Source: Deltaproteobacteria bacterium IMCC39524
GTDB taxonomy: Bacteria; Desulfobacterota; Desulfuromonadia; Desulfuromonadales; BM103
Direction: 5' to 3'
DNA length: 64,000 nt
Assembly (NCBI GenBank): GCA_029667085.1
Contig: JARUHJ010000001.1
Location: 682,001-746,000 of the forward strand
Shown here: one piece after another, positions 1-64,000 of the stretch
Layout: every line of letters starts with the position of its first letter
Numbering within the stretch: the stretch's first letter is position 1
Notes under the pieces: generated by a model
The model's database searches: none
Seen by the model: only the letters and a program-made list of their open reading frames with translations
Told to the model about the DNA's origin: nothing
Program-made: the position numbers and the translations under genes

Positions 1-807
1 ATCCAAATCATTGAGGGCAGCCAAAGCTGGGTCGAGAGCAGCCAACGGGTTATCCAGTGAAACATCAAACTTGCCCTCAGACTTGAAATAGCTCGCACCA
101 AGACGTAACCCATCCAGAGGAGCATTGTAGATCAATGAAAGAGCATAGGTCTTGTCAGCATCGTATTTCATGCTGTCAACACCGGCCGCACCCATCGTAG
201 CTCCTCTGAGTTGGGCATTGATCCCCTGATTATTAAGACCCTCATCAACAAGGAAAGAATCTTCATCAATATCAATCTGGCCATAAAACACCTGGTAGTC
301 AAAATCGCCAAATTCCCCGACTGGTACATTTCCATAGAGAGAGCCACCGTAACCAGCTGTCATAAAACCGCGCTGCATTTCGTCGTAAACACTCTGTGGC
401 AGGAATGCCATAGGACGCAGGAAATCATTGTCGCGGGTTTCATTATAAAGGCCAATCGGGAGCTTAAGCTTGCCAGCCCGAACACCGAACCAGTCGGTTA
501 CGCGGTAATCACCGAAAGCCCAATCCAGCTCGATATCGTTATTGCCGTCTTCGCCAAGGTCGCGAGAGAGGATTTGGGCACCGATGCGCAGCTTGTCAGA
601 CACCGTAGCATTAAAAGTCAGGCCTGCTTCGTTGATTTCAAAGGTGCCATCCTCACTGCCAGCATCAAGGAAATTGTTTCCGCTGCTTTCCATGTACCCC
701 TGAGAGACGAAACCGTTGATCTGGAGTTTGCCGAGTTCAAGGGCTAACAGGCTGCATGGCAGCAAGAGAAGGACTGTCGTGATGCTCATAATACTGATCT
801 TTTTCAT
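1..807 (-). CDS. Outer-membrane porin-like beta-barrel protein (3' end outside window)
   Basis: The reading frame runs from an ATG at 807 through the left edge without a stop, so 269 codons are visible. A GGAGGT ribosome site lies about ten bases upstream. The product starts with a signal peptide (MKKISIMS, then a leucine-rich core and LLA), followed by alternating amphipathic strands. The block near residues 125-150 (GLYNETRDNDFLRP, then LPQSVYDE) resembles the loop/strand signature of proteobacterial porin-like barrels that keep an R-x-GK-x-K-x-P-x-G motif. It would sit in the outer membrane as a diffusion channel; the substrate cannot be read from the sequence. The closing aromatic C-terminal strand is not in the window. 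Any plus-strand reading frame here is a shadow. Confidence 0.7.
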   Translation of the reverse strand, partial: MKKISIMSITTVLLLLPCSLLALELGKLQINGFVSQGYMESSGNNFLDAGSEDGTFEINEAGLTFNATVSDKLRIGAQILSRDLGEDGNNDIELDWAFGDYRVTDWFGVRAGKLKLPIGLYNETRDNDFLRPMAFLPQSVYDEMQRGFMTAGYGGSLYGNVPVGEFGDFDYQVFYGQIDIDEDSFLVDEGLNNQGINAQLRGATMGAAGVDSMKYDADKTYALSLIYNAPLDGLRLGASYFKSEGKFDVSLDNPLAALDPALAALNDLD

Positions 808-1420
808 CTTTTTTTACCTCCATTGTTGTTTATGGTTGTCGGAATAAGCGCACAATAAATTCATCGAAAAATTTGAGCATTTTGGCATTTTTTTTGAGTA
901 AGTCAGGGGCAGACCCTTATAGAAAAAAACACATCACATTACATGAGGTACGGCACACCCGTTTTTACACAGTGATTAAGTGATACAAGGCAGAGCAGAG
1001 ATCATGCCAAAGCTTTCAACCAGTAACAACGTACTGATATTACTAACTTTTTATGGAGAAAACTGGATTGCAGGCCTGGCAACGGTGGGCAATTTGTACT
1101 CCCTGTCACACATTTTTTACTTGTTGTCACACTAATGTGTCGGAGCCTTTGACCCGATTTTTTCTGTAAAGACTCAGAAAATAAAACGAAAACCGGGATG
1201 CTCTGACATACCCTGGTGATTTTAATTGCGGCGCCCAGACCTATACAGGCTGGATTTCGGCACGACAATGCAGTTTCAAGGACAAACGCAGACGTTTTTC
1301 AAGGGGTGAGTTTATTGATTACCGTGAGTTGTGTGGCTCCGACTCCAGGGGCAACCAAGCAGCGCCTGCAAAACTTTTCAAGGTTGATAGAATGATGGTG
1401 AAGGGCGTGGAGGCCAAAAC
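808..1420. other. Intergenic region, no convincing gene
   Basis: This stretch separates the porin (transcribed leftwards) from the DUF504 gene (rightwards) and should hold both promoters. An 88-codon minus-strand frame at 1002-1268 has no recognisable family and no good ribosome site. The octamer TGTCACAC occurs twice about 20 bases apart near 1106-1133 and could be a regulator site, but nothing more can be shown. Confidence 0.4.
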
Positions 1421-1678
1421 ATGCAACCGGTCCAGGATCTGCTCAACCGTATCCGCTGGGATGAAGTGTTCGCCACCGCCGATTTTGAGATTGGCTATTA
1501 TGATCGGATCGAGGATCAGATCATCCAGGTCAAATACGCGGACCTTTTCTTCCCGCCAGACGATCACTTTGCCTTCGAGTTGCTGGATGATGAAGGCACT
1601 GTCCACCGAATCCCCTACCACCGAATCCGGCGGATTACACGCAATGGCCACTGCCTCTGGAGCCGTTCTCCCCATTAA
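1421..1678 (+). CDS. DUF504 (MJ1316-like) small protein
   Basis: An 85-residue protein matching the usual length of the DUF504/UPF0248 family. The conserved N-terminal block I-R-W-D, then DFEIGYYDR, a V-K-Y central strand and the C-terminal IPYHRIRRI segment are all visible. The family is related to the archaeal MJ1316 'RNA repair' domain; its biochemical role in bacteria is not settled. The ATG at 1421 is preceded by GGAGG. It lies 32 bases ahead of the CBS-domain gene on the same strand, so the two are probably co-transcribed. Longer frames overlapping it in other phases are shadows. Confidence 0.75.
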   Translation: MQPVQDLLNRIRWDEVFATADFEIGYYDRIEDQIIQVKYADLFFPPDDHFAFELLDDEGTVHRIPYHRIRRITRNGHCLWSRSPH

Positions 1679-1710
1679 GAATAGACGTCCGAAGACGTCG
1701 GGAGGTCAAG

Positions 1711-2160
1711 ATGAAAGTCGGCAATTTTTGCAACCGCGATGTGGTTATCACCGATCGCGATACAAGTATTTTGGACGCGGCCAAGTTGATGCGTCACCAC
1801 CACGTCGGCGATATTGTCGTGGTCGATAACCTAAGCAAAGGCAACATTCCGATCGGCATCATCACCGACCGGGATATTGTGGTCGAACTGCTGGCCGACG
1901 AAATCAATTTGAGCCAGGTTACGGTCGGCGATGCTATGGGTCTCGATCTGTATGCGGTCAAGGAAGATGATGATCTTCTGGAAACGGCCCATCTCATGCG
2001 CCGGCACGGCATCCGCAGGGTGCCTGTGATTGGCACGGCTGGCGAGTTGGTCGGCATCATCACACTCGACGACATGATCGAGGTGATCGCCGAACAGCTC
2101 TCGACCCTCACCTTGATATCCGGCCGCGAGCACCAAATCGAAGTTGAGCGCAGAGCTTAA
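1711..2160 (+). CDS. CBS-domain pair protein
   Basis: A 149-residue protein consisting almost entirely of two CBS domains (roughly residues 8-65 and 75-132). Each repeat has the typical T-D-R-D or TLDD end motif (GIITDRDIV; GIITLDDMI) following a V-G/I-V-V-V strand. Stand-alone CBS pairs bind adenine nucleotides and act as energy or ligand sensors; the partner is unknown. The start has a strong GGGAGGT site. A hairpin lies 19 bases past the stop. Nearest neighbour and probable operon partner is the DUF504 gene. Confidence 0.85.
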   Translation: MKVGNFCNRDVVITDRDTSILDAAKLMRHHHVGDIVVVDNLSKGNIPIGIITDRDIVVELLADEINLSQVTVGDAMGLDLYAVKEDDDLLETAHLMRRHGIRRVPVIGTAGELVGIITLDDMIEVIAEQLSTLTLISGREHQIEVERRA

Positions 2161-2178
2161 GCATCGATGCGATTAAAA

Positions 2179-2204
2179 GGGAACACTCTCTTTTGAGTGT
2201 TCCC
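2179..2204. terminator. Hairpin after the CBS gene (REP-like)
   Basis: A perfect ten-base stem (GGGAACACTC / GAGTGTTCCC) with a six-base loop, 19 bases after the CBS stop. There is no following T-run, so it could be a Rho-assisted 3' end rather than a classic intrinsic terminator. The right arm resembles the hairpin at 6514-6539, pointing to a dispersed repeat family. Confidence 0.5.
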
Positions 2205-2431
2205 GGCTGAATATGCAGTTGGGACAGGGAAATCCGCCAAGAGGAAAAGGTTGGAAGAGAAGATCTTGTGCTTCGGATGTACAAGCCTCCTTCGCTAGAA
2301 TAGATCTGTACGATTGTGCTGCTATGAACGACCTATCAACAACTCACTTTCCGCCTTGGGCAAGGCCGATTGACCCTGGCTTGAAGCCTTGAGCCAGAAC
2401 GCCCATAAGCCTGTAACCTCTTCCTTGGCAA

Positions 2432-3442
2432 TCAACCCCCAAAGCCCACCATTGCCTGTTGCTCCTCGTCATACAGATGCAAACGGACACACTGCAGGCT
2501 ATCGCGCAAGCTCATCGGTTTGATGGTCTTCAATACCGGGATCGCTTCATGACAGGCTTGCAGGTTGTAATTGGGGATCGCGGGGCGGACATGATGGAGG
2601 TGGTGAAAACCGATGTTGCCGGTGGCCCACTGCAAAAACTTCGGCAGGCAATAAAACGAGGCCCCTTCCATCGCCACCCGCAACGGATCCCACGCCTCGC
2701 TGCGTGCCCAATAGACACCCTGGAACTGGTGCTGCACATAGAAGAGCCAGAGGCCGGCGCTACCGGCGATCTGGATGACGGGCAACTGCACCAACAGGTA
2801 AGCCTTGAGACCAACGGTCAGGCTCGCAATCACGACGATCAGAATAACCGCCAGGTTCGTGTAGACCACGCTCATCAGATCGCGTTTGTTGGCACCCTTG
2901 CTGGGGAAACGGTTAACCAGCAGAAAGGAGAAGATCGGCCCCAGGCCGAACAGCACCAGGGGATGGCGATAGAGGCGGTAAGCCAGGCGCCGCAGCCATG
3001 TGGCCGAGCGATATTCGTCGACAGTCATGATCCAGATGTCGCCGGTGCCGCGCCGATCGAGATCGCCGGCCCGGATGTGGTGACCGACGTGCGTCCGGCG
3101 CCAGTCGGCGAAGGCGGTCATAGTAATAATGCCGCAGAGGTAGCCTATGTTGCGGTTCCAGCAGGGGGAATTGACGAAGGCGCCGTGCACGCAATCGTGA
3201 AAGATTATGAAGATGCGTACGTAAAAGACCGCGGCGACCAGAGCCAGGGCCAGGGTGATGAGGTAGGAGTAGCCGTTGAGCACGGTGAAGAACATCAGGG
3301 CCAGGAGCAGCAGGTAAGGAAGCACCGAGTTAGCCAGCTGCCAGTATGAGCGGCGGAGCTGCGGGCGGGCATAGGAAGCGGTCTGCGGGTACCACTCGGG
3401 CCTGGCCCCCTTGGCGACGATCAAGACAGGGTTAAAAGTCAT
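2432..3442 (-). CDS. Membrane fatty acid desaturase
   Basis: A 336-residue integral membrane di-iron desaturase. All three histidine boxes are visible: HDCVH at about residues 82-86, H-V-G-HH at about 118-122, and HHLHH near residue 280. Hydrophobic hairpins lie between them. The spacing fits the delta-12/omega-type acyl-lipid desaturase family (PF00487). It would introduce double bases-lowering melting point changes, i.e. double bonds, into membrane acyl chains using O2 and reduced ferredoxin or flavodoxin. An oxygen-requiring enzyme in a lineage usually regarded as anaerobic is notable and agrees with the abundance of peroxide-defence genes nearby. It appears monocistronic. Confidence 0.88.
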   Translation of the reverse strand: MTFNPVLIVAKGARPEWYPQTASYARPQLRRSYWQLANSVLPYLLLLALMFFTVLNGYSYLITLALALVAAVFYVRIFIIFHDCVHGAFVNSPCWNRNIGYLCGIITMTAFADWRRTHVGHHIRAGDLDRRGTGDIWIMTVDEYRSATWLRRLAYRLYRHPLVLFGLGPIFSFLLVNRFPSKGANKRDLMSVVYTNLAVILIVVIASLTVGLKAYLLVQLPVIQIAGSAGLWLFYVQHQFQGVYWARSEAWDPLRVAMEGASFYCLPKFLQWATGNIGFHHLHHVRPAIPNYNLQACHEAIPVLKTIKPMSLRDSLQCVRLHLYDEEQQAMVGFGG

Positions 3443-3575
3443 GACAGCCTCCTTTCAAACAGATGATACGAAGGGCTTGTCTCTATTTTACCAAGCAAAC
3501 AGGGAAATTTCAGGCTGATTTGATCAAAGATATCATGATTGCTGTTCCGCAAAGCGATCCCAGGGCCTTATCACA

Positions 3576-4640
3576 TTAGAGCTTGGCACGCTCATACTGC
3601 ACCGGCCAGGGGTAATCAACCTTAAGCTCACCGGCAGCATGAATTGGCCAGTAAGGATTACGCAGCATTTCGCGGGCCAGCAGCACCACGTCGGCACAAC
3701 CGGTGGCAATGATCTGCTCGGCCTGGACCGCGGCAGTGATCAGGCCGACAGCACCGGTGGCGATGCCCACCTCCTTGCGGATCGCAGCGGCAAAAGGGGT
3801 CTGGAAGCCCGGCGCCGCCGGAATCACGGCATCGGGCACCAGGCCGGCGGTGGAGCAATCGATCAGGTCCACGTCCAGCGCTTTGAGCTGTTTGCACAAC
3901 TCCAGGGACTGGGGGAGATCCCAGCCGCCTTCGACCCAGTCGGTGGCGGAAAGACGCACCATGACCGGCAGATCCTCAGGCCAGAGTGCGCGAACCCGGC
4001 GCACGACCTCGAGGGGCAGACGCATGCGGTTTTCCAGGCTGCCGCCGTAACTGTCGCTGCGCCGGTTGCTGAGCGGCGAGAGGAACTGGTGCAATAGGTA
4101 ACCGTGCGCCATGTGCACCTCGACCACCTTAAAACCCGCCTGCAAGGCACGAGCTGCCGCGGCCTCAAATTGTGTAACGATGCGTTCCAGGTCGGCTTGA
4201 TCCATCTCGCGCGGCTGAGGCGAACCCGGCCCAAAGGCGAAGGGGCTGGGCGCGATCGGCTGCCAACCTCCAGCGTCGGCGGTTGCCGCGGCTCCACCCT
4301 GCCAGGGCGGACGCACCGAAGCCTTGCGGCCGGCGTGCGCCAACTGCACAGCAGGCACAGCACCCTGCTCGGCGATAAAAGCGACGATCGGCGTAAAGGC
4401 TTCGGCCTGGGCGTCGTTCCAGAGCCCGCAGTCACTCGGACTGATGCGCCCTTGCGGTTCCACCGCGGTCGCTTCGACGATCACCATGGCGGCGCCGCCA
4501 ACGGCCCGGCTGCCGAGGTGGACCATGTGCCAATTGTTGGGCAGGCCGTCAACGCTGGAATACTGGCACATCGGCGCAACGAAGATACGGTTGCGCAGCG
4601 TCAATGAGCGCATTTGCAAAGGAGTAAAGAGCTGACTCAT
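3576..4640 (-). CDS. namA: NADPH dehydrogenase of the old yellow enzyme family (YqjM/NamA type)
   Basis: A 354-residue FMN-dependent ene-reductase. The N-terminal LRNRIFVAPMCQYS carries the cysteine typical of the YqjM class. The substrate-binding H-A-G-R-K segment (QLAHAGRK), the V-H-M-A-H-G-Y-L-L-H-Q-F-L-S-P block and the R-x-D-x-Y-GGSLENRMR motif are present in order. It reduces activated C=C bonds and quinones in the cytosol and is often linked to oxidative or electrophile stress. Initiation at 4640 follows an AGGAGGTCC-like site. It is a single gene, with a simple repeat tract directly upstream. Confidence 0.9.
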   Translation of the reverse strand: MSQLFTPLQMRSLTLRNRIFVAPMCQYSSVDGLPNNWHMVHLGSRAVGGAAMVIVEATAVEPQGRISPSDCGLWNDAQAEAFTPIVAFIAEQGAVPAVQLAHAGRKASVRPPWQGGAAATADAGGWQPIAPSPFAFGPGSPQPREMDQADLERIVTQFEAAAARALQAGFKVVEVHMAHGYLLHQFLSPLSNRRSDSYGGSLENRMRLPLEVVRRVRALWPEDLPVMVRLSATDWVEGGWDLPQSLELCKQLKALDVDLIDCSTAGLVPDAVIPAAPGFQTPFAAAIRKEVGIATGAVGLITAAVQAEQIIATGCADVVLLAREMLRNPYWPIHAAGELKVDYPWPVQYERAKL

Positions 4641-4664
4641 TTGGACCTCCTTGAACCTTTGAAC

Positions 4665-4731
4665 CAGTGACCGGTGACCGGTGACCAGTTATCAGTGACC
4701 GGTGACCGGTGACCGGTGATCAGTTATCAGT
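4665..4731. repeat. Simple tandem repeat (GTGACCG units)
   Basis: Seven-base GTGACCG units alternate with CAGTTATCA segments, two rounds in all (CAGTGACCGGTGACCGG...). It lies between the start of namA and a DUF2959 gene. Slippage-prone arrays of this kind occur in intergenic DNA of Geobacter relatives. It overlaps the expected namA promoter region, so copy number could affect expression; this is inference. Confidence 0.8.
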
Positions 4732-4740
4732 ATTTTAGCT

Positions 4741-4773
4741 TTTCCCCATCCTGCTTATCCTGCTCATCCCTGT
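4741..4773 (-). repeat. ACAGGGAT-family intergenic repeat, copy 1
   Basis: Read on the minus strand the element is ACAGGGATGAGCAGGATAAG followed by CAGGATGGGG. The same phrase (AACAGGGATA..CAGGAT..AGGATAAA) occurs as an inverted pair at 9980-10010 and 10060-10089. Confidence 0.6.
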
Positions 4774-4845
4774 GAATAATGTTTAGAGTTCAGTTTACAT
4801 AAGTTTTGACGGGCGACAGTCAAATTCGCCACGTAAGCAAATCGA

Positions 4846-5505
4846 TCATTTCTCCAGCCGCACGATAAAAGCATCGGCTTCACGGATCGCCGCTTCCATC
4901 TCGCGGATCAGTGCCGAGACGTCTCCTTCAACACGCCCCAACTCGCTCTGTAACGAAGCAATCGCCTGGGCGTTAAGGTTATGTTTGAGGTAGAGTACCT
5001 GGTCGCGCAGCGGCGTCAAAACCGGCTCAATCTTTGCCTCGGCTCTTTGCATCGCTGTCATCAGGCTCTGATAGTGGCTGCGCGTCTCTTTCAGTTTCTG
5101 GGCGCTGGAGCGACGCAGGCTGTCACTCGAATAGAGCTTGAGCTCATCTTCCCATTCATCGAAGAGGGCCTCGGCGACATCCTCAACCTTGTCGATCCGG
5201 TCCCGTACATCTTTAGCGCGATTCTCGCTCTCTTCCAGTACGGAATTCAGCTTCTTGTACTTCTCTTCCAGAGTGCCACCCTGAAAATTCAACACGGCGC
5301 TGAATTCCTCCAGCGCATTGGCAAACTGTTCCTTGGCTTGCTGCTGACTGTCACGAGCATCCTCGACCCGATCAACCAGGATTTCACGTTTGTGAATACC
5401 GAACTTCTCCATAACCGCAAACTGAGTGCTGCTGCAGGCGGAGAGCAGAAACGGCACGGCGAGGAGCGCAACCAGAAGCAGAGGTCGAAACAGAGAGTTA
5501 AGCAT
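4846..5505 (-). CDS. DUF2959 family lipoprotein
   Basis: A 219-residue protein with a lipoprotein signal (hydrophobic core, then L-S-A-C, predicted +1 cysteine near residue 24). The rest is almost entirely helical with strong heptad character (EDARDSQQQAKEQFANALEEF and following), matching the DUF2959 family (PF11172). Such proteins are expected to be anchored in the envelope; no enzymatic function is known. It is a single gene on the minus strand with a GGAGAAT ribosome site before 5505. Confidence 0.85.
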   Translation of the reverse strand: MLNSLFRPLLLVALLAVPFLLSACSSTQFAVMEKFGIHKREILVDRVEDARDSQQQAKEQFANALEEFSAVLNFQGGTLEEKYKKLNSVLEESENRAKDVRDRIDKVEDVAEALFDEWEDELKLYSSDSLRRSSAQKLKETRSHYQSLMTAMQRAEAKIEPVLTPLRDQVLYLKHNLNAQAIASLQSELGRVEGDVSALIREMEAAIREADAFIVRLEK

Positions 5506-5579
5506 GGTGATTCTCCTAAAAACGGAACGCGGGACGAGGCACGCGACAAACCAAAAGACTAACGGCTTTAGAGCACAAC

Positions 5580-5900
5580 TTATTGATGGACAGCTCTTAC
5601 CTCGAAACGGATCTGTTCTTCTTGTTGACAGGCATGCAGAAGTTCGATGAAATTCTTTAATGTTGGGTTGCCTTTGGGGCCCAGCATACGGCGAAGGCTT
5701 TTATCGTCTTTCTTCAAGGAGCGCGCTATACGCGGGGTCGCGTTTGTCGCGTTCAGATAATCTCGTAGCAAACTCTTACCTGTATCGATATCCCCATCCA
5801 GAAAAGCAGAGGTCGCCTCACTAATCATCTCAGTTCTAAATTCGGGGTCATTTTGAGCCCGGGCCATGACTGTTTCCCGGAATGAACGTGACAATGGCAT
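5580..5900 (-). CDS. HigA-type antitoxin (Xre-like addiction-module antidote)
   Basis: A 106-residue protein starting at the ATG at 5900, chosen because AAAGGAGGTT lies at the right distance inside the end of the toxin gene and because the toxin stop is only one base away. The C-terminal half (TPRIARSLKKDDKSLRRML, then GNPTLKNFIELLHA) is a lambda-repressor-like helix-turn-helix typical of the 'probable addiction module antidote protein' family. It should neutralise the toxin and autorepress the operon. A longer frame reaching to 5996 overlaps the toxin and is not needed. Confidence 0.82.
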   Translation of the reverse strand: MPLSRSFRETVMARAQNDPEFRTEMISEATSAFLDGDIDTGKSLLRDYLNATNATPRIARSLKKDDKSLRRMLGPKGNPTLKNFIELLHACQQEEQIRFEVRAVHQ

Positions 5901-5901
5901 C

Positions 5902-6231
5902 CTAAACCTCCTTTCCTGATACTTTTCGCTGTTTGTAATCGGCCCAACATTGTTTAGCCAACAGGATGTACCTGTTTTGGGTTTTCTTGGTACCACCGCC
6001 CAACAACAGAATCAAAACATCCCCATCACGACCGAAATAGACTCTGTATCCTGGGCCAAAGGTCATCTTGTACTCAAAGATTCCACCAAGGCCTTTTGTG
6101 TTGGTCAGGTTGCCTTGTTCAATGCGGTTTAGCGCAACAGTTACTTTGACTGCGGCCCGAGCATCCAGTTTATTGAACCACCTGGAGAACGGACTTCGTC
6201 GCTCTGCAGTCAGATACTCTCGTACCTCCAT
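5902..6231 (-). CDS. HigB/RelE-superfamily toxin (addiction module killer protein)
   Basis: A 109-residue RelE/ParE-fold protein of the phage-derived Gp49/HigB-like group. The signature G-L-G-GIFEYKMTFGPGYRVYF and the following LLLGGGTKKTQ segment are clear. Members are ribosome-dependent mRNA nucleases or growth inhibitors. The toxin gene comes first and the antitoxin second, the order expected for HigBA systems. Intergenic DNA to the right (6232-6573) carries the presumed promoter. Confidence 0.85.
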   Translation of the reverse strand: MEVREYLTAERRSPFSRWFNKLDARAAVKVTVALNRIEQGNLTNTKGLGGIFEYKMTFGPGYRVYFGRDGDVLILLLGGGTKKTQNRYILLAKQCWADYKQRKVSGKEV

Positions 6232-6320
6232 AGCCCCTCCCTAAATCACATAACATAACGGCATGGTAACATACATGACACCACTGTCAACAATCCGTAA
6301 CGCGTACGGCCTAGTTTAGA

Positions 6321-6399
6321 GACAAGCGACATATTTAGTCGCAGCCACTCTACATACTAAAACTCACAGAAGTCTCACAAGCAGTAGAACATAAAGAAG
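6321..6399. repeat. 78-bp direct repeat, left copy
   Basis: Matches 8989-9066 over its whole length, with an identical core CATACTAAAACTCACAGAAG then TCTCACAAGCAG. The right copy lies immediately ahead of a small membrane-protein gene; here the gene is absent. The two copies flank the subtilase gene in the same orientation. Confidence 0.8.
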
Positions 6400-6513
6400 C
6401 AACGCTTTTTAAGAATGGGACCTGGGACGAGATATGGGGTAGGCGAAAAGCTTTAAACCAGCGTGCGGCACCAATGCAGGGTCAGACATCGAGTGTCAAA
6501 GCCGTTGTTGAAC

Positions 6514-6539
6514 GGAGATACTCAATTTTGAGTGTCCCC
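6514..6539. repeat. Imperfect hairpin of the GAGTGTyCCC family
   Basis: GGAGATACTCAA pairs imperfectly with TTGAGTGTCCCC. The right arm matches the hairpin after the CBS gene (2179-2204). It lies 35 bases beyond the protease stop and may protect or end that transcript. Confidence 0.5.
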
Positions 6540-6573
6540 GCTTTCAAGGAGTTATGTTGCGTGTTTTGGATGG

Positions 6574-8778
6574 TTAATAAGTGACAGTGTCGCTGGTCTC
6601 TCCAGTCGGGGTCGAACTATAGCCGGTCTTCACCGTTTCCTTGAGGGTAAAGGTGTAAACCGTGCCACTTGCTGGATCCCTGAGTTCAGAGGAGCTGAAA
6701 ACAACCTGGCCGTTTGTGCCGGTGGTAGAAGAAACCACACTGGTTGACGAATCACCCCAATAGCCATAAACGACAACCCCATCAACCGGACCTGATGCAT
6801 CACTGATGCTCACCGTTGCATTCGCACTAACGAATGTTTTTTTGCGGTTCGCCCGCTCGCTAAGACTCATGTCGATCGATGCTGTCAAGGTGTCGACAAC
6901 AGGAGTAACAGAAACTGTAATAGCGGCCTCGTCGCTGTCGGTCAAACCACCAACATCAGTGACAGTAAGTTTTGCCGTGTACCCCCCGGCGGCCGCATAA
7001 CTGTGGCTGGTTGTTGGCTCTGTTGCATCCGTGCCATCACCAAACTCCCAGACATAGGTCGCGATGCCATCGTCAATATCGTAAGACCCCGCGGCGCTGA
7101 AACTGACTGCCTGGCCAACCTGGGCTGATTGATCCGCACCGGCGTCGGCGACAGGAGGATCGTTGACTTCATTGATAGTAAGCGCTGCAGAGGCCGGGGC
7201 TGAGTCGACTTTACCGTCGTTGACAACCAGAGTGACGGTATAGTTTCCGCCCGCGGTGTAACTATGGGTCGCGCTGGCCCCTGCTGCAGTGGTGCCATCA
7301 CCAAAGTTCCACTGGTAGGTCAAAGGGTCGCTGTCGTCATCAGTGGAGTTTAAACCGTCAAGATTGATGGCGATATCCTCGGTCCCTGAGACAGGACCGT
7401 TGATAACGGCCATCGGCACCTGGTTCGGCACGGCATCGTAGTTGAGAGCTGCAGCGGCGTCGAGGATTCCCCAGCCATAATTCGGGTCCCACCCGGAAGC
7501 GCCTTTGTCCTTGGCGGTCGCTTGCAGGATTGACCTGATCTCAGCAGGGGTTCTCGTCGCATCTTGAGCCAGGAGAAGAGCGACTACGCCGCTGACATGG
7601 GGCGTGGCCATAGAGGTTCCCTGGTAGAAATAGTAGCCAAAATCGGTCGGGCTGCTGCCGAAGGTCTGTTGCAACACGCCATCGACATAACCGTCACCGT
7701 TTTGATCAACGCTGGTATCCCCACCCGGCGCGGTCAAATCCAGTGAGGCGCCCCGATTGGAATAACCGGCGACGGCTTCGTCATAACGGGTTGCGCCAAC
7801 GGCAATACAATAAGCATCGTATGCGGCAGGATAGCTGACCGTGGTGGCCGAGCCATCGTTACCAGAGGCACAGACGAGGGTCACACCGAGACCATGCGCA
7901 TAGGCCAGCGCATTCACCAGCGTGGTCGAGCCGCTACTGCCTCCCAGGCTCATGCTGATGACATCGGCACCATTATCTGCCGCGTAATAGATGCCGTTGG
8001 CAATGGCCGCATAAGAACCTGAGCCACTGCTATCCAGTACTTTAACCGGCATAATCGAGGTGTTAAAAGCAACGCCGGCCACACCGATACCATTGTTGGT
8101 GCTTTGCGCAATGGTTCCGGTGACGTGGGTGCCATGCCCCTCGTCATCATTGGGGTGGTCATCATTGTTGATAAAGTCGTAGCCGTCGACAAAGTTGGTG
8201 CTGGCCAGATCAGGGGCTTTTTGATAGGTCACGGTCGAGGTTCGACGTTTACCTATCGTCACAGTCTGCTGGTAATCCTCGTAGGCGACACCGGTGTCGA
8301 CCACGGCAACAACCACACCTTGGTTACCGGTTGTTACATCCCAGGCCGCTTCCATGTTAATGCCACCGTAGTCAGGATTATCAAGATGCCACTGGTAAGG
8401 TGCGTAATAGAAATCGTTGGGGGTAAGGAAGGCATGGGCGATGAAATTCGGCTCGGCATACTCCACGTTCGGATTTTGGCTGTAAATGGCCACCATCTCG
8501 GCAACCGTTTTACGTGGTGGGATCTTGAGCCGCTTAAAACCGGCATAAGGACTGGTTGAGATTTCGGTTGCGCCATGCCTGGAGTTGATGTTCGCAATCT
8601 CTCCACCACTGACTCCGGGCTTGAACTTGACCAGGATCTCGCTGGCCACCATCGCAGGACCTTGCGGTGCTGCGACATTTTCCTTGACGAGAAAGACTTG
8701 AGACAATGCGTTTCCGGTTAAAGCGATGACGAAAACAACTGACAAGGTTACTGTTATTATTGAGTTTAATCTGTTCAT
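6574..8778 (-). CDS. Secreted subtilisin-like serine protease with PKD domains
   Basis: A 734-residue S8 peptidase. The start at 8778 is preferred because AGGTGGG precedes it and a signal peptide follows directly. Order: signal peptide (1-26), an inhibitor-like propeptide (about 45-115), the catalytic domain with Asp161 (VVDTG), His215 (GHGTHVTG) and Ser389 (GTSMATPHVSG), then two PKD domains (about 468-552 and 555-640, each ending in H-S-Y-x-A-x-G-x-Y) and a C-terminal Ig-like domain. It is probably exported and matured by self-cleavage; the PKD modules suggest binding to protein or polysaccharide surfaces. A role in feeding on extracellular protein is inferred. The gene is flanked by a direct repeat. 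Confidence 0.93.
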   Translation of the reverse strand: MNRLNSIITVTLSVVFVIALTGNALSQVFLVKENVAAPQGPAMVASEILVKFKPGVSGGEIANINSRHGATEISTSPYAGFKRLKIPPRKTVAEMVAIYSQNPNVEYAEPNFIAHAFLTPNDFYYAPYQWHLDNPDYGGINMEAAWDVTTGNQGVVVAVVDTGVAYEDYQQTVTIGKRRTSTVTYQKAPDLASTNFVDGYDFINNDDHPNDDEGHGTHVTGTIAQSTNNGIGVAGVAFNTSIMPVKVLDSSGSGSYAAIANGIYYAADNGADVISMSLGGSSGSTTLVNALAYAHGLGVTLVCASGNDGSATTVSYPAAYDAYCIAVGATRYDEAVAGYSNRGASLDLTAPGGDTSVDQNGDGYVDGVLQQTFGSSPTDFGYYFYQGTSMATPHVSGVVALLLAQDATRTPAEIRSILQATAKDKGASGWDPNYGWGILDAAAALNYDAVPNQVPMAVINGPVSGTEDIAINLDGLNSTDDDSDPLTYQWNFGDGTTAAGASATHSYTAGGNYTVTLVVNDGKVDSAPASAALTINEVNDPPVADAGADQSAQVGQAVSFSAAGSYDIDDGIATYVWEFGDGTDATEPTTSHSYAAAGGYTAKLTVTDVGGLTDSDEAAITVSVTPVVDTLTASIDMSLSERANRKKTFVSANATVSISDASGPVDGVVVYGYWGDSSTSVVSSTTGTNGQVVFSSSELRDPASGTVYTFTLKETVKTGYSSTPTGETSDTVTY

Positions 8779-8988
8779 GTGCACCCACCTTTGAACAAGC
8801 TGTTCGTTGTCATTAAAGTTCACCTTTTAAATATAACAGCTTTAGTCATGTTTGTCATTTAAGCTTAAATAGGTGGTTCGAAAGACGGAGGAGAGGATAT
8901 TTTTTTGCCATCGTCTGCGGCGCAAAAGCAAAAACTGCTCTACACATTTCATCTTAAGAATGTGCTTTCCTTTGCAAAACAACCTCAA

Positions 8989-9066
8989 GACGAGTGTCAT
9001 ATTTTGTCGCAGTCACTCGACATACTAAAACTCACAGAAGTCTCACAAGCAGCAGAACAAAGAAGG
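8989..9066. repeat. 78-bp direct repeat, right copy
   Basis: Second copy of the repeat at 6321-6399. It ends ten bases before the start of the small plus-strand gene at 9076, so it is probably the leader or promoter region of that gene, duplicated together with or around the protease. Confidence 0.8.
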
Positions 9067-9075
9067 AAGGTGTTT

Positions 9076-9291
9076 ATGCAATCGCAATGGGAATCATTCA
9101 TGGAAACGTTTTTGAACACGGCCTCAGGCTTTGCCATTTCGTGGCTTGTAACAACCTGGGTTTTACCAATCTACGGCTTTGCGGTATCGGCGGGACAAGG
9201 ATTCCAGATCACCTGCATTTTTACAGTGATCTCGATCCTGCGGTCTTACCTGTGGCGGCGAACCTTTAACATGATTGCCTTAAGGCGTTAA
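9076..9291 (+). CDS. Small two-helix membrane protein (DUF7220-like)
   Basis: A 71-residue protein starting at the ATG at 9076, preceded by AGAAGGAAGG. Two hydrophobic helices (about residues 12-33 and 40-57) are separated by a short G-F-A-V-S-A-G-Q-G turn, and the C-terminus carries an R-S-Y-L-W-R-R-x-F-N basic motif. This pattern matches small proteins commonly found in phage and plasmid DNA (DUF7220-like, sometimes called holin-like). The function is unknown. Its upstream region is the right copy of the direct repeat. Confidence 0.6.
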   Translation: MQSQWESFMETFLNTASGFAISWLVTTWVLPIYGFAVSAGQGFQITCIFTVISILRSYLWRRTFNMIALRR

Positions 9292-9354
9292 CCGATGGGT
9301 CTATGGGATCGAGGATCCATGCATTGGGGCCCCTTGGAACATAAAGTGCGCCAT

Positions 9355-9861
9355 TCAATACTTGCGTGAGTCGTATGCCCAGTGAAGAACAGCTTGCCGT
9401 TGTTTGCGACGACAATTCAAGTCTCCCTCCAGGCAGTTGTTTTTGATCTGGGTAATGTGCCTGCGCATCCCCAGCCACCTCTTGATCTGACGTTCATCAT
9501 CCCTGCAGCGCCGCCCCATGTAATAGCGGCAATACCACTGGAACCAGCCACGTGGATCGTCCTCGTAGATCCAGCCTTTCTCTTGCCAAACAGATAAGGG
9601 TTGTGAGGCATTCACGCCAAAGAAATTCAGCGCCGGATCATGCCGTTCGGCACAGAGCTTGGCATTTTTGAACCATTCGGCAGGGAATTCATCCTGGCAA
9701 TCGGTCATGTATTTACCACCGAACACCCCCAGTTCAAGCATCTCTTGGGGTGTCAACTCGGGGCGAAAGTCTGGATGGTAATTCTTCCCGACCGGTTCGG
9801 TGCGCTCATACTTGTAATTTGTCTGCATCAAATCATTGACCTGAACGATAACGGTGGCCAT
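9355..9861 (-). CDS. Conserved hypothetical protein, 168 aa
   Basis: The start at 9861 (MATVIVQV) follows GGAGG at normal spacing; the longer frame to 9903 has no site. The sequence is rich in aromatics and charged residues, with the blocks RTEPVGKNYHPDFRPELTP, GVFGGKYMTDCQDEFPAEWF and a C-terminal WFQWYCRYYMGRR region followed by a basic tail. It looks like a soluble, well-conserved proteobacterial family of unknown function; no catalytic motif can be named. It stands alone. Confidence 0.7.
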   Translation of the reverse strand: MATVIVQVNDLMQTNYKYERTEPVGKNYHPDFRPELTPQEMLELGVFGGKYMTDCQDEFPAEWFKNAKLCAERHDPALNFFGVNASQPLSVWQEKGWIYEDDPRGWFQWYCRYYMGRRCRDDERQIKRWLGMRRHITQIKNNCLEGDLNCRRKQRQAVLHWAYDSRKY

Positions 9862-10347
9862 AAAAACCTCCTTTAACATTTTCTGGTTATCGACTTCACT
9901 CAACTAATTTATCGAGGTCAGCAGACAACCATTTTATCCTTAAAAATAAAGAGGCTTTAAGGTCAAAAGAAATATTAATAACAGGGATAGGCAGGATAAG
10001 AAGGATAAAGTCAAAATCTTCGGAGTGTGGAGAAATCACTCATGTTTGGTTCTTATGGTTTTATCCTATACATCCTGTATATCCCTGTTCAAAAAGAGTT
10101 TAAGACCCTGCGGCTATTGGTGGAGCGAAGTAGATAACCAGATAACATTTTAACTTAAGTGATCGATTTGTCACAGTTCAGAAATAATCATCTCCATTGG
10201 TACCCATATATTTGCTGGCGCTCACTTGAGAGCGGTGACTCAGACCGTGTGGGTAAACGGAATCAGGTAAAGCGGAACTCCCTGATTCTGCTATGATATT
10301 AGCAAGGGTTAGATTCAGCGCACGAATAACAGGAGCCGGCCATCATC
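9862..10347. other. Intergenic region with an inverted repeat pair
   Basis: Divergent spacer between the 168-aa hypothetical protein and ftsH. The only clear structure is the inverted pair of ACAGGGATA repeats at 9980-10010 and 10060-10089. No small gene was found. Confidence 0.5.
9980..10089. repeat. Inverted pair of ACAGGGATA repeats
   Basis: Left arm AACAGGGATAGGCAGGATAA (9980 on) is mirrored by the right arm ending ATATCCCTGTT (10060-10089), separated by about 50 bases. A third copy lies at 4741-4773. The transcript could fold into a long hairpin. Confidence 0.65.
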
Positions 10348-12264
10348 ATGATGAAAGATCCCTGGCATAGAGTCCTGCTGCTGACGTTTCTGGTACTGGT
10401 TATTAATGGCTTGTTTGTGTACATGTTTCCCCCTGTCACTCGAGAGCCAGTTATCGAGATCGCCTACAGTCGCTTCAAGGATGAAGTTCGGCTGGACCAT
10501 GTTGCCGCAGTCACCATACAGGGCGAAGTCCTGACCGGGCGTTTCACGGAACAACTCGCCACCTTTTATGAAGAAGCCCCCACGGACAAGTCCGGGGAGC
10601 CTCGTGCCTACCACCAGTTTCGCACCAACCTTCCGCCGATCGACGACCCGGATTTAATGCCCCTACTTGAACGCTACCAGGTCGTGGTTAATGTCGAGCC
10701 GCCCGAGGAAAGATCAGACTTGATCACCTTGCTGGCGAACCTGCTGCCCTGGATCATGATTTTCGGCATTTGGTGGTTCATCTACCAGCGCACCCGCCAG
10801 CAAGGCGGACTGGGCGGCGGTTTAATGAACCGCTTCAGCAAATCGGGGGCCAGCCTCTTCCTGCGGCAAGACTCGAGTAAAACCTTTCAGGACGTGGCTG
10901 GTCTGGAGGAGGCAAAACAGGAATTGCAGGAGGTGATCGAATACCTGCGCGAGCCGCAAAAATTTTACAAGCTCGGCGGCAAGATGCCTCGGGGGGTTCT
11001 GCTGGTCGGTCCACCAGGGACCGGCAAAACCCTGATGGCCCGCGCCGTGGCCGGCGAAGCCGATGTCCCCTTCTACAGCATCTCGGCCTCCCAGTTCGTC
11101 GAAATGTTCGTCGGCGTCGGTGCCAGCAGGGTCCGTGACCTGTTCACAAACGCCAAGCAGAATGCGCCAAGTATTATCTTCATCGATGAACTGGATGCGG
11201 TCGGCCGGGCGCGCGGCGCTGGCTTGGGGGGAGGCAACGATGAGCGGGAGCAGACTCTGAACCAGATGCTGTCGGAGCTGGACGGGTTCGAACCCCACGA
11301 TGAAGTGATCGTAATGGCCGCGACCAATCGGCCGGATGTGCTTGATTCGGCCCTGCTGCGCCCGGGTCGCTTCGACCGCCAAGTGGTGATCGATCGCCCC
11401 GATTGGCGTGATCGGGTCAAGATTCTCGAAGTTCACACCAGAGACGTGCCCCTGGCGGAGGACGTCGACCTGGCGATCATCGCCAAAGGGACCCCTGGCA
11501 TGGTCGGGGCCGATCTGCAAGGGCTGGTCAATGAAGCCGCCCTGATCGCCGCCCGCGAAAATGCCGATCAGGTCTGCCTCTATCATCTGGAGCAGGCGAA
11601 AGACCGCCAGCTCATGGGCATGGAGCGCAAACTCTACCTGACCGATCAGGAGAAACGGATCACCGCTATCCACGAATCGGGGCATGCCCTGGTTGCCAGG
11701 TGCCTGCCGAACACCGATCCGATCCACAAGGTGACGATCATCCCTCGCGGACAAGCACTCGGCATGACCCAACAGCTGCCGGAGGACGATTGCTATCATT
11801 ACCAGCGCAGCGGTCTCCTGGCACGGCTGGCAGTGGCCCTGGGCGGCAGAGCCGCGGAGAAACTCATCTTCGGCGAGTATTCGACCGGCGCCCAGAATGA
11901 TCTCAAGCAGGACATGGCCCTCGCCGAGAAGATGGTCTGTCAGTGGGGCATGAGCGAAAAAATCGGCCCCTTAAGTTTCGACCGGGGCGAAGAGCATCCG
12001 TTCCTCGGTCTCAAGCTGGCCACGGAAAAGACCTTCAGCGAGAAGACCGCCTGGATCATCGACCAGGAGATCGAAAAGCTGGTCCATATCGCCCAGGAGT
12101 GTGCCGAGCTGGTCCTGGCTGAGAATCGTGATGTTCTGGAAGCGCTTGCTGAGAGTTTGTTCGAGGAAGAGACCCTGGATGAGGAGCGTTTGAAGGAGTT
12201 TTTCCAGGACAGAAGGCTGCAACTTCCGGACAAGGCCCGTGCCGCCCTTTATGCGTCGGCTTGA
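10348..12264 (+). CDS. ftsH: ATP-dependent zinc metalloprotease FtsH
   Basis: A 638-residue membrane AAA+ protease. Order: transmembrane helix 1 (about 9-26), a periplasmic domain, transmembrane helix 2 (about 129-146), the AAA module with Walker A GPPGTGKT (221-228), pore loop MFVGVG, Walker B IIFIDE and the SRH ending [10 protein letters not shown], and the M41 peptidase domain with zinc site HESGH (442-446). It degrades misfolded membrane proteins and regulators as a hexamer. Two in-frame ATG codons (10348 and 10351) could serve as start. It is monocistronic and convergent with the M28 peptidase. The sequence is somewhat diverged from housekeeping FtsH, so a second paralogue may exist in the genome. 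Confidence 0.95.
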
Positions 12265-12346
12265 GAGGGCAAGAAACAACAGCGGACAGGGGCCATGAGC
12301 AGAGCTTTGCCATCGCCCTGCCCGCTCCAGAAAACGCCGCACAGGT

Positions 12347-13366
12347 TTACCTGGCGAGCTCGCCGATCATAGCCTCCAGCCCCTTGACGACCCTGGCCAG
12401 CGCCTCATAATTGATCTTGTCCGGGGTATCTCTGACAGAATGATAGTAGGGATACCGGAAGAGCGCCGTATCTGTGACCATGATGGCGGGACAATCGATT
12501 TTCCAGAACGACCAGTGATCGGACCAGTCGACCCCGAGCAGCCACCCTGGTGCGACGATCCCTTCCGACGGGAAAGAGCCACGCTGACGAAAAGCTTTAA
12601 CGCTGCGTTTCAACAAGGGACCGGAGCGAAGGTTGCCAACCAGGGCGACAAAATCTCCACGCTCCGGGTAGAAGTAGCGCAGCAGAGGCAGAGGGTACTT
12701 CTGGCTTAACGGCTCACGCGTATAGTAGCCGATGGTTTCCAGAGAAATCATGGCGGCGATGCGATCTCCGCTTTGCAGCGCCTGTTTTGCATAGACCAGG
12801 CTGCCCATTCGAGAGGTTTTGAAAAACGGTGGCTCCTCGTTGACAAAAGCGACCAGGCGCACTGTTTTGCGCGGCTTGCTCTGTTTGAGAAGGCCGGCCA
12901 GTTCAAGCAAGGCCGCGACGCCCGTGGCGTTGTCGTTGGCCCCCGAGGTACCGGCCAGTGAATCGTAATGTGCGCCCACGATAATCGTTCCCGAGGAGGC
13001 TTCAAGGCCAGGGATCTCGGCCTCGATATTGGCGACCTGTTTACCCACAGACTCGTAAGCAAGCAGGCGCGTCGTTAAGCCGGAGCGCCTGAAGGACGCC
13101 TCAACATAGTCAGCCGCTCGCTGCAGGTTGTCGTATTGCCAGACATTTCTCTCCCCGATCTTATCGGCCAGCATGTCGACATGGCCATACAAACTCTCCT
13201 TGAGTAGCGTTTCGGCGACGGACAACTCGGGCAAGGGCCCGGAAACAGAGCGACCCGGCATCCGGCTCATATAATAACCGCACAGAAACAGCAGGACGAT
13301 GAGTATCAGGCCAAAGACAATCAGGTTCGTCATGAAGCGACTCTTTATTTGCGGAGGCTCAACCAT
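12347..13366 (-). CDS. Membrane-anchored M28 family metallopeptidase
   Basis: About 339 residues from the ATG at 13366; a TTG at 13447 or an ATG at 13333 are alternatives because no start has a strong ribosome site. An N-terminal membrane helix (NLIVFGLILIVLLFLCGYY) anchors the protein with the catalytic domain outside. Zinc-site motifs of the M28 family are visible: GAHYDS, A-N-D-N-A-T-G, the general-base N-E-E-P-P, and the final H in YYHSVRDTPDK. It should act as an aminopeptidase. Its presumed promoter overlaps the inverted-repeat site at 13440-13503 shared with the resolvase gene. Confidence 0.85.
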   Translation of the reverse strand: MVEPPQIKSRFMTNLIVFGLILIVLLFLCGYYMSRMPGRSVSGPLPELSVAETLLKESLYGHVDMLADKIGERNVWQYDNLQRAADYVEASFRRSGLTTRLLAYESVGKQVANIEAEIPGLEASSGTIIVGAHYDSLAGTSGANDNATGVAALLELAGLLKQSKPRKTVRLVAFVNEEPPFFKTSRMGSLVYAKQALQSGDRIAAMISLETIGYYTREPLSQKYPLPLLRYFYPERGDFVALVGNLRSGPLLKRSVKAFRQRGSFPSEGIVAPGWLLGVDWSDHWSFWKIDCPAIMVTDTALFRYPYYHSVRDTPDKINYEALARVVKGLEAMIGELAR

Positions 13367-13439
13367 GGCCTGAAGTGACTCTGAACGTTTGTTGACATAG
13401 GCTCTCCCTGAAGGACCCGGCAACCATAATTGCAGGACA

Positions 13440-13503
13440 ACTATCAATAGGGTTTAGCCTGTGACATCAACTATCAATTTTCAATAATACCCTATTGATA
13501 GAC
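13440..13503. promoter_or_regulatory. Inverted-repeat site shared with the resolvase promoter (site A)
   Basis: CTATCAATAGGGT (13441-13453) is mirrored exactly by ACCCTATTGATAG (13489-13501). The spacer contains ACATCAACTATCA. The same arrangement occurs at 59547-59610, right upstream of the resolvase homologue: 14 identical bases on the left, 12 on the right, and the shared inner words GCCT, ACATCA and ACTATCA. It lies 75 bases ahead of the M28 peptidase start. Confidence 0.65.
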
Positions 13504-13723
13504 ACGGACTAGCGACAGGTTTTCCTTTGCAACCTTAAAGCCAGGCGACGTCTTCTCACCCTCGTCAGGACTCTCCAGCAGGCGAATCCATCGAACAACC
13601 GCAACGGAAGCAACAGCATTGCCGTATCTATAATCGAACAGTCGGTGTAGGATGGTGAGAAACCAAAACCACTCACCTCCGGGCGTTTGCAGCCAGCCCC
13701 CCGGAAAACCGAAAGAGATAACC

Positions 13724-13936
13724 ATGGAAACCTGCAGTCTGTGTCAAGAACAAGCCAAGAAAACCCACCGCGGCAAGCCCCATCATTGCCTGATCAAGGT
13801 CAGTGAAGCCCGCATCTTTACAGGGGCAAAACCTCGAGGTTATGAAGAGCAAGACTACAAATGCCTGGACTGCAACGCCAGGTTCACCCAGAGCACCGGC
13901 AAAAATGATCTGGCCTGGACCTTATGGCAAGGCTGA
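13724..13936 (+). CDS. Small zinc-ribbon protein, 70 aa
   Basis: The start METCSLCQEQ at 13724 gives a 70-residue protein; the upstream extension to 13652 lacks family character. Two Cys pairs (C-S-L-C near residues 4-7 and C-L-D-C near residues 46-49) form a probable zinc ribbon, followed by N-A-R-F-T-Q-S and a W-T-L-W end. It is a conserved hypothetical protein; nucleic-acid or protein binding is only inferred. It is divergent from the M28 peptidase. Confidence 0.6.
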   Translation: METCSLCQEQAKKTHRGKPHHCLIKVSEARIFTGAKPRGYEEQDYKCLDCNARFTQSTGKNDLAWTLWQG

Positions 13937-13940
13937 GGCT

Positions 13941-13991
13941 CGGGGGCAGATCTTGATCTTTGAATTGAATTCAAGAGTCAAGACCTTCCCC
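13941..13991. repeat. GGGGGCAG-family hairpin, copy 1
   Basis: An imperfect palindrome (TCTTGATCTTTGAATT / GAATTCAAGAGTCAAGA) framed by GGGGGCAG and TTCCCC. A related element lies at 47428-47476. It sits between convergent genes and may act as a bidirectional 3' end. Confidence 0.6.
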
Positions 13992-13999
13992 TAAGCAGA

Positions 14000-14995
14000 T
14001 TATCTCCTTCTCTTTTCAGCATAACTCTCGGCGAGGGTGCCGACCGCAACAGCAAAAGAATTTGATCGATTCCAGCGTCGCAGCGCCCGGAAATTATTGT
14101 AAACAAGGTAGGCAGGACCGGATGGGCCATCGGGAATAATCAACGAGGCCTGCAGGTCACGACGCGGCAACGCGCCGCCGTTGCTGCGCCGCACACCGAG
14201 AGCCTGCCAGCGCGACAATGGCAAACGGGTCTCTAATCCGATCTGCGAAGCATCAAGCTTTTGCGTCAGTTTGACCGCCCTTCCCCAGGTTTGATCGTCC
14301 TTCCAGCCCGCTTTGGCAAGGTAATTGGCCGCAGAGGCCAGCGCATCGGGAACCGACCCCCAGATGTTGATGCGACCATCGCCATCGGCATCGACTGCAT
14401 AGTGGCGATAAGAGGACGGCATAAACTGGAACGGCCCCATCGCCCCCGCCCAGGAGCCTTTCATACGCGACAGCGAGACATGGCCTTCATCGAGGATTTT
14501 CAGCGCCGCGAGCAACTCCTTGCGAAAATACTCGCCGCGCCGCGTATCGTAGGCCAGGGTCACCAGTGCCGGAATGACAGGCTGTTTGCCGGTGTGCCGG
14601 CCGTAGCTGCTCTCAATCCCCCAGAGGGCCACAATGAAGCGCCTTTGCACCTTATACTTTCGCTCGACCCGGCCCAACCAGGTGGGATAGCGTTGCAGCA
14701 TCAGGCGCCCTTCAGCGATACGCTCCTGACTGACCCGGGCAGCCACATAATCCTCCAGCGCCTCGGTCGTTTCCGGCTGTTTTTGATCGAGCTCTATCAC
14801 CCGTGGTTCGGGTGCCTCAAGATCAGCCAGTGCTGCAGCTAAGGTCTTTTCAGAGATCCCTGCAGAACGAGCGTCCTCTCGCAGCAACTCAAGCCAGACC
14901 GAAAAATCATCTCTCTCCTCTTGCGCCATGACGATTGGCGAAAACAACAAAAAGAGACAGCCCAATAACAAAAACAGTTGTCCGATTTTTTTCAT
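14000..14995 (-). CDS. mltB: Lytic murein transglycosylase, MltB family
   Basis: A 331-residue protein starting at 14995 with a signal peptide (LFLLLGCLFLLFSPIVMAQ); the cysteine inside the core is not in a good lipobox, so it may be soluble periplasmic. The catalytic glutamate lies in ALWGIESSYGRHTG. The MltB signatures DTRRGEYFR, GSWAGAMGPFQFMPSSY and DADGDGRINIW follow in order. It cleaves the MurNAc-GlcNAc bond with formation of 1,6-anhydro ends, in wall turnover. It has no operon partner other than the possible membrane-anchored wHTH gene further upstream. Confidence 0.92.
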   Translation of the reverse strand: MKKIGQLFLLLGCLFLLFSPIVMAQEERDDFSVWLELLREDARSAGISEKTLAAALADLEAPEPRVIELDQKQPETTEALEDYVAARVSQERIAEGRLMLQRYPTWLGRVERKYKVQRRFIVALWGIESSYGRHTGKQPVIPALVTLAYDTRRGEYFRKELLAALKILDEGHVSLSRMKGSWAGAMGPFQFMPSSYRHYAVDADGDGRINIWGSVPDALASAANYLAKAGWKDDQTWGRAVKLTQKLDASQIGLETRLPLSRWQALGVRRSNGGALPRRDLQASLIIPDGPSGPAYLVYNNFRALRRWNRSNSFAVAVGTLAESYAEKRRR

Positions 14996-15105
14996 GGACA
15001 AACTATAGCACCAGATTTTCAAAATGATATCAGACGCTCATGATCAACGGGGCAGCAACGGGCTGCAAGGATGGGATGAAAAGCGTCCACAGCCTGAACC
15101 TACGG

Positions 15106-15579
15106 CTATCCCATGCCCCCTTTGGGTTCACGGATTTGGATAATATAACCCTGCTCAATCGCATATCGACGCCCTGTTTCGGAGAGGCTAAATTTTTGGC
15201 CAAGCAAGGTGGAGATACTGACGTGGATGAGCTCCCGGCGATGCAGGGATTTGAGAGTCTTGTGGAGTACGGCCGCGCCCAGCAGCAAAGGGGCGTTCAG
15301 CTGTTTTCGAGAAAGAGCCTTGCCGCCAGCCTGTGCGAGCCGCCGGATCACGATAATTTCAAAGTCATTCAATTGACGTGAGCTTCGAGACTCTGCAAAA
15401 ATTTCTGCATGCACATCATCGAGGCGTGTGCCAATGAGCTCTTTCCGTTGAGCGGCAGAGCGGAGCAGTTTGCGGAGGCTCACTGCAGCTTTCTGAATGG
15501 CCGGGTTAATGCCGATCAGAACGAAAACTGCCAAAAATAGAATGACCAGAAGACGCATGGGCATATCGGAAAGGGGCAT
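15106..15579 (-). CDS. Membrane-anchored protein with winged-helix-like C-terminus
   Basis: A 157-residue protein. AAGGAG precedes the ATG at 15579. An N-terminal membrane segment (RLLVILFLAVFVLIGI) is followed by a basic linker and a C-terminal region with winged-helix character: LSRKQLNAPLLLGAAVLHK (recognition helices), then RRELIHVS and F-S-L-S-E-T-G-R-R-Y-A, the strand-turn seen in MarR/PadR-like wHTH folds. The family is not recognised. A membrane-tethered DNA- or protein-binding role is inferred only from architecture. Confidence 0.55.
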   Translation of the reverse strand: MPLSDMPMRLLVILFLAVFVLIGINPAIQKAAVSLRKLLRSAAQRKELIGTRLDDVHAEIFAESRSSRQLNDFEIIVIRRLAQAGGKALSRKQLNAPLLLGAAVLHKTLKSLHRRELIHVSISTLLGQKFSLSETGRRYAIEQGYIIQIREPKGGMG

Positions 15580-15685
15580 AGCAACTCCTTCGCCGATTGG
15601 ATACAGTCAACAATAAGCTTGCTTACCTTGATACGTTAGACCAGCGGGCGCTAATGTCAACAGGCGTGTCTGTTCCCGAGGCCTG

Positions 15686-16873
15686 TTACAAATTCAATTC
15701 TCGTTTCACCCGGGCAAAGGCCTCGATTGCGAATTCCAGGTCGGCCGGTGTAAGAGCGGCCGACATCTGGGTTCGGATACGGGCTTGTCCTTTTGGCACC
15801 ACCGGGTAAGAAAAAGCCACCACGTAGATGCCATACTTGAGGATGGCGTCGGCAAAGCGGGTCGCGATTATGGCATCGTGCAGCATGATCGGGACAATGG
15901 GATGCTCGCCCGGCAGCAACGCGAAGCCATGCTGTTCCAGGCCGGCGCGGAAGATCGCTGTATTTTCCTGCAACTGGTCACGCAGGAGACTCGATTGACT
16001 CACCAGCTCCAAGGCCTTTAAAGCTCCGGCTACGGCCGGCGGCGCCACGGAGTTGGAAAAGAGATAAGGACGAGAGCGCTGCCGCAGCAAATCGACCACG
16101 TCTTTGCGGGCGCTGGTAAAACCGCCACTGGCACCACCCAGGGCTTTGCCCAGAGTGCCCGTGATGATATCCACCCTGCCCACACACCCTCGATGCTCGT
16201 GGGTGCCTCGGCCGCTATTGCCGACAAAGCCTGTAGCATGGGAATCGTCGACATGGACAAGGGCATTATAGCGTTCCGCCAGGTTGCAGATATCATCGAT
16301 TCTGGTGATAGTGCCGTCCATGGAGAAGACCCCGTCGGTGGTGATCAGCTTGAAGCGCGCACCGGCTGCATCAGCAGCCTTGAGTTGGTCTTCGAGATCG
16401 GCCATGTGGTTATTGCGATAGCGGTAGCGCCGTGCCTTGCACAAACGCACCCCGTCGATAATGCTGGCGTGGTTGAGTTCATCAGAGATTACTGCATCCT
16501 CTTCGCCCAGCAAGACTTCGAAGAGGCCGCCGTTGGCATCGAAGCAGGAGGGATAGAGGATGGTATCTTGCATCCCCAGAAACGCGCTGAGCTTCTCTTC
16601 AAGCTCTTTATGCAGAGTCTGAGTGCCACAGATAAAACGCACCGAGGCCATACCGAAGCCCCACTCTTCCAGCCCCTGCCGCGCGGCAGCGTTGACCTCC
16701 GGGTGCTGGGCCAGCCCCAGGTAGTTGTTGGCGCAGAGGTTAAGCATCGCGCCGCTGCTGACACCCACATGAGCCCCCTGTGGGGTGGTAATCAGACGTT
16801 CTTTCTTGTACAAACCGGCAGCAACGATGCCGTCCAGCTCGCTTCTTAGATGTTGGTGAAATTTACCATCCAC
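15686..16873 (-). CDS. kbl: Glycine C-acetyltransferase (2-amino-3-ketobutyrate CoA ligase)
   Basis: A 395-residue PLP enzyme of the alpha-oxoamine synthase family. Visible motifs: [10 protein letters not shown] near residue 46, [20 protein letters not shown] and the PLP-lysine segment [10 protein letters not shown]. It cleaves 2-amino-3-oxobutyrate with CoA to glycine and acetyl-CoA, the second step of threonine catabolism. It lies 45 bases downstream of tdh on the same strand, which makes the functional pairing secure. Confidence 0.95.
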
Positions 16874-16918
16874 AATATTTCTCCATAAACAGCCCGCGCG
16901 ATGGCGAGCCCGTTAATG

Positions 16919-17947
16919 TCAAGAGTCCCAGTTAAGGATGACCTTGCAGGCGTCACCGGCCTGCATGGCGGTAAAGCCCTCTGCGAATTCCGTATAATGC
17001 AAACGATGCGTAATGACCGGCGTAATATCCAGACCTGACTCGACCATAACCGCCATCTTGTACCAAGTTTCGTACATCTCGCGGCCATAGATCCCCTTCA
17101 GCGTCAGCATATTGAAAATCACCGTGTTCCAGTCGACCGTCATGTTTTTGTCCGGTATGCCGAGCATGGCGATCTTGCCGCCATGTTTCATGTTAGCCAG
17201 CATCTCCCCGAAGGCTGCCGGGCTGCCTGACATCTCCAAGCCGACATCAAAGCCCTCCGACATCCCCAGTTGCCGTTGAACAGAGCCGATCTTCTCCCGG
17301 CTCACGTCAACTGTGCAGGTCGCTCCCATTTTTTCAGCCAACCTCAGGCGGCCAGGAAGGATGTCTGTGACCACGACGTGACGAGCCCCGGCGTGTCGGC
17401 AGACTGCTGCCGCCATAATGCCAATAGGTCCAGCACCGGTAATCAGCACATCCTCACCAAGAAGGTCGTATTGCAATGCCGTATGCACCGCGTTGCCCAG
17501 CGGATCGAACAGAGTCGCCACATCCAGGTCGATCTCCGGCCGATGCACCCAGACGTTAGACATCGGCAACGACAGATACTCGGCAAAGGCTCCGGGCCGA
17601 TTCACCCCGACTCCGCTGGTGCTTGCGCAGAGGTGGCGCTTTCCGGCCATGCAGTTGCGACAGCGGCCGCAGACCACGTGTCCTTCACCGGACACAACCT
17701 GCCCCAGGGTGAAATCGATGACGTTAGTGCCAACGGCTGCGACCTCACCGACGAACTCGTGGCCGATCACCATCGGCACAGGAATGGTTTTTTCAGCCCA
17801 GGCATCCCAGTTGTAGATATGCAGATCTGTGCCGCAGATGGCAGTGCGCTTGACCTTAATCAGAACATCGTTGATGCCAATCTCAGGTTCTGGCCACTCT
17901 TCCAGGCTCAAGCCGGGGGCGGCCTCTTTTTTTACCAACGCCTTCAT
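16919..17947 (-). CDS. tdh: L-threonine 3-dehydrogenase
   Basis: A 342-residue zinc-dependent medium-chain dehydrogenase. Catalytic zinc residues lie in [13 protein letters not shown] and [10 protein letters not shown]; the structural zinc site is the four-cysteine lobe [15 protein letters not shown]. The NAD-binding glycine motif is [10 protein letters not shown]. It oxidises threonine to 2-amino-3-oxobutyrate, which the adjacent kbl product cleaves. Together they feed glycine and acetyl-CoA pools. The operon promoter should lie in the 225-base spacer before nifU, which is transcribed divergently. Confidence 0.95.
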
Positions 17948-18173
17948 CGCGTAACTCTCCCTCTTTTCATAGAATTCTTGGAAACAACATCATAATTACC
18001 AACAGCTTAAACGCATAATCAGAATTGACAACAGATCGATGGTATTTGTCGTCAGGAAATTTGCCCTTTCAGCCTGGAAACCAAAAAAAACTCTCAAAAA
18101 CAACCCTCATCCAGACCTCTAAAACTTGCTGATTGCCGTGACTAATTTATAGTTCTAGGGAAGGGAGGAGACT

Positions 18174-19109
18174 ATGCCCTGGAATTATAGTGACAAGGTC
18201 CTCAAGCTGTTCATGGACGCCGTCAAGGGTGAAGCCGGGACCCACATGGGTGAGCTTGAAAACCCCGACGGTTTCGGCGAACATGGCTCGATCGTCTGCG
18301 GAGACGCCCTGCGCTTCAGCTTTCGCGTCGAGCGCCACCCGACCGATCCCACCCGCGACATAATCACCCAGGCCCGCTACCTGACCTTTGGCTGTACCTC
18401 GGCGATCGCCGCTTCGGAAGCACTCTGCACTCTCCTGGAAGAACAAGGGAAAACTCCGATCGAGGCTTTGCAGGTATCCAACCAGGACCTGATCGATTTC
18501 CTTGATGGTTTGCCCGAGCAAAAGATCCACTGTTCTGTGATGGGCGCCGAAGCTTTGCAGAAGGCCGTCGCAGACTGGGCTAGCAAGCGAGGCGTAGACC
18601 TGGCCGAACTGTTGCCGGAGCTGGCCCACGGCGATGAGGATGAAGGCCGCATTGTCTGCAACTGTTTCTCGGTGACCGAACCTTACCTGCGCCGCAAGAT
18701 TAAGGAGCTCGGACTGCGCAGTATCGCCGAGATCACCAATGCCCTCAAAGCCGGCGGCGGCTGCACTGTCTGTCACCATGCCCCGGGCGGCCTCCAGGAC
18801 CTGCTCGATGAGATCTGGGGTGTAAAACCGGCGGAACAAGTCGAGGTCGCAGCGTCCCAAGCAGTCGAGCAACTATCACCCTACCGGTTGGGGCAGAAGG
18901 TCGAAACCGCGATCGAGGCGGTCGTGCGGCCCTTGCTGCAAGGCGAAGGCGGCGACATCGAACTGGTCGATATCAAGGGCGACAAGATCTACTGCCGGCT
19001 GACCCTGGCCCCCGGTCAAAACGCCTCTGCAGAGCAGACCTTCAAGCTGCTGGTTGAGCAACAACTGAAGGAGCAGGTCGATGATTGTTTACAGGTAATC
19101 GCAGTGTGA
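18174..19109 (+). CDS. nifU: NifU-type Fe-S cluster scaffold with degenerate Nfu domain
   Basis: A 311-residue three-domain protein. Residues 1-130 are IscU-like with cluster cysteines C42, C74 and C120. Residues about 157-205 are a BFD-like [2Fe-2S] domain with C162, C164, C197 and C200. Residues about 236-311 align with the C-terminal Nfu domain (EGGDIELVDI), but the A-C-x-x-C pair that binds the cluster is replaced by A-P-G-Q-N, so this domain probably cannot carry a cluster. It assembles clusters with sulfur from the adjacent NifS. GGGAGGAG precedes the start. No nitrogenase genes are in view, so a general Fe-S role is as likely as nitrogen fixation. Confidence 0.92.
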   Translation: MPWNYSDKVLKLFMDAVKGEAGTHMGELENPDGFGEHGSIVCGDALRFSFRVERHPTDPTRDIITQARYLTFGCTSAIAASEALCTLLEEQGKTPIEALQVSNQDLIDFLDGLPEQKIHCSVMGAEALQKAVADWASKRGVDLAELLPELAHGDEDEGRIVCNCFSVTEPYLRRKIKELGLRSIAEITNALKAGGGCTVCHHAPGGLQDLLDEIWGVKPAEQVEVAASQAVEQLSPYRLGQKVETAIEAVVRPLLQGEGGDIELVDIKGDKIYCRLTLAPGQNASAEQTFKLLVEQQLKEQVDDCLQVIAV

Positions 19110-19125
19110 CAGAGCGAGGTTTGAG

Positions 19126-20328
19126 ATGAAGAATGTTTATGTCGACAACAACGCGACAACCGCCATTGCCCCGGAGGTGTTGGCGGCGATGCAACCATAC
19201 TTGACCTCCGACTACTTCAACCCGAGCTCCATGTACTACGTGGCGCGGTCTTCGGCAGAAGCGATTGAGGGCGCCCGGAGAACAATCGCCCGATGTCTGG
19301 GCGACATCGATCCGGATCAGATTATCTTTACCGGCTCGGCAACAGAGAGCAACAATGCCGCCCTGTTCGGCACAGTGCAGGCGAATCCGGAGCGCCGCCA
19401 TGTCATCACCACCACGATTGAACACCCTTCGGTACTGGAGATCGGCAAGGAGTTGGAGCGCCGCGGTCAGGAGGTCACCTTTTTGTCGGTGGATCGCAAC
19501 GGCGAGTTGGTGCTTGATGACTACGTCAGGGCGCTGCGCAACGATACCCTGGTGGTGAGCATTATGATGGCGAACAATGAGACGGGGGTCTGCTACCCTG
19601 TCGCCGAGATGGCGCGAATAGCCAAGGAGACAGATGCGGAGATCGTGGTGCATACCGACGCCACCCAGGCGCTCGGCAAGTTGCCGGTCGATCTGCAGGG
19701 CGATCTGCAGCACGTCGACCTGCTCTCTTTCTCCGGGCACAAGATCCATGCCCCGAAGGGAGTTGGTTGCCTGTTCGTGCGGCGCGGCACGCGCTGGCGT
19801 CCTTTCATTCTCGGTGGTCACCAGGAGAAGGGGCGCCGGGCCGGCACCGAGAATGTTCCCTATATCGTTGGCCTCGCCAAAGCATGCGAACTGGCGATAG
19901 CCGGTGTCGCCGATGAGCAGGGCCGCGTGCGTAATCTCCGTGACCGTCTACAAAAGGCCCTAATCGAGCGCATCCCGGCCGTAGAGGTGAATGGTAAAGA
20001 AGCCGCTGTGCGCCTGCCGAACACCCTGAACCTTGCGTTCCACGGTATTGAGGGAGAAGCCATACTCTTCGAGTTGAGCCGCCACGGCATCTGCGCCTCG
20101 AGCGGTTCGGCCTGCACCTCCGGCACACTTGACCCGTCCCATGTTCTTAAGGCAATGCAGGTGCCTTTTACCGCGATCCACGGCTCGGTGCGTATCAGCT
20201 TGAGCCGTTACAATAACGAAGAGGATATCGAGCGGATCATTGAGGTCCTGCCGGATATTATTGCCCGCTTGCGCAAACTCTCGCCTTACTGGAATGATGA
20301 GCGCAACTGCCTGGAGATATCATCATGA
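19126..20328 (+). CDS. nifS: Cysteine desulfurase NifS
   Basis: A 400-residue class V aminotransferase-fold PLP enzyme. Key features: N-terminal VDNNATT, the EHPSVLE block with the substrate-site histidine, PLP lysine K206 in SGHKIHAPKG, and catalytic C330 in the SSGSACTSG loop. It removes sulfur from cysteine and delivers it to NifU as persulfide. It starts 16 bases after nifU and its stop overlaps the next small gene by four bases (ATGA), which indicates one operon with translational coupling. Confidence 0.95.
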   Translation: MKNVYVDNNATTAIAPEVLAAMQPYLTSDYFNPSSMYYVARSSAEAIEGARRTIARCLGDIDPDQIIFTGSATESNNAALFGTVQANPERRHVITTTIEHPSVLEIGKELERRGQEVTFLSVDRNGELVLDDYVRALRNDTLVVSIMMANNETGVCYPVAEMARIAKETDAEIVVHTDATQALGKLPVDLQGDLQHVDLLSFSGHKIHAPKGVGCLFVRRGTRWRPFILGGHQEKGRRAGTENVPYIVGLAKACELAIAGVADEQGRVRNLRDRLQKALIERIPAVEVNGKEAAVRLPNTLNLAFHGIEGEAILFELSRHGICASSGSACTSGTLDPSHVLKAMQVPFTAIHGSVRISLSRYNNEEDIERIIEVLPDIIARLRKLSPYWNDERNCLEISS

Positions 20329-20594
20329 AAAAGATATTGGAAGAAGCCAAGCGCCTGATCAAGGCCGACAAGGTCCTGGCGGAGTTCACGATATCCGCAG
20401 AGGGCGATGAACTACACCTGCTTAAAGGGGATGAGAGTTTCGCCCGCTTGATCCGCGTCGATGATAACGCCCAGTGGCGTATCGAATATTTCCACAACCT
20501 GAAACGCTGGGAACGGATCGATTTCACCGGTTCATTGGCCACTTGCCTGGACCTTCTCTCCGAATCGCCACACTACCTCTACTGGGATCGCTGA
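20325..20594 (+). CDS. Small conserved protein coupled to nifUS
   Basis: An 89-residue soluble protein beginning inside the nifS stop (ATGA overlap), with GGAG upstream. The sequence has an N-terminal helix (ILEEAKRLIKADKVLAEF), a beta-rich middle and a C-terminal helix with a single cysteine (ATCLDLLSES). No known family or motif is recognised. Position suggests an accessory to Fe-S assembly, for instance a partner or regulator of NifS; this is inference from coupling alone. Confidence 0.65.
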   Translation: MKKILEEAKRLIKADKVLAEFTISAEGDELHLLKGDESFARLIRVDDNAQWRIEYFHNLKRWERIDFTGSLATCLDLLSESPHYLYWDR

Positions 20595-20858
20595 GCTATC
20601 TGAATTAACCTTGCGACAGATAAATCCACAGAAAATGGGGACCACTCAAATGGAACACACCAAATTCAGCGACCCCAACTCCTGAGAGGCAATCTTGGTT
20701 GCCTTCTGACTTTACTTGTCAGGAACAACCCCGGATTCATGGCGTTCCGCTAACTGGTTAATAAACAGTTGTTATTTGTCCGTTGCGGAGCACTTGGTTG
20801 TGAAAAATAGTGATACAATTGAAAAGAAGATGGATAGGCTACGGGAAAGGAGGAGATC

Positions 20859-21377
20859 ATGAAAAAAGACACCCGAAAATATGGCATCAGCAGCAAGCGT
20901 GGACGCCAACCAACCAACCTTGACCCATTCAAGCCTGAGGAAGCACTGAAAGAACCGTCACTGTGCACGACCTGTAAAACGGTTTACCAACTGCAGCGCT
21001 GGTCACTTGATCAAGAAGAGTATCGTAAACTGGAGAATGACCCCAAAACAAACTGGATCACCTGCCCGGCGTGCCAGAAGATCGCCGCGGGTTACCCTGA
21101 AGGGATCGTGACCTTAAGTGGCAGTTACCTGTGGAAACATGAAGAGGAAATCCAGCAGATTCTTAAAAACGAAGAACACAAAGCTCTTGAGAAAAACCCT
21201 TTTGAGAGGGTTATTCGTAAGATCCGTGACGATGACAAGCTTGTCATCGAGACCACCGACAAGAAACTGGCCGAGCACCTGGGTCGTGTTCTTCACAAGG
21301 CCCATCGGGGCAAACTCGACATCTCCTGGGTGGGAGACCCCGATCTCTGCCGGGTGAGCTGGGAAAGGATGCTCTAG
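20859..21377 (+). CDS. BCAM0308-like zinc-ribbon protein
   Basis: A 172-residue protein with a strong AAAGGAGGAG site. The N-terminal half has C-T-T-C and C-P-A-C pairs (about residues 36-39 and 67-70) forming a zinc ribbon resembling the NMD3 N-terminus. The C-terminal half has a PFERVIRKIRDDDKLVIETTDKKLAEHLG region seen in the BCAM0308 family. RNA or ribosome association is plausible by analogy to NMD3 but not demonstrated. A hairpin without T-run follows the stop. Confidence 0.75.
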   Translation: MKKDTRKYGISSKRGRQPTNLDPFKPEEALKEPSLCTTCKTVYQLQRWSLDQEEYRKLENDPKTNWITCPACQKIAAGYPEGIVTLSGSYLWKHEEEIQQILKNEEHKALEKNPFERVIRKIRDDDKLVIETTDKKLAEHLGRVLHKAHRGKLDISWVGDPDLCRVSWERML

Positions 21378-21397
21378 CTTCAGGAACAGGGTGGACG

Positions 21398-21427
21398 ACC
21401 TGGGGCAGACGCGTTAACGCCCCAGGT
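21398..21427. terminator. Hairpin between the BCAM0308-like gene and pcm
   Basis: ACCTGGGGC pairs perfectly with GCCCCAGGT around a twelve-base loop, 20 bases after the stop. There is no clear T-run, so this may be a Rho-assisted end or a stabiliser. Confidence 0.5.
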
Positions 21428-21460
21428 GGTTCGTAGATTGCCACCACCCTGGGGGTGCTT

Positions 21461-22183
21461 ATGCAGATACGGCGTGAATCGGCTTATAGCGGCGTTCTTA
21501 TGCTCTGCCTGGTTTTGCTCTTATGCTTTGGTGCAGTCGCCTCAAGCGAACGCGGAGAAGATCGCGAGACCATGGTTAAAGAGCAGATTCTTGCGCGCGG
21601 AGTCAAGGACCCAACAACACTGGCAGCCATGCGCACAGTGCCCCGTCACCTCTTTGTGCCAGGGGCCATGTCCCTCCAGGCTTATCAGGATCGGCCGTTG
21701 CCGATCGGTCATGGGCAGACCATTTCACAGCCGTTCATCGTCGCTTTTATGACCGAGATCATCAAGCCCGGCCCAGGGCGCAAAATCCTCGAGATCGGCA
21801 CCGGCTCAGGCTACCAGGCCGCGATACTGGCAGCCACAGGGGCGCAAGTTTACTCCATAGAGATTATCCCGCAATTGGCGGATTCTGCTGCTGTGCTCTT
21901 AAAGCAACTGGGCTTCACCAATGTCGAAGCCAGGTCTGCCGACGGTTATTACGGCTGGAAGGAGCATGCGCCTTTCGATGCGATTATTGTTACGGCAGCC
22001 GCTGAGTTTATTCCCCCGCCACTGATCGAGCAGTTGGCTGAATCCGGGCTGATGGTCATCCCGGTGGGTTCGCCTTTCTTTGTGCAAACCTTGATGCTCA
22101 TCCAGAAAAGAGGTGGCAAGACAATCTCAACCAGCCTGATGCCGGTAAGATTCGTTCCTTTCAAGAGGGCCGATGAAGAATGA
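21461..22183 (+). CDS. pcm: Protein-L-isoaspartate O-methyltransferase, exported form
   Basis: About 240 residues from the ATG at 21461 (GGGGGTG upstream); a GTG two codons earlier is the alternative. The hydrophobic stretch SGVLMLCLVLLLCFGAVAS is a signal peptide, so the enzyme should work in the periplasm. The catalytic domain has PIMT hallmarks: R-P-L-P-I-G-H-G-Q-T-I-S-Q-P, the SAM motif I LEIGTGSGYQAAIL, and FDAIIVTAAAE. It repairs isoaspartyl residues in damaged proteins. Its stop overlaps the next start (ATGA). A second, cytosolic copy lies at 24644-25333. Confidence 0.9.
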   Translation: MQIRRESAYSGVLMLCLVLLLCFGAVASSERGEDRETMVKEQILARGVKDPTTLAAMRTVPRHLFVPGAMSLQAYQDRPLPIGHGQTISQPFIVAFMTEIIKPGPGRKILEIGTGSGYQAAILAATGAQVYSIEIIPQLADSAAVLLKQLGFTNVEARSADGYYGWKEHAPFDAIIVTAAAEFIPPPLIEQLAESGLMVIPVGSPFFVQTLMLIQKRGGKTISTSLMPVRFVPFKRADEE

Positions 22184-24552
22184 TCGGGCTGTGTAACCGC
22201 AAACACCTGTCACTGGCCCTGGTCTCTGCCGCCCTGCTCGCCTTTCAGATAGCGCTGCTGCAAATCCTGGCCACCAGTCAATGGCACCATTTCGCCTACC
22301 TGGTTATTTCGATCGCCCTGCTCGGCTTCGGCGCTGCCGGCACCCTCCTCGCCCTGACACGACGCTGGATGACAGCACGACAGGCGCAACTGCTGCCGCT
22401 TCTGCTCTGTTGCTGCGCTGTGACATTGGCAGGCTCGCTGGCCATGACACAGAGTTTGTTTGGCGGGTTTGATTCATTCCTGATGTTTGTCGATATCGGC
22501 GAAGTCTTAAAACTGGCTGCGGTAGCTCTTCTTCTGCTGCTTCCGTTTACCTGCGGGGCTCTGACCATCGGCTTGATCTTCACCCTCGAAACCGAACGCA
22601 TCGGCAGCTACTATTTTGCCAACATGTTCGGTTCCGGTCTCGGTTGTTTGCTCGGTCTGGCAGGTCTCTCGCTGCTGCTGCCACAGCACTTGCCTCCCTG
22701 CTTCGGGTTTTTGGTTCTGGCAGCAGCGGCGCTGCTGTTGCCGGGCAGCAGGCCAGCTACACGCGTCTTCCTGGTGGTCAGCCTGGTGCTGGTGACGATC
22801 TTCCTGGTGCAGGCGACGGAACTGGAACTTTCGCAGTATAAAGATTTACGTCGCGCACTCGATCTGCCAGAGGCCACTATCCTGGCCAACCAACCTGCCG
22901 CGGCCGGTCAAATCCATATTGTGGACGCTCCGGTGCTGCGTGGCGCAGAGGGCGTCAGCTTAAACTGGTCGGGTGAAATGCCGCAAGCGCCGGCCGTCTT
23001 TATCAACGGCGACAGCATCGGCAGCCTGCCCCAGGCCGCGGGGGGGGACAGCCCCCGCAACGCATCAACCTTCGCCTTGCCCTATGCCCTGGGCATCCCT
23101 CGCAGAGTGCTGGTGCTCGACGCCGGCACCGGCGTCGATGTGGCCATGGCAATCGAGCAGGGAGCTGAAACAGTTGTTGCGGTTGAAGCGCATAAGCCCC
23201 TGGTTGAGCTGTTGCGCACAACAGCACCGACCCGCGTCAGTCGAATATTCAACAACCCCAGGGTCACTTGGCAAACACTGGTTTCGCGAACCTGGCTCGC
23301 CCGCGATCAGCAGCAATACGACCTGATCATCCTGCCGAAAGTCGGCGGCTTTGGCGGCAATGCCGGGCTCTTTGCCCTGCACGAGCAGCCCCTGCTAACC
23401 CGCGAAGCCTTGCAGCAGGCCTGGAGCAAGCTCAGCCCTCAGGGGCTGCTGACCGTAACGAGTTGGGTCGATTATCCGGTACGCACACCGCTGCGTCTGC
23501 TGGCGACCCTGGTGGAAACCCTTGAAGAGGCGGGGGTCACAACTCCACACGACCGGATTGCTGCTGTCCGTAGCTGGGGAACCTTGACGTTTAATATCAA
23601 GCGGACGCCCTACACCAAGGTTGAGTTGGCCGCGATCAGGTCGTTTGCAAAGCGCTGGGCCTTTGATCCGGCCCTCTTGCCCGACCTCCGCCCGGAGGAG
23701 CGCCAGCACTTCAACCGTTTACAAGATGACTCCCTGTTCCAGCTTTTTGATGCGGTTCTGGGGTCCGAAAGAGCACAGCTCTACAACAACTATGCGTTCC
23801 GGATCAAACCGGTTGACGATGATCAGCCATTCTTCTCCCAGTTCCTGCGTTGGAGCCAACTCAATGCGCTGACCAGCCTCTACGGACAGCGCAACCTGCC
23901 CTTCATCGAACTGGGGATGCTGGTCGCTGTTCTGGCCGCCGGGGTGCTGTCGCTGCTGGCCACTTTGCTGATTCTGTTGCCATTGACCCGGCTGCCAAAG
24001 GGGAGTGGCACGCATTGGCAGGTGCTGATTTATTTTGGAGGGCTGGGCGTCGGTTATATGTGGACAGAGTTAGCCCTGATTCATTGCTTCGTTCTTTATC
24101 TCGGCCATCCGGTTTATGCGACGGCGCTGGTGGTTGCCGTTCTTCTGATCGGTTCAGCGACCGGCAGCGCACTGACAGGACGGTTCCGTGTTTGTCGCCC
24201 CTGGCGATGGACAGCCGCGACAAGCAGCATCCTGCTGCTCTATGTAATGCTGCTTGGGATGCTCTTGGAGACGACGCTGCCGCTGGCAATGCCGCTACGT
24301 ACGGCCCTGGCGGTCTTGGTGCTGGCACCGGCCGCAGTGATCATGGGCATGCCTTTCCCGCTCGGGCTGAGGCTTCTCAACCAGGCGCACCGGGCCGAGG
24401 TCCCCTGGGCCTGGGGAATCAACAGCTGTCTCTCGGTGGTAGGTGCAGTGCTTGCAACCCTTCTCGCCGTTGAGTTCGGCTACAGCCTTTTACTGCTGCT
24501 TGCAGCGACGGCCTATCTGTTGCCGACAACGATTCGCTTCCGGGTTTCCTAG
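22180..24552 (+). CDS. Multi-spanning membrane protein with internal spermidine-synthase-like domain
   Basis: A 790-residue protein. About seven N-terminal helices (residues 8-220), a soluble Rossmann-like SpeE-type domain (about 260-540; LVLDAGTGVDVAMAIEQGAETVVAVEAHK is the nucleotide-binding core, in two parts around the G-x-G), and about seven C-terminal helices (560-785). Such spermine/spermidine synthase-like membrane proteins are known in Geobacter relatives, but polyamine synthesis is not proven for them and the aspartates typical of putrescine binding are not obvious. It is translationally coupled to the exported isoaspartyl methyltransferase, suggesting a shared envelope-related role. 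Confidence 0.8.
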   Translation: MIGLCNRKHLSLALVSAALLAFQIALLQILATSQWHHFAYLVISIALLGFGAAGTLLALTRRWMTARQAQLLPLLLCCCAVTLAGSLAMTQSLFGGFDSFLMFVDIGEVLKLAAVALLLLLPFTCGALTIGLIFTLETERIGSYYFANMFGSGLGCLLGLAGLSLLLPQHLPPCFGFLVLAAAALLLPGSRPATRVFLVVSLVLVTIFLVQATELELSQYKDLRRALDLPEATILANQPAAAGQIHIVDAPVLRGAEGVSLNWSGEMPQAPAVFINGDSIGSLPQAAGGDSPRNASTFALPYALGIPRRVLVLDAGTGVDVAMAIEQGAETVVAVEAHKPLVELLRTTAPTRVSRIFNNPRVTWQTLVSRTWLARDQQQYDLIILPKVGGFGGNAGLFALHEQPLLTREALQQAWSKLSPQGLLTVTSWVDYPVRTPLRLLATLVETLEEAGVTTPHDRIAAVRSWGTLTFNIKRTPYTKVELAAIRSFAKRWAFDPALLPDLRPEERQHFNRLQDDSLFQLFDAVLGSERAQLYNNYAFRIKPVDDDQPFFSQFLRWSQLNALTSLYGQRNLPFIELGMLVAVLAAGVLSLLATLLILLPLTRLPKGSGTHWQVLIYFGGLGVGYMWTELALIHCFVLYLGHPVYATALVVAVLLIGSATGSALTGRFRVCRPWRWTAATSSILLLYVMLLGMLLETTLPLAMPLRTALAVLVLAPAAVIMGMPFPLGLRLLNQAHRAEVPWAWGINSCLSVVGAVLATLLAVEFGYSLLLLLAATAYLLPTTIRFRVS

Positions 24553-24643
24553 CAGGCAGGTGATTGATTGTCCCACAGGCTGCTCGCAGAGGTGTGATTA
24601 AAATCAGAGGGCAGCTGTTGATTGCCGCAGCCAAAAGCGTGCG

Positions 24644-25333
24644 TTACCCCTCCCCATGAGTGATCGACGAATCATGAGCCTCGTCCATCATTGGCACGAA
24701 AGCGACGTCGAGAATTTTCCGACTGTGGAATTTGCCGCCGATGCCTTTTTCGACCAGCATCAGTTCCTGCGTCATATGAGGCCGCCCGAAAGGAACAACC
24801 AGTCGGCCGCCTGGCTTCAACTGGTCGAGCAGTGCGAGCGACAGGTAGGTCGCGGCGGCCGTTATGATGATGCCGTCATAGGGGGCGTGTTCGGGCCAGC
24901 CGATGTGGCCGTTGCCGGTCTTAACACTGATGTTGGCATAACCCAGCCGGGCGAGCAAAGCGGCCGCCTCGACAGCCAGCAAAGGGATGATTTCCAGGCT
25001 GTAGACATGTTGCACCAGTTGCGCAAGGATGGCGGCCTGGTAGCCGGAACCGGTACCGACTTCGAGAACAGTTTGGTTTGATCGCGGTTCTAGCAGATCG
25101 GTCATTAAGGCGACAATATAGGGCTGCGAAATGGTCTGTCCCCGACCGATCGGCAGAGGTCTGTTATCATAGGCATAGTCAATCAATTCCGGCGGTACAA
25201 AAGCTGTACGCGGTACTTGTTCAAACGCCTCCATGACCCGGGGGGCGAAACTCGAACGGCCCGTCAGAAAAGCTGTGGCTCGGGCCTCTGCGTCAATGGT
25301 GCGCAACATCTCTTCAAGTCTGTCAACTTTCAT
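24644..25333 (-). CDS. pcm: Protein-L-isoaspartate O-methyltransferase, cytosolic form
   Basis: A 229-residue enzyme; the ATG at 25333 is preferred over an upstream TTG because the family normally begins near here. It has R-P-L-P-I-G-R-G-Q-T-I-S-Q-P, the SAM motif VLEVGTGSGYQAAIL and YDGIIITAAA. No signal peptide is present, unlike the homologue 2.5 kb to the left. It is convergent with the membrane-protein gene. Two isoaspartyl methyltransferases for two compartments so close together suggest local duplication followed by divergence. Confidence 0.92.
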   Translation of the reverse strand: MKVDRLEEMLRTIDAEARATAFLTGRSSFAPRVMEAFEQVPRTAFVPPELIDYAYDNRPLPIGRGQTISQPYIVALMTDLLEPRSNQTVLEVGTGSGYQAAILAQLVQHVYSLEIIPLLAVEAAALLARLGYANISVKTGNGHIGWPEHAPYDGIIITAAATYLSLALLDQLKPGGRLVVPFGRPHMTQELMLVEKGIGGKFHSRKILDVAFVPMMDEAHDSSITHGEG

Positions 25334-25475
25334 GCGACCCGCTCGAACCCTCAACGGAAACAAGTTGAAGGCCTCTCATCACAGCTTACCATTTTAAAAT
25401 CTTGTTGCAGGGGCTTGGAGTAGCGGACGTGAAGGTCAACAACCTGCTGTTATCGGCCGCGCTCAACATTGATTG

Positions 25476-25503
25476 TTGCGATCTGTGGAGAAGATTCTAC
25501 TAT
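25476..25503 (+). promoter_or_regulatory. Possible sigma-70 promoter of udp
   Basis: TTGCGA, a 16-base spacer and TACTAT precede the uridine phosphorylase start by about 37 bases. The fit is fair but not strong. Confidence 0.35.
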
Positions 25504-25539
25504 TGTACTAAGGTTTAATGCACTTCAGGAGGGCAACAG

Positions 25540-26325
25540 ATGACCCAGCAACCCCTTTACCATATCGGTTTCGGCAAACATGACCTCGGGGCGGTAGCGC
25601 CGACCGCCGCGCTGCTCTGCGGCGACCCGGAGCGGGCACAACGCATCGCAAAAGAGACCGACGGTGTCAGCTGCCTGGCGACCCTCTCAGAAAACCGTGG
25701 ACTACACAGCTACCTGTGTGAAAGGACCGATGGCGGCAAGTTTATCGCATCGACCAGCGGCATGGGGGCACCATCACTGTCGATCGTTGTCAACGAACTG
25801 GTGTCAGTCGGCATCCGCACCATCATCAGGGTCGGCACCAGCGGCGGCATCGCAACAGAGGTCAAGGCCGGTGACCTGGTGATTTCGAACGCCGCGCTCT
25901 GCCGACAAGGTGCCGCCTTGGATATCGCGCCGGTCGAGTTCCCTGCCGCTGCCGACCCCTATGTCACCCTGGCGCTGGCCGGAGCGGCGAAAAAACTCGA
26001 CATCAGATCGCATTTGGGCGTTACGGCAAGCGTCGACACCTTCTACGAAGGCCAGGAACGCAGCGACTCGGCCAACCCGTTCCTGTTGCGTTCCCTGAAG
26101 GGAATCAGCGAGGAGTACCGGCAGCTGAAGATCCTCAATTACGAGATGGAGGCCGGAACCCTTTTCAAAATGGGCCTGGTTTATGGCTTTGCCGCAGGCT
26201 GCGTCTGCGCGGTTCTGGCTGAAAGGCTGGTCGCCGAGTCCGTCGACCTGGCTGTTAAGCAACAAGCCGAGCGAGATGCGGTGCGGGTTGCGCTGGCGGC
26301 GCTTCAGGGTTTGTGCAGTGACTGA
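25540..26325 (+). CDS. udp: Uridine phosphorylase
   Basis: A 261-residue nucleoside phosphorylase-I family enzyme of typical length. Phosphate-site motifs C-G-D-P-E-R and RVGTSGG, and the ribose/purine-pyrimidine block LNYEMEAGTLFKM are visible. It reversibly converts uridine and phosphate to uracil and ribose-1-phosphate, in pyrimidine salvage. AGGAGGG precedes the start. The next gene, 25 bases downstream on the same strand, encodes an MBL-fold hydrolase, so the two may be co-transcribed. Confidence 0.93.
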   Translation: MTQQPLYHIGFGKHDLGAVAPTAALLCGDPERAQRIAKETDGVSCLATLSENRGLHSYLCERTDGGKFIASTSGMGAPSLSIVVNELVSVGIRTIIRVGTSGGIATEVKAGDLVISNAALCRQGAALDIAPVEFPAAADPYVTLALAGAAKKLDIRSHLGVTASVDTFYEGQERSDSANPFLLRSLKGISEEYRQLKILNYEMEAGTLFKMGLVYGFAAGCVCAVLAERLVAESVDLAVKQQAERDAVRVALAALQGLCSD

Positions 26326-26349
26326 CGAACCTAATGGGAATGGGACTCC

Positions 26350-27444
26350 ATGCAAGAGCTAGGGCTGTTCCGTTATCTGCAAGCGAGCTTTTTCTCCGGC
26401 TTGATCGATGATCCGGTCATGCTCATCAATATCCGGCCAACCGGTCGTGGCATCCTGCTCGACTGCGGTCAACTCCACCACCTGGCGAAACGGGTATTGC
26501 GCTCGATTGATGCCCTTTTTATCAGCCACGCCCACATGGACCACCTGATGGGCTTCGATCACCTCCTGCGACACGCCCTGGTTGCACCACGAACCATAAA
26601 GATCCACGGGCCGCCCGGTATTGCCGAACGGATCAGTCACAAGCTCGCAGGCTACGACTGGAACCTGACCGAGGAACACTGGTGTACCTTCGAGGTTAAT
26701 GAAGTTCACCCGCAACAGATCAAGCAATTTGAGTTTGCCGGCAGTCGAGGATTCACATTACAACACCGGCAAAGCCTTCCACGGCATGATCGAGTCATTT
26801 ACCAGGCCCGTCATCTGAAGGTCGAAGCCGAGATCTGCGATCACAAGATACCGGTGCTGATCTTCCGGGTCACCGAAGCGCCGTCTTTCCTGATCGACAG
26901 GCAGCGCCTCGATGAAGAGAAGCTCTTGCCAGGGCCATGGCTCAAGGATCTGGAGAAGCGTTTTTATGCCGACGGCTGCGGCAACGGGCCTATTGACATA
27001 TGGAAAGGCACGGCCGAGGGCCACAGGGTTGAGACGGTCGATAATGCAGAAGCTCTCTATCGAAAAATCTGTCGAGACGTGTCGCCTGCCAGCATCGGCT
27101 ACATGACCGACATCGGCATGACACAGGAGAACCTGAGCCAGGTCTATGAGCTTATGAGGGACGTCACGCTGCTGGTCTCGGAGTGCACTTTTCTTGCGGA
27201 AGACGAAGAAAAGGCCCGCATTTCTGCTCACCTCTGCTCAACCGACCTGAACCGGATCAGTCGACGCATCAAGCCCGTCCTTCTAATGCCGATGCATCTG
27301 AGCAAAGCATACATCAGCGACACGCAACGCCTCTATGCGGAGCTTGATCCACCTAACGGAACACAACTCCTGCAGTTGCCGGATTACATGACACCGCGCC
27401 CCCTGCTACCAAGCGAACTGCCAAGCCCCATCCTTCGACGGTGA
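26350..27444 (+). CDS. MBL-fold hydrolase, RNase Z-like
   Basis: A 364-residue metallo-beta-lactamase-fold protein. The dinuclear metal motif is SHAHMDHLMGFDHL (H-x-H-x-D-H near residue 58). Further ligands are likely in YMTDIG (Asp), V-S-E-C-T-F and the late M-H-L. The arrangement resembles the ribonuclease Z/ElaC branch, but the exosite arm of true RNase Z is not evident and the protein is longer. tRNA 3' processing or another phosphodiesterase activity are candidates. The ribosome site is weak. Confidence 0.78.
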   Translation: MQELGLFRYLQASFFSGLIDDPVMLINIRPTGRGILLDCGQLHHLAKRVLRSIDALFISHAHMDHLMGFDHLLRHALVAPRTIKIHGPPGIAERISHKLAGYDWNLTEEHWCTFEVNEVHPQQIKQFEFAGSRGFTLQHRQSLPRHDRVIYQARHLKVEAEICDHKIPVLIFRVTEAPSFLIDRQRLDEEKLLPGPWLKDLEKRFYADGCGNGPIDIWKGTAEGHRVETVDNAEALYRKICRDVSPASIGYMTDIGMTQENLSQVYELMRDVTLLVSECTFLAEDEEKARISAHLCSTDLNRISRRIKPVLLMPMHLSKAYISDTQRLYAELDPPNGTQLLQLPDYMTPRPLLPSELPSPILRR

Positions 27445-27687
27445 AGATTTCCGCCAAAGAATCCGCGGAGAACTATACGGAGGTATGATGCCCCCCCGAT
27501 TCTTTATTATCCAAAAAGATCGCGAACAAGAAACTAAAGTTGGCCACACAAAGCAATCTATTTATTTCCCAAAAACGGTACCTTACGGGGATTGTCTGAC
27601 AGTTTGGATTATGCCAGAATGTGCACCCCTAAATAAACATTTGAAGCCCGTTTTTTGCCGTTGCCGACCAACGGAGACAGGGAATTA

Positions 27688-27882
27688 ATGGCTGCTGTCG
27701 CTTTCACATCTTCCAGACAAGTTACTCTTGAATGCCACTGCTGCGAGCGGCCTTTTCTCTACAACATCGCCGAACTGAAAGCTGGCGGCACGATACTCTG
27801 CCCCAATTGCAGGGTTAACTTCCCCTGCCGTTCCAAAGAGCTTTTTACTGCATTTAAACATATCGACCGCATGTCCGGCTAA
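27688..27882 (+). CDS. Small zinc-ribbon protein, 64 aa
   Basis: The ATG at 27688 has GGAGACAGGG upstream. C-H-C-C-E and C-P-N-C-R pairs (about residues 16-19 and 37-40), about 20 residues apart, form a zinc ribbon; another cysteine follows in F-P-C-R. No family is recognised. It is followed after 17 bases by a 51-aa gene on the same strand. Confidence 0.55.
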   Translation: MAAVAFTSSRQVTLECHCCERPFLYNIAELKAGGTILCPNCRVNFPCRSKELFTAFKHIDRMSG

Positions 27883-27899
27883 ACAGGGAAGGAATCGTC

Positions 27900-28055
27900 A
27901 TGGACCACGAATTATTAGAGAAGACAAGATCCCGGAAATGGCAACAGATGTCTATCGAAGAAAGACGGCAGGAACTCGAGATGCTTAGCAAGAGCGGCTA
28001 TTCCAAGCTGCTTTCAATCATCATACTTCAGCAAAAACTCAAAGATATCATCTAA
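27900..28055 (+). CDS. Very small helical protein, 51 aa
   Basis: An ATG at 27900 with a good GGAAGGA site opens a 51-codon frame: MDHELLEKTRSRKWQQ, then a charged helix E-E-R-R-Q-E-L-E-M-L-S and a C-terminal hydrophobic-to-basic end. The composition and ribosome site support a real gene; homologues cannot be named. It may be co-expressed with the zinc-ribbon gene before it. Confidence 0.5.
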   Translation: MDHELLEKTRSRKWQQMSIEERRQELEMLSKSGYSKLLSIIILQQKLKDII

Positions 28056-28058
28056 GCC

Positions 28059-28406
28059 TTATGCCACTGGCCGCTTTGCTTTAGGCAGTCCCTGCAGAAC
28101 GAGGTCGTAGGAATCGTCTATCATGCTGTAGATTTCTGCATCGGCGATGGTGTCGTCGAGAACGACCGTGTTCCAGTGACGCTTGTTCATATGGTATCCG
28201 GGCAAAACTGCCGGGTGTTGTTGGCGCAGGAACTCCGCCTTTATCGGGTCACACTTGAGGTTGATGCGTAGAGGGTCGTTATTGATACCGACCAGGGCAA
28301 ACATTTTGCCGCTGACCTTGACGACCAGGGTCACGTTATCGAAAGGAAAATCCTCTGTGGCACCAGGCTTTTGCAGCAGGTAGCTCAGCAGGGTTTCGAA
28401 ATTCAT
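28059..28406 (-). CDS. MmcQ/YjbR family protein
   Basis: A 115-residue protein with the family features KPGATEDFPF near the start, K-M-F-A-L, L-R-I-N-L-K-C-D-P and the HMNKRHWNTV block. MmcQ/YjbR proteins have a CyaY-like fold and bind DNA in a double-wing manner; physiological role is unclear. It is convergent with the 51-aa gene, the two stops being only three bases apart. Confidence 0.88.
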   Translation of the reverse strand: MNFETLLSYLLQKPGATEDFPFDNVTLVVKVSGKMFALVGINNDPLRINLKCDPIKAEFLRQQHPAVLPGYHMNKRHWNTVVLDDTIADAEIYSMIDDSYDLVLQGLPKAKRPVA

Positions 28407-28510
28407 GGGTCGCCCTTTCTGCCCTGGTGAGACATTAACAAGGTGTCACCCCACTCATGTCGCCGGATACATAGCTGGGAAACAAAACTATGCGGACACC
28501 AATTAAGTCC

Positions 28511-30223
28511 TTATTGGGGCAAAGGACAGGTCTCGTGCTGCATAAATGAGGTCAGGTTGTCAGCGGATTGCGGTGGCGAGAAATAAAAGCCCTGGATTTC
28601 GCTGCAGCGGGACGCGTAGAGATAATTAAACTGTTTGCGCGTCTCGACGCCCTCGGCGATCACTTCGAGATTGAGACTGCAGGCTAGGCCTATAATCGCC
28701 TCGACGATGGCCATATCTTCGGTATCGTCGGGAATGTCCTGAACAAATTCCTGGGCAATCTTGATGCGATCGAAAGGGAATTTCTTCAAATACAGCAGCG
28801 AAGAATAACCGGTTCCGAAATCATCAATGGCCAGTTTGATATGGCGGACCTTGAGGTCTGTCAGTCGCTCGAGACCCTGCTCGATATCTTCCATAACCAG
28901 ACTTTCCGTCAACTCAATCTCAAGATAGTTCGGATCGAGCCCGGAATCTTCCAGAATGCCCTCGACCATTTCGATAAAATCGTGCCGCCGAAACTGGGTC
29001 GCGGAGACATTGACGGCCATACGAACCTTTGGAAGGCCAGCATCATGCCAGGTTTTGGCTTGAGCACACGCTGTTGAGAGGACCCATTCACCAAGGGAGT
29101 AGATCAACCCGCTCTCTTCGGCGACCTTGATGAATTCTGTCGGTGGGATCAGGCCATGTTCAGGATCCCGCCAACGGGCCAGAGCTTCATAACCACACAC
29201 TTTCCGGGTACGAATGTCAAACTGAGGTTGATACTCAAGAAAGAAGGCCCCCTCCTTAAAAGATTTGCGCATACGATTTTCCATACCGAGCTTGGCGAGA
29301 ACCCGCTCATTCATATCTCCGGAATAAAACTGGTAGGTATTGCGGCCGAGATTTTTGGCGGCATACATGGCGGTATCGGCATTTCGCAGCAGGGTGTCAA
29401 CATCCTTGCCGTCCATAGGATAAATAGCAATGCCGATACTGGCACTATTGAAGACCTCTACCCCCTCAAGGGTGACCGGTTGTGCCAGGGCCTCGAGGAA
29501 ACGTTGGGCAAAATGCGGCGGTTCATCATCGGAATCGAATCCATAGAGAACGATGACAAATTCATCGCCACCGATCCGCGCCACCGTGTCACCCTGACGC
29601 ACACAGCGCTGCAGTTTACTGGCAACCTTTTTAAGCAGCTGGTCGCCACAGGCATGGCCGAGCGTATCATTGACCCATTTGAAGCGATCCAGGTCGACAA
29701 AGAGCACCCCGACCTCATTTTCGTCACGTTGCGCCTGACTCAGAGCGTGTTGCAGTCGTTCTTCAAGCAAAAAGCGGTTCGGCTGCCCGGTGAGAATATC
29801 GTAGTGGGCGAGACGTTGCACCTCTTCTTCCGCCTTTTTGCGTTCCGTCACATCAACGATTCCCGCCATGCTGTAGAGAAAGTTTCCCTCCTCATCGCGT
29901 ACGGATTTGGCAGAGATCAAAACATCAATAGCCTCACCGTTCTTTTTAAGCATCTGGTAAGGGATGTCGACAACCGAACCCGCTTTGAAAAAATGTGGCA
30001 GGATGGTCTCTTCGGCGAAGATTTTGGACTCCTCTGTAAAAAAATCGGTCAGTTTTTTACCAATAACTTCATCACGGCTGTACTCAAGTTTTTCCAACCA
30101 GCTATTACTGACGCTGAGCAGAGACCCATTGACATCGATCGAGTGCATCATCATCGGAGTATTCTGATAAAGAGACTGGAAATCTTGGGGTAGCTGGGGA
30201 AAGCTTTTGCGTGAGCCATTCAT
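28511..30223 (-). CDS. PAS-GGDEF-EAL cyclic-di-GMP turnover protein
   Basis: A 570-residue cytosolic protein from the ATG at 30223 (CAGGAG upstream). It has an N-terminal PAS domain (about 15-130) and an R-x-x-D inhibitory site five residues before the active RIGGDEF motif. Its EAL domain carries YEALARW, L-T-E-S and IDDFGTGYSS. The GGDEF domain has N-D-T-L-G-H-A-C-G-D; the Asp ending G-H-x-x-G-D is the residue that is Ser in hybrid cyclases making cyclic GMP-AMP, so this one should make cyclic di-GMP. Both active sites look intact. No transmembrane segment is seen; the PAS domain is the sensor. Confidence 0.93.
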   Translation of the reverse strand: MNGSRKSFPQLPQDFQSLYQNTPMMMHSIDVNGSLLSVSNSWLEKLEYSRDEVIGKKLTDFFTEESKIFAEETILPHFFKAGSVVDIPYQMLKKNGEAIDVLISAKSVRDEEGNFLYSMAGIVDVTERKKAEEEVQRLAHYDILTGQPNRFLLEERLQHALSQAQRDENEVGVLFVDLDRFKWVNDTLGHACGDQLLKKVASKLQRCVRQGDTVARIGGDEFVIVLYGFDSDDEPPHFAQRFLEALAQPVTLEGVEVFNSASIGIAIYPMDGKDVDTLLRNADTAMYAAKNLGRNTYQFYSGDMNERVLAKLGMENRMRKSFKEGAFFLEYQPQFDIRTRKVCGYEALARWRDPEHGLIPPTEFIKVAEESGLIYSLGEWVLSTACAQAKTWHDAGLPKVRMAVNVSATQFRRHDFIEMVEGILEDSGLDPNYLEIELTESLVMEDIEQGLERLTDLKVRHIKLAIDDFGTGYSSLLYLKKFPFDRIKIAQEFVQDIPDDTEDMAIVEAIIGLACSLNLEVIAEGVETRKQFNYLYASRCSEIQGFYFSPPQSADNLTSFMQHETCPLPQ

Positions 30224-30597
30224 CGGCGACTCCTGACACAAGCTGACACTCCTGAAGGGATTGCATCGAACCGGCAAAGGGTACCTATGAAATTTGACAG
30301 AAAATCCTGACGTGTCAAATCAACGCTAAGCAGAGGGTGATAATTTGTAATAAGCCAGACTAGATCTAACACCCATTGTCAGATTTAGTTGCGTTCCGTA
30401 GAGAAAATTGTCGCCATTTTCTCCATTAGGGTTTGCAATAATTCAGCATTTCTGACCAATATTCCGATCCAAAACAATGCGAGAGGACAAATATAACGAT
30501 TGCACTTTTACTTTTCTAGAAACTACCAAAGACAATGGGGCTAACGGTTTCGTTAGCCCCTTAACAACTTTAAAGAGTGTTTATGGAGGAGGCGACA
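30224..30597. other. Intergenic region with a perfect hairpin
   Basis: Holds the promoter side of the GGDEF-EAL gene and the 3' side of mucR. The only structure is the hairpin at 30537-30560. Base composition becomes AT-rich from here to about 34 kb. Confidence 0.5.
30537..30560 (-). terminator. Hairpin downstream of the MucR gene
   Basis: GGGGCTAACG pairs perfectly with CGTTAGCCCC around a GTTT loop, 38 bases beyond the MucR stop. No long T-run follows on the minus strand, so termination is probable rather than certain. Confidence 0.6.
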
Positions 30598-31035
30598 CTA
30601 CTTCTTTTTTGCCTTGCCCTTAGCCGCTCTTGCCTTGGCTAACCCACCAGCCAGATCACGATCAATAGCCATCTGCTTTCTGCACTCAGAGTATGCCTTA
30701 GAAGCCAGAGGCGTTCCTGCAGGAATGTCAAACTGGTTACGATATTCCTTAGCGGTCATATCGTGAGCAGCAGCAAGATGCCGCTTGAGAGTGGTAAAAC
30801 CCTTTCCACAGATCATGCAGAATATCTGGTTTTTTCCAAAGGCTTTACGCTTTGATACTACAGGAGAGTTATCCTCTTGAACCTTTTCCGTCGTTGCTAC
30901 ATCCTCACCTTTTTCAAGTGCTGACAAAGTCGCATAGACTTCTTGGATCTCTGCTAAAATATCTTCCTTTGACATAGTTGTAGATGAAGCATGTGCCGCT
31001 ACTATTTCAGCGGCCATTTCAAGAACATTTGCCAT
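30598..31035 (-). CDS. MucR/Ros family zinc-finger transcriptional regulator
   Basis: A 145-residue protein with the bacterial Ros/MucR zinc finger F-C-M-I-C-G-K-G-F-TTLKRHLAAAH at about residues 72-91 and the M-T-x-x-E-Y-R block just behind it. The N-terminal part is the oligomerisation region, the C-terminus is strongly basic (KAKKK). MucR proteins bind AT-rich DNA and silence horizontally acquired genes. That fits its position at the edge of an AT-rich accessory stretch. AAGGAG precedes the start. Confidence 0.88.
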   Translation of the reverse strand: MANVLEMAAEIVAAHASSTTMSKEDILAEIQEVYATLSALEKGEDVATTEKVQEDNSPVVSKRKAFGKNQIFCMICGKGFTTLKRHLAAAHDMTAKEYRNQFDIPAGTPLASKAYSECRKQMAIDRDLAGGLAKARAAKGKAKKK

Positions 31036-31737
31036 AATTGTCTCCTTATTATTTTATAAATTATTAGGGGGATGTGAAAAATAAATTTTTGTGAATTCGA
31101 TGTCAACAATTATTACTGTAATCATTTTATTAGGGGTGTGTTTAAAGACTTCTTCAGTTCATAAATGCTATTAAATAAAATGAATTTTACCACTTAACAA
31201 TAATTGTCTCTTTTCTTTTTTATCACGACATATAAGACGAAAATCGGCTTCTTATTGATAGAGGTATTCAGGAAGCTTCTTAATACACAAAACTATGGCC
31301 ACCAGGGATCAAACCCTAGTGGCCGTTTTTGTTTTCATGTATCTGTTGACATACTTGACGAAATCGGCAAGACATTAACTGAAGAACATAGTTCTTCACG
31401 TTCTGCCTCCTAAGCAAAACCCATAGAACCCGTTGCCCCAAAGTCCCTCCTGGCTGTAGGTTTTTTTATTGCAAGTCAGGGGCAACAAGAAATTACATTT
31501 CTGGCGATTTGAAAACATCGAAACAATGCGAATGGATATTTAGGAAAATTCTTTACCTGACGTCTCTGTTGCCTTAGATTAGCAAAGTCTTATCCAACAT
31601 ATTCCTTGAGGGATTGAGATGAACGGCTGGGGGACAAGAGAAAAATGAGCAAACCTCATAAATTGTTGCCGACAGCACGATGCTGATCAACTGATTTTTG
31701 TGTTCAAAAAATGACTGGAAAACTAGGGGCGGTTCAC
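31036..31737. other. AT-rich intergenic region with repeat copy 1
   Basis: Seven hundred bases without a supported gene. The notable element is the first copy of a three-copy hairpin repeat (31224-31335). A 69-codon frame across it exists only because the repeat happens to be open in one phase. The rest is low-complexity AT-rich DNA. Confidence 0.5.
31224..31335 (+). ncRNA. Three-copy hairpin element, copy 1 (candidate small RNA/terminator module)
   Basis: Shares about 100 bases with copies at 32658-32770 and 57150-57262. Conserved parts in order: CACGA...AGACGAAAATC, a stem GCTTC/GAAGC enclosing TTATTGATAGAGGTATTCAG, then CACAAAA, then the hairpin GGCCACCAGGG/CCCTAGTGGCC and a run of T. The last part is a good intrinsic terminator. 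Stem positions vary in compensating fashion (G-U here, A-U in copy 2). Confidence 0.55.
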
Positions 31738-32607
31738 ATGTCAGTACACAAAGAGCATTTCTTAATTCAATATTTTCTTGGCGACCAGGATTCTTTTCCT
31801 CTAGAAAAACGCGTTCTCAATGCTTTAATTTTGGCTTCTAGTCTTTTGTCTACTTTGTTAGTAATTGAGGCCGTAGCTTTTGATTATTTAAGCGCTTTGA
31901 TGCTGTCCTCTATGGCTGCTGCCATATTTTGGACACTTTATTTTTTTAGTAGATCAGCTGCAAATCGCGATTGGCCGTTGTGGTCCTATATTACGTCCAT
32001 TGGGTTTGTGGTTTTTGCTGATTGGTTTTTCGTGGGCGGACAAACGGGGCTAGCATTGTTAGTTCTTGTAGCTGTCGCCACAACCATTCCTCTAATCACT
32101 CGGAAAGAACAGCTTAAAATCAGTTCTTTTCTTTTTGTATTAACATACGGTGGCATATGTATTCTTACCGCATTTTATTGGCATAAAATCCCAATATCTA
32201 CTCCGACTAGATTAGGATTTGTGGTGCAACTCATCGAAGTTGGTATTCTTCTTTCTTGTCTCTATGCCGTAGCTTCTCTTGCAATAACTTCATATCGTCG
32301 AGAGAAAAGTTTGATCTCCACTTTAAACGTAGAACTTTATCGTAAAAATGACTCCCTAGAAAAAATCAACCATGAGCTTGAAATGGCTAACAAACAAATA
32401 AAAACTCTTCGAGGCATTCTTGCCACTTGTTCATATTGCAATAACATTCGCCCAGACAATATAGGGCCGAAGGAGGCAATATCGTGGCTCCCTATTGAAA
32501 AATTCATAGAACAAAATAGTGATGCAAAATTCAGTCATGGTATATGTCCTGACTGTCTGAAAGAGCACTTCGGAGAAGATATATTTAAAAAAGTTTTTAA
32601 TAATTGA
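31738..32607 (+). CDS. Orphan membrane signalling protein with C-terminal four-cysteine motif
   Basis: About 289 residues from the ATG at 31738 (AGGGGCG upstream). Six hydrophobic helices (about 25-190) form the membrane part. A coiled coil follows (TLNVELYRKNDSLEKINHE). The C-terminus has I-K-T-L-R-G-I-L-A-T-C-S-Y-C-N-N-I-R and about 40 residues later F-S-H-G-I-C-P-D-C. This ending is known as the tail of many PAS/GAF signalling proteins in deltaproteobacteria, where it probably binds metal or a cluster. No output domain is present. Lower GC than neighbours and bracketing by repeat copies point to acquired DNA. Confidence 0.65.
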   Translation: MSVHKEHFLIQYFLGDQDSFPLEKRVLNALILASSLLSTLLVIEAVAFDYLSALMLSSMAAAIFWTLYFFSRSAANRDWPLWSYITSIGFVVFADWFFVGGQTGLALLVLVAVATTIPLITRKEQLKISSFLFVLTYGGICILTAFYWHKIPISTPTRLGFVVQLIEVGILLSCLYAVASLAITSYRREKSLISTLNVELYRKNDSLEKINHELEMANKQIKTLRGILATCSYCNNIRPDNIGPKEAISWLPIEKFIEQNSDAKFSHGICPDCLKEHFGEDIFKKVFNN

Positions 32608-32657
32608 ATAGCCCCTAGCTTACAGGACATGTTTGAGCTAGTTATATTCCCAAAAGC

Positions 32658-32770
32658 CACGATTTGTGAGACGAAAATCAGCTTCTTATTGATAGAGGTA
32701 TTCAGTAAGCTCTTTAACACACAAAATTATGGCCACCAGGGTTCGTTCCTTGGTGGCCTTTCTTTATAAT
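32658..32770 (+). ncRNA. Three-copy hairpin element, copy 2
   Basis: Begins 50 bases after the membrane-protein stop. Same order of conserved words as copy 1; stem AGCTT/AAGCT, then GGCCACCAGG/CCTTGGTGGCC and T-run. Similarity to copy 3 extends a further 20 bases (TGCAGGAC...GGATCT). Here it could serve as that gene's terminator. Confidence 0.55.
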
Positions 32771-32840
32771 GCAGGACCTGCAAGGATCTCTCATTGCAGA
32801 CAAACTGAATACACAAAACACTATCAGGATTCATAAGAAA

Positions 32841-32867
32841 ACGAGCGACCACGTGAAAGTCGCTCGT
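32841..32867 (-). terminator. Intrinsic terminator of the cytochrome gene
   Basis: ACGAGCGAC/GTCGCTCGT stem with a nine-base loop, five bases after the stop, followed on the minus strand by TTTTCTT. Confidence 0.8.
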
Positions 32868-32872
32868 TTAGA

Positions 32873-33139
32873 TTAAGGTTTGTAGGTCTTGCTTAGGAAG
32901 TCTAGAAGAATCACCTTCTCTTCTTCTGTTAGCTTTGCACCTTTTCCCATCATTCTATTGACAGTAGTCTCCCATTGTTCAGGGGTTTTTTGCTTTGATT
33001 TTGGCCTAGATGACGGGTGGCAAACAGTGCATCGCTCCTCAAGCAAGTTTGCACCCTCTGTCTCTGCGTAAACAATTGCTGTTGGGAGAGTTGACAGAAC
33101 AAACCCCATGACTACAACTAAGAGAAGCAGCTTTTTCAT
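32873..33139 (-). CDS. Small periplasmic monoheme cytochrome c
   Basis: An 88-residue protein from the ATG at 33139, chosen because GGAGGAAAAA precedes it and a signal peptide follows at once (KKLLLLVVVMGFVLST...VYA). One heme site, C-T-V-C-H, lies near residue 36; Met residues in N-R-M-M-G-K-G-A are candidate distal ligands. It is a class I-like small cytochrome for periplasmic electron transfer; the partner is unknown. The DoxX-family gene lies directly upstream on the same strand (spacer 77 bases), so the pair could form a small redox operon. Confidence 0.8.
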   Translation of the reverse strand: MKKLLLLVVVMGFVLSTLPTAIVYAETEGANLLEERCTVCHPSSRPKSKQKTPEQWETTVNRMMGKGAKLTEEEKVILLDFLSKTYKP

Positions 33140-33216
33140 TTTTTCCTCCATGTAATTAAGGACAAATAAGAAGCTGGATGACTGGAACAATCCAGCCCAA
33201 CTTTTGAAATGAGCGT

Positions 33217-33579
33217 CTAGCCAACTGAAACCACAAGGGATAATAGTAACATGGTAAATGCGGGCAATGACTTTTGCAATGAGTCTTTAACTTTGACATG
33301 CATTGATACAGCTCCAATCATCAGAAAAGCCATTGCCATTGCCGCTGGTTTGACTAACAAAGGAAGCCATATTCCGATAATTAGGCAGATGGCCAAAAAG
33401 ATTTTTGCTGCACCTATAAAAACCATAAACCCACCAGGCAATCCATAAGCAGCAAATTCTTCTTTCATATTTTTAGCTTCGCCGCCGCGCCAGTTGGTTT
33501 CTTTGCCATAGCGTATAATCCAAACATTGAATATGCCAAGCGCAATGATGATCTGACATAGAACAATAAAATTCTGCAT
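33217..33579 (-). CDS. DoxX-like family membrane protein
   Basis: A 120-residue protein from the ATG at 33579 (AAAGGTGG upstream). Four transmembrane helices and the family pattern G-L-P-G-G-F-M-V-F-I-G and K-I-F-L-A fit the DoxX-like (DUF4345/DoxX_2-type) group. Relatives are linked to thiosulfate:quinone oxidoreductase or to unknown membrane redox tasks. It precedes a small cytochrome c gene on the same strand, supporting a redox role. Confidence 0.75.
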   Translation of the reverse strand: MQNFIVLCQIIIALGIFNVWIIRYGKETNWRGGEAKNMKEEFAAYGLPGGFMVFIGAAKIFLAICLIIGIWLPLLVKPAAMAMAFLMIGAVSMHVKVKDSLQKSLPAFTMLLLSLVVSVG

Positions 33580-33972
33580 TTTGACCACCTTTCTTGAGAC
33601 TAGCATCAATTAAAGTTTTGCAAGTATATATTAGTTCTCATACTTAGCCAGCTTGTACTATCAGTTTATCTTCACTTTCTTCTTAAGAAAACCAGCCAAA
33701 AAACACGACCGTCTGGATACTTTAGCCGTTCCAGGAATGCAGGATCTAGTATTAATTGTTCCAATCAATGCACCATTACTAAAGCGATTCTATTAACTGT
33801 TATACTGATTTCAAAGAGGGCTGATTAACTCAATTCCAGTAAGAAAAGCTGTCACTGATATAACTTGTTTAAGATCCTCTACTGGTGAATTAGTTGAACA
33901 TCTACTTTTTGACTATGTTGGGATCTTTGTTGATGTTGGCCGAAATTTCAAAGGAACAGAGGAATAAATCTG
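33580..33972. other. Intergenic region with a possible gene remnant
   Basis: A frame without any start codon runs to a stop near 33967 and reads V-R-K-A-V-T-D-I then TGELVEHLLFDYVGIFVDVG. It looks protein-like but has no start and no recognised family, so at most it is a decayed gene. Confidence 0.3.
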
Positions 33973-34479
33973 ATGCCTCGCTTTAATTACGAATCTATTA
34001 TCGGTGCACCTGCAAATCTTGTATTTGACTGGCACCACGATCCAGCAGCCATCGAAAAACTCACCCCACCATGGGAGCCTGTGAAGGTGGTGGGTACGCC
34101 GGCCAGCATTGACGAGACTGGTTCCCGCACCACTCTGGAACTAAGCATGTTCGGTGTCATGCGCTTGCACTGGGTAGCGGAACACCGCAACTACAAACTA
34201 GGTAAGTCTTTTCAGGATGTACAAATCAGTGGCCCCTTTGCCAGCTGGTGCCATACCCATGAGGTGGAAGCGATTGATGACAACAGCTGTCTGTATAAGG
34301 ACAGCATAGATTATCAATTGCCACTTGGTAAACTGGGAGAATTGTTTGGTGGCTGGTTTGTACGCCGCAAGCTGAAGAAAATGTTTTGCTATCGTCACCA
34401 ACTGGTCAAACAGGAATGTGAGGGATTTGCCGCTGCCAACAACCACGGCAACGGTGCATCGGCCGGGATAAAGCAATAG
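33973..34479 (+). CDS. SRPBCC-family protein (polyketide cyclase/START-like)
   Basis: A 168-residue protein with a START-like helix-grip pattern: PRFNYESIIGAPANLVFDWHHDP at the start (hydrophobic beta-strand then helix), central F-Q-D-V-Q-I-S-G-P-F-A-S-W-C-H-T-H and a long C-terminal helix (GWFVRRKLKKMFCYRHQL). Members bind small hydrophobic ligands; no ligand can be assigned. AGAGGAATAAATCTG upstream is a moderate site. It is convergent with the FMN-binding gene. Confidence 0.78.
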   Translation: MPRFNYESIIGAPANLVFDWHHDPAAIEKLTPPWEPVKVVGTPASIDETGSRTTLELSMFGVMRLHWVAEHRNYKLGKSFQDVQISGPFASWCHTHEVEAIDDNSCLYKDSIDYQLPLGKLGELFGGWFVRRKLKKMFCYRHQLVKQECEGFAAANNHGNGASAGIKQ

Positions 34480-34605
34480 CGTCGGTCGGAGGCATCCAAA
34501 TGTTGGCAGCCTGGGTCAAGGATATGGTGGGTGAGATTTTTCAATCACATCAGAATCATCATTGTTATGACAGGCTCTTCAAGAGCCAAGGATAATAGGG
34601 TCTGT

Positions 34606-35535
34606 TTACTCTTCAATCCTGGGCGCCCCGGACAGGGCATTCTCCACCGCCTTAAGAAGCATCTTGCTGCTCGTTGTGGCCTTGGTAATGGCATCTACCG
34701 CCGGACTTTGATTGTTCAAAACCCTACTGATCACACCCTCGGCATAACGGTCGTAAGGCGAGGCGCGGTTTGATACGACCGTGACCGCGACAATGGTTTT
34801 TCCTTTGACCTTAACATCCACCTCGTAGGTAAAGGACCCTTCAATGGCGACACCACGGTAGACACCATCGCGTATAAAGGCCGGTTCAACATGGCTGATC
34901 TGCATCTGCCGAAAACTTCTCAGCTGGACCGATTCCATCAAGATTGCGGCAACGCCCCCTGCTGCTAGCATCAGAATGACCACGCGGATGATAATGGTAG
35001 TGCGGCGCGATGGCAGCCTTTTCTGCAACTGACCGAAGGGCTTATACACCGAGAGTAACAACAGGATTACGCCCATGCCGATAACCAGAGACGCTGTTGT
35101 GGCCGCTTGGCGAAACAGGGCACTGTACCGTTCACCTGCATCGGGAATCGAGTAAAGACCATCCGACAGTGCCACCATCCCGTCCACGGCCGGGACTAGC
35201 CATTTGGCGCTGCACAGCACAATTATGGCCAGTCCAACCCATTTGAGGACGATCCAAATGTGCCGTAAAAACCCCCAGCGACTAAACAGTGAGAAAACCA
35301 TAAATGAGCCCAGCAGACCGTAGAGAGACCACGTGAAAAGACCGTTGACCAAGGTCGCCTGGAACAGGTCCGCGGTCAGGTGGTCGAGGTTGTCTCCCCG
35401 CGTGTACATGAGCCGGAGGCTCACCAGGACCCCGGCGGCGGTACCCATGACAAGCCCCAGGCAAATGAGATGCAAGGCGGTAAGGATTTTCAAAGCCTTC
35501 GGAGGTAGATTGGCGGTCAGTCCATCAGAGGGCAT
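34606..35535 (-). CDS. Membrane protein with FMN-binding domain
   Basis: A 309-residue protein with about five helices in the first 180 residues, another helix (TTIIIRVVILMLAAGG) and a C-terminal FMN-binding domain (about 215-305). The motif D-A-I-T-K-A-T-T-S-S is the ApbE flavinylation signature D-x-x-S/T-x-A-T, so FMN should be attached covalently to the second threonine. Such proteins pass electrons across or along the cytoplasmic membrane. Its start lies 247 bases from the divergent exported selenocysteine peroxiredoxin; an electron link between them is inference. Confidence 0.82.
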   Translation of the reverse strand: MPSDGLTANLPPKALKILTALHLICLGLVMGTAAGVLVSLRLMYTRGDNLDHLTADLFQATLVNGLFTWSLYGLLGSFMVFSLFSRWGFLRHIWIVLKWVGLAIIVLCSAKWLVPAVDGMVALSDGLYSIPDAGERYSALFRQAATTASLVIGMGVILLLLSVYKPFGQLQKRLPSRRTTIIIRVVILMLAAGGVAAILMESVQLRSFRQMQISHVEPAFIRDGVYRGVAIEGSFTYEVDVKVKGKTIVAVTVVSNRASPYDRYAEGVISRVLNNQSPAVDAITKATTSSKMLLKAVENALSGAPRIEE

Positions 35536-35781
35536 TAGACCATCTCCTTTGAGATCCGAGAGGAATTATGCAGTTGCTCATCCTATCCGGAATCTGATTG
35601 ATAAATCCATGCTGCTGTCAAAATCGACCTCAACGTCACGTTTTCAGGTAAAAAAATTTGATTATCCGCTGCACGGTGTTTAGAATCAAGATGTTGTTAT
35701 CCTCTTCCCTTGGAGTCATCCAGACAAAACAGGCAAGGCACATCCCCTCGGACGGGGTCTGAAGCCTTGGCAAGGAGGTAT

Positions 35782-36270
35782 ATGATGAGAAGAAAACTGG
35801 TTTTCATTCTGGCCGCCGCACTCATCCTGGTGGCCTCGCCGGTGCTGGCCCTGTCCGTGGGCGACCAAGCGCCGAATTTCACGTCACAGACCAACCAGGG
35901 CAAGGTGTCGCTGGCAGATTACCTAGGGAAAAAGAATGTCATCCTGACGTTTTACTTCGCTATTTACACCCCTGCTTGAAAAACCACTACGCTGGGCTTT
36001 CAGAGGGACATGGCGACCCTGGAAGCTCTCAATACCCAGGTCATGGGTATCAGTGGAGACAGCATGGACACGGTCAAACGTTTCGCTGCTGAGTTTGCCA
36101 TCACCTACCCTTTGGTCAGTGACTCAGGAGGAGCGATCAAGAAACTCTATTCCGGAGAACGTATCAATTACCTGATAGACAAGACTGGCAGGATCCGTTT
36201 GATCGTCAGAGGGGTTCCTGACAACAGCCTGATTATCGACAAAATCAAAGCACTCGGCCTTGATAACTAA
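35782..36270 (+). CDS. Exported peroxiredoxin with selenocysteine (in-frame UGA)
   Basis: AAGGAGGTAT precedes ATG-ATG at 35782. The frame is open to 36270 except for one TGA at 35977-35979 (codon 66). Before it: signal peptide (FILAAALILVASPVLA) and G-D-Q-A-P-N-F-T, K-N-V-I-L-T-F-Y-F. After it the peroxiredoxin fold continues without a break (VMGISGDSMDTVKRFA, INYLIDKTGRIR, GVPDN). The TGA is exactly where the peroxidatic Cys of P-x-x-x-T-x-x-C stands (I-Y-T-P-A-TGA), and the protein has no cysteine at all. Translation as Sec gives a 162-residue periplasmic peroxidase. Automatic callers will split it into 35710-35979 and 36010-36270. Confidence 0.88.
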
Positions 36271-36325
36271 AACGTTAAAGCCGATTCGCAAGACAATTCC
36301 TCTATTTTCAATGACACATAGAATA

Positions 36326-36360
36326 AAGAATGGCCCGTCCTTATTGGATGGGCCATTCTT
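36326..36360 (+). terminator. Intrinsic-type hairpin after the exported peroxiredoxin
   Basis: AAGAATGGCCCGTCC pairs with GGATGGGCCATTCTT (one G-T pair) around TTATT, followed by TT-G-T. It is a 15-base stem 55 bases after the stop. Confidence 0.75.
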
Positions 36361-36661
36361 GTATTCCAAGGTATTCAGGAATCGGCCAGATCCGCAGGAT
36401 TTGACTCTCAATAGTTGCTGACACAACTTTTGATACATCCTAACATTCGATAACTCTGGTAGGTTGACGAGTGTGTCAGTTTTTTTTGTGACCGATATTT
36501 TTAGGTTAATTATGGCTGATAGCTACAAGTCCTCCTTAAAGCTGAGGGTGACTTTTTTGTCTTGCTTACAACTTCGATCAGGAAGAAGATCTTGTGCATC
36601 GAACATCCCTCCAAATGAACAAATAAATACCCTTTCATTAAGACACTTGTCTGCTCAGGTT

Positions 36662-36667
36662 TATAAT
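36662..36667 (+). promoter_or_regulatory. Probable -10 element of the riboswitch transcript
   Basis: A consensus TATAAT lies about 30 bases before the aptamer. No good -35 hexamer is present at 16-18 bases, so an activator may be needed. Confidence 0.4.
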
Positions 36668-36695
36668 GTTAAATTAACACCCAACCACTTAAGTT

Positions 36696-36790
36696 TAAGA
36701 AGCTCCGATAATAGCAAAACCGATGCGAGTCGGTGACGCAAAGCCACGGGTCCCTTGAGGATAGCCGGGTTACCGAAGAGTGAGTAACTT
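36696..36790 (+). promoter_or_regulatory. GEMM-I riboswitch aptamer, A-type (cyclic GMP-AMP-like)
   Basis: All conserved parts are present in order. AGCAAAA precedes a stem ACCGAT/GTCGGT capped by a GCGA (GNRA) tetraloop. GACGCAAAGCC follows, then a short P3 stem (TCC/GGA), then GGATAGCCGGGTTACCG. The base equivalent to G20 of the Vibrio cyclic-di-GMP aptamer (just before G-C-A-A-A) is A here. A at this place is the mark of the GEMM-Ib group that prefers 3',3'-cGAMP, known in Geobacter relatives. A terminator follows after 16 bases, and then a sensor kinase gene. Confidence 0.85.
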
Positions 36791-36806
36791 CATTGCTACC
36801 AACTTT

Positions 36807-36845
36807 GCTCGCCTCGGTATTTGAGAGCGAGTTTTTTTGTTTTTT
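36807..36845 (+). terminator. Expression-platform terminator of the riboswitch
   Basis: CTCGC-CTC pairs with GAG-A-GCGAG around GGTATTT and is followed by seven T, a G and six T. It lies between the aptamer and the kinase start, 95 bases ahead of the latter. Ligand binding probably decides whether it forms. Confidence 0.88.
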
Positions 36846-36939
36846 AACTTACAAACATAACGAAAACTCTCAACCTACTGAAAAAAGTGGTTTTCGTTTA
36901 TTCTACACTTGCGTTGCATCTATTACGGGGAAGGTTACG

Positions 36940-38757
36940 ATGACAATCGGCATGACAATCAAGGCCCGCTTTTTTCTGACGATTATCGTCGTGGCCGTAC
37001 TAAGCAGCGTTTGCATGGGAATCTATTCCTACCAGAACCAATCCGCGCAACTGTTGCAACGGTTCGAGAATCTGGCTGACCAGGAGAACCAATTGCTCAG
37101 GACGATCTTGGATGCTGATGCCGAAGGGTTACGTCGCGCAACCTCGGGTCTCAGCCGCCTGGAAGCGTTCCTCACCCCGCTCGCGGCCGAGGACCGGGAG
37201 GCCCTACTGACGGTTGCTAGGCCCATTTTTGACGAACTCAAGGCCAAACACTCCATCACCCATATGTATTTCATTGCTCCTGATGGCAAGGTTCTGCTGC
37301 GTGTGCACATGCCGGAGCAGCATGGAGACAGCCTGGAGCGGGCCACTTTCCTGCAGGCAGTGGCAACCAAAGAGACGGCCAGCGGACTTGAAATGGGGAA
37401 GAATTTCTTTTCACTGCGCTGCGTCACTCCAATCCTGGCTGACGGTGAGCTGCTCGGCTACCTGGAGGTGGCCGAGGAGATCGACCATGTTTTCGTGCGG
37501 ATGAAGGAAATTACAGGACACGACGTTGCCCTGTTCCTTCCGATAGAATATATCGAGAGGTTCGACACCGACCTAGAGGTCCTAGACGGCAGCGATTTCA
37601 CCGTGCTCTATCCGAGCAGCCCACAGCTAGTCATTTCGTCCGACCCACAGAGAAACGATTTTCTGCCGTCGGGGCTGAAGACTTTTGTAGTGAAAGCTGT
37701 CGAGCTCGACGAAAAACACTATGTCGTCGGTGCAGGGCCGATCAAGGATGCCTTTGGAGAAACAGCCGGGGTACTCTTATCCCAGAAGAATGTCACCCGA
37801 CACTATGATTCAATCTGGCATGGAGTGGTGACCAGCCTGACGGTTTTTATTGTAATCCTGCTCAGCGGCAATCTGCTCCTCTGGCTTTCCATGAAGAAGA
37901 GCATGAATTTCTTTCTTGCGGTACGTAGCCACATCCAGAAGGTGACCCGCACCTGGGACGTTGACCAGAGGCTGGAGGTGGTCACTACCGATGAGATCGG
38001 CGAACTTGCCGAAGATCTTAACCGAATGCAGGTTGAGATCGGCAAGCTAAGAAACTCGCTGGTGAATCAAGCCGATGAACTAATGATGGCCAACCAGGAA
38101 CTGGAATCGTTCAGCTATACCCTTTCCCATGATCTGCGGACACCGCTGACTCGCGCCTATGCGGCAGCCGATATTCTCGTGGAGAGCTATGGCGACAGCC
38201 TCGATGAAACCGGACGTTTGCTCCTCGACAACATCTGTAAGGGGTGTGAGGGAATGGAGGGTCTGATCGAGGCGATCCTGGTCCTATCCAACATCGTTCG
38301 CAAAGAGCTTCACAGTGAGACCCTCGATTTCGCCGTCATGGCACGGGATATTGTCGAGGAGTTGACGATGGCTGAACCGGAGCGCAAGGTGGTCACTGTT
38401 ATCCCTGAAACGCTGGTTTGCACGGGTGACCAGCAACTGTTGAGGGTGGCGCTGAGAAATCTCTTGGAAAACGCCTGGAAATACTCCCGGGGCGAGGCGG
38501 AAGCGAAGATCGAACTCGGCATGATCGAGCAGCAGGGGAAATCGGTCTTCTACGTCCGAGATAACGGCGTCGGGTTCAATATGCAGCACGCTGCAAATCT
38601 CTTCACCACTTTCAAGCGATTGCATGATGCCAGCGAGTACCCAGGAACCGGCATCGGCCTGGCCACAGTGCAGAAGATCATCCAGCGGCATGGCGGCACT
38701 ATCTGGGGCGTTGGCAAAGAAGGCGAGGGAGCTACCTTTTTCTTTACCTTGCCCTGA
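36940..38757 (+). CDS. Riboswitch-controlled membrane sensor histidine kinase
   Basis: About 605 residues from the ATG at 36940 (GGGGAAGG upstream); the longer frame runs into the terminator. Order: membrane helix 1 (about 10-29), a large periplasmic sensor with dCache-like pattern (about 32-290), helix 2 (near 295-315), HAMP, coiled coil, HisKA with LSHDLRTPLTRAYA (His near 385), and HATPase with N-L-L-E-N-A-W-K-Y, R-D-N-G-V-G-F and GTGIGLATVQ. The catalytic parts are intact. No response regulator gene is adjacent, so it is an orphan kinase. Transcription should depend on the upstream cyclic-dinucleotide riboswitch. Confidence 0.93.
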   Translation: MTIGMTIKARFFLTIIVVAVLSSVCMGIYSYQNQSAQLLQRFENLADQENQLLRTILDADAEGLRRATSGLSRLEAFLTPLAAEDREALLTVARPIFDELKAKHSITHMYFIAPDGKVLLRVHMPEQHGDSLERATFLQAVATKETASGLEMGKNFFSLRCVTPILADGELLGYLEVAEEIDHVFVRMKEITGHDVALFLPIEYIERFDTDLEVLDGSDFTVLYPSSPQLVISSDPQRNDFLPSGLKTFVVKAVELDEKHYVVGAGPIKDAFGETAGVLLSQKNVTRHYDSIWHGVVTSLTVFIVILLSGNLLLWLSMKKSMNFFLAVRSHIQKVTRTWDVDQRLEVVTTDEIGELAEDLNRMQVEIGKLRNSLVNQADELMMANQELESFSYTLSHDLRTPLTRAYAAADILVESYGDSLDETGRLLLDNICKGCEGMEGLIEAILVLSNIVRKELHSETLDFAVMARDIVEELTMAEPERKVVTVIPETLVCTGDQQLLRVALRNLLENAWKYSRGEAEAKIELGMIEQQGKSVFYVRDNGVGFNMQHAANLFTTFKRLHDASEYPGTGIGLATVQKIIQRHGGTIWGVGKEGEGATFFFTLP

Positions 38758-39133
38758 AAGGACTTTCGTCTGGCAATACCCACAAAGCTTGGTTGTCATC
38801 GTAGTGCCGTGTTGATTCTCATAAGTCACTATTTACAGTAAATATTTCCTCTCCCTGGTTCTAAGGATTTGAGCATTCCTACAAGTATTGCTGCAACTCT
38901 TTCTTACATTACCCGGGGATGTTTAGTATGCAGGTGGCAAGGTGCAAAACTAGGCACTGTCTGTCAGATTAAGGCTGAGCTACTACAGATAATTAAAGCG
39001 GGGGACACATGACTTATGTGCCCCCCGCTTCGTGCCGGTCTGTCCTATGATCGAACGCCTCTATTCCTAAAGCTTCTGGTGCCAATCAAGTGAGAAGTGC
39101 CAATTCCTGCAGACAAGCTTGCGAACATCTCTC
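38758..39133. other. Intergenic region with one long hairpin
   Basis: No gene is supported. The hairpin at 38996-39030 is the only clear structure and lies between convergent genes. Confidence 0.5.
38996..39030. terminator. Long hairpin between convergent genes
   Basis: AAGCGGGGGACACAT pairs with ATGTGCCCCCCGCTT around GACTT. It lacks a long T-run on either side. It resembles the GGGACAC/GTGTCCC hairpins elsewhere in the window. Confidence 0.6.
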
Positions 39134-40006
39134 TTAATTTGGAAACGTCCAACCATCCTCCCCTTCATCCAGCCACAGGTAATCGGTGATATCCCTGGTC
39201 ACACTCTGTCGATCGACGCGTGAGACAACTTCCGGTAACAAAACACGGTAGCTGATCTCAGCTTGCTCGAGCATCTGCGTTGGGATACCAAATTTCCAGG
39301 CATGCCCGCTGCCGGCCAACACCACCACCCGATATTCCGGATTCTTCTCCAGGAACTCGACCAGGTTACGTGCCATCATGGTATCCCAGAGCATCTGGGC
39401 TTCGCAGAAATGGAGATATTGATCGCCGTGACCGCCATAGCCACCCATCGCCTGACGGATATAGTCGCTGTAAGCAGGAGTGACCACACACTGGACATTG
39501 CCGAGCATCTGCCGCTCCTCTTCGGGAAGCGCTTTAAAACCATTGCGAAGCACTTTGCTGGTAATGCTGCGCGGTATATTCAGCCCGACCATCTTCACTT
39601 CTTCGTTTCGGGCATGCATGAAAATCTCCCGGTACTCCTCCCACATGCTCCAGTTGTCTTTATAAACCGACAGAAATTTCAAAAACGGCAGGTCGTTTGC
39701 GGTCCAGCGATCGAGGGTTTCCTGACTGTCTTTGCGGAACATTTCGAGACCGATCGCCAGCGGTCGTTCATCGTCATCGAGGGCATCAATGATCGTCAAC
39801 TGGGCGCGATGATGTCCGACATGATCATGAAATTCCCCCAGGAAGATGACTTGGGCGCGACGCAGGTCTTCGAGCAAAGCCTGCGGGGAGATTTCAGTCT
39901 TCTCTGCGGCATCGATGATATGTGGGTGGGCTTGGGTCGTTACCGGAAGAAACAGGGTGAACACGGCAACGAAAACCAACAAAATCAATTTGCGTAAAAA
40001 CTTCAT
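39134..40006 (-). CDS. ChaN-family (DUF399) protein
   Basis: A 290-residue exported protein with a clear signal peptide (LVFVAVFTLFLPVTTQA). The family block V-I-F-L-G-E-F-H-D-H-V-G-H-H-R-A-Q-L and I-G-L-E-M-F are present, as is the late V-L-A-G-S-G-H-A-W-K-F-G. ChaN binds heme in Campylobacter; other relatives are probable metal-dependent hydrolases, since the E-x-H-D-x-x-x-H pattern can bind metal. The start overlaps the stop of the M1 peptidase gene (ATGA), so the two are translated together. Confidence 0.85.
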   Translation of the reverse strand: MKFLRKLILLVFVAVFTLFLPVTTQAHPHIIDAAEKTEISPQALLEDLRRAQVIFLGEFHDHVGHHRAQLTIIDALDDDERPLAIGLEMFRKDSQETLDRWTANDLPFLKFLSVYKDNWSMWEEYREIFMHARNEEVKMVGLNIPRSITSKVLRNGFKALPEEERQMLGNVQCVVTPAYSDYIRQAMGGYGGHGDQYLHFCEAQMLWDTMMARNLVEFLEKNPEYRVVVLAGSGHAWKFGIPTQMLEQAEISYRVLLPEVVSRVDRQSVTRDITDYLWLDEGEDGWTFPN

Positions 40007-42066
40007 GGCACAGCGTCCTTTGTAAAAAGCCTCTTCAGCGGCGAGCCTACAGGGTCCCAGGTCGTTTTGACCTGGTTGTGGCCCTTGTGGAAGACGAGAG
40101 TGCTGTAGCGGCCGTAATGAGAGATACGCCGGGCCGTGTCACGGGCCGCGGTGAGCGAACCAGGCAAAAAATACCCAGTGACGCGATTTTCTTCATGGCC
40201 GGGCAAGACAAGGAACAGCACATCGTCAGCCTCTGAGTAGAGTTTATCACCGATCGTAACCTGCTGCCCGGCGACCGTGAAACCATCCGGAAGGTTGAGT
40301 CGCAGCTCCGGGCTCTTCGGCCAGCCAAGGACAAGCAGATCCTTGTTGGTTGGCCGTTGATCAAGATAATCGTCCTCGTTCATCACCGGGGCCTGTTGCC
40401 ATTGCAGGCCACGCAAAAGATCCCCTGAGGAGTCGAGCAAGGCTTCGGAGCCGCGGGCGACGACAACCAGCGGCATTCTTGATGCGCGCAGGTCATTGAC
40501 CGTGGCCGGCAATTCTTCCGGGTAAAGCTTGCGAAACAGATCGCTCTTCGGGTCGACGCTGAGACTGAGCGGACGTTCTGTGATGGTAAAGAGAAAGCAG
40601 TTTTGGCGTTCATCAAGGCCGATTGACTGGTTGTATTTGCGCGTTGCAGTTTCCAGCTGCAGGGGCACGGCAAGGTCGTAGAATGGCGCATCCTGAAGAA
40701 TGGTCCCTGAGACCTGCCAGCCATCATCGACAGACATGACAGCGACGTCCGTCAATTGCAGTTGCGGCGCTCCGGTCCGCAAAGTCCACTGGCGGAAGAA
40801 GGTTTCGAGATCCATGTCGGAGGTCGCCTCGAAATGTCGCTGCAAATCGCTCCAGGCGTAGCGTTTGCCGATGCCGTCGCCTGCAGCGGCTTTCAGCCCT
40901 GCCCAGAAGGCCTCATCGTCGATCAGGTTGCGCAGCATATGGAAGACCATGGCCGCCTTGCCGTAGCCAACCGCCTGGTCGCGCTTTGACATGCGGCTGC
41001 GAAAAGCGCTCAACGGCAGATCGTCACCAACATCGATCAGGGCTGCATAATCGCGCAGAATCTTGCGTCGATATTCGAGCGCTTCGGCAGGCGCGTGCAA
41101 CTCTTTCAGGTAGTAATCGGCAACATAGGTGGCCAGGCCCTCGCCCCAGTTGCCGGACGAATAATCGATCTCAACCGCATTCCCCCACCAGGTGTGGGCG
41201 ATCTCATGGGGCAGACTGGTAGTAAGGATAAAGGGAAGCCTGATTACGCTGCTGCCGAGCAAGGTCCAGCCGGGAAAGCCATAACCAGTCGGGTAAAAGT
41301 TTTCGACTACGGCAAATTTGTCGTAAGGATAGGGACCAAACAATTCCTGGTAAAGCTGCAGGTATTCTCGGCTCGACTGAAGATAGTCCGAAGCGAGTGT
41401 GGCATTTCCGGCGCCGAAAAAAGCCAGAAGCTGGGTCTCGCCAAGTCTGTCACGCTCGACCTGGTAATACCCCGCAGCCAGCGCCAAGGCTGACTGGGGT
41501 CGTTGCGTCTGCCAGATCGTCTCTGATCCGGCTGCGCTGGTCTCAAGACCGACCAGGCGGCCTGAGGTCACTCCGAGCAATCCTGTCGGTCCGGTAATCG
41601 TCAAGCGGAATCGACTATTCGCATCGACCGGAAGCGGATGCCAAGCGGAAGCGGCCGAAAGAAAAGTGCCTTGCGGCATGATCGTCGCCGAAACACCCAA
41701 AGACGGATCCTCGATGCCGACATGATCCTGCGCGACCGGATCATCGAAGCGGATGCGATAAACAATGGTCAGGGTGTCCGCAGCGTTTTTCATTGAGATC
41801 TGCAGGCGCCCGTTAGCGAAGGTAAAGGGCACCGGCTTGTCGTCCACAGTCACCGCATCGATATCAGCCTGGGCCGCCAGACGAAACTCCGCCGTCCAAT
41901 CTGCGCGCTGATCAACGAGCGTCAAGACCGCCTTGCCTTCAAGGAGATGTTCTTCGGGGACAATCCGGATGAAGAGTTCCTGGTTGATCAGACTATCCGC
42001 GCCGGCAGCCACCGGAGCGGAGAGCAGAATAAAGGCAAACGGTATGAGTAGCAGAATCCTTAACAT
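40003..42066 (-). CDS. Exported M1 family aminopeptidase-like protein
   Basis: A 687-residue protein with a signal peptide (LLLIPFAFILLSAPVAAGA). The M1 zinc motif is PHEIAHTWWG (H-E-x-x-H-x18-E, the third ligand in N-W-G-E-G-L-A-T-Y). The usual G-A-M-E-N exopeptidase motif is not evident; Y-G-F-P-G-W-T-L stands in the matching place, so substrate range may be altered. The C-terminal 200 residues are an unassigned domain. It is the first gene of an operon with the ChaN-like protein. Confidence 0.85.
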   Translation of the reverse strand: MLRILLLIPFAFILLSAPVAAGADSLINQELFIRIVPEEHLLEGKAVLTLVDQRADWTAEFRLAAQADIDAVTVDDKPVPFTFANGRLQISMKNAADTLTIVYRIRFDDPVAQDHVGIEDPSLGVSATIMPQGTFLSAASAWHPLPVDANSRFRLTITGPTGLLGVTSGRLVGLETSAAGSETIWQTQRPQSALALAAGYYQVERDRLGETQLLAFFGAGNATLASDYLQSSREYLQLYQELFGPYPYDKFAVVENFYPTGYGFPGWTLLGSSVIRLPFILTTSLPHEIAHTWWGNAVEIDYSSGNWGEGLATYVADYYLKELHAPAEALEYRRKILRDYAALIDVGDDLPLSAFRSRMSKRDQAVGYGKAAMVFHMLRNLIDDEAFWAGLKAAAGDGIGKRYAWSDLQRHFEATSDMDLETFFRQWTLRTGAPQLQLTDVAVMSVDDGWQVSGTILQDAPFYDLAVPLQLETATRKYNQSIGLDERQNCFLFTITERPLSLSVDPKSDLFRKLYPEELPATVNDLRASRMPLVVVARGSEALLDSSGDLLRGLQWQQAPVMNEDDYLDQRPTNKDLLVLGWPKSPELRLNLPDGFTVAGQQVTIGDKLYSEADDVLFLVLPGHEENRVTGYFLPGSLTAARDTARRISHYGRYSTLVFHKGHNQVKTTWDPVGSPLKRLFTKDAVP

Positions 42067-42183
42067 GACTCTGATTATATCATCCAGTATTGCCTGCAGC
42101 GCAAATGCAGGACTAAAAAAAAGAGCTGTTCGTCGGACGCAGGTCGCCTTAAGGGGGCCTGCTCAGAAAAAACCCTTCAGGAA

Positions 42184-42921
42184 CTAGTTCAGCGTTTCCG
42201 CCAAAAACTCCACGAAACGCTGCCACGATTTAGCGTCGGCATCAGCACGATAACGATCTGAACCGAACACGGTGAACGCATGCGGCGCGCCGCCGTAGGT
42301 GATCATCTCATGGGCCACGCCCTGCTGTTCGAGCTCAGTCGCCAGGTCCGCAAAATCCTGCAGGGTGATGTTGCTGTCAGCGCTGCCGTGCATGATCAGT
42401 AATTTGCCCTTGGCCTGACTGTAGTCCTGTCCTTCCGGTGTGCTCAAGCCACCGTGGAAGGTGGCAAAACCTTTCAGATTAGCACCGGAGCGGACCTGCT
42501 CGAGCACTGCGGCCCCGCCAAAGCAGTAGCCCATCGACACTGCGTTGGTCACATCCCCGCCCTGTTCTTTGGCCGCATCGAGAGAGCCCTGTAGCAACGC
42601 CCGCAACTTCGCTCGATCCTTGTACAACGCGCCCGTATGTTGGCGCTTATCGACCATCTCGGTCGGACGGATGCCCTTGCCGAAAAGGTCGGCGGCAAAG
42701 ACCGCGTAGCCGAGCTTGGCGAGCATCTCCGCACGTTTGACTTCATAATCCGTCAGTCCATCCCAGTCGTGTACGAGCAGGACCAAAGGCGCCCCTTTCG
42801 TGTTGCTGATGTAATATCCCTCGTAGGTCTGGTTGTTGACCTGATAATCGACGGTAATACCGGCCGCGCAAGCGCTGCTTGCCAGAAAAAGAGCAAAGAG
42901 TAATGTCATTATGGTTTTCAT
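42184..42921 (-). CDS. Exported dienelactone hydrolase-like protein
   Basis: A 245-residue alpha/beta hydrolase from the ATG at 42921 (GGAGGACACG upstream). A signal peptide (LLFALFLASSACA) precedes the fold. The triad is Cys in GYCFGGA, Asp in G-S-A-D-S-N and His in GAPHAF, the DLH arrangement. The natural substrate of these exported forms is unknown. Monocistronic. Confidence 0.9.
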   Translation of the reverse strand: MKTIMTLLFALFLASSACAAGITVDYQVNNQTYEGYYISNTKGAPLVLLVHDWDGLTDYEVKRAEMLAKLGYAVFAADLFGKGIRPTEMVDKRQHTGALYKDRAKLRALLQGSLDAAKEQGGDVTNAVSMGYCFGGAAVLEQVRSGANLKGFATFHGGLSTPEGQDYSQAKGKLLIMHGSADSNITLQDFADLATELEQQGVAHEMITYGGAPHAFTVFGSDRYRADADAKSWQRFVEFLAETLN

Positions 42922-43048
42922 CGTGTCCTCCATGAGTGGTGATTGAGTTTTGTTCGGATTGAATTTTATCAGGTTTTTTCAGAGTTGCTCAGGTTGAGGC
43001 AAAAGGGTCTCTCTAACAAGAGTGTCTTCGGCTCGCGATTTTATTTTA

Positions 43049-45655
43049 TCAGTCGTCGTCAAGCACCTTACGCACTGTCAGTGCCAAAGCCTGCTTGGTC
43101 AAAGGTTTCATGACAAACTGCTTGATTCCAACCGCCTTGGCTGTCTCGTCGGAGGTGGTCGCACTGAACCCGGTACAAAGGATAATTGGAATATCCGGCC
43201 TGACCTTAAGGATCTGCTCAGACAATTGCATTCCGGTGATGATTGGCATGGTCTGATCCGTGAAGATCAGATCAAAGGCTTGTGGATCGGAGCGAAACAA
43301 CCCCAATGCATCCACACCGCTTGTCGCGATTGTGACTTCATAACCAAGCGATGCCAGGATTTTCTGGCCCAGGCTAACCAGAGCCTCTTCATCATCGACA
43401 AAAAGTATGCGCTCCTTGCCCTTGGGTAGCGTCTCCGGTTCAGGAACCTCTCGAACCACTTCATTAAAAAGTCGAGGCAGGTAAACCGTGAACATAGTCC
43501 CCTGCCCCGGTGTTGCCTCCACGGTTATTGCCCCACCATGGCCCATGATGATGCCATGCACCACGGAGAGCCCCAGCCCACTGCCTTCACCAAACTTCTT
43601 AGTCGTGAAATAGGGCTCGAAAATATGTTCAAGTGTAGCCTGTCCCATACCGTGGCCTGTGTCAGAAATGGCAAGACGAACATAGGCCCCTTCATTAAGC
43701 TCTGGCGAGGAGGACGCGAGTTCAGCGTCCACATGAAGATTGTCCAGGGTCACCTTGAGAGTTCCGCCATTTTCCTGCATAGCGTGGCAGGCATTGGTCC
43801 CCAGGTTCATAATGACCTGGTGAATCTGGGTTGGGTCAGCGAGTACCGGGTCGGCATCTTCGTTGATCTCCAGGCAAATCTTGATTGTCTTCGGGATGGT
43901 TGCACGCAGCAGTTCAAGAGCCTCCTTGATGATCGGGTTGATCAAGGTCGGCGTACGATCTTGCTCCGTCTGTTGACCAAACATCAGAATCTTCTGTACC
44001 AACTCTTTGGCGCGGTGGGCGGCCTTCAAAACTTCTCTCAAGGGAGACTGGTTCTGTGAGCCACCCGGCAGATCAGACATGGCGAATTCTGTATAACCGA
44101 TTACAGCCGTCAGGATGTTGTTAAAGTCATGGGCGATGCCGCCTGCGAGCGTTCCAACAGCCTCAATTCTCTGGCTCTGTCGGAGCTGTTTTTCCAGTGA
44201 TCTCTGCTCTGTAATATCGGCATAAATGCCGAGTATGCCAACCACCTCTCCGGCTTCGTTGCGCAGAGGAACCTTGCTGGTCAACAAGATGGCGTTTCTG
44301 CCATCAGCCTGAAGTTGCGGTTCTTCGATATCGAGTAACGGTTCACCACTCTCCATAACGTCCTGATCGCATTGACGGTAAAATTCGGCCTCTTTTTTTT
44401 CCCAGGCCAGATCAAAGTCAGTTTTGCCAACAATGTTTTCCGGCGTGCCGATCCCTGCCACTTTAGCAAAATTCAGATTGCAGCCCTGGAATACGCAATT
44501 ACGGTCCTTCCAGAAAACATAATGAGGGATATTATTAAGGATGTTCGCCAACAGGACATTCTTGTCTGAGAGTCTTCGTTGAGCTGTTTTGCGTTCGCTG
44601 ATGTCCCGGATTGATTCAATGGCACCAACGTAATTGCCCTCTTGATCAAGCAGGGGTGAAGCGGTGGCCCATAAATTGGCGTTTTTGCCGCTAGAGGAGA
44701 GGGTTAGAGTCGTTTCAGCAAAAAGGGTGACGCCATTTTTTTCCAAATAATCATAGTGCCCGCTGGTTTTAGAAATGTCACTATAAACAGCATCGATCAA
44801 CATGGGGCACCGCTTACCGTAGAACGCCATGGAGTATTCGTAGCTGCCTTTGCCGAGGACGGCATCTTTATGCACAGAGGTCATTTCCTCCATGGCACGG
44901 TTCCATGCCACGACCTTGCCGTCCCGGTCGATAACGAAGGTCGCATCAGGCAAGAATTCAACAATGTCCAGTAATTGCCTGTGGGCAATTCGAAGTTCTT
45001 TTTCGGCCTTGCGCTGCTGAGCCGATGCCCGTTTCGATTGAAAACCGAAGAACACCGAAGCCAGCAACACTCCAGTACCGACCAGGAACAGGAAAACCGA
45101 TGACTTATGGATGAGATTATCCAGGGCCGCCTTGCGTTCGGTGATGTTGTAATCGATCTCAACCGCACCGACAAATTGCCCGGCGCGCCTGATCGGTACG
45201 CAGGTCTGTACCACAGAGGCCTTCGCAGGGTTCCCTTCCGGGGAGAGATAGGAGAGATAACTCACTTTGGTGTAAGTCCCTCCCTTGGCGACCTTTTCGA
45301 CGAAAAAGGCCTGACGATTGATCCGGTTGATCTCCTCGCTGGCCGTTGAAAAGGTAATATGCCCATCCGCGGAGAAGATTCTGAGGTTCACCAGACCAAA
45401 GGTACGCTTTACCTCGTGCATCTCTCTGACCAGGTCACCGAAAGCAGGCTCTTCCAGCGGCATTCCCTCAATCTCCGGAAAAACAAAAGACGAGATATAC
45501 AGGGCGATCCGGGTGGTATCCTGCTCCGTTGCCGCGATCAGCATCCGGTAGACTGCCGGTTGTAGGTTGAAAATATTATAAGCCGGCAGCATGACCCCGG
45601 CCGAGGCGGCAATGAGCAGTGCAATGGCCAATAATTTTGTTTTTTGCATGATCAT
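43049..45655 (-). CDS. Hybrid sensor histidine kinase with two PAS domains and a receiver
   Basis: An 868-residue protein. Order: membrane helix (about 8-27), a periplasmic sensor region (28-178) with an [18 protein letters not shown] segment, helix 2 (about 183-203), PAS 1 (about 225-345), PAS 2 (about 365-490), HisKA with [16 protein letters not shown], HATPase with [18 protein letters not shown] and [11 protein letters not shown], and a C-terminal receiver with D-D-E, the phospho-acceptor in F-T-D-Q-T-M-P and a late K-P-L. All catalytic residues are in place. No DNA-binding output gene is adjacent, so the phosphate receiver is elsewhere. Confidence 0.94.
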
Positions 45656-46155
45656 TCTTCTATTCTCATGTACTCGGTATTAGAATGATTTCTCAAACAC
45701 TGACGGTTTGAGATATGAGTTTTGCGCATAGACTATCGTACAGGCCCCGGGAAGGTAAAGTTGCTTGTTCACTCACACCGGGAACAGATTGTCCAGCCAA
45801 TCAAGCTCTCTTTTTCACGAACCTGAGATTCTCACGTTCAACAGGTTATCCAAGGCATTGCCAAATATGGCGAAATAATTAACGCACAGTGTATACAAGA
45901 TATGCCTTATGGCAACCAGCGAGGCCTGGGGACATCCAAGACTAAGTAACAAAAAGGTAAAACTGAAATTTTACTTCAACTCACAGATCTGATTCACCGG
46001 GATCGGGATGGCTCCCCAGCGTGTCCCCGAGGCCAATACAACCTGATGGTCGCGGTGACCTTGAGCATCAGGACTCTTGCGATATACTTCATAGACAAAA
46101 TCACTTTTGCTTCTCCAACCTTGATCATTTGCACTTTTCCCCCAAGGAGATTCCA
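45656..46155. other. Intergenic region between the hybrid kinase and glgC
   Basis: Divergent spacer of 500 bases. A minus-strand 66-codon frame (45971-46171) occupies part of it; see that entry. Otherwise no structure was recognised. Confidence 0.4.
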
Positions 46156-46171
46156 TTGCCTGACAATCCAA
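45971..46171 (-). CDS. Doubtful 66-aa protein overlapping the glgC start
   Basis: The frame reads [15 protein letters not shown], then [20 protein letters not shown], which is more protein-like than chance sequence. It has no good ribosome site and its start overlaps the proposed glgC start on the other strand by 16 bases. It may be a gene remnant. No family is recognised. Confidence 0.3.
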
Positions 46172-47424
46172 ACACCAGGGTCGTCTATCGTTTTTTAGGC
46201 CATCTCACTCGTGACACATTAGCACTGGTATTAGCAGGCGGACGGGGCACCAGGCTGCACGAGTTGACCGATTTAAGGGCCAAACCTGCCGTTCACTTCG
46301 GCGGCAAGTACCGCATTATCGACTTTCCGCTCTCCAACTGTGTTAACTCGGGAATTCGTAAGATCGGCGTGCTGACTCAATACAAATCGCACTCGCTGAT
46401 CCGGCACCTGGTGCGTGGCTGGAGTCATTTCAAGATGGAGCTTGGCGAATACATCGAAATATTGCCGGCCTCCCAGCAATCCTCTGATAACTGGTACCAG
46501 GGCACCGCGGATGCGGTCTATCAGAACATCGGGTTCATCCGTGAGACAAGGCCCAAGTATGTCATGATTCTATCCGGTGATCACATCTACAAGATGGACT
46601 ATCGGCCCATGCTGCTGGCTCACGTGGAAAAGGGCTCAGACCTCACAGTCTCTTGCCTCGAAGTACCGATCGAAGAAGCGGCCGGCGAGTTCGGCGTGAT
46701 GACCGTCGATGACAGCAACCGGATCATACAGTTTGATGAAAAACCAAAGCAGCCGAACCCCCTCCCCGGAAAGCCTGACAAGACCCTGGCCTCCATGGGC
46801 AACTACATCTTCAACACCGATTTCCTCCTGGAGATTCTTGAAAGAGACGGCAAGAGTCCTGATTCCGAACATGATTTTGGCAAAAACATTATTCCGAACA
46901 TTCTCGAGGACCATAATGTCTACGCCTACCCGTTTCTTGATCCAGAAACCGACGCGTTGGCCTACTGGCGAGATGTGGGTTCGTTGGACGCCTTCTGGGA
47001 AGCTAACATGGAATTGATTTCGCCAGACCCGGAGCTCAATCTTTATGATCAGAACTGGCCGATCTGGACCTACCAGAGGCAACTGGCCCCGGCGAAATTT
47101 GTCTTTGATGATGACGGACGACGGGGCATGGCCGTTGATTCTGCGGTTTCGGGCGGCTGTATCATCTCCGGCTCCCACCTCAGAAGAACTCTGCTGTTTT
47201 CAGACGTCAGGATCCATTCTTACTCGAAAATCGAGGAAACCATCGTCTTGCCGGGGAGCACCATCAATCGGCATTGCAAAATCAAGCGCGCGGTCATCGA
47301 TAGCGCCTGCATTGTTCCGGAGGGTTCCGTGATCGGCTATGATGCCGAGCTGGACAGAGCCAATGGTTTCCGTGTTTCAGCAAAAGGAGTGGTTCTGGTA
47401 ACCCGTGAGATGTTGGGACAGTAA
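46156..47424 (+). CDS. glgC: Glucose-1-phosphate adenylyltransferase
   Basis: The TTG at 46156 is proposed as start: AAGGAG lies eight bases before it, it gives 422 residues (usual length 410-430), and the in-frame DNA upstream has no family match. Motifs: nucleotide loop [40 protein letters not shown], and the C-terminal left-handed helix with R-R-T-L-L-F-S-D-V. It makes ADP-glucose for glycogen synthesis and is the regulated step. No other glg gene is adjacent. Confidence 0.93.
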
Positions 47425-47427
47425 AAC

Positions 47428-47476
47428 GGGGGCAGCTTTTATCTTTGAGCTGAGGCAAGAGTCACGAACTGGCCCC
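47428..47476. repeat. GGGGGCAG-family hairpin, copy 2
   Basis: GGGGGCAGCTTTTATCTTTG and the later CAAGAGTCACGAACTGGCCCC match the element at 13941-13991 in order. It lies three bases after the glgC stop and may end its transcript. Confidence 0.5.
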
Positions 47477-47577
47477 AGGCAAAAGAGCTTTGTTGCAGCC
47501 GTTCTTTGTACCCATAGCTTCCCCTTTGTCATACATGAGAATCGATATTTTGTTCCCAACTCAGAGTCCATCTCGGT

Positions 47578-48333
47578 TCAGACCTTCCCCACCGGCGCCA
47601 GGTAGAGCGTAAATTCGTGCTCTCCGTCAACCTGTAAAAGCGCATCCATCTTCTCCTGATGATAAGCTGCAATAGCACAGGTCCCGGCTTGGATCGCCTC
47701 GCAGGCCAGGTAGAGGTTCTGGCAGACGTGACCGGCATCTATGGCGATCACACGGTGCGCTGCGAGGTCATAGCGCCATTCCATGCGATACGGAAGCACG
47801 GTCCAGGCAAAGATCACCGGAGCTGTGGCGATGAATTCCTGGCCGAGGGTCGCCTCTGTGAGTAGGATTTTCTGATTCTCCAGAGCATGTTCAAAAACCA
47901 GTGCGTGCTCAACCGGCAGATAACGGTAGACACCGCGTTCAAGGGTTGCGACGTTGTTCACCACAAGGTAGCTTTCAAAAGCATGCCGGCAACCGGCCGA
48001 AGGCACGTTTCGCAAGGCGCTGCCGTGGGCCAAGACTTCACTGATGCCCTGAGAGGCCCAAAGCAGAAAAGAGAGTTCAGCCAGCGATAAAGGCAGTGGT
48101 TGATAGTGGCGATGACTGCGACGCCGCCCAATCGCATCGACCAGATCAGTACCGGCAAAGGCGTTGAATGATTGCGGGTCGGTCAGCAGGATCAATTCCT
48201 GCCCTTCTAAAGGCGGTTTCTGGATGGCTGGCGGCGCAATGCCACGGTTCTGATCCGTTTGCCGGAAATCGATCTGCAGACGCAAAGTATCCTTTAAAAA
48301 AGCCCGGTGGGCGGCGAACTTGTTTTGATCCAT
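47578..48333 (-). CDS. SagB-type nitroreductase-family oxidoreductase
   Basis: A 251-residue FMN-dependent protein. Family features: R-R-R-S-H-R-H-Y near residue 70, L-S-F-L-L-W-A-S-Q-G-I, R-N-V-P-S-A-G-C-R-H-A-F-E-S-Y and the C-terminal G-H-V-C-Q-N-L-Y-L-A-C-E-A-I-Q. In toxin clusters SagB oxidises azolines, but stand-alone copies such as this, without YcaO or precursor genes, are usually of unknown function. It is divergent from selO. Confidence 0.85.
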   Translation of the reverse strand: MDQNKFAAHRAFLKDTLRLQIDFRQTDQNRGIAPPAIQKPPLEGQELILLTDPQSFNAFAGTDLVDAIGRRRSHRHYQPLPLSLAELSFLLWASQGISEVLAHGSALRNVPSAGCRHAFESYLVVNNVATLERGVYRYLPVEHALVFEHALENQKILLTEATLGQEFIATAPVIFAWTVLPYRMEWRYDLAAHRVIAIDAGHVCQNLYLACEAIQAGTCAIAAYHQEKMDALLQVDGEHEFTLYLAPVGKV

Positions 48334-48496
48334 AGGATGTTAACCTCTGTTGGCATGAGTGTATTGATAGTCTACCAGAAGTCAGCAGGTGGAGTGTTTT
48401 TTGAGACATCAATCAAAAGCAACAGACCCTTTATGTGTCACCCTTTCCCTTGAGCGCATCTTGCCCCGGGCGTAAGAGCCGTGCGACAATCAAAAA

Positions 48497-50116
48497 ATGA
48501 TAGCAGATGCCCCCAAACAACAGGCCAAGCTCTCCCTGGCCGCGCTGAATTTCGACAACGCCTTCGTCCGTGAGCTACCCGCCGACCCGGACCGCAGCAA
48601 TCGCGTGCGCCAGGTCTACGGTGCCTGTTACTCGCGCGTTCAGCCGACGCCGGTGGCTGCACCGCAGCTGGTCGCCTACGCCGCAGAGGTTGCCGAATTG
48701 CTAGATTTGCAGCCAGCGAGCTGTACAGGAGAAGAATTCGCCCAGACCTTTGTAGGCAACCGCCTGCAACCTGGCATGGATCCCTACGCCTGCTGCTACG
48801 GTGGTCATCAGTTCGGCAACTGGGCCGGTCAGTTGGGTGATGGTCGGGCCATCAACCTGGGGGAGATCATCAACCAGCGCGGTCAACGCTGGGCGCTGCA
48901 ACTCAAAGGTGCGGGGCTCACGCCCTACTCACGGCGCGGTGACGGCCTGGCGGTGCTGCGCTCCTCGGTGCGCGAATTCCTCTGCAGCGAAGCGATGTAC
49001 CATCTCGGCGTGCCAACCACCCGTGCCTTGAGTGTGCTGCTCACCGGCGAGCAGGTCACCCGTGACATGTTCTACGACGGCCATCCCAAACAGGAACCGG
49101 GCGCCGTGGTCTGCCGGGTCGCGCCCTCCTTCACCCGTTTCGGCAGCTTTCAGATTTTCAGCTCACGCAACGAAATTGAGCCATTGCGCCAGCTGCTCGA
49201 CTATACCATCCGCACCGACTTCCCCCACCTGGGCGAGCCCTCGGTGGCCGTTTACCTGCAGTGGTTCGAAGAGCTCTGCCGTAGTACCGCGGCGATGATC
49301 GTGCACTGGATGCGCGTCGGCTTTGTTCACGGCGTGATGAACACCGACAACATGTCGATCCTCGGCCTGACCATCGACTATGGCCCCTACGGCTGGATCG
49401 ATGATTACAATCCAGACTGGACACCCAACACGACAGACGCCGCCGGTGGTCGCTACCGTTTCGGCAACCAGCCCCACATTGCCCTCTGGAACCTCGCCCA
49501 GCTGGCCAACGCCATCTATCCGCTGATCGAGCAGGCAGAGCCGCTGGAGGCGGCGCTGCAGATTTATGGAGAAAGTTACAAGCAGGCCTGGCAGGCGATG
49601 ATGGCACAAAAACTTGGCCTGAAGAGTTTCGAGACGAAGACCGATCTGCCTTTGATCACCGAGATGGAAAGAGTGCTGCAGCTGGTGGAAACCGACATGA
49701 CGATTTTCTTCCGCAAGTTGGCTGACCTGGCCCCGACAGAAGACCAGGATGAAGCCAGTTTACTCGCCCCGCTGCGCGAGGCTTATTACCAGCCGGAGGC
49801 CTTAACCGGGCAGAACCAACAGCAAATCGCTGCCTGGCTGCGCAGCTACCTGCAGCGGGTCGCAAAAGACGGATCCGACAGCGATAAGCGCCGGCAGCGC
49901 ATGCAGGCGGTCAACCCCAAGTACGTAATGCGCAACTACCTGGCGCAAATGGCGATCGACAAGGCCGAGACGGGAGATCACAGCCTGGTCAATGAGCTGC
50001 TGCAGGTGATGCGGCAGCCCTATGCGGAGCAACCGGAATACGAGGAGTTTGCCGGCAAGCGGCCAGAATGGGCGCGCCACCGGGCGGGTTGTTCGATGCT
50101 TTCCTGCAGTTCTTAG
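48497..50116 (+). CDS. selO: Protein adenylyltransferase SelO (YdiU/UPF0061)
   Basis: A 539-residue pseudokinase-fold enzyme. Blocks: Y-S-R-V-Q-P-T-P-V, GGHQFGNWAGQLGDGRA, QLKGAGLTPYSRRGDGLAVLRSSVREF, F-V-H-G-V-M-N-T-D-N-M-S-I-L and D-Y-G-P-Y-G-W-I-D-D. SelO transfers AMP to Ser/Thr/Tyr and controls S-glutathionylation under oxidative stress. The C-terminus C-S-M-L-S-C-S-S holds the redox cysteine that is selenocysteine in animal homologues; here it is Cys. The start lacks a good ribosome site, so an alternative start slightly downstream is possible. Confidence 0.94.
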   Translation: MIADAPKQQAKLSLAALNFDNAFVRELPADPDRSNRVRQVYGACYSRVQPTPVAAPQLVAYAAEVAELLDLQPASCTGEEFAQTFVGNRLQPGMDPYACCYGGHQFGNWAGQLGDGRAINLGEIINQRGQRWALQLKGAGLTPYSRRGDGLAVLRSSVREFLCSEAMYHLGVPTTRALSVLLTGEQVTRDMFYDGHPKQEPGAVVCRVAPSFTRFGSFQIFSSRNEIEPLRQLLDYTIRTDFPHLGEPSVAVYLQWFEELCRSTAAMIVHWMRVGFVHGVMNTDNMSILGLTIDYGPYGWIDDYNPDWTPNTTDAAGGRYRFGNQPHIALWNLAQLANAIYPLIEQAEPLEAALQIYGESYKQAWQAMMAQKLGLKSFETKTDLPLITEMERVLQLVETDMTIFFRKLADLAPTEDQDEASLLAPLREAYYQPEALTGQNQQQIAAWLRSYLQRVAKDGSDSDKRRQRMQAVNPKYVMRNYLAQMAIDKAETGDHSLVNELLQVMRQPYAEQPEYEEFAGKRPEWARHRAGCSMLSCSS

Positions 50117-50158
50117 TCAAGCGTGCCAAAATGCTCACAACAGCCGCTTGACTCAAAA

Positions 50159-50181
50159 GGGACACAACAGCGCGTGTCCCC
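50159..50181. repeat. GGGACAC/GTGTCCC hairpin
   Basis: GGGACAC pairs with GTGTCCC around AACAGCGC, about 40 bases after the selO stop. It belongs to the same loose group as the hairpins at 2179, 6514 and 38996. Confidence 0.55.
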
Positions 50182-50242
50182 GGCCCCTAGCTAGATATCC
50201 AGCTCAGGTTGCCTGTCCAATGGATGAGGGTTATGATGAAGC

Positions 50243-50656
50243 ATGAAAGGTATCGAGACCATTATGCGATTTTTAATCCTCTCTCTTATGGCGATTTGGA
50301 TTCTCAACCTGGTCTCCCCTCCGGCAGCTATTGCAGAGCCCTTCTCGTCTCCATTTGCCAAGCATGGCGTCTATGATCCACGCATCGCCGCCTATATGCC
50401 CCCTTTCAAGAAAAAGCTCCCTCCTCTCCACTGGCGACACGGTGCTTACCTATTCCCCTACAACTGTTCAGATAATTGCACCAAACATGAGAAAAAGAGT
50501 GCGAGGCTTCCCAAAAAAAACACTTATAAGGAACCTCTTGTTCTTAACCCGGAGATTTTCAACCCTACACCCAAAACACCACTCACCCTCGTGATCGAGG
50601 ATGGCATCGTTGTGAATCGTTATCGCGGCTATGAAAAGCAGACAGACTTTGAGTAA
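50243..50656 (+). CDS. Exported hypothetical protein, 137 aa
   Basis: A signal peptide (FLILSLMAIWILNLVSPPAAIAEP) is followed by a proline-rich body with one cysteine pair (C-S-D-N-C) and an aromatic cluster (LHWRHGAYLFPYN). The end is V-I-E-D-G-I-V-V-N-R-Y-R-G-Y. No family is recognised. The ATG at 50264 is an alternative start. It would be secreted to the periplasm. Confidence 0.55.
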   Translation: MKGIETIMRFLILSLMAIWILNLVSPPAAIAEPFSSPFAKHGVYDPRIAAYMPPFKKKLPPLHWRHGAYLFPYNCSDNCTKHEKKSARLPKKNTYKEPLVLNPEIFNPTPKTPLTLVIEDGIVVNRYRGYEKQTDFE

Positions 50657-50712
50657 TCATTTTTAACTGAAGACCGCCTTTAGCAACCCTAACCCTATCT
50701 ATTGGAACCATT

Positions 50713-51060
50713 ATGAAAAAAACTTTTAAAATGACCCACCCAAAGATCAAAGTGCCAAGGCTTGTCGAAGCCATCAAATACGAAGTTAAAAAGTATATAA
50801 AGAGAGAACGCAGGAAGCCGCTTCCGGACAACGTAGATTTTTGGGATTTTGACTGCCGCTACGGGGCTGATGAAGCAAGCAGTGAGGTTATTCATCTGTC
50901 TGCCATTAACAAGTCTATTTCTCAGGCCGAAGCAGAACAGCTTGAGTCCTTTTACCTGGAAATTTTGGCCAAACCTGGCATTCGAAGAAAGAGACCCAAG
51001 ACAGAGCAAGAAGCCAACGGGAAAGATTCTTTAGCTCAGGACAAAGAGATCGAAGAGTAA
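50713..51060 (+). CDS. DUF6172 family protein
   Basis: A 115-residue basic, soluble protein with the conserved start M-K-K-T-F-K-M-T-H-P-K-I-K and the block V-K-K-Y-I-K-R-E-R-R-K-P-L-P, then V-D-F-W-D-F-D-C-R-Y-G. The family is widespread in proteobacteria, function unknown. The ribosome site is weak. It lies 56 bases after the exported hypothetical gene. Confidence 0.75.
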   Translation: MKKTFKMTHPKIKVPRLVEAIKYEVKKYIKRERRKPLPDNVDFWDFDCRYGADEASSEVIHLSAINKSISQAEAEQLESFYLEILAKPGIRRKRPKTEQEANGKDSLAQDKEIEE

Positions 51061-51079
51061 AAAACAGGGGAATGTCGAA

Positions 51080-51110
51080 ATCGGGGACAGGTTACCAATG
51101 TTTCCCCGAT
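51080..51110. terminator. Hairpin between convergent genes
   Basis: ATCGGGGA pairs with TCCCCGAT, extended by C-A and T-G pairs, 20 bases after the DUF6172 stop and 22 bases after the GNAT-kinase stop on the other strand. It may serve both. Confidence 0.6.
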
Positions 51111-51132
51111 CTCAGTGAAACAAGAAAAAGCC

Positions 51133-53106
51133 TCAATCAGTGGGTAAAAGCCCACTCATTGCACTGTCGGCGGGTCGGATCAGGCGAGCGAAAGCGGCTT
51201 CTTCGAGAGAGGCCATCTCACCGAGCGTGATCGTCTGCAAGGTGTCTAACTCGCTTTTACAGGTATTGTAGGTTGTGTTGTAGAAGGCCATACGCTTATC
51301 TTTTTCCAGCCCCATCAGAAGCAACTGCTGCGAAGCGCGCTGGATCAATTTCATCTTGTCATAAAGATCGTCAAGGTCTTTAACCGTCCAGACGCCCAGG
51401 TAAATCGGGCTGCTGACGTTCCTGACATCTCCAACAAGCTCACCACGTATCAGATCATCCTTTTTGCGCCCGAGATATGGAACGAAGTCCAGGTGTTCGG
51501 CGAGTGTGCGGTCTGTGGTGAAAAAATGGCCGTTGTCGGGATCAAGTGTAAAAATCATGGTGCGCTCTGAAGCCTGACCGTAGCTTTGGAAGAGGACATC
51601 CTTGTAATCATCAAATGGCACATTCCTCATGATGCAGGTTTCAAACTTGTTAATGCGCCTGGTAATCCCCAGCAGCCATGACCTGATTGAGCTGTTGTCG
51701 ATACGGCACTTGCCCAACTCTTCCTTCAGGAAATCGAAGGAGTGGTCACCATAACGGTACAGCAAAATGCTTTGAAAAATGTCGCGGATATTGTTGTACC
51801 GGCTGAAATGGTAAATAAGGTCAAAGCTGAGCAGCTCCATTTGCCGAAGCTGCCAGATGAAGATCGTAATATCGTTCCTGCTGGTGTCTTTGGTGAGTTT
51901 GGCTTTCTGCGTAGACTTGATCAGCCTCACGTAGCGGGTGCTCAGGTCTGCCAGCAGTACCGTATCCTTGGTGGTGCTCTTCTTCAGAGCAATGGTCCAG
52001 CGCGTGAACTGACCCTCCTCGCTGGTCACCTCGATGTGGTCAGCCCCGAAGGTGTCGTAGGTTTGCAGTGTCCCGACCCCCTTACCGGCCTCGGTGCCCT
52101 TGGTTGACTTGCCGACGAACAAGGGCACCTGGTCAGATCCCTTTTGCAGCCTCTGCGCGGCGATTCCTGTGCCATTGTCGGTAATGGCCAGGGTCACGGT
52201 ATCGCCACTTTGCTCGAGCAGAAATTCTATCTGCCCTCTCCTCCCCGCCGAAGTAATGGCATCCAGGGCGTTGGAGACAATATTGATCAGGGCCCTGCTG
52301 TAACTGATGTAGCTGCCACTCACCGGTTCAATCTTTGACTTGAGGACCAGCGTCACCTCACAGGAGCTGTCGACCGCTTCGATGAAGGGAATGACGCGTT
52401 CCGTGATCAGGTCCTTGAGAGAGACCTTGTGCGATAGATGGATTTTGTCTTCGTACATGTTCAGAGTGTTGAGCAGTGCGGTGGTTTCCCTGTTGATGTC
52501 CTCGGCAACCTTGTTAAAGTTGCCGACCGACAACATGGCTGTCATGTCGAAAAGCACCTTTAACGACTTTTTCACGTCGTGCCGCACCTTCGACAGTTCC
52601 TCAACAGCGGTTACATCCTGACGTTTTGCTGTCACAGCTGCGCTTCTGAGCGTCTCGGCTGTCACTGACATCAGGTGGAACTTCATCTTTCGGAAGACCA
52701 CCAGGTCGGCGATGCTGAACCCCCGGGTTATGAAAAAATCGATGGAGCTTAAGAGCTTCTCCCAGACATAGAGATAGATATGGGAGTCGGGGTCCACCGT
52801 GTGGGCAAGGTAGCGAAGAAAGGCGGAGCCGATACCTTTACCCCGGCCGAAGGGGTTGGTGACCAGTTTGTAAATATGGAATGTTTTCCGGTCCGGTGTT
52901 GCATAGACCAGCAGATAGCCAAGCAGTTCGCCCTTTTCGTCCCACACGTAACTGTGTTCGTAATCGATATCGATTGTTTTATCGAGGACATAGGGAGAAG
53001 GGATCAACAGGGAATCGATATTGAGGAGGGGGGATTGTCGAATCGCTTTTTCGTATTCGGGGGTCAGGCTTTTTATGTAAGGAGATTGAATCGCTTTCCA
53101 TTCCAT
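51133..53106 (-). CDS. GNAT acetyltransferase-histidine kinase fusion
   Basis: A 657-residue protein without membrane segments. Residues about 40-145 are a GNAT domain; the acetyl-CoA loop is F-G-R-G-K-G-I-G-S-A (86-95). Residues about 168-215 look like a dimerisation/phospho-acceptor helix with VRHDVKKSLKVLFD (His176), of the H-D-x-x-K/N kind. Residues about 250-375 are a HATPase with N279 (V-S-N-A-L-D-A-I), T-D-N-G-T-G and G-K-G-V-G. Residues 380-657 form a large domain of no known family. No transfer partner is adjacent. A link of acetyl-CoA or acetylation to signalling is inferred from the fusion only. Confidence 0.85.
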   Translation of the reverse strand: MEWKAIQSPYIKSLTPEYEKAIRQSPLLNIDSLLIPSPYVLDKTIDIDYEHSYVWDEKGELLGYLLVYATPDRKTFHIYKLVTNPFGRGKGIGSAFLRYLAHTVDPDSHIYLYVWEKLLSSIDFFITRGFSIADLVVFRKMKFHLMSVTAETLRSAAVTAKRQDVTAVEELSKVRHDVKKSLKVLFDMTAMLSVGNFNKVAEDINRETTALLNTLNMYEDKIHLSHKVSLKDLITERVIPFIEAVDSSCEVTLVLKSKIEPVSGSYISYSRALINIVSNALDAITSAGRRGQIEFLLEQSGDTVTLAITDNGTGIAAQRLQKGSDQVPLFVGKSTKGTEAGKGVGTLQTYDTFGADHIEVTSEEGQFTRWTIALKKSTTKDTVLLADLSTRYVRLIKSTQKAKLTKDTSRNDITIFIWQLRQMELLSFDLIYHFSRYNNIRDIFQSILLYRYGDHSFDFLKEELGKCRIDNSSIRSWLLGITRRINKFETCIMRNVPFDDYKDVLFQSYGQASERTMIFTLDPDNGHFFTTDRTLAEHLDFVPYLGRKKDDLIRGELVGDVRNVSSPIYLGVWTVKDLDDLYDKMKLIQRASQQLLLMGLEKDKRMAFYNTTYNTCKSELDTLQTITLGEMASLEEAAFARLIRPADSAMSGLLPTD

Positions 53107-53292
53107 AATTTAGATTGCACCTTGGTTAGCGCTGCAAAAAGTTTCATTCAGTCGTTATTATTCTAAGGGGAGACGCCGAGGGGTTGTCAATTAAAATCCC
53201 CGAACGACTCAAGATAATGAGAACAGCACTAAACTATCTCATTTCAGAATAGAGGCCCCAAAAGCACTTTGAACAATCTTCAAAGATTAAAT

Positions 53293-54147
53293 TCATTTTG
53301 CAGCCACGGCATAAAGTTCTACTCCATACCTGCCGGGTGCTTTAGCCAGTTCCGGCGCGTTCTGCCAGCCGACATCGTGCAGATAAGCGTCCAGTTCATC
53401 GGGACGAACACTCCAGACCCATGGCTCGCCGACCGCTTTTTGCAACCACAGCATCAAACCTGTCCAGCGACCGGCATCAGGTCGTCCATCTGATCCCGTT
53501 GGGATATAGCTGAAAGCGATTCGGCTACCGTGACCGACCATTTGGGCACACTGGCAAAAGAGTTTGAAAACGGCTTCGGGCAACAGGTACATGACAAGAC
53601 CTTCGGCAAGGATCACGGTCCGGGCATTTGCATCCCACAGCCTGTGTTCAGACAGCACATCAACGAGCTGCTTATCTCCCAAGTCCTCGGCAAGCAAATA
53701 CAGATTGTCCGGGCAGCCCATCGTAGCAATACCTTTCGCTTTCAGACGGGCTGTCGCCGGATGGTCAATCTCAAAAAAGTTTACATCTGGGAACTCGGGA
53801 GCCAATCTCCAACCGAGCGTATCGTACCCTGCCCCGAGAACAAGGACCTGTGTGGCACCGCTCTCCAACCCCTCTCTAACCTGGCGTTCAAAGAAAGTTT
53901 TTCTGTAGGCAAAAGCCTCAAATTGGCCTGGCAACATCCAATCGAACGCCTCGTACAGAGACACCGCTCGTCTGGAACCGGCCCAGCGTATGGTTCTGGG
54001 CCCCACCGCACCGGAAGCAAGCAGCACCTCTCGCGAAGCCTGGACAATGCCGGGCGGAAGCAAGTCTTCCATTCCGGGCTTGGCCCCCAAGGTCACAACA
54101 GCCAGTGCGACCTTTAAAGCCGTTCTGCTTGGCCGGTCTTTCCTCAT
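53293..54147 (-). CDS. LCMT-family SAM-dependent methyltransferase
   Basis: A 284-residue protein of the leucine carboxyl methyltransferase-like group (PF04072). The SAM site is V-L-V-L-G-A-G-Y-D-T-L-G-W-R, followed by F-F-E-I-D-H-P and V-I-L-A-E-G-L-V-M-Y-L. Bacterial members methylate carboxyl or O-groups of small molecules; the substrate is unknown. It lies 42 bases downstream of an AhpD-like gene on the same strand, so the three genes 54983-53293 may form an operon. Confidence 0.85.
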   Translation of the reverse strand: MRKDRPSRTALKVALAVVTLGAKPGMEDLLPPGIVQASREVLLASGAVGPRTIRWAGSRRAVSLYEAFDWMLPGQFEAFAYRKTFFERQVREGLESGATQVLVLGAGYDTLGWRLAPEFPDVNFFEIDHPATARLKAKGIATMGCPDNLYLLAEDLGDKQLVDVLSEHRLWDANARTVILAEGLVMYLLPEAVFKLFCQCAQMVGHGSRIAFSYIPTGSDGRPDAGRWTGLMLWLQKAVGEPWVWSVRPDELDAYLHDVGWQNAPELAKAPGRYGVELYAVAAK

Positions 54148-54189
54148 CTATCACTCTCACTAAACAAGAACAGAAGCATTGCAACGGTT

Positions 54190-54432
54190 TTAGTTACAAT
54201 CGCAACTTGAATTTTGTTCTCCAGAAGCGGTCGATAGAAGGATCCCTATTTCCTCATCCCATTTATGCGCTGCACCCTTTCTCACCATCTTGCCAACCTG
54301 AACAGCGTCTTTGATCTCGGCGTCGGTCACGCCAACTTCGCGAGCCTTGGCAAAATGATATTGGATACAGGGGATACAGTTCGCGGTAACAGAGGCCCCG
54401 ATGGCAATCATTTCCTTTAGTTTCTCGTCCAT
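54190..54432 (-). CDS. AhpD-like carboxymuconolactone decarboxylase family protein
   Basis: An 80-residue protein from the ATG at 54432 (AAAGGA upstream). The redox motif is N-C-I-P-C-I-Q-Y-H (C-x-x-C-x-x-x-H), as in AhpD-type peroxidases, preceded by I-G-A-S-V-T-A-N. The C-terminus ends in S-S-C-D-C-N, an additional cysteine pair that could bind metal. It may reduce thiols or peroxides. Neighbours are an unknown Cys-rich protein upstream and a methyltransferase downstream. Confidence 0.85.
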   Translation of the reverse strand: MDEKLKEMIAIGASVTANCIPCIQYHFAKAREVGVTDAEIKDAVQVGKMVRKGAAHKWDEEIGILLSTASGEQNSSCDCN

Positions 54433-54476
54433 GGGAAAGCATCCTTTCATTGAAACTTCTTTTGTTTAACTCAAAG

Positions 54477-54983
54477 TCACCCTTCTGTTTTCTTCGTTGA
54501 GATTGGAACGACCCGACAGTCTTCAAAGGAAATGTTGCAGGGCAAGCTGAACTTCATTTTTGCATTCATAAATCCGACGACTTCCATGCCCTGGATGACT
54601 TTAAAGTCTTTTGCTTCAACTAACTCACGCACTGTTTCAGTCGCAGAGTCGCAGCCCAGAACGATCGCAGAGTCATACTTTTCAATCTCTCGCTTCAGCT
54701 TCTTTCGGCGGCCTGAAGTCCACATGCAAAGAAACCATTGATGAATAAAATGGCTCTTAAAGACTTTCGTCTCTACGCCCTTTGCAGATAAAACGGATTG
54801 GATGTTTTGGATGTGATCCTCAAAAGGTGGTGACTTCAGAAAATGACTCAAGAGTTGAAGGAAGGGCTTTTTTTCTCTTGCGGCGACAGTTACGGCAGGA
54901 CACATATAGCAGGGAATGATTAAAGTAGAACGCAGTCCTTCAGCTTCTGCAGCCACATCCAAATCATTAAGGTGGATTGGCAT
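54477..54983 (-). CDS. Cysteine-rich hypothetical protein, 168 aa
   Basis: Not recognised. The N-terminal part has P-C-Y-M-C-P near residues 24-29, the middle has a W-F-L-C-M-W segment and a basic stretch, and I-V-L-G-C-D-S-A-T follows near residue 108 like a Rossmann-type loop. The C-terminal F-S-L-P-C-N-I-S-F-E-D-C adds two cysteines. Multiple cysteines and the AhpD-like neighbour suggest metal or thiol chemistry. GAAAGGAG precedes the start at 54983. Confidence 0.55.
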   Translation of the reverse strand: MPIHLNDLDVAAEAEGLRSTLIIPCYMCPAVTVAAREKKPFLQLLSHFLKSPPFEDHIQNIQSVLSAKGVETKVFKSHFIHQWFLCMWTSGRRKKLKREIEKYDSAIVLGCDSATETVRELVEAKDFKVIQGMEVVGFMNAKMKFSLPCNISFEDCRVVPISTKKTEG

Positions 54984-55565
54984 TTGTCGCTCCTTTCTTC
55001 GAAGAAGTCAGCATAGGTTTTGTTAACATGCTAACAAACAGGAGAGACATGGCAATGCCAGAAGGCAAATCCCAGTTTTCTTCTTAAGCCTGGCATAGAA
55101 AAGCCCAACGACCTTGCGAACGTTGGGCGGTTTCTGAACCCCAACTTCTTTCTAAAACCTGGGTTTGATTGGTAAGGCTAATTTTCTGTTATATGTTAGC
55201 CCTGCCCTGGCTAATCAATACCTATTCGTTGCCTAACCTCTCCTCTCGATTTTTTTCTTGAGCAACAACTTTCAACTAGCTTTCGAAGCTTTTTACATCT
55301 TAAATATCCTAAGGAGCTCCAGAAATGAGTTGCAGTAATACAAATAAGAAAACCCCTACTTGGTAAAACCGGTAGGGGCTAATTTGTACTGTAAATGGTG
55401 AATTTTGAGAAAGAGCATAGTAATGGTCTAGCTGATCTATAAAAAAATATTCTTCTGCCCAAAAGAGGCTCTTCATAGTTTTTAAAAAATGAAGCTCAAA
55501 CTTCAGATGTCAGTCAGGAATATCTTTGCTTCATAAAACCTCGAAACTCCCTTCCACATGCCTCT
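54984..55565. other. Intergenic region with two hairpins
   Basis: AT-rich, no supported gene. GCCCAACG/CGTTGGGC forms a hairpin at 55103-55128. The terminator at 55353-55378 belongs to the lipoprotein gene on its right. Confidence 0.5.
55353..55378 (-). terminator. Intrinsic terminator of the repeat lipoprotein
   Basis: CCCCTAC and GTAGGGG pair around a twelve-base loop; on the minus strand TTTTCTTATTTG follows. It lies about 190 bases beyond the stop at 55566. Confidence 0.65.
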
Positions 55566-56954
55566 TCATTCGAACTGCACAAGGATAATATCCTCAGAGC
55601 CATAGGGTATACCGTAGAATTTATTATCAACAATATCTCCCATGACCCATTTTCCTTTTGAGGTGTTCCCCACGCCATCAATCGCAACGCGAGAAGCGGA
55701 TCCTGCCTCCGGGTCTATAATCAACATATCGGATGCGGTGTACGGAACGGCATGGATTTTGTCATCTGGGCCCAGAATTGCCTCTGACCATCCTGCTCCA
55801 AGTAAATTCGCGCCCATGGTGCTGAGAGAAGCCGTATTGGACTCCGGCTCAATAATAAGTATCGCAGGGGAATCGGTATATGGGATTGCGTAAATCTTCC
55901 CATTTGGTGCGAAGATTCCATCAGCATATTTATGGCTGCTTGTAAGATCAGCCCCCATATTGCTTCGTGAAGCAGTCCCTGACGCAGGGTTAATGATAAG
56001 GATGTCTAGGGAATTGCGAGGAACGCCATAAATCTTACCATTTGAAGCAAGTATTCCTCCGGACCACTTATTGGATCCGGCAAGATTCGCTCCCATATTG
56101 CTTCGTGAAGCAGTCCCTGACGCAGGATCGATGATAAGGATATTTGTTGAGTCCCGAGGGATGCAGTAAATTTTGTTATCCGTACCCAGAACCGCTCCTG
56201 CCCACTTGGCGGTATCGGTGAGATTCAGACCGAAATTAGTGCGAATGGCAGTTTCAGTTACCGGGTCAATGATCAAAACGTCTGGCGCATTGTAAGGAAC
56301 GCAATAGATCTTGCCATCTGACCCCAAACAGCCGCTGGCCCATTTGCTAGGACCGGAAATATTTGCCCCAAGAGTGCTGCGAATTGCGGTATTGGTAGCC
56401 GGGTCAATGATTAGGATATCATCAGCACCATATGGAATACCGTAGATCTTGTCGTCTTGACCCTTTACGCCGCCCCACCACTTGGAGTTGGTTCCAGAGA
56501 TGTCGGCACCAAACTTTCCAATCGAGATGGAGTAGTTAAACGTTAATGCCGTGACAATCACGGTGTCAGCGGCACTTGCAACCCACCCATCGTCAACATT
56601 CAAGCTGACCACATAAACTCCTACAAGATCGGCTGTGAATGTTGGATTGACTACTGAAGTGTTGTTTAAAACTGCTTTACTTCCAATGGGGGCAGACTGA
56701 ATTGTCCAAGAATATGTTAAAGCATCCCCGTTTTCATCAGAACTGCCACTACCATCTAGTCGCACTATAGTTCCAAACGCGATGCTCTGATCTTTACCAG
56801 CGTTGGCTATAGGTGCTGAGTTTGTTACTGTATTCGTTGTGTCACTATTAGAGGTGCTGTCGCTATCCCCTCCACTGCCACCGCAGGAAGCAAGGACTCC
56901 CAATATTAATAGCAATCCTAGTGGTATGACCCAAATAATGTTTATTCGCTCCAT
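55566..56954 (-). CDS. Lipoprotein with PKD-like domain and tandem propeller repeats
   Basis: About 462 residues from the ATG at 56954; a GTG at 56978 is the alternative. The lipobox L-A-S-C-G lies near residue 24. A serine/threonine/asparagine-rich linker and a PKD/Ig-like domain (about 48-140) follow. Then come six units of about 50 residues, each with a W-G-G/A-S-G turn, a D-x-K-I-Y-x-I/V-P strand and I-L-I-I-D-P-x-x-x-T-A. This is a likely beta-propeller displayed outside the cell. Parts of the DNA repeats are almost identical (55955-56000 and 56095-56140), so unit number may change by recombination. Confidence 0.8.
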   Translation of the reverse strand: MERINIIWVIPLGLLLILGVLASCGGSGGDSDSTSNSDTTNTVTNSAPIANAGKDQSIAFGTIVRLDGSGSSDENGDALTYSWTIQSAPIGSKAVLNNTSVVNPTFTADLVGVYVVSLNVDDGWVASAADTVIVTALTFNYSISIGKFGADISGTNSKWWGGVKGQDDKIYGIPYGADDILIIDPATNTAIRSTLGANISGPSKWASGCLGSDGKIYCVPYNAPDVLIIDPVTETAIRTNFGLNLTDTAKWAGAVLGTDNKIYCIPRDSTNILIIDPASGTASRSNMGANLAGSNKWSGGILASNGKIYGVPRNSLDILIINPASGTASRSNMGADLTSSHKYADGIFAPNGKIYAIPYTDSPAILIIEPESNTASLSTMGANLLGAGWSEAILGPDDKIHAVPYTASDMLIIDPEAGSASRVAIDGVGNTSKGKWVMGDIVDNKFYGIPYGSEDIILVQFE

Positions 56955-57520
56955 GACACACACTTTTATGCTAAGCACATGATTAAAGGTTTTTTTTACA
57001 AGACACGATAATGGCTTCTTTTGTTAGATTTATATCAAGGATATGACGGGTTACAACATATCAAATTGGAATCTTATGGTTTTTGCCTCTTCAAAAGGAC
57101 GTTATCTTTCTTCCAGTTGGAAGTTTATGGAAGATCTTAGAAGTCCTGCAATGTAAGAAAAGGCCACCAAGGAACAGATCCTGGTGGCCATAATTATGTG
57201 TGTTAAAGAGCTTACTGAATACTTTTATCAATAAGAAGCTGATCTTCGTCTCGGGAGTCGTGATCCCCGCGACTCTGATTGCTATCTCAGAAGTCACACA
57301 AAACTGGTTTCTATTCAATTTTGTACTTCGTCTTCTTGGTTAAGAGGCACGTTGACAAAGCCATACAGTGCCATAAGATTATACTAATTTTGCGATCCTA
57401 GGAGTGGACAGATTTGTCTCATTCTTATTATTGAATTAATTTGGCCCCTCAACAAAAACGTAATATTTAAGTACGGCTTCCTTGAACGCTCTTTTTTGCG
57501 GCATCGAAAAGAAGGGGAAA
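56955..57520. other. AT-rich intergenic region with repeat copy 3
   Basis: Divergent spacer between the lipoprotein and the ATP-grasp gene. It contains repeat copy 3 on the minus strand. A 75-codon minus-strand frame at 57091-57318 follows the repeat and is not accepted as a gene. Confidence 0.5.
57150..57262 (-). ncRNA. Three-copy hairpin element, copy 3
   Basis: Read on the minus strand it starts CACGACTCCCGAGACGAAGA and ends in GGCCACCAGGATCTG, GGTGGCC and a T-run. It matches copy 2 best, including about 20 bases after the terminator. It lies some 200 bases ahead of the lipoprotein start in the same direction, so it may be a small RNA of its own or a leader with terminator. Confidence 0.55.
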
Positions 57521-58711
57521 ATGAAACCTGCGATCATACTCTCAGCTAACACTGCGTCTCTTGGAGTTGTCCGGGCGCTTAGCAAAATGGGTGTCCCGGT
57601 GGTGGTGGTCCATTATGACCCACGGGATATGGCCCAGTATTCTCAATACGTGGCAGAAAGAGTTGTGGCTCCACATCCGAAGGAGGACGAGGAGAATTTC
57701 ATCGCAACTCTCCTAGAGCTCAGCGAACGTTGGCAGGGTGCAGTCCTAATGCCAGTGTCTGATGAGACCCTGCTCATTGCGTCCCGCCACAAAGAACTAC
57801 TAGGAAGACACTTTCTGGTCGCCTGCCCCGATTATGCAACCGTAGTTAAGGTGATCGACAAACGCAAGACTTACACAATTGCCAATCTAGCGGGCATTCC
57901 TGTGCCTCAGACGTTGCTGCCCGTTTCGGCTGCAGAAGCGAAAGAGTTCTCGCAAATGGTTGGCTTCCCTTGTCTGCTTAAACCAGCACAGAGCCATATG
58001 TTTTTAGAACATTTCAGAAAAAAAATGTTTGTCGCCGACAACCCTTCCGAGATTATCGACTACTATCTACAAGCTTCTGATGCCGGATTGGATATGATGA
58101 TCCAAGAGATCATCCCTGGAAATGATCGGGAGGTTGTCAACTACAACTGTTACACCATCTCCGGCACGCCGCTGGTCGAATTTATGGCAAGCCACTTAAG
58201 GAATGCACCACCCTGTTACGGATCGCCTCGTGTAGCCTGCAGCAAATGGCAGCCGGAACTGCTCGAACCGGGCCGTCAACTCTTGGAATCTATATCTTTC
58301 TCAGGTTTTGCTTGTGTCGAATTCAAGAGGGATAGTCGGGATGGTATTTTCAAACTGATAGAGGTAAATGGTCGTCATAATCTGTCAACTCTTCTAGCGG
58401 TGCGATGCGGCATTAATTTCCCATGGCTGGAGTATCGGCATCTTGCGTATGGAACGATTCCGCAACAAAAGCCCTACGAGTCCAACATCTATTGGATCGA
58501 TATGGCTAAGGACATTGCCTGCAATTTTCGCCACCTCCTCAACGAGCGATATTCCTTGGCGGAATATCTGCGACCTTACGGGGGCTCCAAAGTTTGGGCG
58601 ATATTTGACTGGTCCGACCCTTTTCCTTTTATAAGGCGTATTATTTCTCAGGCAGGTTTATTCATATCCGATAGAGCCAATCGGGTCTATCATAAATTAC
58701 GCACGTTCTAG
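57521..58711 (+). CDS. ATP-grasp carboxylate-amine ligase-like protein
   Basis: About 396 residues from the ATG at 57521 (GAAGGGGAAA upstream). N-terminal Rossmann-like pre-ATP-grasp domain (A-I-I-L-S-A-N-T-A-S-L-G-V-V-R), the ATP-binding lysine in P-C-L-L-K-P-A-Q-S-H, I-Q-E-I-I-P-G and the metal-binding end F-K-L-I-E-V-N-G-R-H-N. Such ligases join a carboxylate to an amine or build envelope sugars and peptides. Orphan gene, substrate unknown. Sits next to the repeat element and the resolvase homologue, so it may be part of an acquired segment. Confidence 0.8.
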   Translation: MKPAIILSANTASLGVVRALSKMGVPVVVVHYDPRDMAQYSQYVAERVVAPHPKEDEENFIATLLELSERWQGAVLMPVSDETLLIASRHKELLGRHFLVACPDYATVVKVIDKRKTYTIANLAGIPVPQTLLPVSAAEAKEFSQMVGFPCLLKPAQSHMFLEHFRKKMFVADNPSEIIDYYLQASDAGLDMMIQEIIPGNDREVVNYNCYTISGTPLVEFMASHLRNAPPCYGSPRVACSKWQPELLEPGRQLLESISFSGFACVEFKRDSRDGIFKLIEVNGRHNLSTLLAVRCGINFPWLEYRHLAYGTIPQQKPYESNIYWIDMAKDIACNFRHLLNERYSLAEYLRPYGGSKVWAIFDWSDPFPFIRRIISQAGLFISDRANRVYHKLRTF

Positions 58712-58873
58712 GCAGACATCTAAATTCCTATAAGTCCTGCTACAATGATTGAAGTGAGTGCGATTGGCAGAAACGCCCATTAAACGTTGACGACAATCCC
58801 TCCCAAAGCTGAGCTAACGTCTTTAGTTAAGTTAACGTTCAACCGCAACTTTCATCTTGACGCTGCGATACCA

Positions 58874-59536
58874 CTAGAAGAATGACAGCTGCTCTGTGTC
58901 GGGCTCGCGTGTTGGCTTGCGCTCTACCCTCTTCGGCTTATCGACAGGCTTTTTCTGGACCTTTTTACGCGTTTTCTTTGCTGTCGTATGGTTTTTGAGA
59001 ATTCGGTAAACACTCGCGACGCCGATCCCAAGTTGGTCGGCGATCTTTTGCCGGGTCAGGCCTTGGGCATTCAGTGCTAACACCTCATCAGTCTTCACCA
59101 TTGCAGTCGGCTTTCGGCCCTTATAGCGCCCGGCCTGTTTGGCCTTGGCAATCCCCATGGCTTGACGTTCCCGTACGACCTGTCGCTCGAAGTCTGTAAT
59201 TGCAGCGAGTAACAGACGAAAGACCTCCCCTTGAGGTGTCGAAGTGTCGATACCCTTATCGATGACCTTGAATATCGCCCCGACAGAGTTAAGGGATTCA
59301 ACCACCTCCAGGAGGTGCCTGGTGTTGTGCGCGATACGGTCGAGACTGGTCACCATCACGGTATCACCAACCCGGACATCGGCTATCAGGTTGTCTAACT
59401 GCGACCTGTTGTGTTTTGTACCGGCAGGCTTTTCCTGGACGATTTTGATCGCTCCGGCTGCTTTGAGCTGATCGAACTGCGACTGAACGTTTTGGCCGTC
59501 AATGTCTGGCCTTAAGTATCCAATAATATTTGGCAT
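58874..59536 (-). CDS. Serine-recombinase (resolvase) homologue lacking the catalytic serine
   Basis: 220 residues from the ATG at 59536. The fold matches Tn3/gamma-delta resolvases. The start I-I-G-Y-L-R-P-D aligns with I-G-Y-A-R-V-S, so the nucleophile serine is Asp11. Arg68 is kept (S-L-D-R-I), but Arg71 is His (I-A-H-N). The Arg45 equivalent remains (H-N-R-S-Q-L), as do the E-helix F-E-R-Q-V-V-R-E-R and G-R-Y-K-G-R-K-P. The C-terminal helix-turn-helix is intact (LTRQKIADQLGIGVASVYRI), followed by a lysine-rich tail. Strand exchange should be impossible; DNA binding should remain. Inverted-repeat site B lies just upstream. Confidence 0.85.
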   Translation of the reverse strand: MPNIIGYLRPDIDGQNVQSQFDQLKAAGAIKIVQEKPAGTKHNRSQLDNLIADVRVGDTVMVTSLDRIAHNTRHLLEVVESLNSVGAIFKVIDKGIDTSTPQGEVFRLLLAAITDFERQVVRERQAMGIAKAKQAGRYKGRKPTAMVKTDEVLALNAQGLTRQKIADQLGIGVASVYRILKNHTTAKKTRKKVQKKPVDKPKRVERKPTREPDTEQLSFF

Positions 59537-59546
59537 TAAACTTCTC

Positions 59547-59610
59547 ACTATCAATAGGGTAGGCCTACATCAAAACTATCATAAGACAATTGACATTCTA
59601 TTGATAGACT
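59547..59610. promoter_or_regulatory. Inverted-repeat site ahead of the resolvase homologue (site B)
   Basis: CTATCAATAGGGT (59548-59560) and CTATTGATAGAC (59598-59609) frame GGCCTACATCAAAACTATCA. Layout and end sequences match site A at 13440-13503. The site overlaps the presumed promoter of the resolvase gene, as a res site or operator would. Confidence 0.65.
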
Positions 59611-59744
59611 TATGATGAAAGTGGTTTATATCAATAACAAACATTCTTTTGATAGCAATAACAGGGGTAATGTCAGAGTTTATCTGAAAGCTTGGTTTTT
59701 GCAGAAGTTCGGCTATATTTTCTTAAAACAAGAAAGGAGGTTTC

Positions 59745-60176
59745 ATGAAAAAAGCTAACCAGGAAATCGCTCTCAAGGTCGGCGATCAAGCACCCGACTT
59801 CAGCGTGCCATCCACAAAAGGCAAGATCGTGCTCAGTCAGCTGGTTGAGCAGGGCCCGGTGGTACTGGCCCTCTACCCTAAAGACTTCACCCCTGGCTGA
59901 ACCATCGAAATGAAGGCTTTTCAAAGTGATATTTCTGACTTTGCAAAGCTTGACGCCCAGGTTCTGGGCGTAAGTGCAGACACTCTGGAAACCCACCACG
60001 AATTCGCCGCAGAACTCGATTTAAGTTTTCCACTGCTCGTCGATGACGGCTCGATCAGCGCACGATACGGCAGCGGGCGCGTCACCTACCTGATCGACCG
60101 AACCTCTATTATAAGAATGATCTGTGAGGGGATGCCCGACAACGCCGCCCTGGCCGGTGAGATCGGTAAGCTGTAA
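59745..60176 (+). CDS. Cytosolic Bcp-like peroxiredoxin with selenocysteine (in-frame UGA)
   Basis: AAAGGAGGTTT precedes the ATG at 59745. The frame to 60176 has one TGA at 59898-59900 (codon 52). Before it: V-G-D-Q-A-P-D-F-S-V and V-V-L-A-L-Y-P-K-D-F-T-P-G; after it: T-I-E-M-K-A-F-Q-S-D-I and VLGVSADTLETHHEFA. In Bcp/PrxQ proteins the motif is F-T-P-G-C-T, so TGA stands for the peroxidatic residue. One cysteine remains (M-I-C-E-G, near residue 125). No signal peptide. The predicted product is a 143-residue selenoprotein peroxidase. Automatic callers will lose the first third. Confidence 0.9.
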
Positions 60177-60219
60177 TCGATTGCGGGACAAGAGTCGAGG
60201 CAAGTGTTGGAAAAGAGAT

Positions 60220-62292
60220 TTAGACGGCTGCAGTCTCTCTGCGTGACTTGCGAAAGCTGCTCATGAACAAAACGATTAACACGATCAGGCCCACAAGATG
60301 AACCCACACTGGCGCCGGCCAGAGGAGAGCGACGGCGCAGCCGACTGACAGCAAGCGCACCGGCAGGTTGACGCGTGCTTCCATGAAGCCTTCCAGTGCA
60401 GCAGCAAAGGCATATAAGCCGAACAGGGCAAAGAAGAAGATCGTGAAGTCGTCGACCCAGGAACCGCCGATGAAGGGTGTGTAAGCAAACAGCAGCGGGA
60501 TAATGTATAAACCCTTAGCGAGCTTCCAGGACTGTAAACCGGTGGCCATCGGCTTGGTACCGGCGATTGCGGCGCCAGTGAAAGCAGCGAGCGCGACCGG
60601 CGGCGTCACGTTGGAATCCTGGCTCAGCCAGAAGACGATCAGGTGTGCGGAGAGCAGCGCATAGGTCAGCGCATGTGGCGTGAGGACCGCTTCACGGACC
60701 ATACCGGCCATATCAACCGGCACCGCATCGACGATCGCCCGGGCGGCTGCGGTGGTCATCGGGTTGCCAATTTCTGCCAGTTTGTCCGGTGCAACGAGCA
60801 TAAAAATCGCCTTGGCCGCTTCCGGAATCTGGCCGTTGGCCAGCGCGTCGACCAGTAGACCGTCAGCGATCAGGGCTTGCAGGGCCGGCGCCGAGAGGGT
60901 TCCGAGGACGATATAGGCGGCGGTGACCGGAAGCCCCATGCCGAGTACAAGTGAAGCCAGGGCGATCAGGGCTATGGCGATGACCAGGCTATGCCCGGCC
61001 CACTCGTTGATCATCAATGAGAAAGTGTTGCCGACTCCTGCCGTGGCGATGACATTAACGATCAGGCCGACCGCACAGAGCAGGATGGCGGTCATGACCA
61101 TGTTCTTCGCGCCCATGGCCATGGCTTCGATGATCGCCTTGGGTCCCATCTTGTTAGCCGAGAACCAGGAGGAGACGATAACAGCGAGGATACTGAGGCC
61201 AGCGGCATAAGTGGGGGTAAAACCGTAGATCAAGAGGCCGATCAGCACACCAATCGGCAGAAGGAAGACGATGCCGCCTTTCTTGAAAACCTCGATTGCC
61301 GAGACTTCTTCGGTATCCATTGCATGGACATGACTGCGTTTCGCCTCGATCCGGACGAAGAAACCGACCGCGGCAAAATAAAGAATTGCCGGCAGGATGC
61401 TGACAACGATGATGGTGTTGTAAGAAATCTGTGTGTAGGTGGCCATGACGAAGGCCCCGGCACCCATGATCGGCGGCATCAACTGGCCACCGGTCGAGGC
61501 CGCTGCTTCGACCCCGGCAGCGAACTTGGCCGGGAAGCCGGCACGCTTCATCAACGGGATAGTGATAACGCCGGTCGAAGCGGTATTGGCAACAGCCGAA
61601 CCGGAGATGGTGCCCATCAGCCCGGAGGCCATGACCGCCACCAGCCCGGGTCCGCCAACCATACGCCCGGCGACGGCGCGGGCCAGGTCGATGACGAACT
61701 CACCGGCACCGGAACGGAGCAGAAAGGCACCGAAGAGGATAAACATGAACACATAGGTGGACGAGATGCCGGCAATGGTACCGAACAGGGCATCATCACC
61801 GTAGACACTGCGAAAAAGGATGGTTTCAGGGCTCAGGCCGGCAAATCTGAAGACCCCGTCAATCTTTGCCCCCCACCAGCCAACGTAACTCAAGGCGATC
61901 ATGATCAGCACCGGGATAAACCAGCCGGCGACCCGCCGGGTGAATTCCAGGGCGCAGAGAATCAGTATGATACCGGCCACCCATTCGGCGGGGACCATGC
62001 GCACGCCTCGCGCGTAGATAGCGTCTTCCATAGCTATCAGGTAGAGAGCCGACCCGGCGGCGATAAGCCCCAACAGGATGTCCAGGGCTCGCCAGGCGAT
62101 GGTTGGGTTCCTGCGCAACGGGTAGACCAGCGAGGCCATCAGCGCAAAGCCGGCAAAATGCAGCGAGTTTTGCCAGAGTGAGGACAGCACTGTCACGACG
62201 TTGAACCAGATGTGCATCAAAGAAATAGCGACACCGAGAATGATGAGGGAGCGGTTCAGATGGGTCGTAGGTTCGGTAGCAGGATCTGTCAT
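60220..62292 (-). CDS. TRAP transporter fused permease (TAXI type)
   Basis: A 690-residue protein from the ATG at 62292 (AGGAGAGGTG upstream). It joins the small DctQ-like part (four helices, about 15-150) and the large DctM-like part (about 12 helices). Signature segments: F-M-F-I-L-F-G-A-F-L, G-L-M-G-T-I-S-G-S-A-V-A-N, A-A-S-T-G-G-Q-L-M-P-P-I-M-G-A and the late G-M-G-L-P-V-T-A-A-Y. It imports a substrate such as a carboxylate with a sodium or proton gradient, fed by the TAXI binding protein encoded just upstream. A terminator-like hairpin lies between the two genes. Confidence 0.93.
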   Translation of the reverse strand: MTDPATEPTTHLNRSLIILGVAISLMHIWFNVVTVLSSLWQNSLHFAGFALMASLVYPLRRNPTIAWRALDILLGLIAAGSALYLIAMEDAIYARGVRMVPAEWVAGIILILCALEFTRRVAGWFIPVLIMIALSYVGWWGAKIDGVFRFAGLSPETILFRSVYGDDALFGTIAGISSTYVFMFILFGAFLLRSGAGEFVIDLARAVAGRMVGGPGLVAVMASGLMGTISGSAVANTASTGVITIPLMKRAGFPAKFAAGVEAAASTGGQLMPPIMGAGAFVMATYTQISYNTIIVVSILPAILYFAAVGFFVRIEAKRSHVHAMDTEEVSAIEVFKKGGIVFLLPIGVLIGLLIYGFTPTYAAGLSILAVIVSSWFSANKMGPKAIIEAMAMGAKNMVMTAILLCAVGLIVNVIATAGVGNTFSLMINEWAGHSLVIAIALIALASLVLGMGLPVTAAYIVLGTLSAPALQALIADGLLVDALANGQIPEAAKAIFMLVAPDKLAEIGNPMTTAAARAIVDAVPVDMAGMVREAVLTPHALTYALLSAHLIVFWLSQDSNVTPPVALAAFTGAAIAGTKPMATGLQSWKLAKGLYIIPLLFAYTPFIGGSWVDDFTIFFFALFGLYAFAAALEGFMEARVNLPVRLLSVGCAVALLWPAPVWVHLVGLIVLIVLFMSSFRKSRRETAAV

Positions 62293-62318
62293 CACCTCTC
62301 CTCAGAGAAGAAAAAACA

Positions 62319-62345
62319 CCCCGGCCGCAGCCATGGCGGCCGGGG
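62319..62345 (-). terminator. Intrinsic terminator/attenuator between the TAXI gene and the permease
   Basis: CCCCGGCCGC and GCGGCCGGGG pair perfectly; on the minus strand a run of six T follows directly (TGTTTTTTCT). It lies 12 bases after the binding-protein stop and 27 bases before the permease start, so it should allow many more binding-protein than permease transcripts. Confidence 0.85.
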
Positions 62346-62357
62346 ATTGCACTTAAC

Positions 62358-63380
62358 TTATTGAGCCAGCAACCTGGCGGGAATGGTGATGCCGACTTCC
62401 TGGTAATACTTGGCCGCACCGGGGTGAAGCGGCATCGGCAGTCCGGCGATCGCTTTTTCAATCGCCATGGCCTTGGTGGCCCCGTGGATGGCGTTCAAAA
62501 AAGGCAGGTTCTCGTAAATAGTCTTGGTGATCTGATAGACGGCATCCTCGTCCACATCGGCACGAACCGAGAGGAAATTCGGCTGGGCGATAGTCTTGAT
62601 CTCTTTCGCCTGACCCGGGTAGGTTTCAGCCGGGATGACATAGCGGGTCCAAAGCTCCATGCCGCCATCGGCCTGCTTCATCTGCTCATCGGTGAAATCG
62701 AGGACAACGACATCGTCACCCATGTTCGCCATCGCCTTGGTCACGGCACTGACCGGGGCCCCGGCCGGGGTGCTCATGCCGCCTGCCTGGCCATTCTGCA
62801 TGGCGTCAGCTGATGGTCCATAGCCAACATAGATCAAGTTATAGTCCTTTTCGACATCGGCCCCAAGATTGGCCAGCAGCACCGTGTTGGAGCCAAGGGT
62901 ACCGGAATTCTTTTTCCCCAGCGACAAGGTTTCGCCCTTCATCGCGACCATGTCTGAAACGGTACCGCTTTTGGCGAATTTCTTGTTGACAGCAAAATGC
63001 TCGACGTTCTGCCAGAGCATGGTCACCGCGCGCAGGTTTTTCTGCGGCCCTTCACTTTCGATGGGTCCGGTCCCCTTCCAGGCATAAGCGCCATAGAGAC
63101 CCTGAAGAATGGCGAACTGGACTTCGTTATCGCGCAGCAACTTGATATTTTCACCGGAACCGGCGGAGTTGATGGCCGACATGCCGATCTTCTGCTTCGG
63201 CTGCAGTTTGACCTTGACCAGGGTAGACAGGGCGACACCGACCGGGTAGTAGGTCCCACCGGTGGAGGCAGTGGCCATCAGGTAACTGCGATCATCCGCA
63301 GCCTGAACCGTGGTGATAGAACCGCACAGCAAGGTGACTGCCGCGACGACAAACATAAGCTGTCTGATCCGCATTTTCAT
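62358..63380 (-). CDS. TAXI-family TRAP transporter solute-binding protein
   Basis: A 340-residue periplasmic protein. AGGAGGAAACA precedes the start. Signal peptide: LMFVVAAVTLLCGSITTVQA. The TAXI mark A-T-A-S-T-G-G-T-Y-Y-P-V-G near residue 40 and A-G-S-G-E-N-I-K-L-L, F-A-I-L-Q-G, and S-L-G-K-K-N-S-G-T are visible. It captures the ligand (glutamate, other organic acids or related compounds in characterised members) and delivers it to the fused permease. Order binding protein-hairpin-permease indicates one operon. Confidence 0.94.
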   Translation of the reverse strand: MKMRIRQLMFVVAAVTLLCGSITTVQAADDRSYLMATASTGGTYYPVGVALSTLVKVKLQPKQKIGMSAINSAGSGENIKLLRDNEVQFAILQGLYGAYAWKGTGPIESEGPQKNLRAVTMLWQNVEHFAVNKKFAKSGTVSDMVAMKGETLSLGKKNSGTLGSNTVLLANLGADVEKDYNLIYVGYGPSADAMQNGQAGGMSTPAGAPVSAVTKAMANMGDDVVVLDFTDEQMKQADGGMELWTRYVIPAETYPGQAKEIKTIAQPNFLSVRADVDEDAVYQITKTIYENLPFLNAIHGATKAMAIEKAIAGLPMPLHPGAAKYYQEVGITIPARLLAQ

Positions 63381-63563
63381 TGTTTCCTCCTATAAGGTTA
63401 GTGGGATTGCTTCTCTCGAAACCGTTGCCCTCATCTATTGAGAACAAAGAGTTGATTGTGTTCATGATTAAAACTGTTTCCTCATTAAACTTACTGGAAA
63501 GTAGTCAAGTTGCAAGTATGGCTATCAAACCAGCATAGTTTTACGCCTCTCGAAGTTCCAGGA

Positions 63564-64000
63564 TCAATAGCCCTTGACCATGCCGCCATCAACCATAAGA
63601 GTACTGCCGGTCACGTAGGAACTGGCCCCGGAAGCGAGAAAACAGACCACCCTGGCAAACTCCTCGGTCTCGCCGTAACGTTTCAAGGGGATGTTCTGCA
63701 GCGATTCGGCAACCACCTGCTCCTTGCCGATTCCCCGTTTGTCTGCCTTGAGCTGGTCCAGGTAGTTTGTGCGGTCGGTCGCAATCCGTCCCGGAGCGAC
63801 GGTGTTGACCAGAATGTTGTAGGGGGCCAGTTCGTCGGCCAGGCTTTTTGCCAGACCGAGAATCCCCATGCGGAAAGCGTTGGAGAGAATCAGCCCTGGA
63901 ATCGGCTGCTTGATCGAGGAGGAGGTGACATTGATAATCCGCCCGCCCTTCTGCTTCATATCGGGCAGGACTTCACGGATCAAGCGAACATAGCTGAGCA
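63564..64000 (-). CDS. Short-chain dehydrogenase/reductase family protein (5' end outside window)
   Basis: About 145 C-terminal residues are visible; the frame stays open to the right edge. I-I-N-V-T-S-S-S is the Ser loop of SDRs. The next block is P-G-L-I-L-S-N-A-F-R-M-G-I-L-G-L-A-K-S-L, so the usual Y-x-x-x-K pair is missing (S-N-A-F-R instead), as in a known divergent SDR branch. N-T-V-A-P-G-R-I, F-L-A-S-G-A-S-S-Y-V-T-G and V-D-G-G end the fold. Activity may differ from classic SDRs. The TAXI gene lies 183 bases further left on the same strand. Confidence 0.85.
   Translation of the reverse strand, partial: LSYVRLIREVLPDMKQKGGRIINVTSSSIKQPIPGLILSNAFRMGILGLAKSLADELAPYNILVNTVAPGRIATDRTNYLDQLKADKRGIGKEQVVAESLQNIPLKRYGETEEFARVVCFLASGASSYVTGSTLMVDGGMVKGY

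Follow-up and report, generated by a model that had tools for sequence, protein, structure and literature searches.

We found that a complete GEMM-I (c-di-GMP-I) riboswitch, an intrinsic terminator and the gene of a membrane sensor histidine kinase follow one another in the window, by which we mean the whole 64 kb stretch of DNA analyzed here (positions 682001-746000 of contig C1 in a genome of 3.78 Mb). This arrangement, together with an A where the c-di-GMP aptamer has G20 (hereafter A20), was first noticed in a preliminary description of the same sequence and is confirmed as real. We read the element as a terminating GEMM-I OFF switch acting on an orphan dCache kinase, whose ligand would most likely be 3',3'-cGAMP made by Ser-type (Hypr) GGDEF proteins, perhaps with a residual response to c-di-GMP. 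The probability of this reading as a whole is, in our estimate, a little below one half (about 0.47).

The riboswitch locus and its kinase

A covariance search had been proposed in the preliminary description as a check of the aptamer assignment. Using cmscan with the full RF01051 model, we obtained a score of 63.3 bits (E 4.9e-10) against a curated cut-off of 35 bits, and this was the sole Rfam match over its cut-off across the 64 kb window (Table 1). By covariance score the RNA is a GEMM-I riboswitch, and its expression platform, consisting of the terminator and an alternative pairing, precedes the gene of a 605-aa kinase. The full aptamer and the motifs originally quoted for it were recovered, including the GCGA loop of P2, which is of the GC type. 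The base preceding the GC of P2 is the A at 36713, model position 11, which we take as the G20 equivalent because A14 of the cGAMP riboswitch (numbered A14-C15...G40-A41, C75 in PMC6274999) falls there in our own mapping. A at this equivalent is the sequence mark of GEMM-Ib, of which the window aptamer would by A20 be a candidate member. Membership in the variant family c-di-GMP-I-GGC (RF03167) was rejected: the score of 58.9 bits is below the cut-off of 59, and both variant positions carry A where the consensus has G.

Table 1. Features of the riboswitch locus, in window coordinates.
Feature	Position	Strand	Basis
Promoter-like site AAGACA-16-TATAAT, just 5' of the aptamer	36640..36667	+	10/12 matches; weak
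P1: GCUC (36702-36705) with GAGU (36778-36781)	36702..36781	+	fold computation
GEMM-I aptamer, P2 of GC type, A at the G20 position (36713)	36703..36777	+	RF01051 covariance match
Aptamer 3' strand, CCGA (36773-36776) and GUGAG (36780-36784), used by the liganded aptamer or, alternatively, by the antiterminator	36773..36784	+	pairing/fold computation
Intrinsic terminator, the 5' arm of which (CUCGC-C-UCGG, 36808-36817) doubles as antiterminator partner	36807..36838	+	folding
Inverted repeat ACGAAAAC...GTTTTCGT in the leader, 3' of the terminator and 5' of the kinase	36860..36897	+	leader sequence
Ribosome-binding site GGGGAAGG	36927..36934	+	by reading
Membrane sensor histidine kinase, 605 aa: dCache_3, HAMP, HisKA, HATPase_c	36940..38757	+	domain scan

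The intrinsic terminator expected after the aptamer was likewise found, with a stem at 36807-36832 (-12.5 kcal/mol) followed by a T tract; a simple scan missed it. Between 36280 and 37000, three promoter-like sites were detected, compared to 1.5 (sd 1.1) in shuffled sequences, and none of the three lies between the terminator and the kinase.

Translation of the kinase starts at the ATG at 36940, preceded by the GGGGAAGG ribosome site. Its description as a membrane histidine kinase held, the 605-aa protein carrying all four domains listed in Table 1, and so did its description as an orphan: HisKA and HATPase_c are present, and a scan of 17 window proteins gave no stand-alone response regulator, adjacent or otherwise. 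The opposite strand encodes, at 43049-45655, a hybrid kinase that carries a receiver. The three close named relatives of the orphan kinase are 81-92% identical to it and derive from metagenome-assembled genomes titled Desulfuromonadales (two) and Deltaproteobacteria (one). The host itself is an uncultured relative of metal-respiring bacteria.

Predicted direction of control

Two published layouts bear on the sign of regulation. The OFF switch Cd1 has a separate terminator and an antiterminator formed from the aptamer 3' strand, whereas in the ON switch pilM the terminator overlaps the aptamer (PMC9262584). By computation, the window locus has the Cd1-type platform and not the Geobacter-type ON platform. 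Its terminator is separate, with the 5' arm beginning 29 nt past the aptamer, so that both can coexist, and this arm (36808-36817) is computed to pair with the aptamer 3' strand at -18.4 kcal/mol, a value equaled by 0 of 200 shuffles. The CCGA segment (36773-36776) contains the C92 equivalent, and the antiterminator pairing occupies the cytosine that would otherwise pair with the ligand. Fold energies agree with an OFF switch by small margins. At 36832 the antiterminator is the lowest fold (-42.5 kcal/mol, compared to -38.2 for P1 plus terminator and -40.5 for the terminator without P1); at 36845 a third fold is lowest (-43.2), with the antiterminator at -42.8 and the terminator fold at -42.2 kcal/mol; and the antiterminator is less stable than other folds by 1.2 kcal/mol at 36818 and by 0.5 kcal/mol at 36826, and is thus within approximately 1 kcal/mol of its rivals at 36818, 36826 and 36845. 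It is the Cd1-like layout and the pairing, more than the energies, that lead us to predict that the ligand switches the kinase OFF.

The proposed sequence of events is as follows. Transcription would start near 36670 and the aptamer would be the first element to fold. Without ligand, the incoming CUCGCCUCGG strand would capture the aptamer 3' strand (CCGA...GUGAG) to form the antiterminator, which would prevent the terminator from closing and allow the kinase, the presumed physiological output, to be made. With ligand, probably supplied by the Ser-type (Hypr) GGDEF enzymes of the same genome, the aptamer 3' strand would be held in P1 and the ligand pocket with its C paired to the ligand, the CUCGCCUCGG strand would close the terminator and kinase synthesis would end.

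Layouts were then compared across a genus set made up of 38 aptamers from the host genome and 99 from six related genomes, of which 136 out of 137 could be assigned a layout (the remaining one lacked sufficient downstream sequence). The 38 RF01051 matches in the host genome, 36 of them above cut-off, carry A at the key position in 16 cases. Across the genus, the terminator was separate in 57 of 73 aptamers with a P2 of the GC type and overlapped the aptamer in 45 of 55 of the CC type, while both A and G at position 20 occurred in either subtype. In our view, it is very unlikely that the window element works as an ON switch in the manner of the Geobacter cGAMP switches and that its antiterminator pairing is incidental. 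GEMM-Ib switches of G. sulfurreducens do behave as ON (PMC6456294), and the energy margins favoring the antiterminator are small, but the pilM-like arrangement has the terminator 5' arm inside the aptamer, and in the window the arm is clear of it.

An exact-pattern search of 136 genomes of the order found A20/GC aptamers in at least 58, G20/GC in at least 93 and A20/CC in at least 5; these counts are lower bounds because the patterns were exact, and they hold a few chance matches, the A20/CC match in G108 looking like one. From 94 A20/GC pattern matches we kept 79 (10 were already in the set, and another 5 were dropped for an ambiguous 3' end or a spurious appearance), among them three loci of the host's own genus (L182, L186 and L187). 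The terminator was separate in 68 of 77 classified A20/GC loci, with antiterminator pairing at p<=0.05 in 40 of these 68. For G20/GC controls (40 loci outside the genus, chosen for spread among the matches listed), the corresponding figures were 29/40 and 19/29. The layout classifier errs at times, since L222, L226 and L227, scored as overlapping, look separate by eye, and the shuffles behind the pairing values in genus, order and controls preserve base composition only. By the same measure, five of the ten A20/GC loci with separate terminators in the host genome (L015, L016, L025, L026 and L027) had no significant antiterminator pairing; pairing at the window locus was significant.

Ligand of the window aptamer

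Hypr enzymes are recognized by Ser where c-di-GMP makers have Asp, plus a GGDEF motif (PMC6456294). For a GEMM-Ib host, we accordingly looked for GGDEF proteins with Ser at 348 and the GGDEF motif. Among the 13 GGDEF domains of the host genome, 10 have Asp and 3 have Ser at the Hypr site, one of the latter with a degenerate motif; two candidate Hypr proteins (C9:53902-54414 and C4:481937-482407) combine Ser with the GGDEF motif. The preliminary description had argued that the cyclase in the window has the Asp of a c-di-GMP maker and that any source of cGAMP would lie elsewhere. Both points agree with our results: the cyclase encoded on the minus strand of the window (ORF 28511-30277) has a PAS-GGDEF-EAL architecture and carries Asp at its Hypr site, and the two Ser-type sequences outside the window provide a possible source. 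One of the two has a receiver-like N terminus (by reading) and the other a GAF-like one (by PDB matches). The best PDB match of the first, at 170 bits, is 6d9m, a Geobacter Hypr structure; the next match reaches 106 bits. Outside family f18, every genome tested (30/30) has a Ser-type relative of this first protein. Within f18, neither A20/GC aptamers (0/14) nor a close relative of the first protein (0/14) were found. However, this family keeps another Ser-type GGDEF at 10 of 14 best loci (of the same type by length and reading) and has few G20/GC aptamers (4/14), so co-occurrence does not decide the ligand.

The genes that follow the two kinds of aptamer differ across the order. Of the first genes behind A20/GC aptamers, 12 of 66 encode Response_reg domains, versus at most 1 of 40 behind G20/GC, where fn3 (8/40) and other surface domains head the list of outputs. 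The difference in outputs gave Fisher values of 0.003-0.016 with orthologues kept in and, on the A20/GC side, with 66 of 79 first genes scanned (3 had no usable frame and 10 were omitted, including the receiver-PilZ gene at L179). GGDEF first genes were found in 9/66 versus 2/40 cases, which is not significant (p 0.20). All six readable GGDEF genes behind A20/GC aptamers have Asp at the Hypr site, which would fit either cross-talk between the two messengers or c-di-GMP feedback.

The latter is one of several points that give weight to an alternative in which the same OFF switch responds in the cell mainly to c-di-GMP, or to both dinucleotides, and A20/GC represents a partial change of specificity. 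Asp-type genes behind the aptamers are what c-di-GMP feedback would lead one to expect, and Asp prevails among the GGDEF domains of the host. In addition, related switches flip between A and G: among 103 pairs of loci with similar first genes, 13 are unlike at base 20, eight of the 13 being one receiver-PilZ gene and one a tandem array on a single gene. Published A-variants also show dual binding. A20 alone is insufficient to fix ligand preference, and in the natural A-variant of Desulfobacca affinity for c-AMP-GMP was gained with a perhaps slight loss for c-di-GMP (PMC9481103); similarly, the omcST switch is reported to sense both dinucleotides (PMC6456294). On the other hand, the differing outputs of A20/GC and G20/GC aptamers would be difficult to account for if the two responded to c-di-GMP in the same way, and the Ser-type GGDEF is conserved. 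We therefore regard a mainly c-di-GMP-responsive or dual switch as a serious but minority possibility, and judge from the sequences that a preference of the window aptamer for cGAMP has somewhat better than even odds.

Sensor kinases behind GEMM-I aptamers and comparison with known switches

Leaders of orthologues of the window kinase were compared in G003, G004, G007 and G032 (the contig in G042 was too short). An A20 aptamer precedes the G003 orthologue with a lower score (44.8 bits) and non-standard pairs, the aptamer core in G004 is damaged (32.9 bits, below cut-off) and the G007 and G032 orthologues were found to have no aptamer ahead of them. The inverted repeat ACGAAAAC...GTTTTCGT also lies 5' of the G003 and G004 orthologues in a slightly altered form. 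Such decay would be expected if the riboswitch were relaxed or nearly idle, either with the kinase expressed mainly from another promoter or with the element in the course of being lost. For the window this appears rather unlikely, as its copy is intact in score and in both terminator and antiterminator strands, and the promoter scan gave no promoter-like site between terminator and kinase.

Within the genus, a histidine kinase is the first gene after 8 of 48 A20 aptamers. First genes were picked automatically, some short picks perhaps being wrong frames; of the 32 listed from the other genomes, 27 were scanned, along with the window kinase. These kinases have four architectures: dCache (three genomes), short membrane kinase (twice in G005 and once in G007), PAS (G005) and PAS-GAF (G009). 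A single, isolated association is thereby refuted, and because kinases recur after A20 aptamers in the genus, the window switch belongs to a recurrent arrangement. Kinases with long sensor parts may have escaped the count, since many loci had only about 1 kb of downstream sequence. For two proteins related to the short kinase (G009, G001), the flanking sequence retrieved gave no aptamer match. After G20 aptamers, a kinase follows in 6 of 89 cases, one per genome in six genomes including that of the host, with similar aptamers and leaders. Enrichment of kinases after A20 by raw count (8/48 vs 6/89) was rejected as not significant (Fisher p 0.08); the stronger point is the contrast between four architectures and what seems to be one G20 group. 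The representative in the host genome, L032, resembles the window locus in that a GEMM-I aptamer controls a sensor kinase, here a HisKA kinase followed by an NtrC-type regulator, but it has G20, a P2 of the CC type and an ON-like overlap of terminator and aptamer.

Several known switches share part of this design. The Geobacter GEMM-Ib switches (Gs1761 pgcA, pilM) have in common with the window locus the GEMM-I fold, A20, an intrinsic terminator and Ser-type GGDEF sequences in the host; in contrast to the predicted OFF switch before a kinase, those described are ON switches, many of them before genes for cytochromes, pili and polysaccharides (PMC6456294, PMC9262584). The cGAMP switch modeled in PMC6274999 appears from its numbering to have a P2 of the CC type, and the window aptamer is of the GC type. 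Cd1 of Clostridioides difficile is similar in its separate terminator, in an antiterminator that includes the ligand-pairing C and in its OFF logic (PMC9262584), which for the window is predicted, but it reads c-di-GMP and the window aptamer has A20. Outside Geobacter, a natural A20 GEMM-I aptamer is likewise known from Desulfobacca acetoxidans; unlike the window element, it stands in tandem with an AdoCbl switch and was predicted by its authors to be ON (PMC9481103).

The cGAMP riboswitches described in the papers cited here raise expression, mostly of electron-transfer genes. No OFF-type cGAMP riboswitch, and none before a sensor kinase, appeared in the excerpts of PMC8835794, PMC9262584, PMC6274999, PMC7266159, PMC9481103, PMC11352751 and PMC6456294; this is no claim of absence in print. 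If the window switch reads cGAMP, it would act with the opposite sign and on another kind of output, namely a receptor kinase, and one messenger would set the sensitivity of another signaling system. More broadly, and as a tentative proposal that we consider less likely than not, the order, made up of Desulfuromonadales relatives, may hold cGAMP OFF switches in large number (A20 GC-subtype GEMM-I aptamers with Cd1-type platforms) that silence sensor kinases, receivers, cyclases and chemoreceptors as cGAMP rises, with G20 switches of the same shape serving c-di-GMP and surface adhesins, and a single A/G change at position 20 may transfer control of a gene between the two messengers in sister species. 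The OFF sign and the natural pairs differing at base 20 are the consequences easiest to test. Near-identical natural aptamers that differ at this base allow its role to be tested directly in native leaders. For example, the aptamers at C12:20354 of the host genome and at C26:97845 of G005 differ at base 20 (G and A, respectively) and show two differences in 75 bases, and the first frames that follow them are 92% identical over 79 aa.

GEMM-I abundance in the IMCC39524 genome

The genome of IMCC39524 contains 38 GEMM-I matches versus 13 GGDEF domains, and its GEMM-I count is the highest among the 78 genomes searched (its own included). Three similar aptamers are clustered on contig C1 (Table); the third lacks core bases and scores 34.8 bits.

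Aptamers ahead of kinase and receiver-PilZ genes

A second aptamer-kinase pair is present at locus L032, where the aptamer is followed by a HisKA kinase gene, an NtrC-type regulator gene and, farther downstream, a gene for a heme-motif protein. Similar pairs were found in five other members of the genus. Upstream of the receiver-PilZ gene, the aptamer base equivalent to G20 of the c-di-GMP aptamer is G in genomes G000 and G004 and A, proposed to favour cGAMP, in the other four relatives compared. Both bases occur in tandem aptamers preceding a single gene in G007, and the leader of this gene might read two messengers.

Surroundings of the window aptamer

A peroxiredoxin-like gene upstream of the window aptamer has a TGA at 35977-35979, with open reading frame to either side of it, in the context TPA-stop-K; this is the place of the peroxidatic Cys in such proteins. 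This TGA is possibly a selenocysteine codon; the 71 nt RNA around it has a raw fold energy of -19.0 kcal/mol. The inverted repeat in the kinase leader is also carried, slightly altered, by G003 and G004.

Positions of the features described
Feature	Position	Strand	Remarks
Peroxiredoxin-like gene	window 35785-36270	+	in-frame TGA; AhpC-TSA match, downstream half
Eight-base inverted repeat	window 36860-36897		ACGAAAAC...GTTTTCGT; downstream of the terminator, ahead of the kinase start
L032, GEMM-I aptamer	own genome C5:312553-312631		G20; ON-like (terminator overlapping aptamer)
L003, receiver-PilZ aptamer locus	own genome C6:63228-63321		other loci: L178, L179, L182, G009:C56
Tandem aptamers	G007:C268:559-639 and 805-891		one G20, one A20
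Three similar GEMM-I aptamers	own genome C1:20949, C1:21168, C1:22079		within ~1.2 kb
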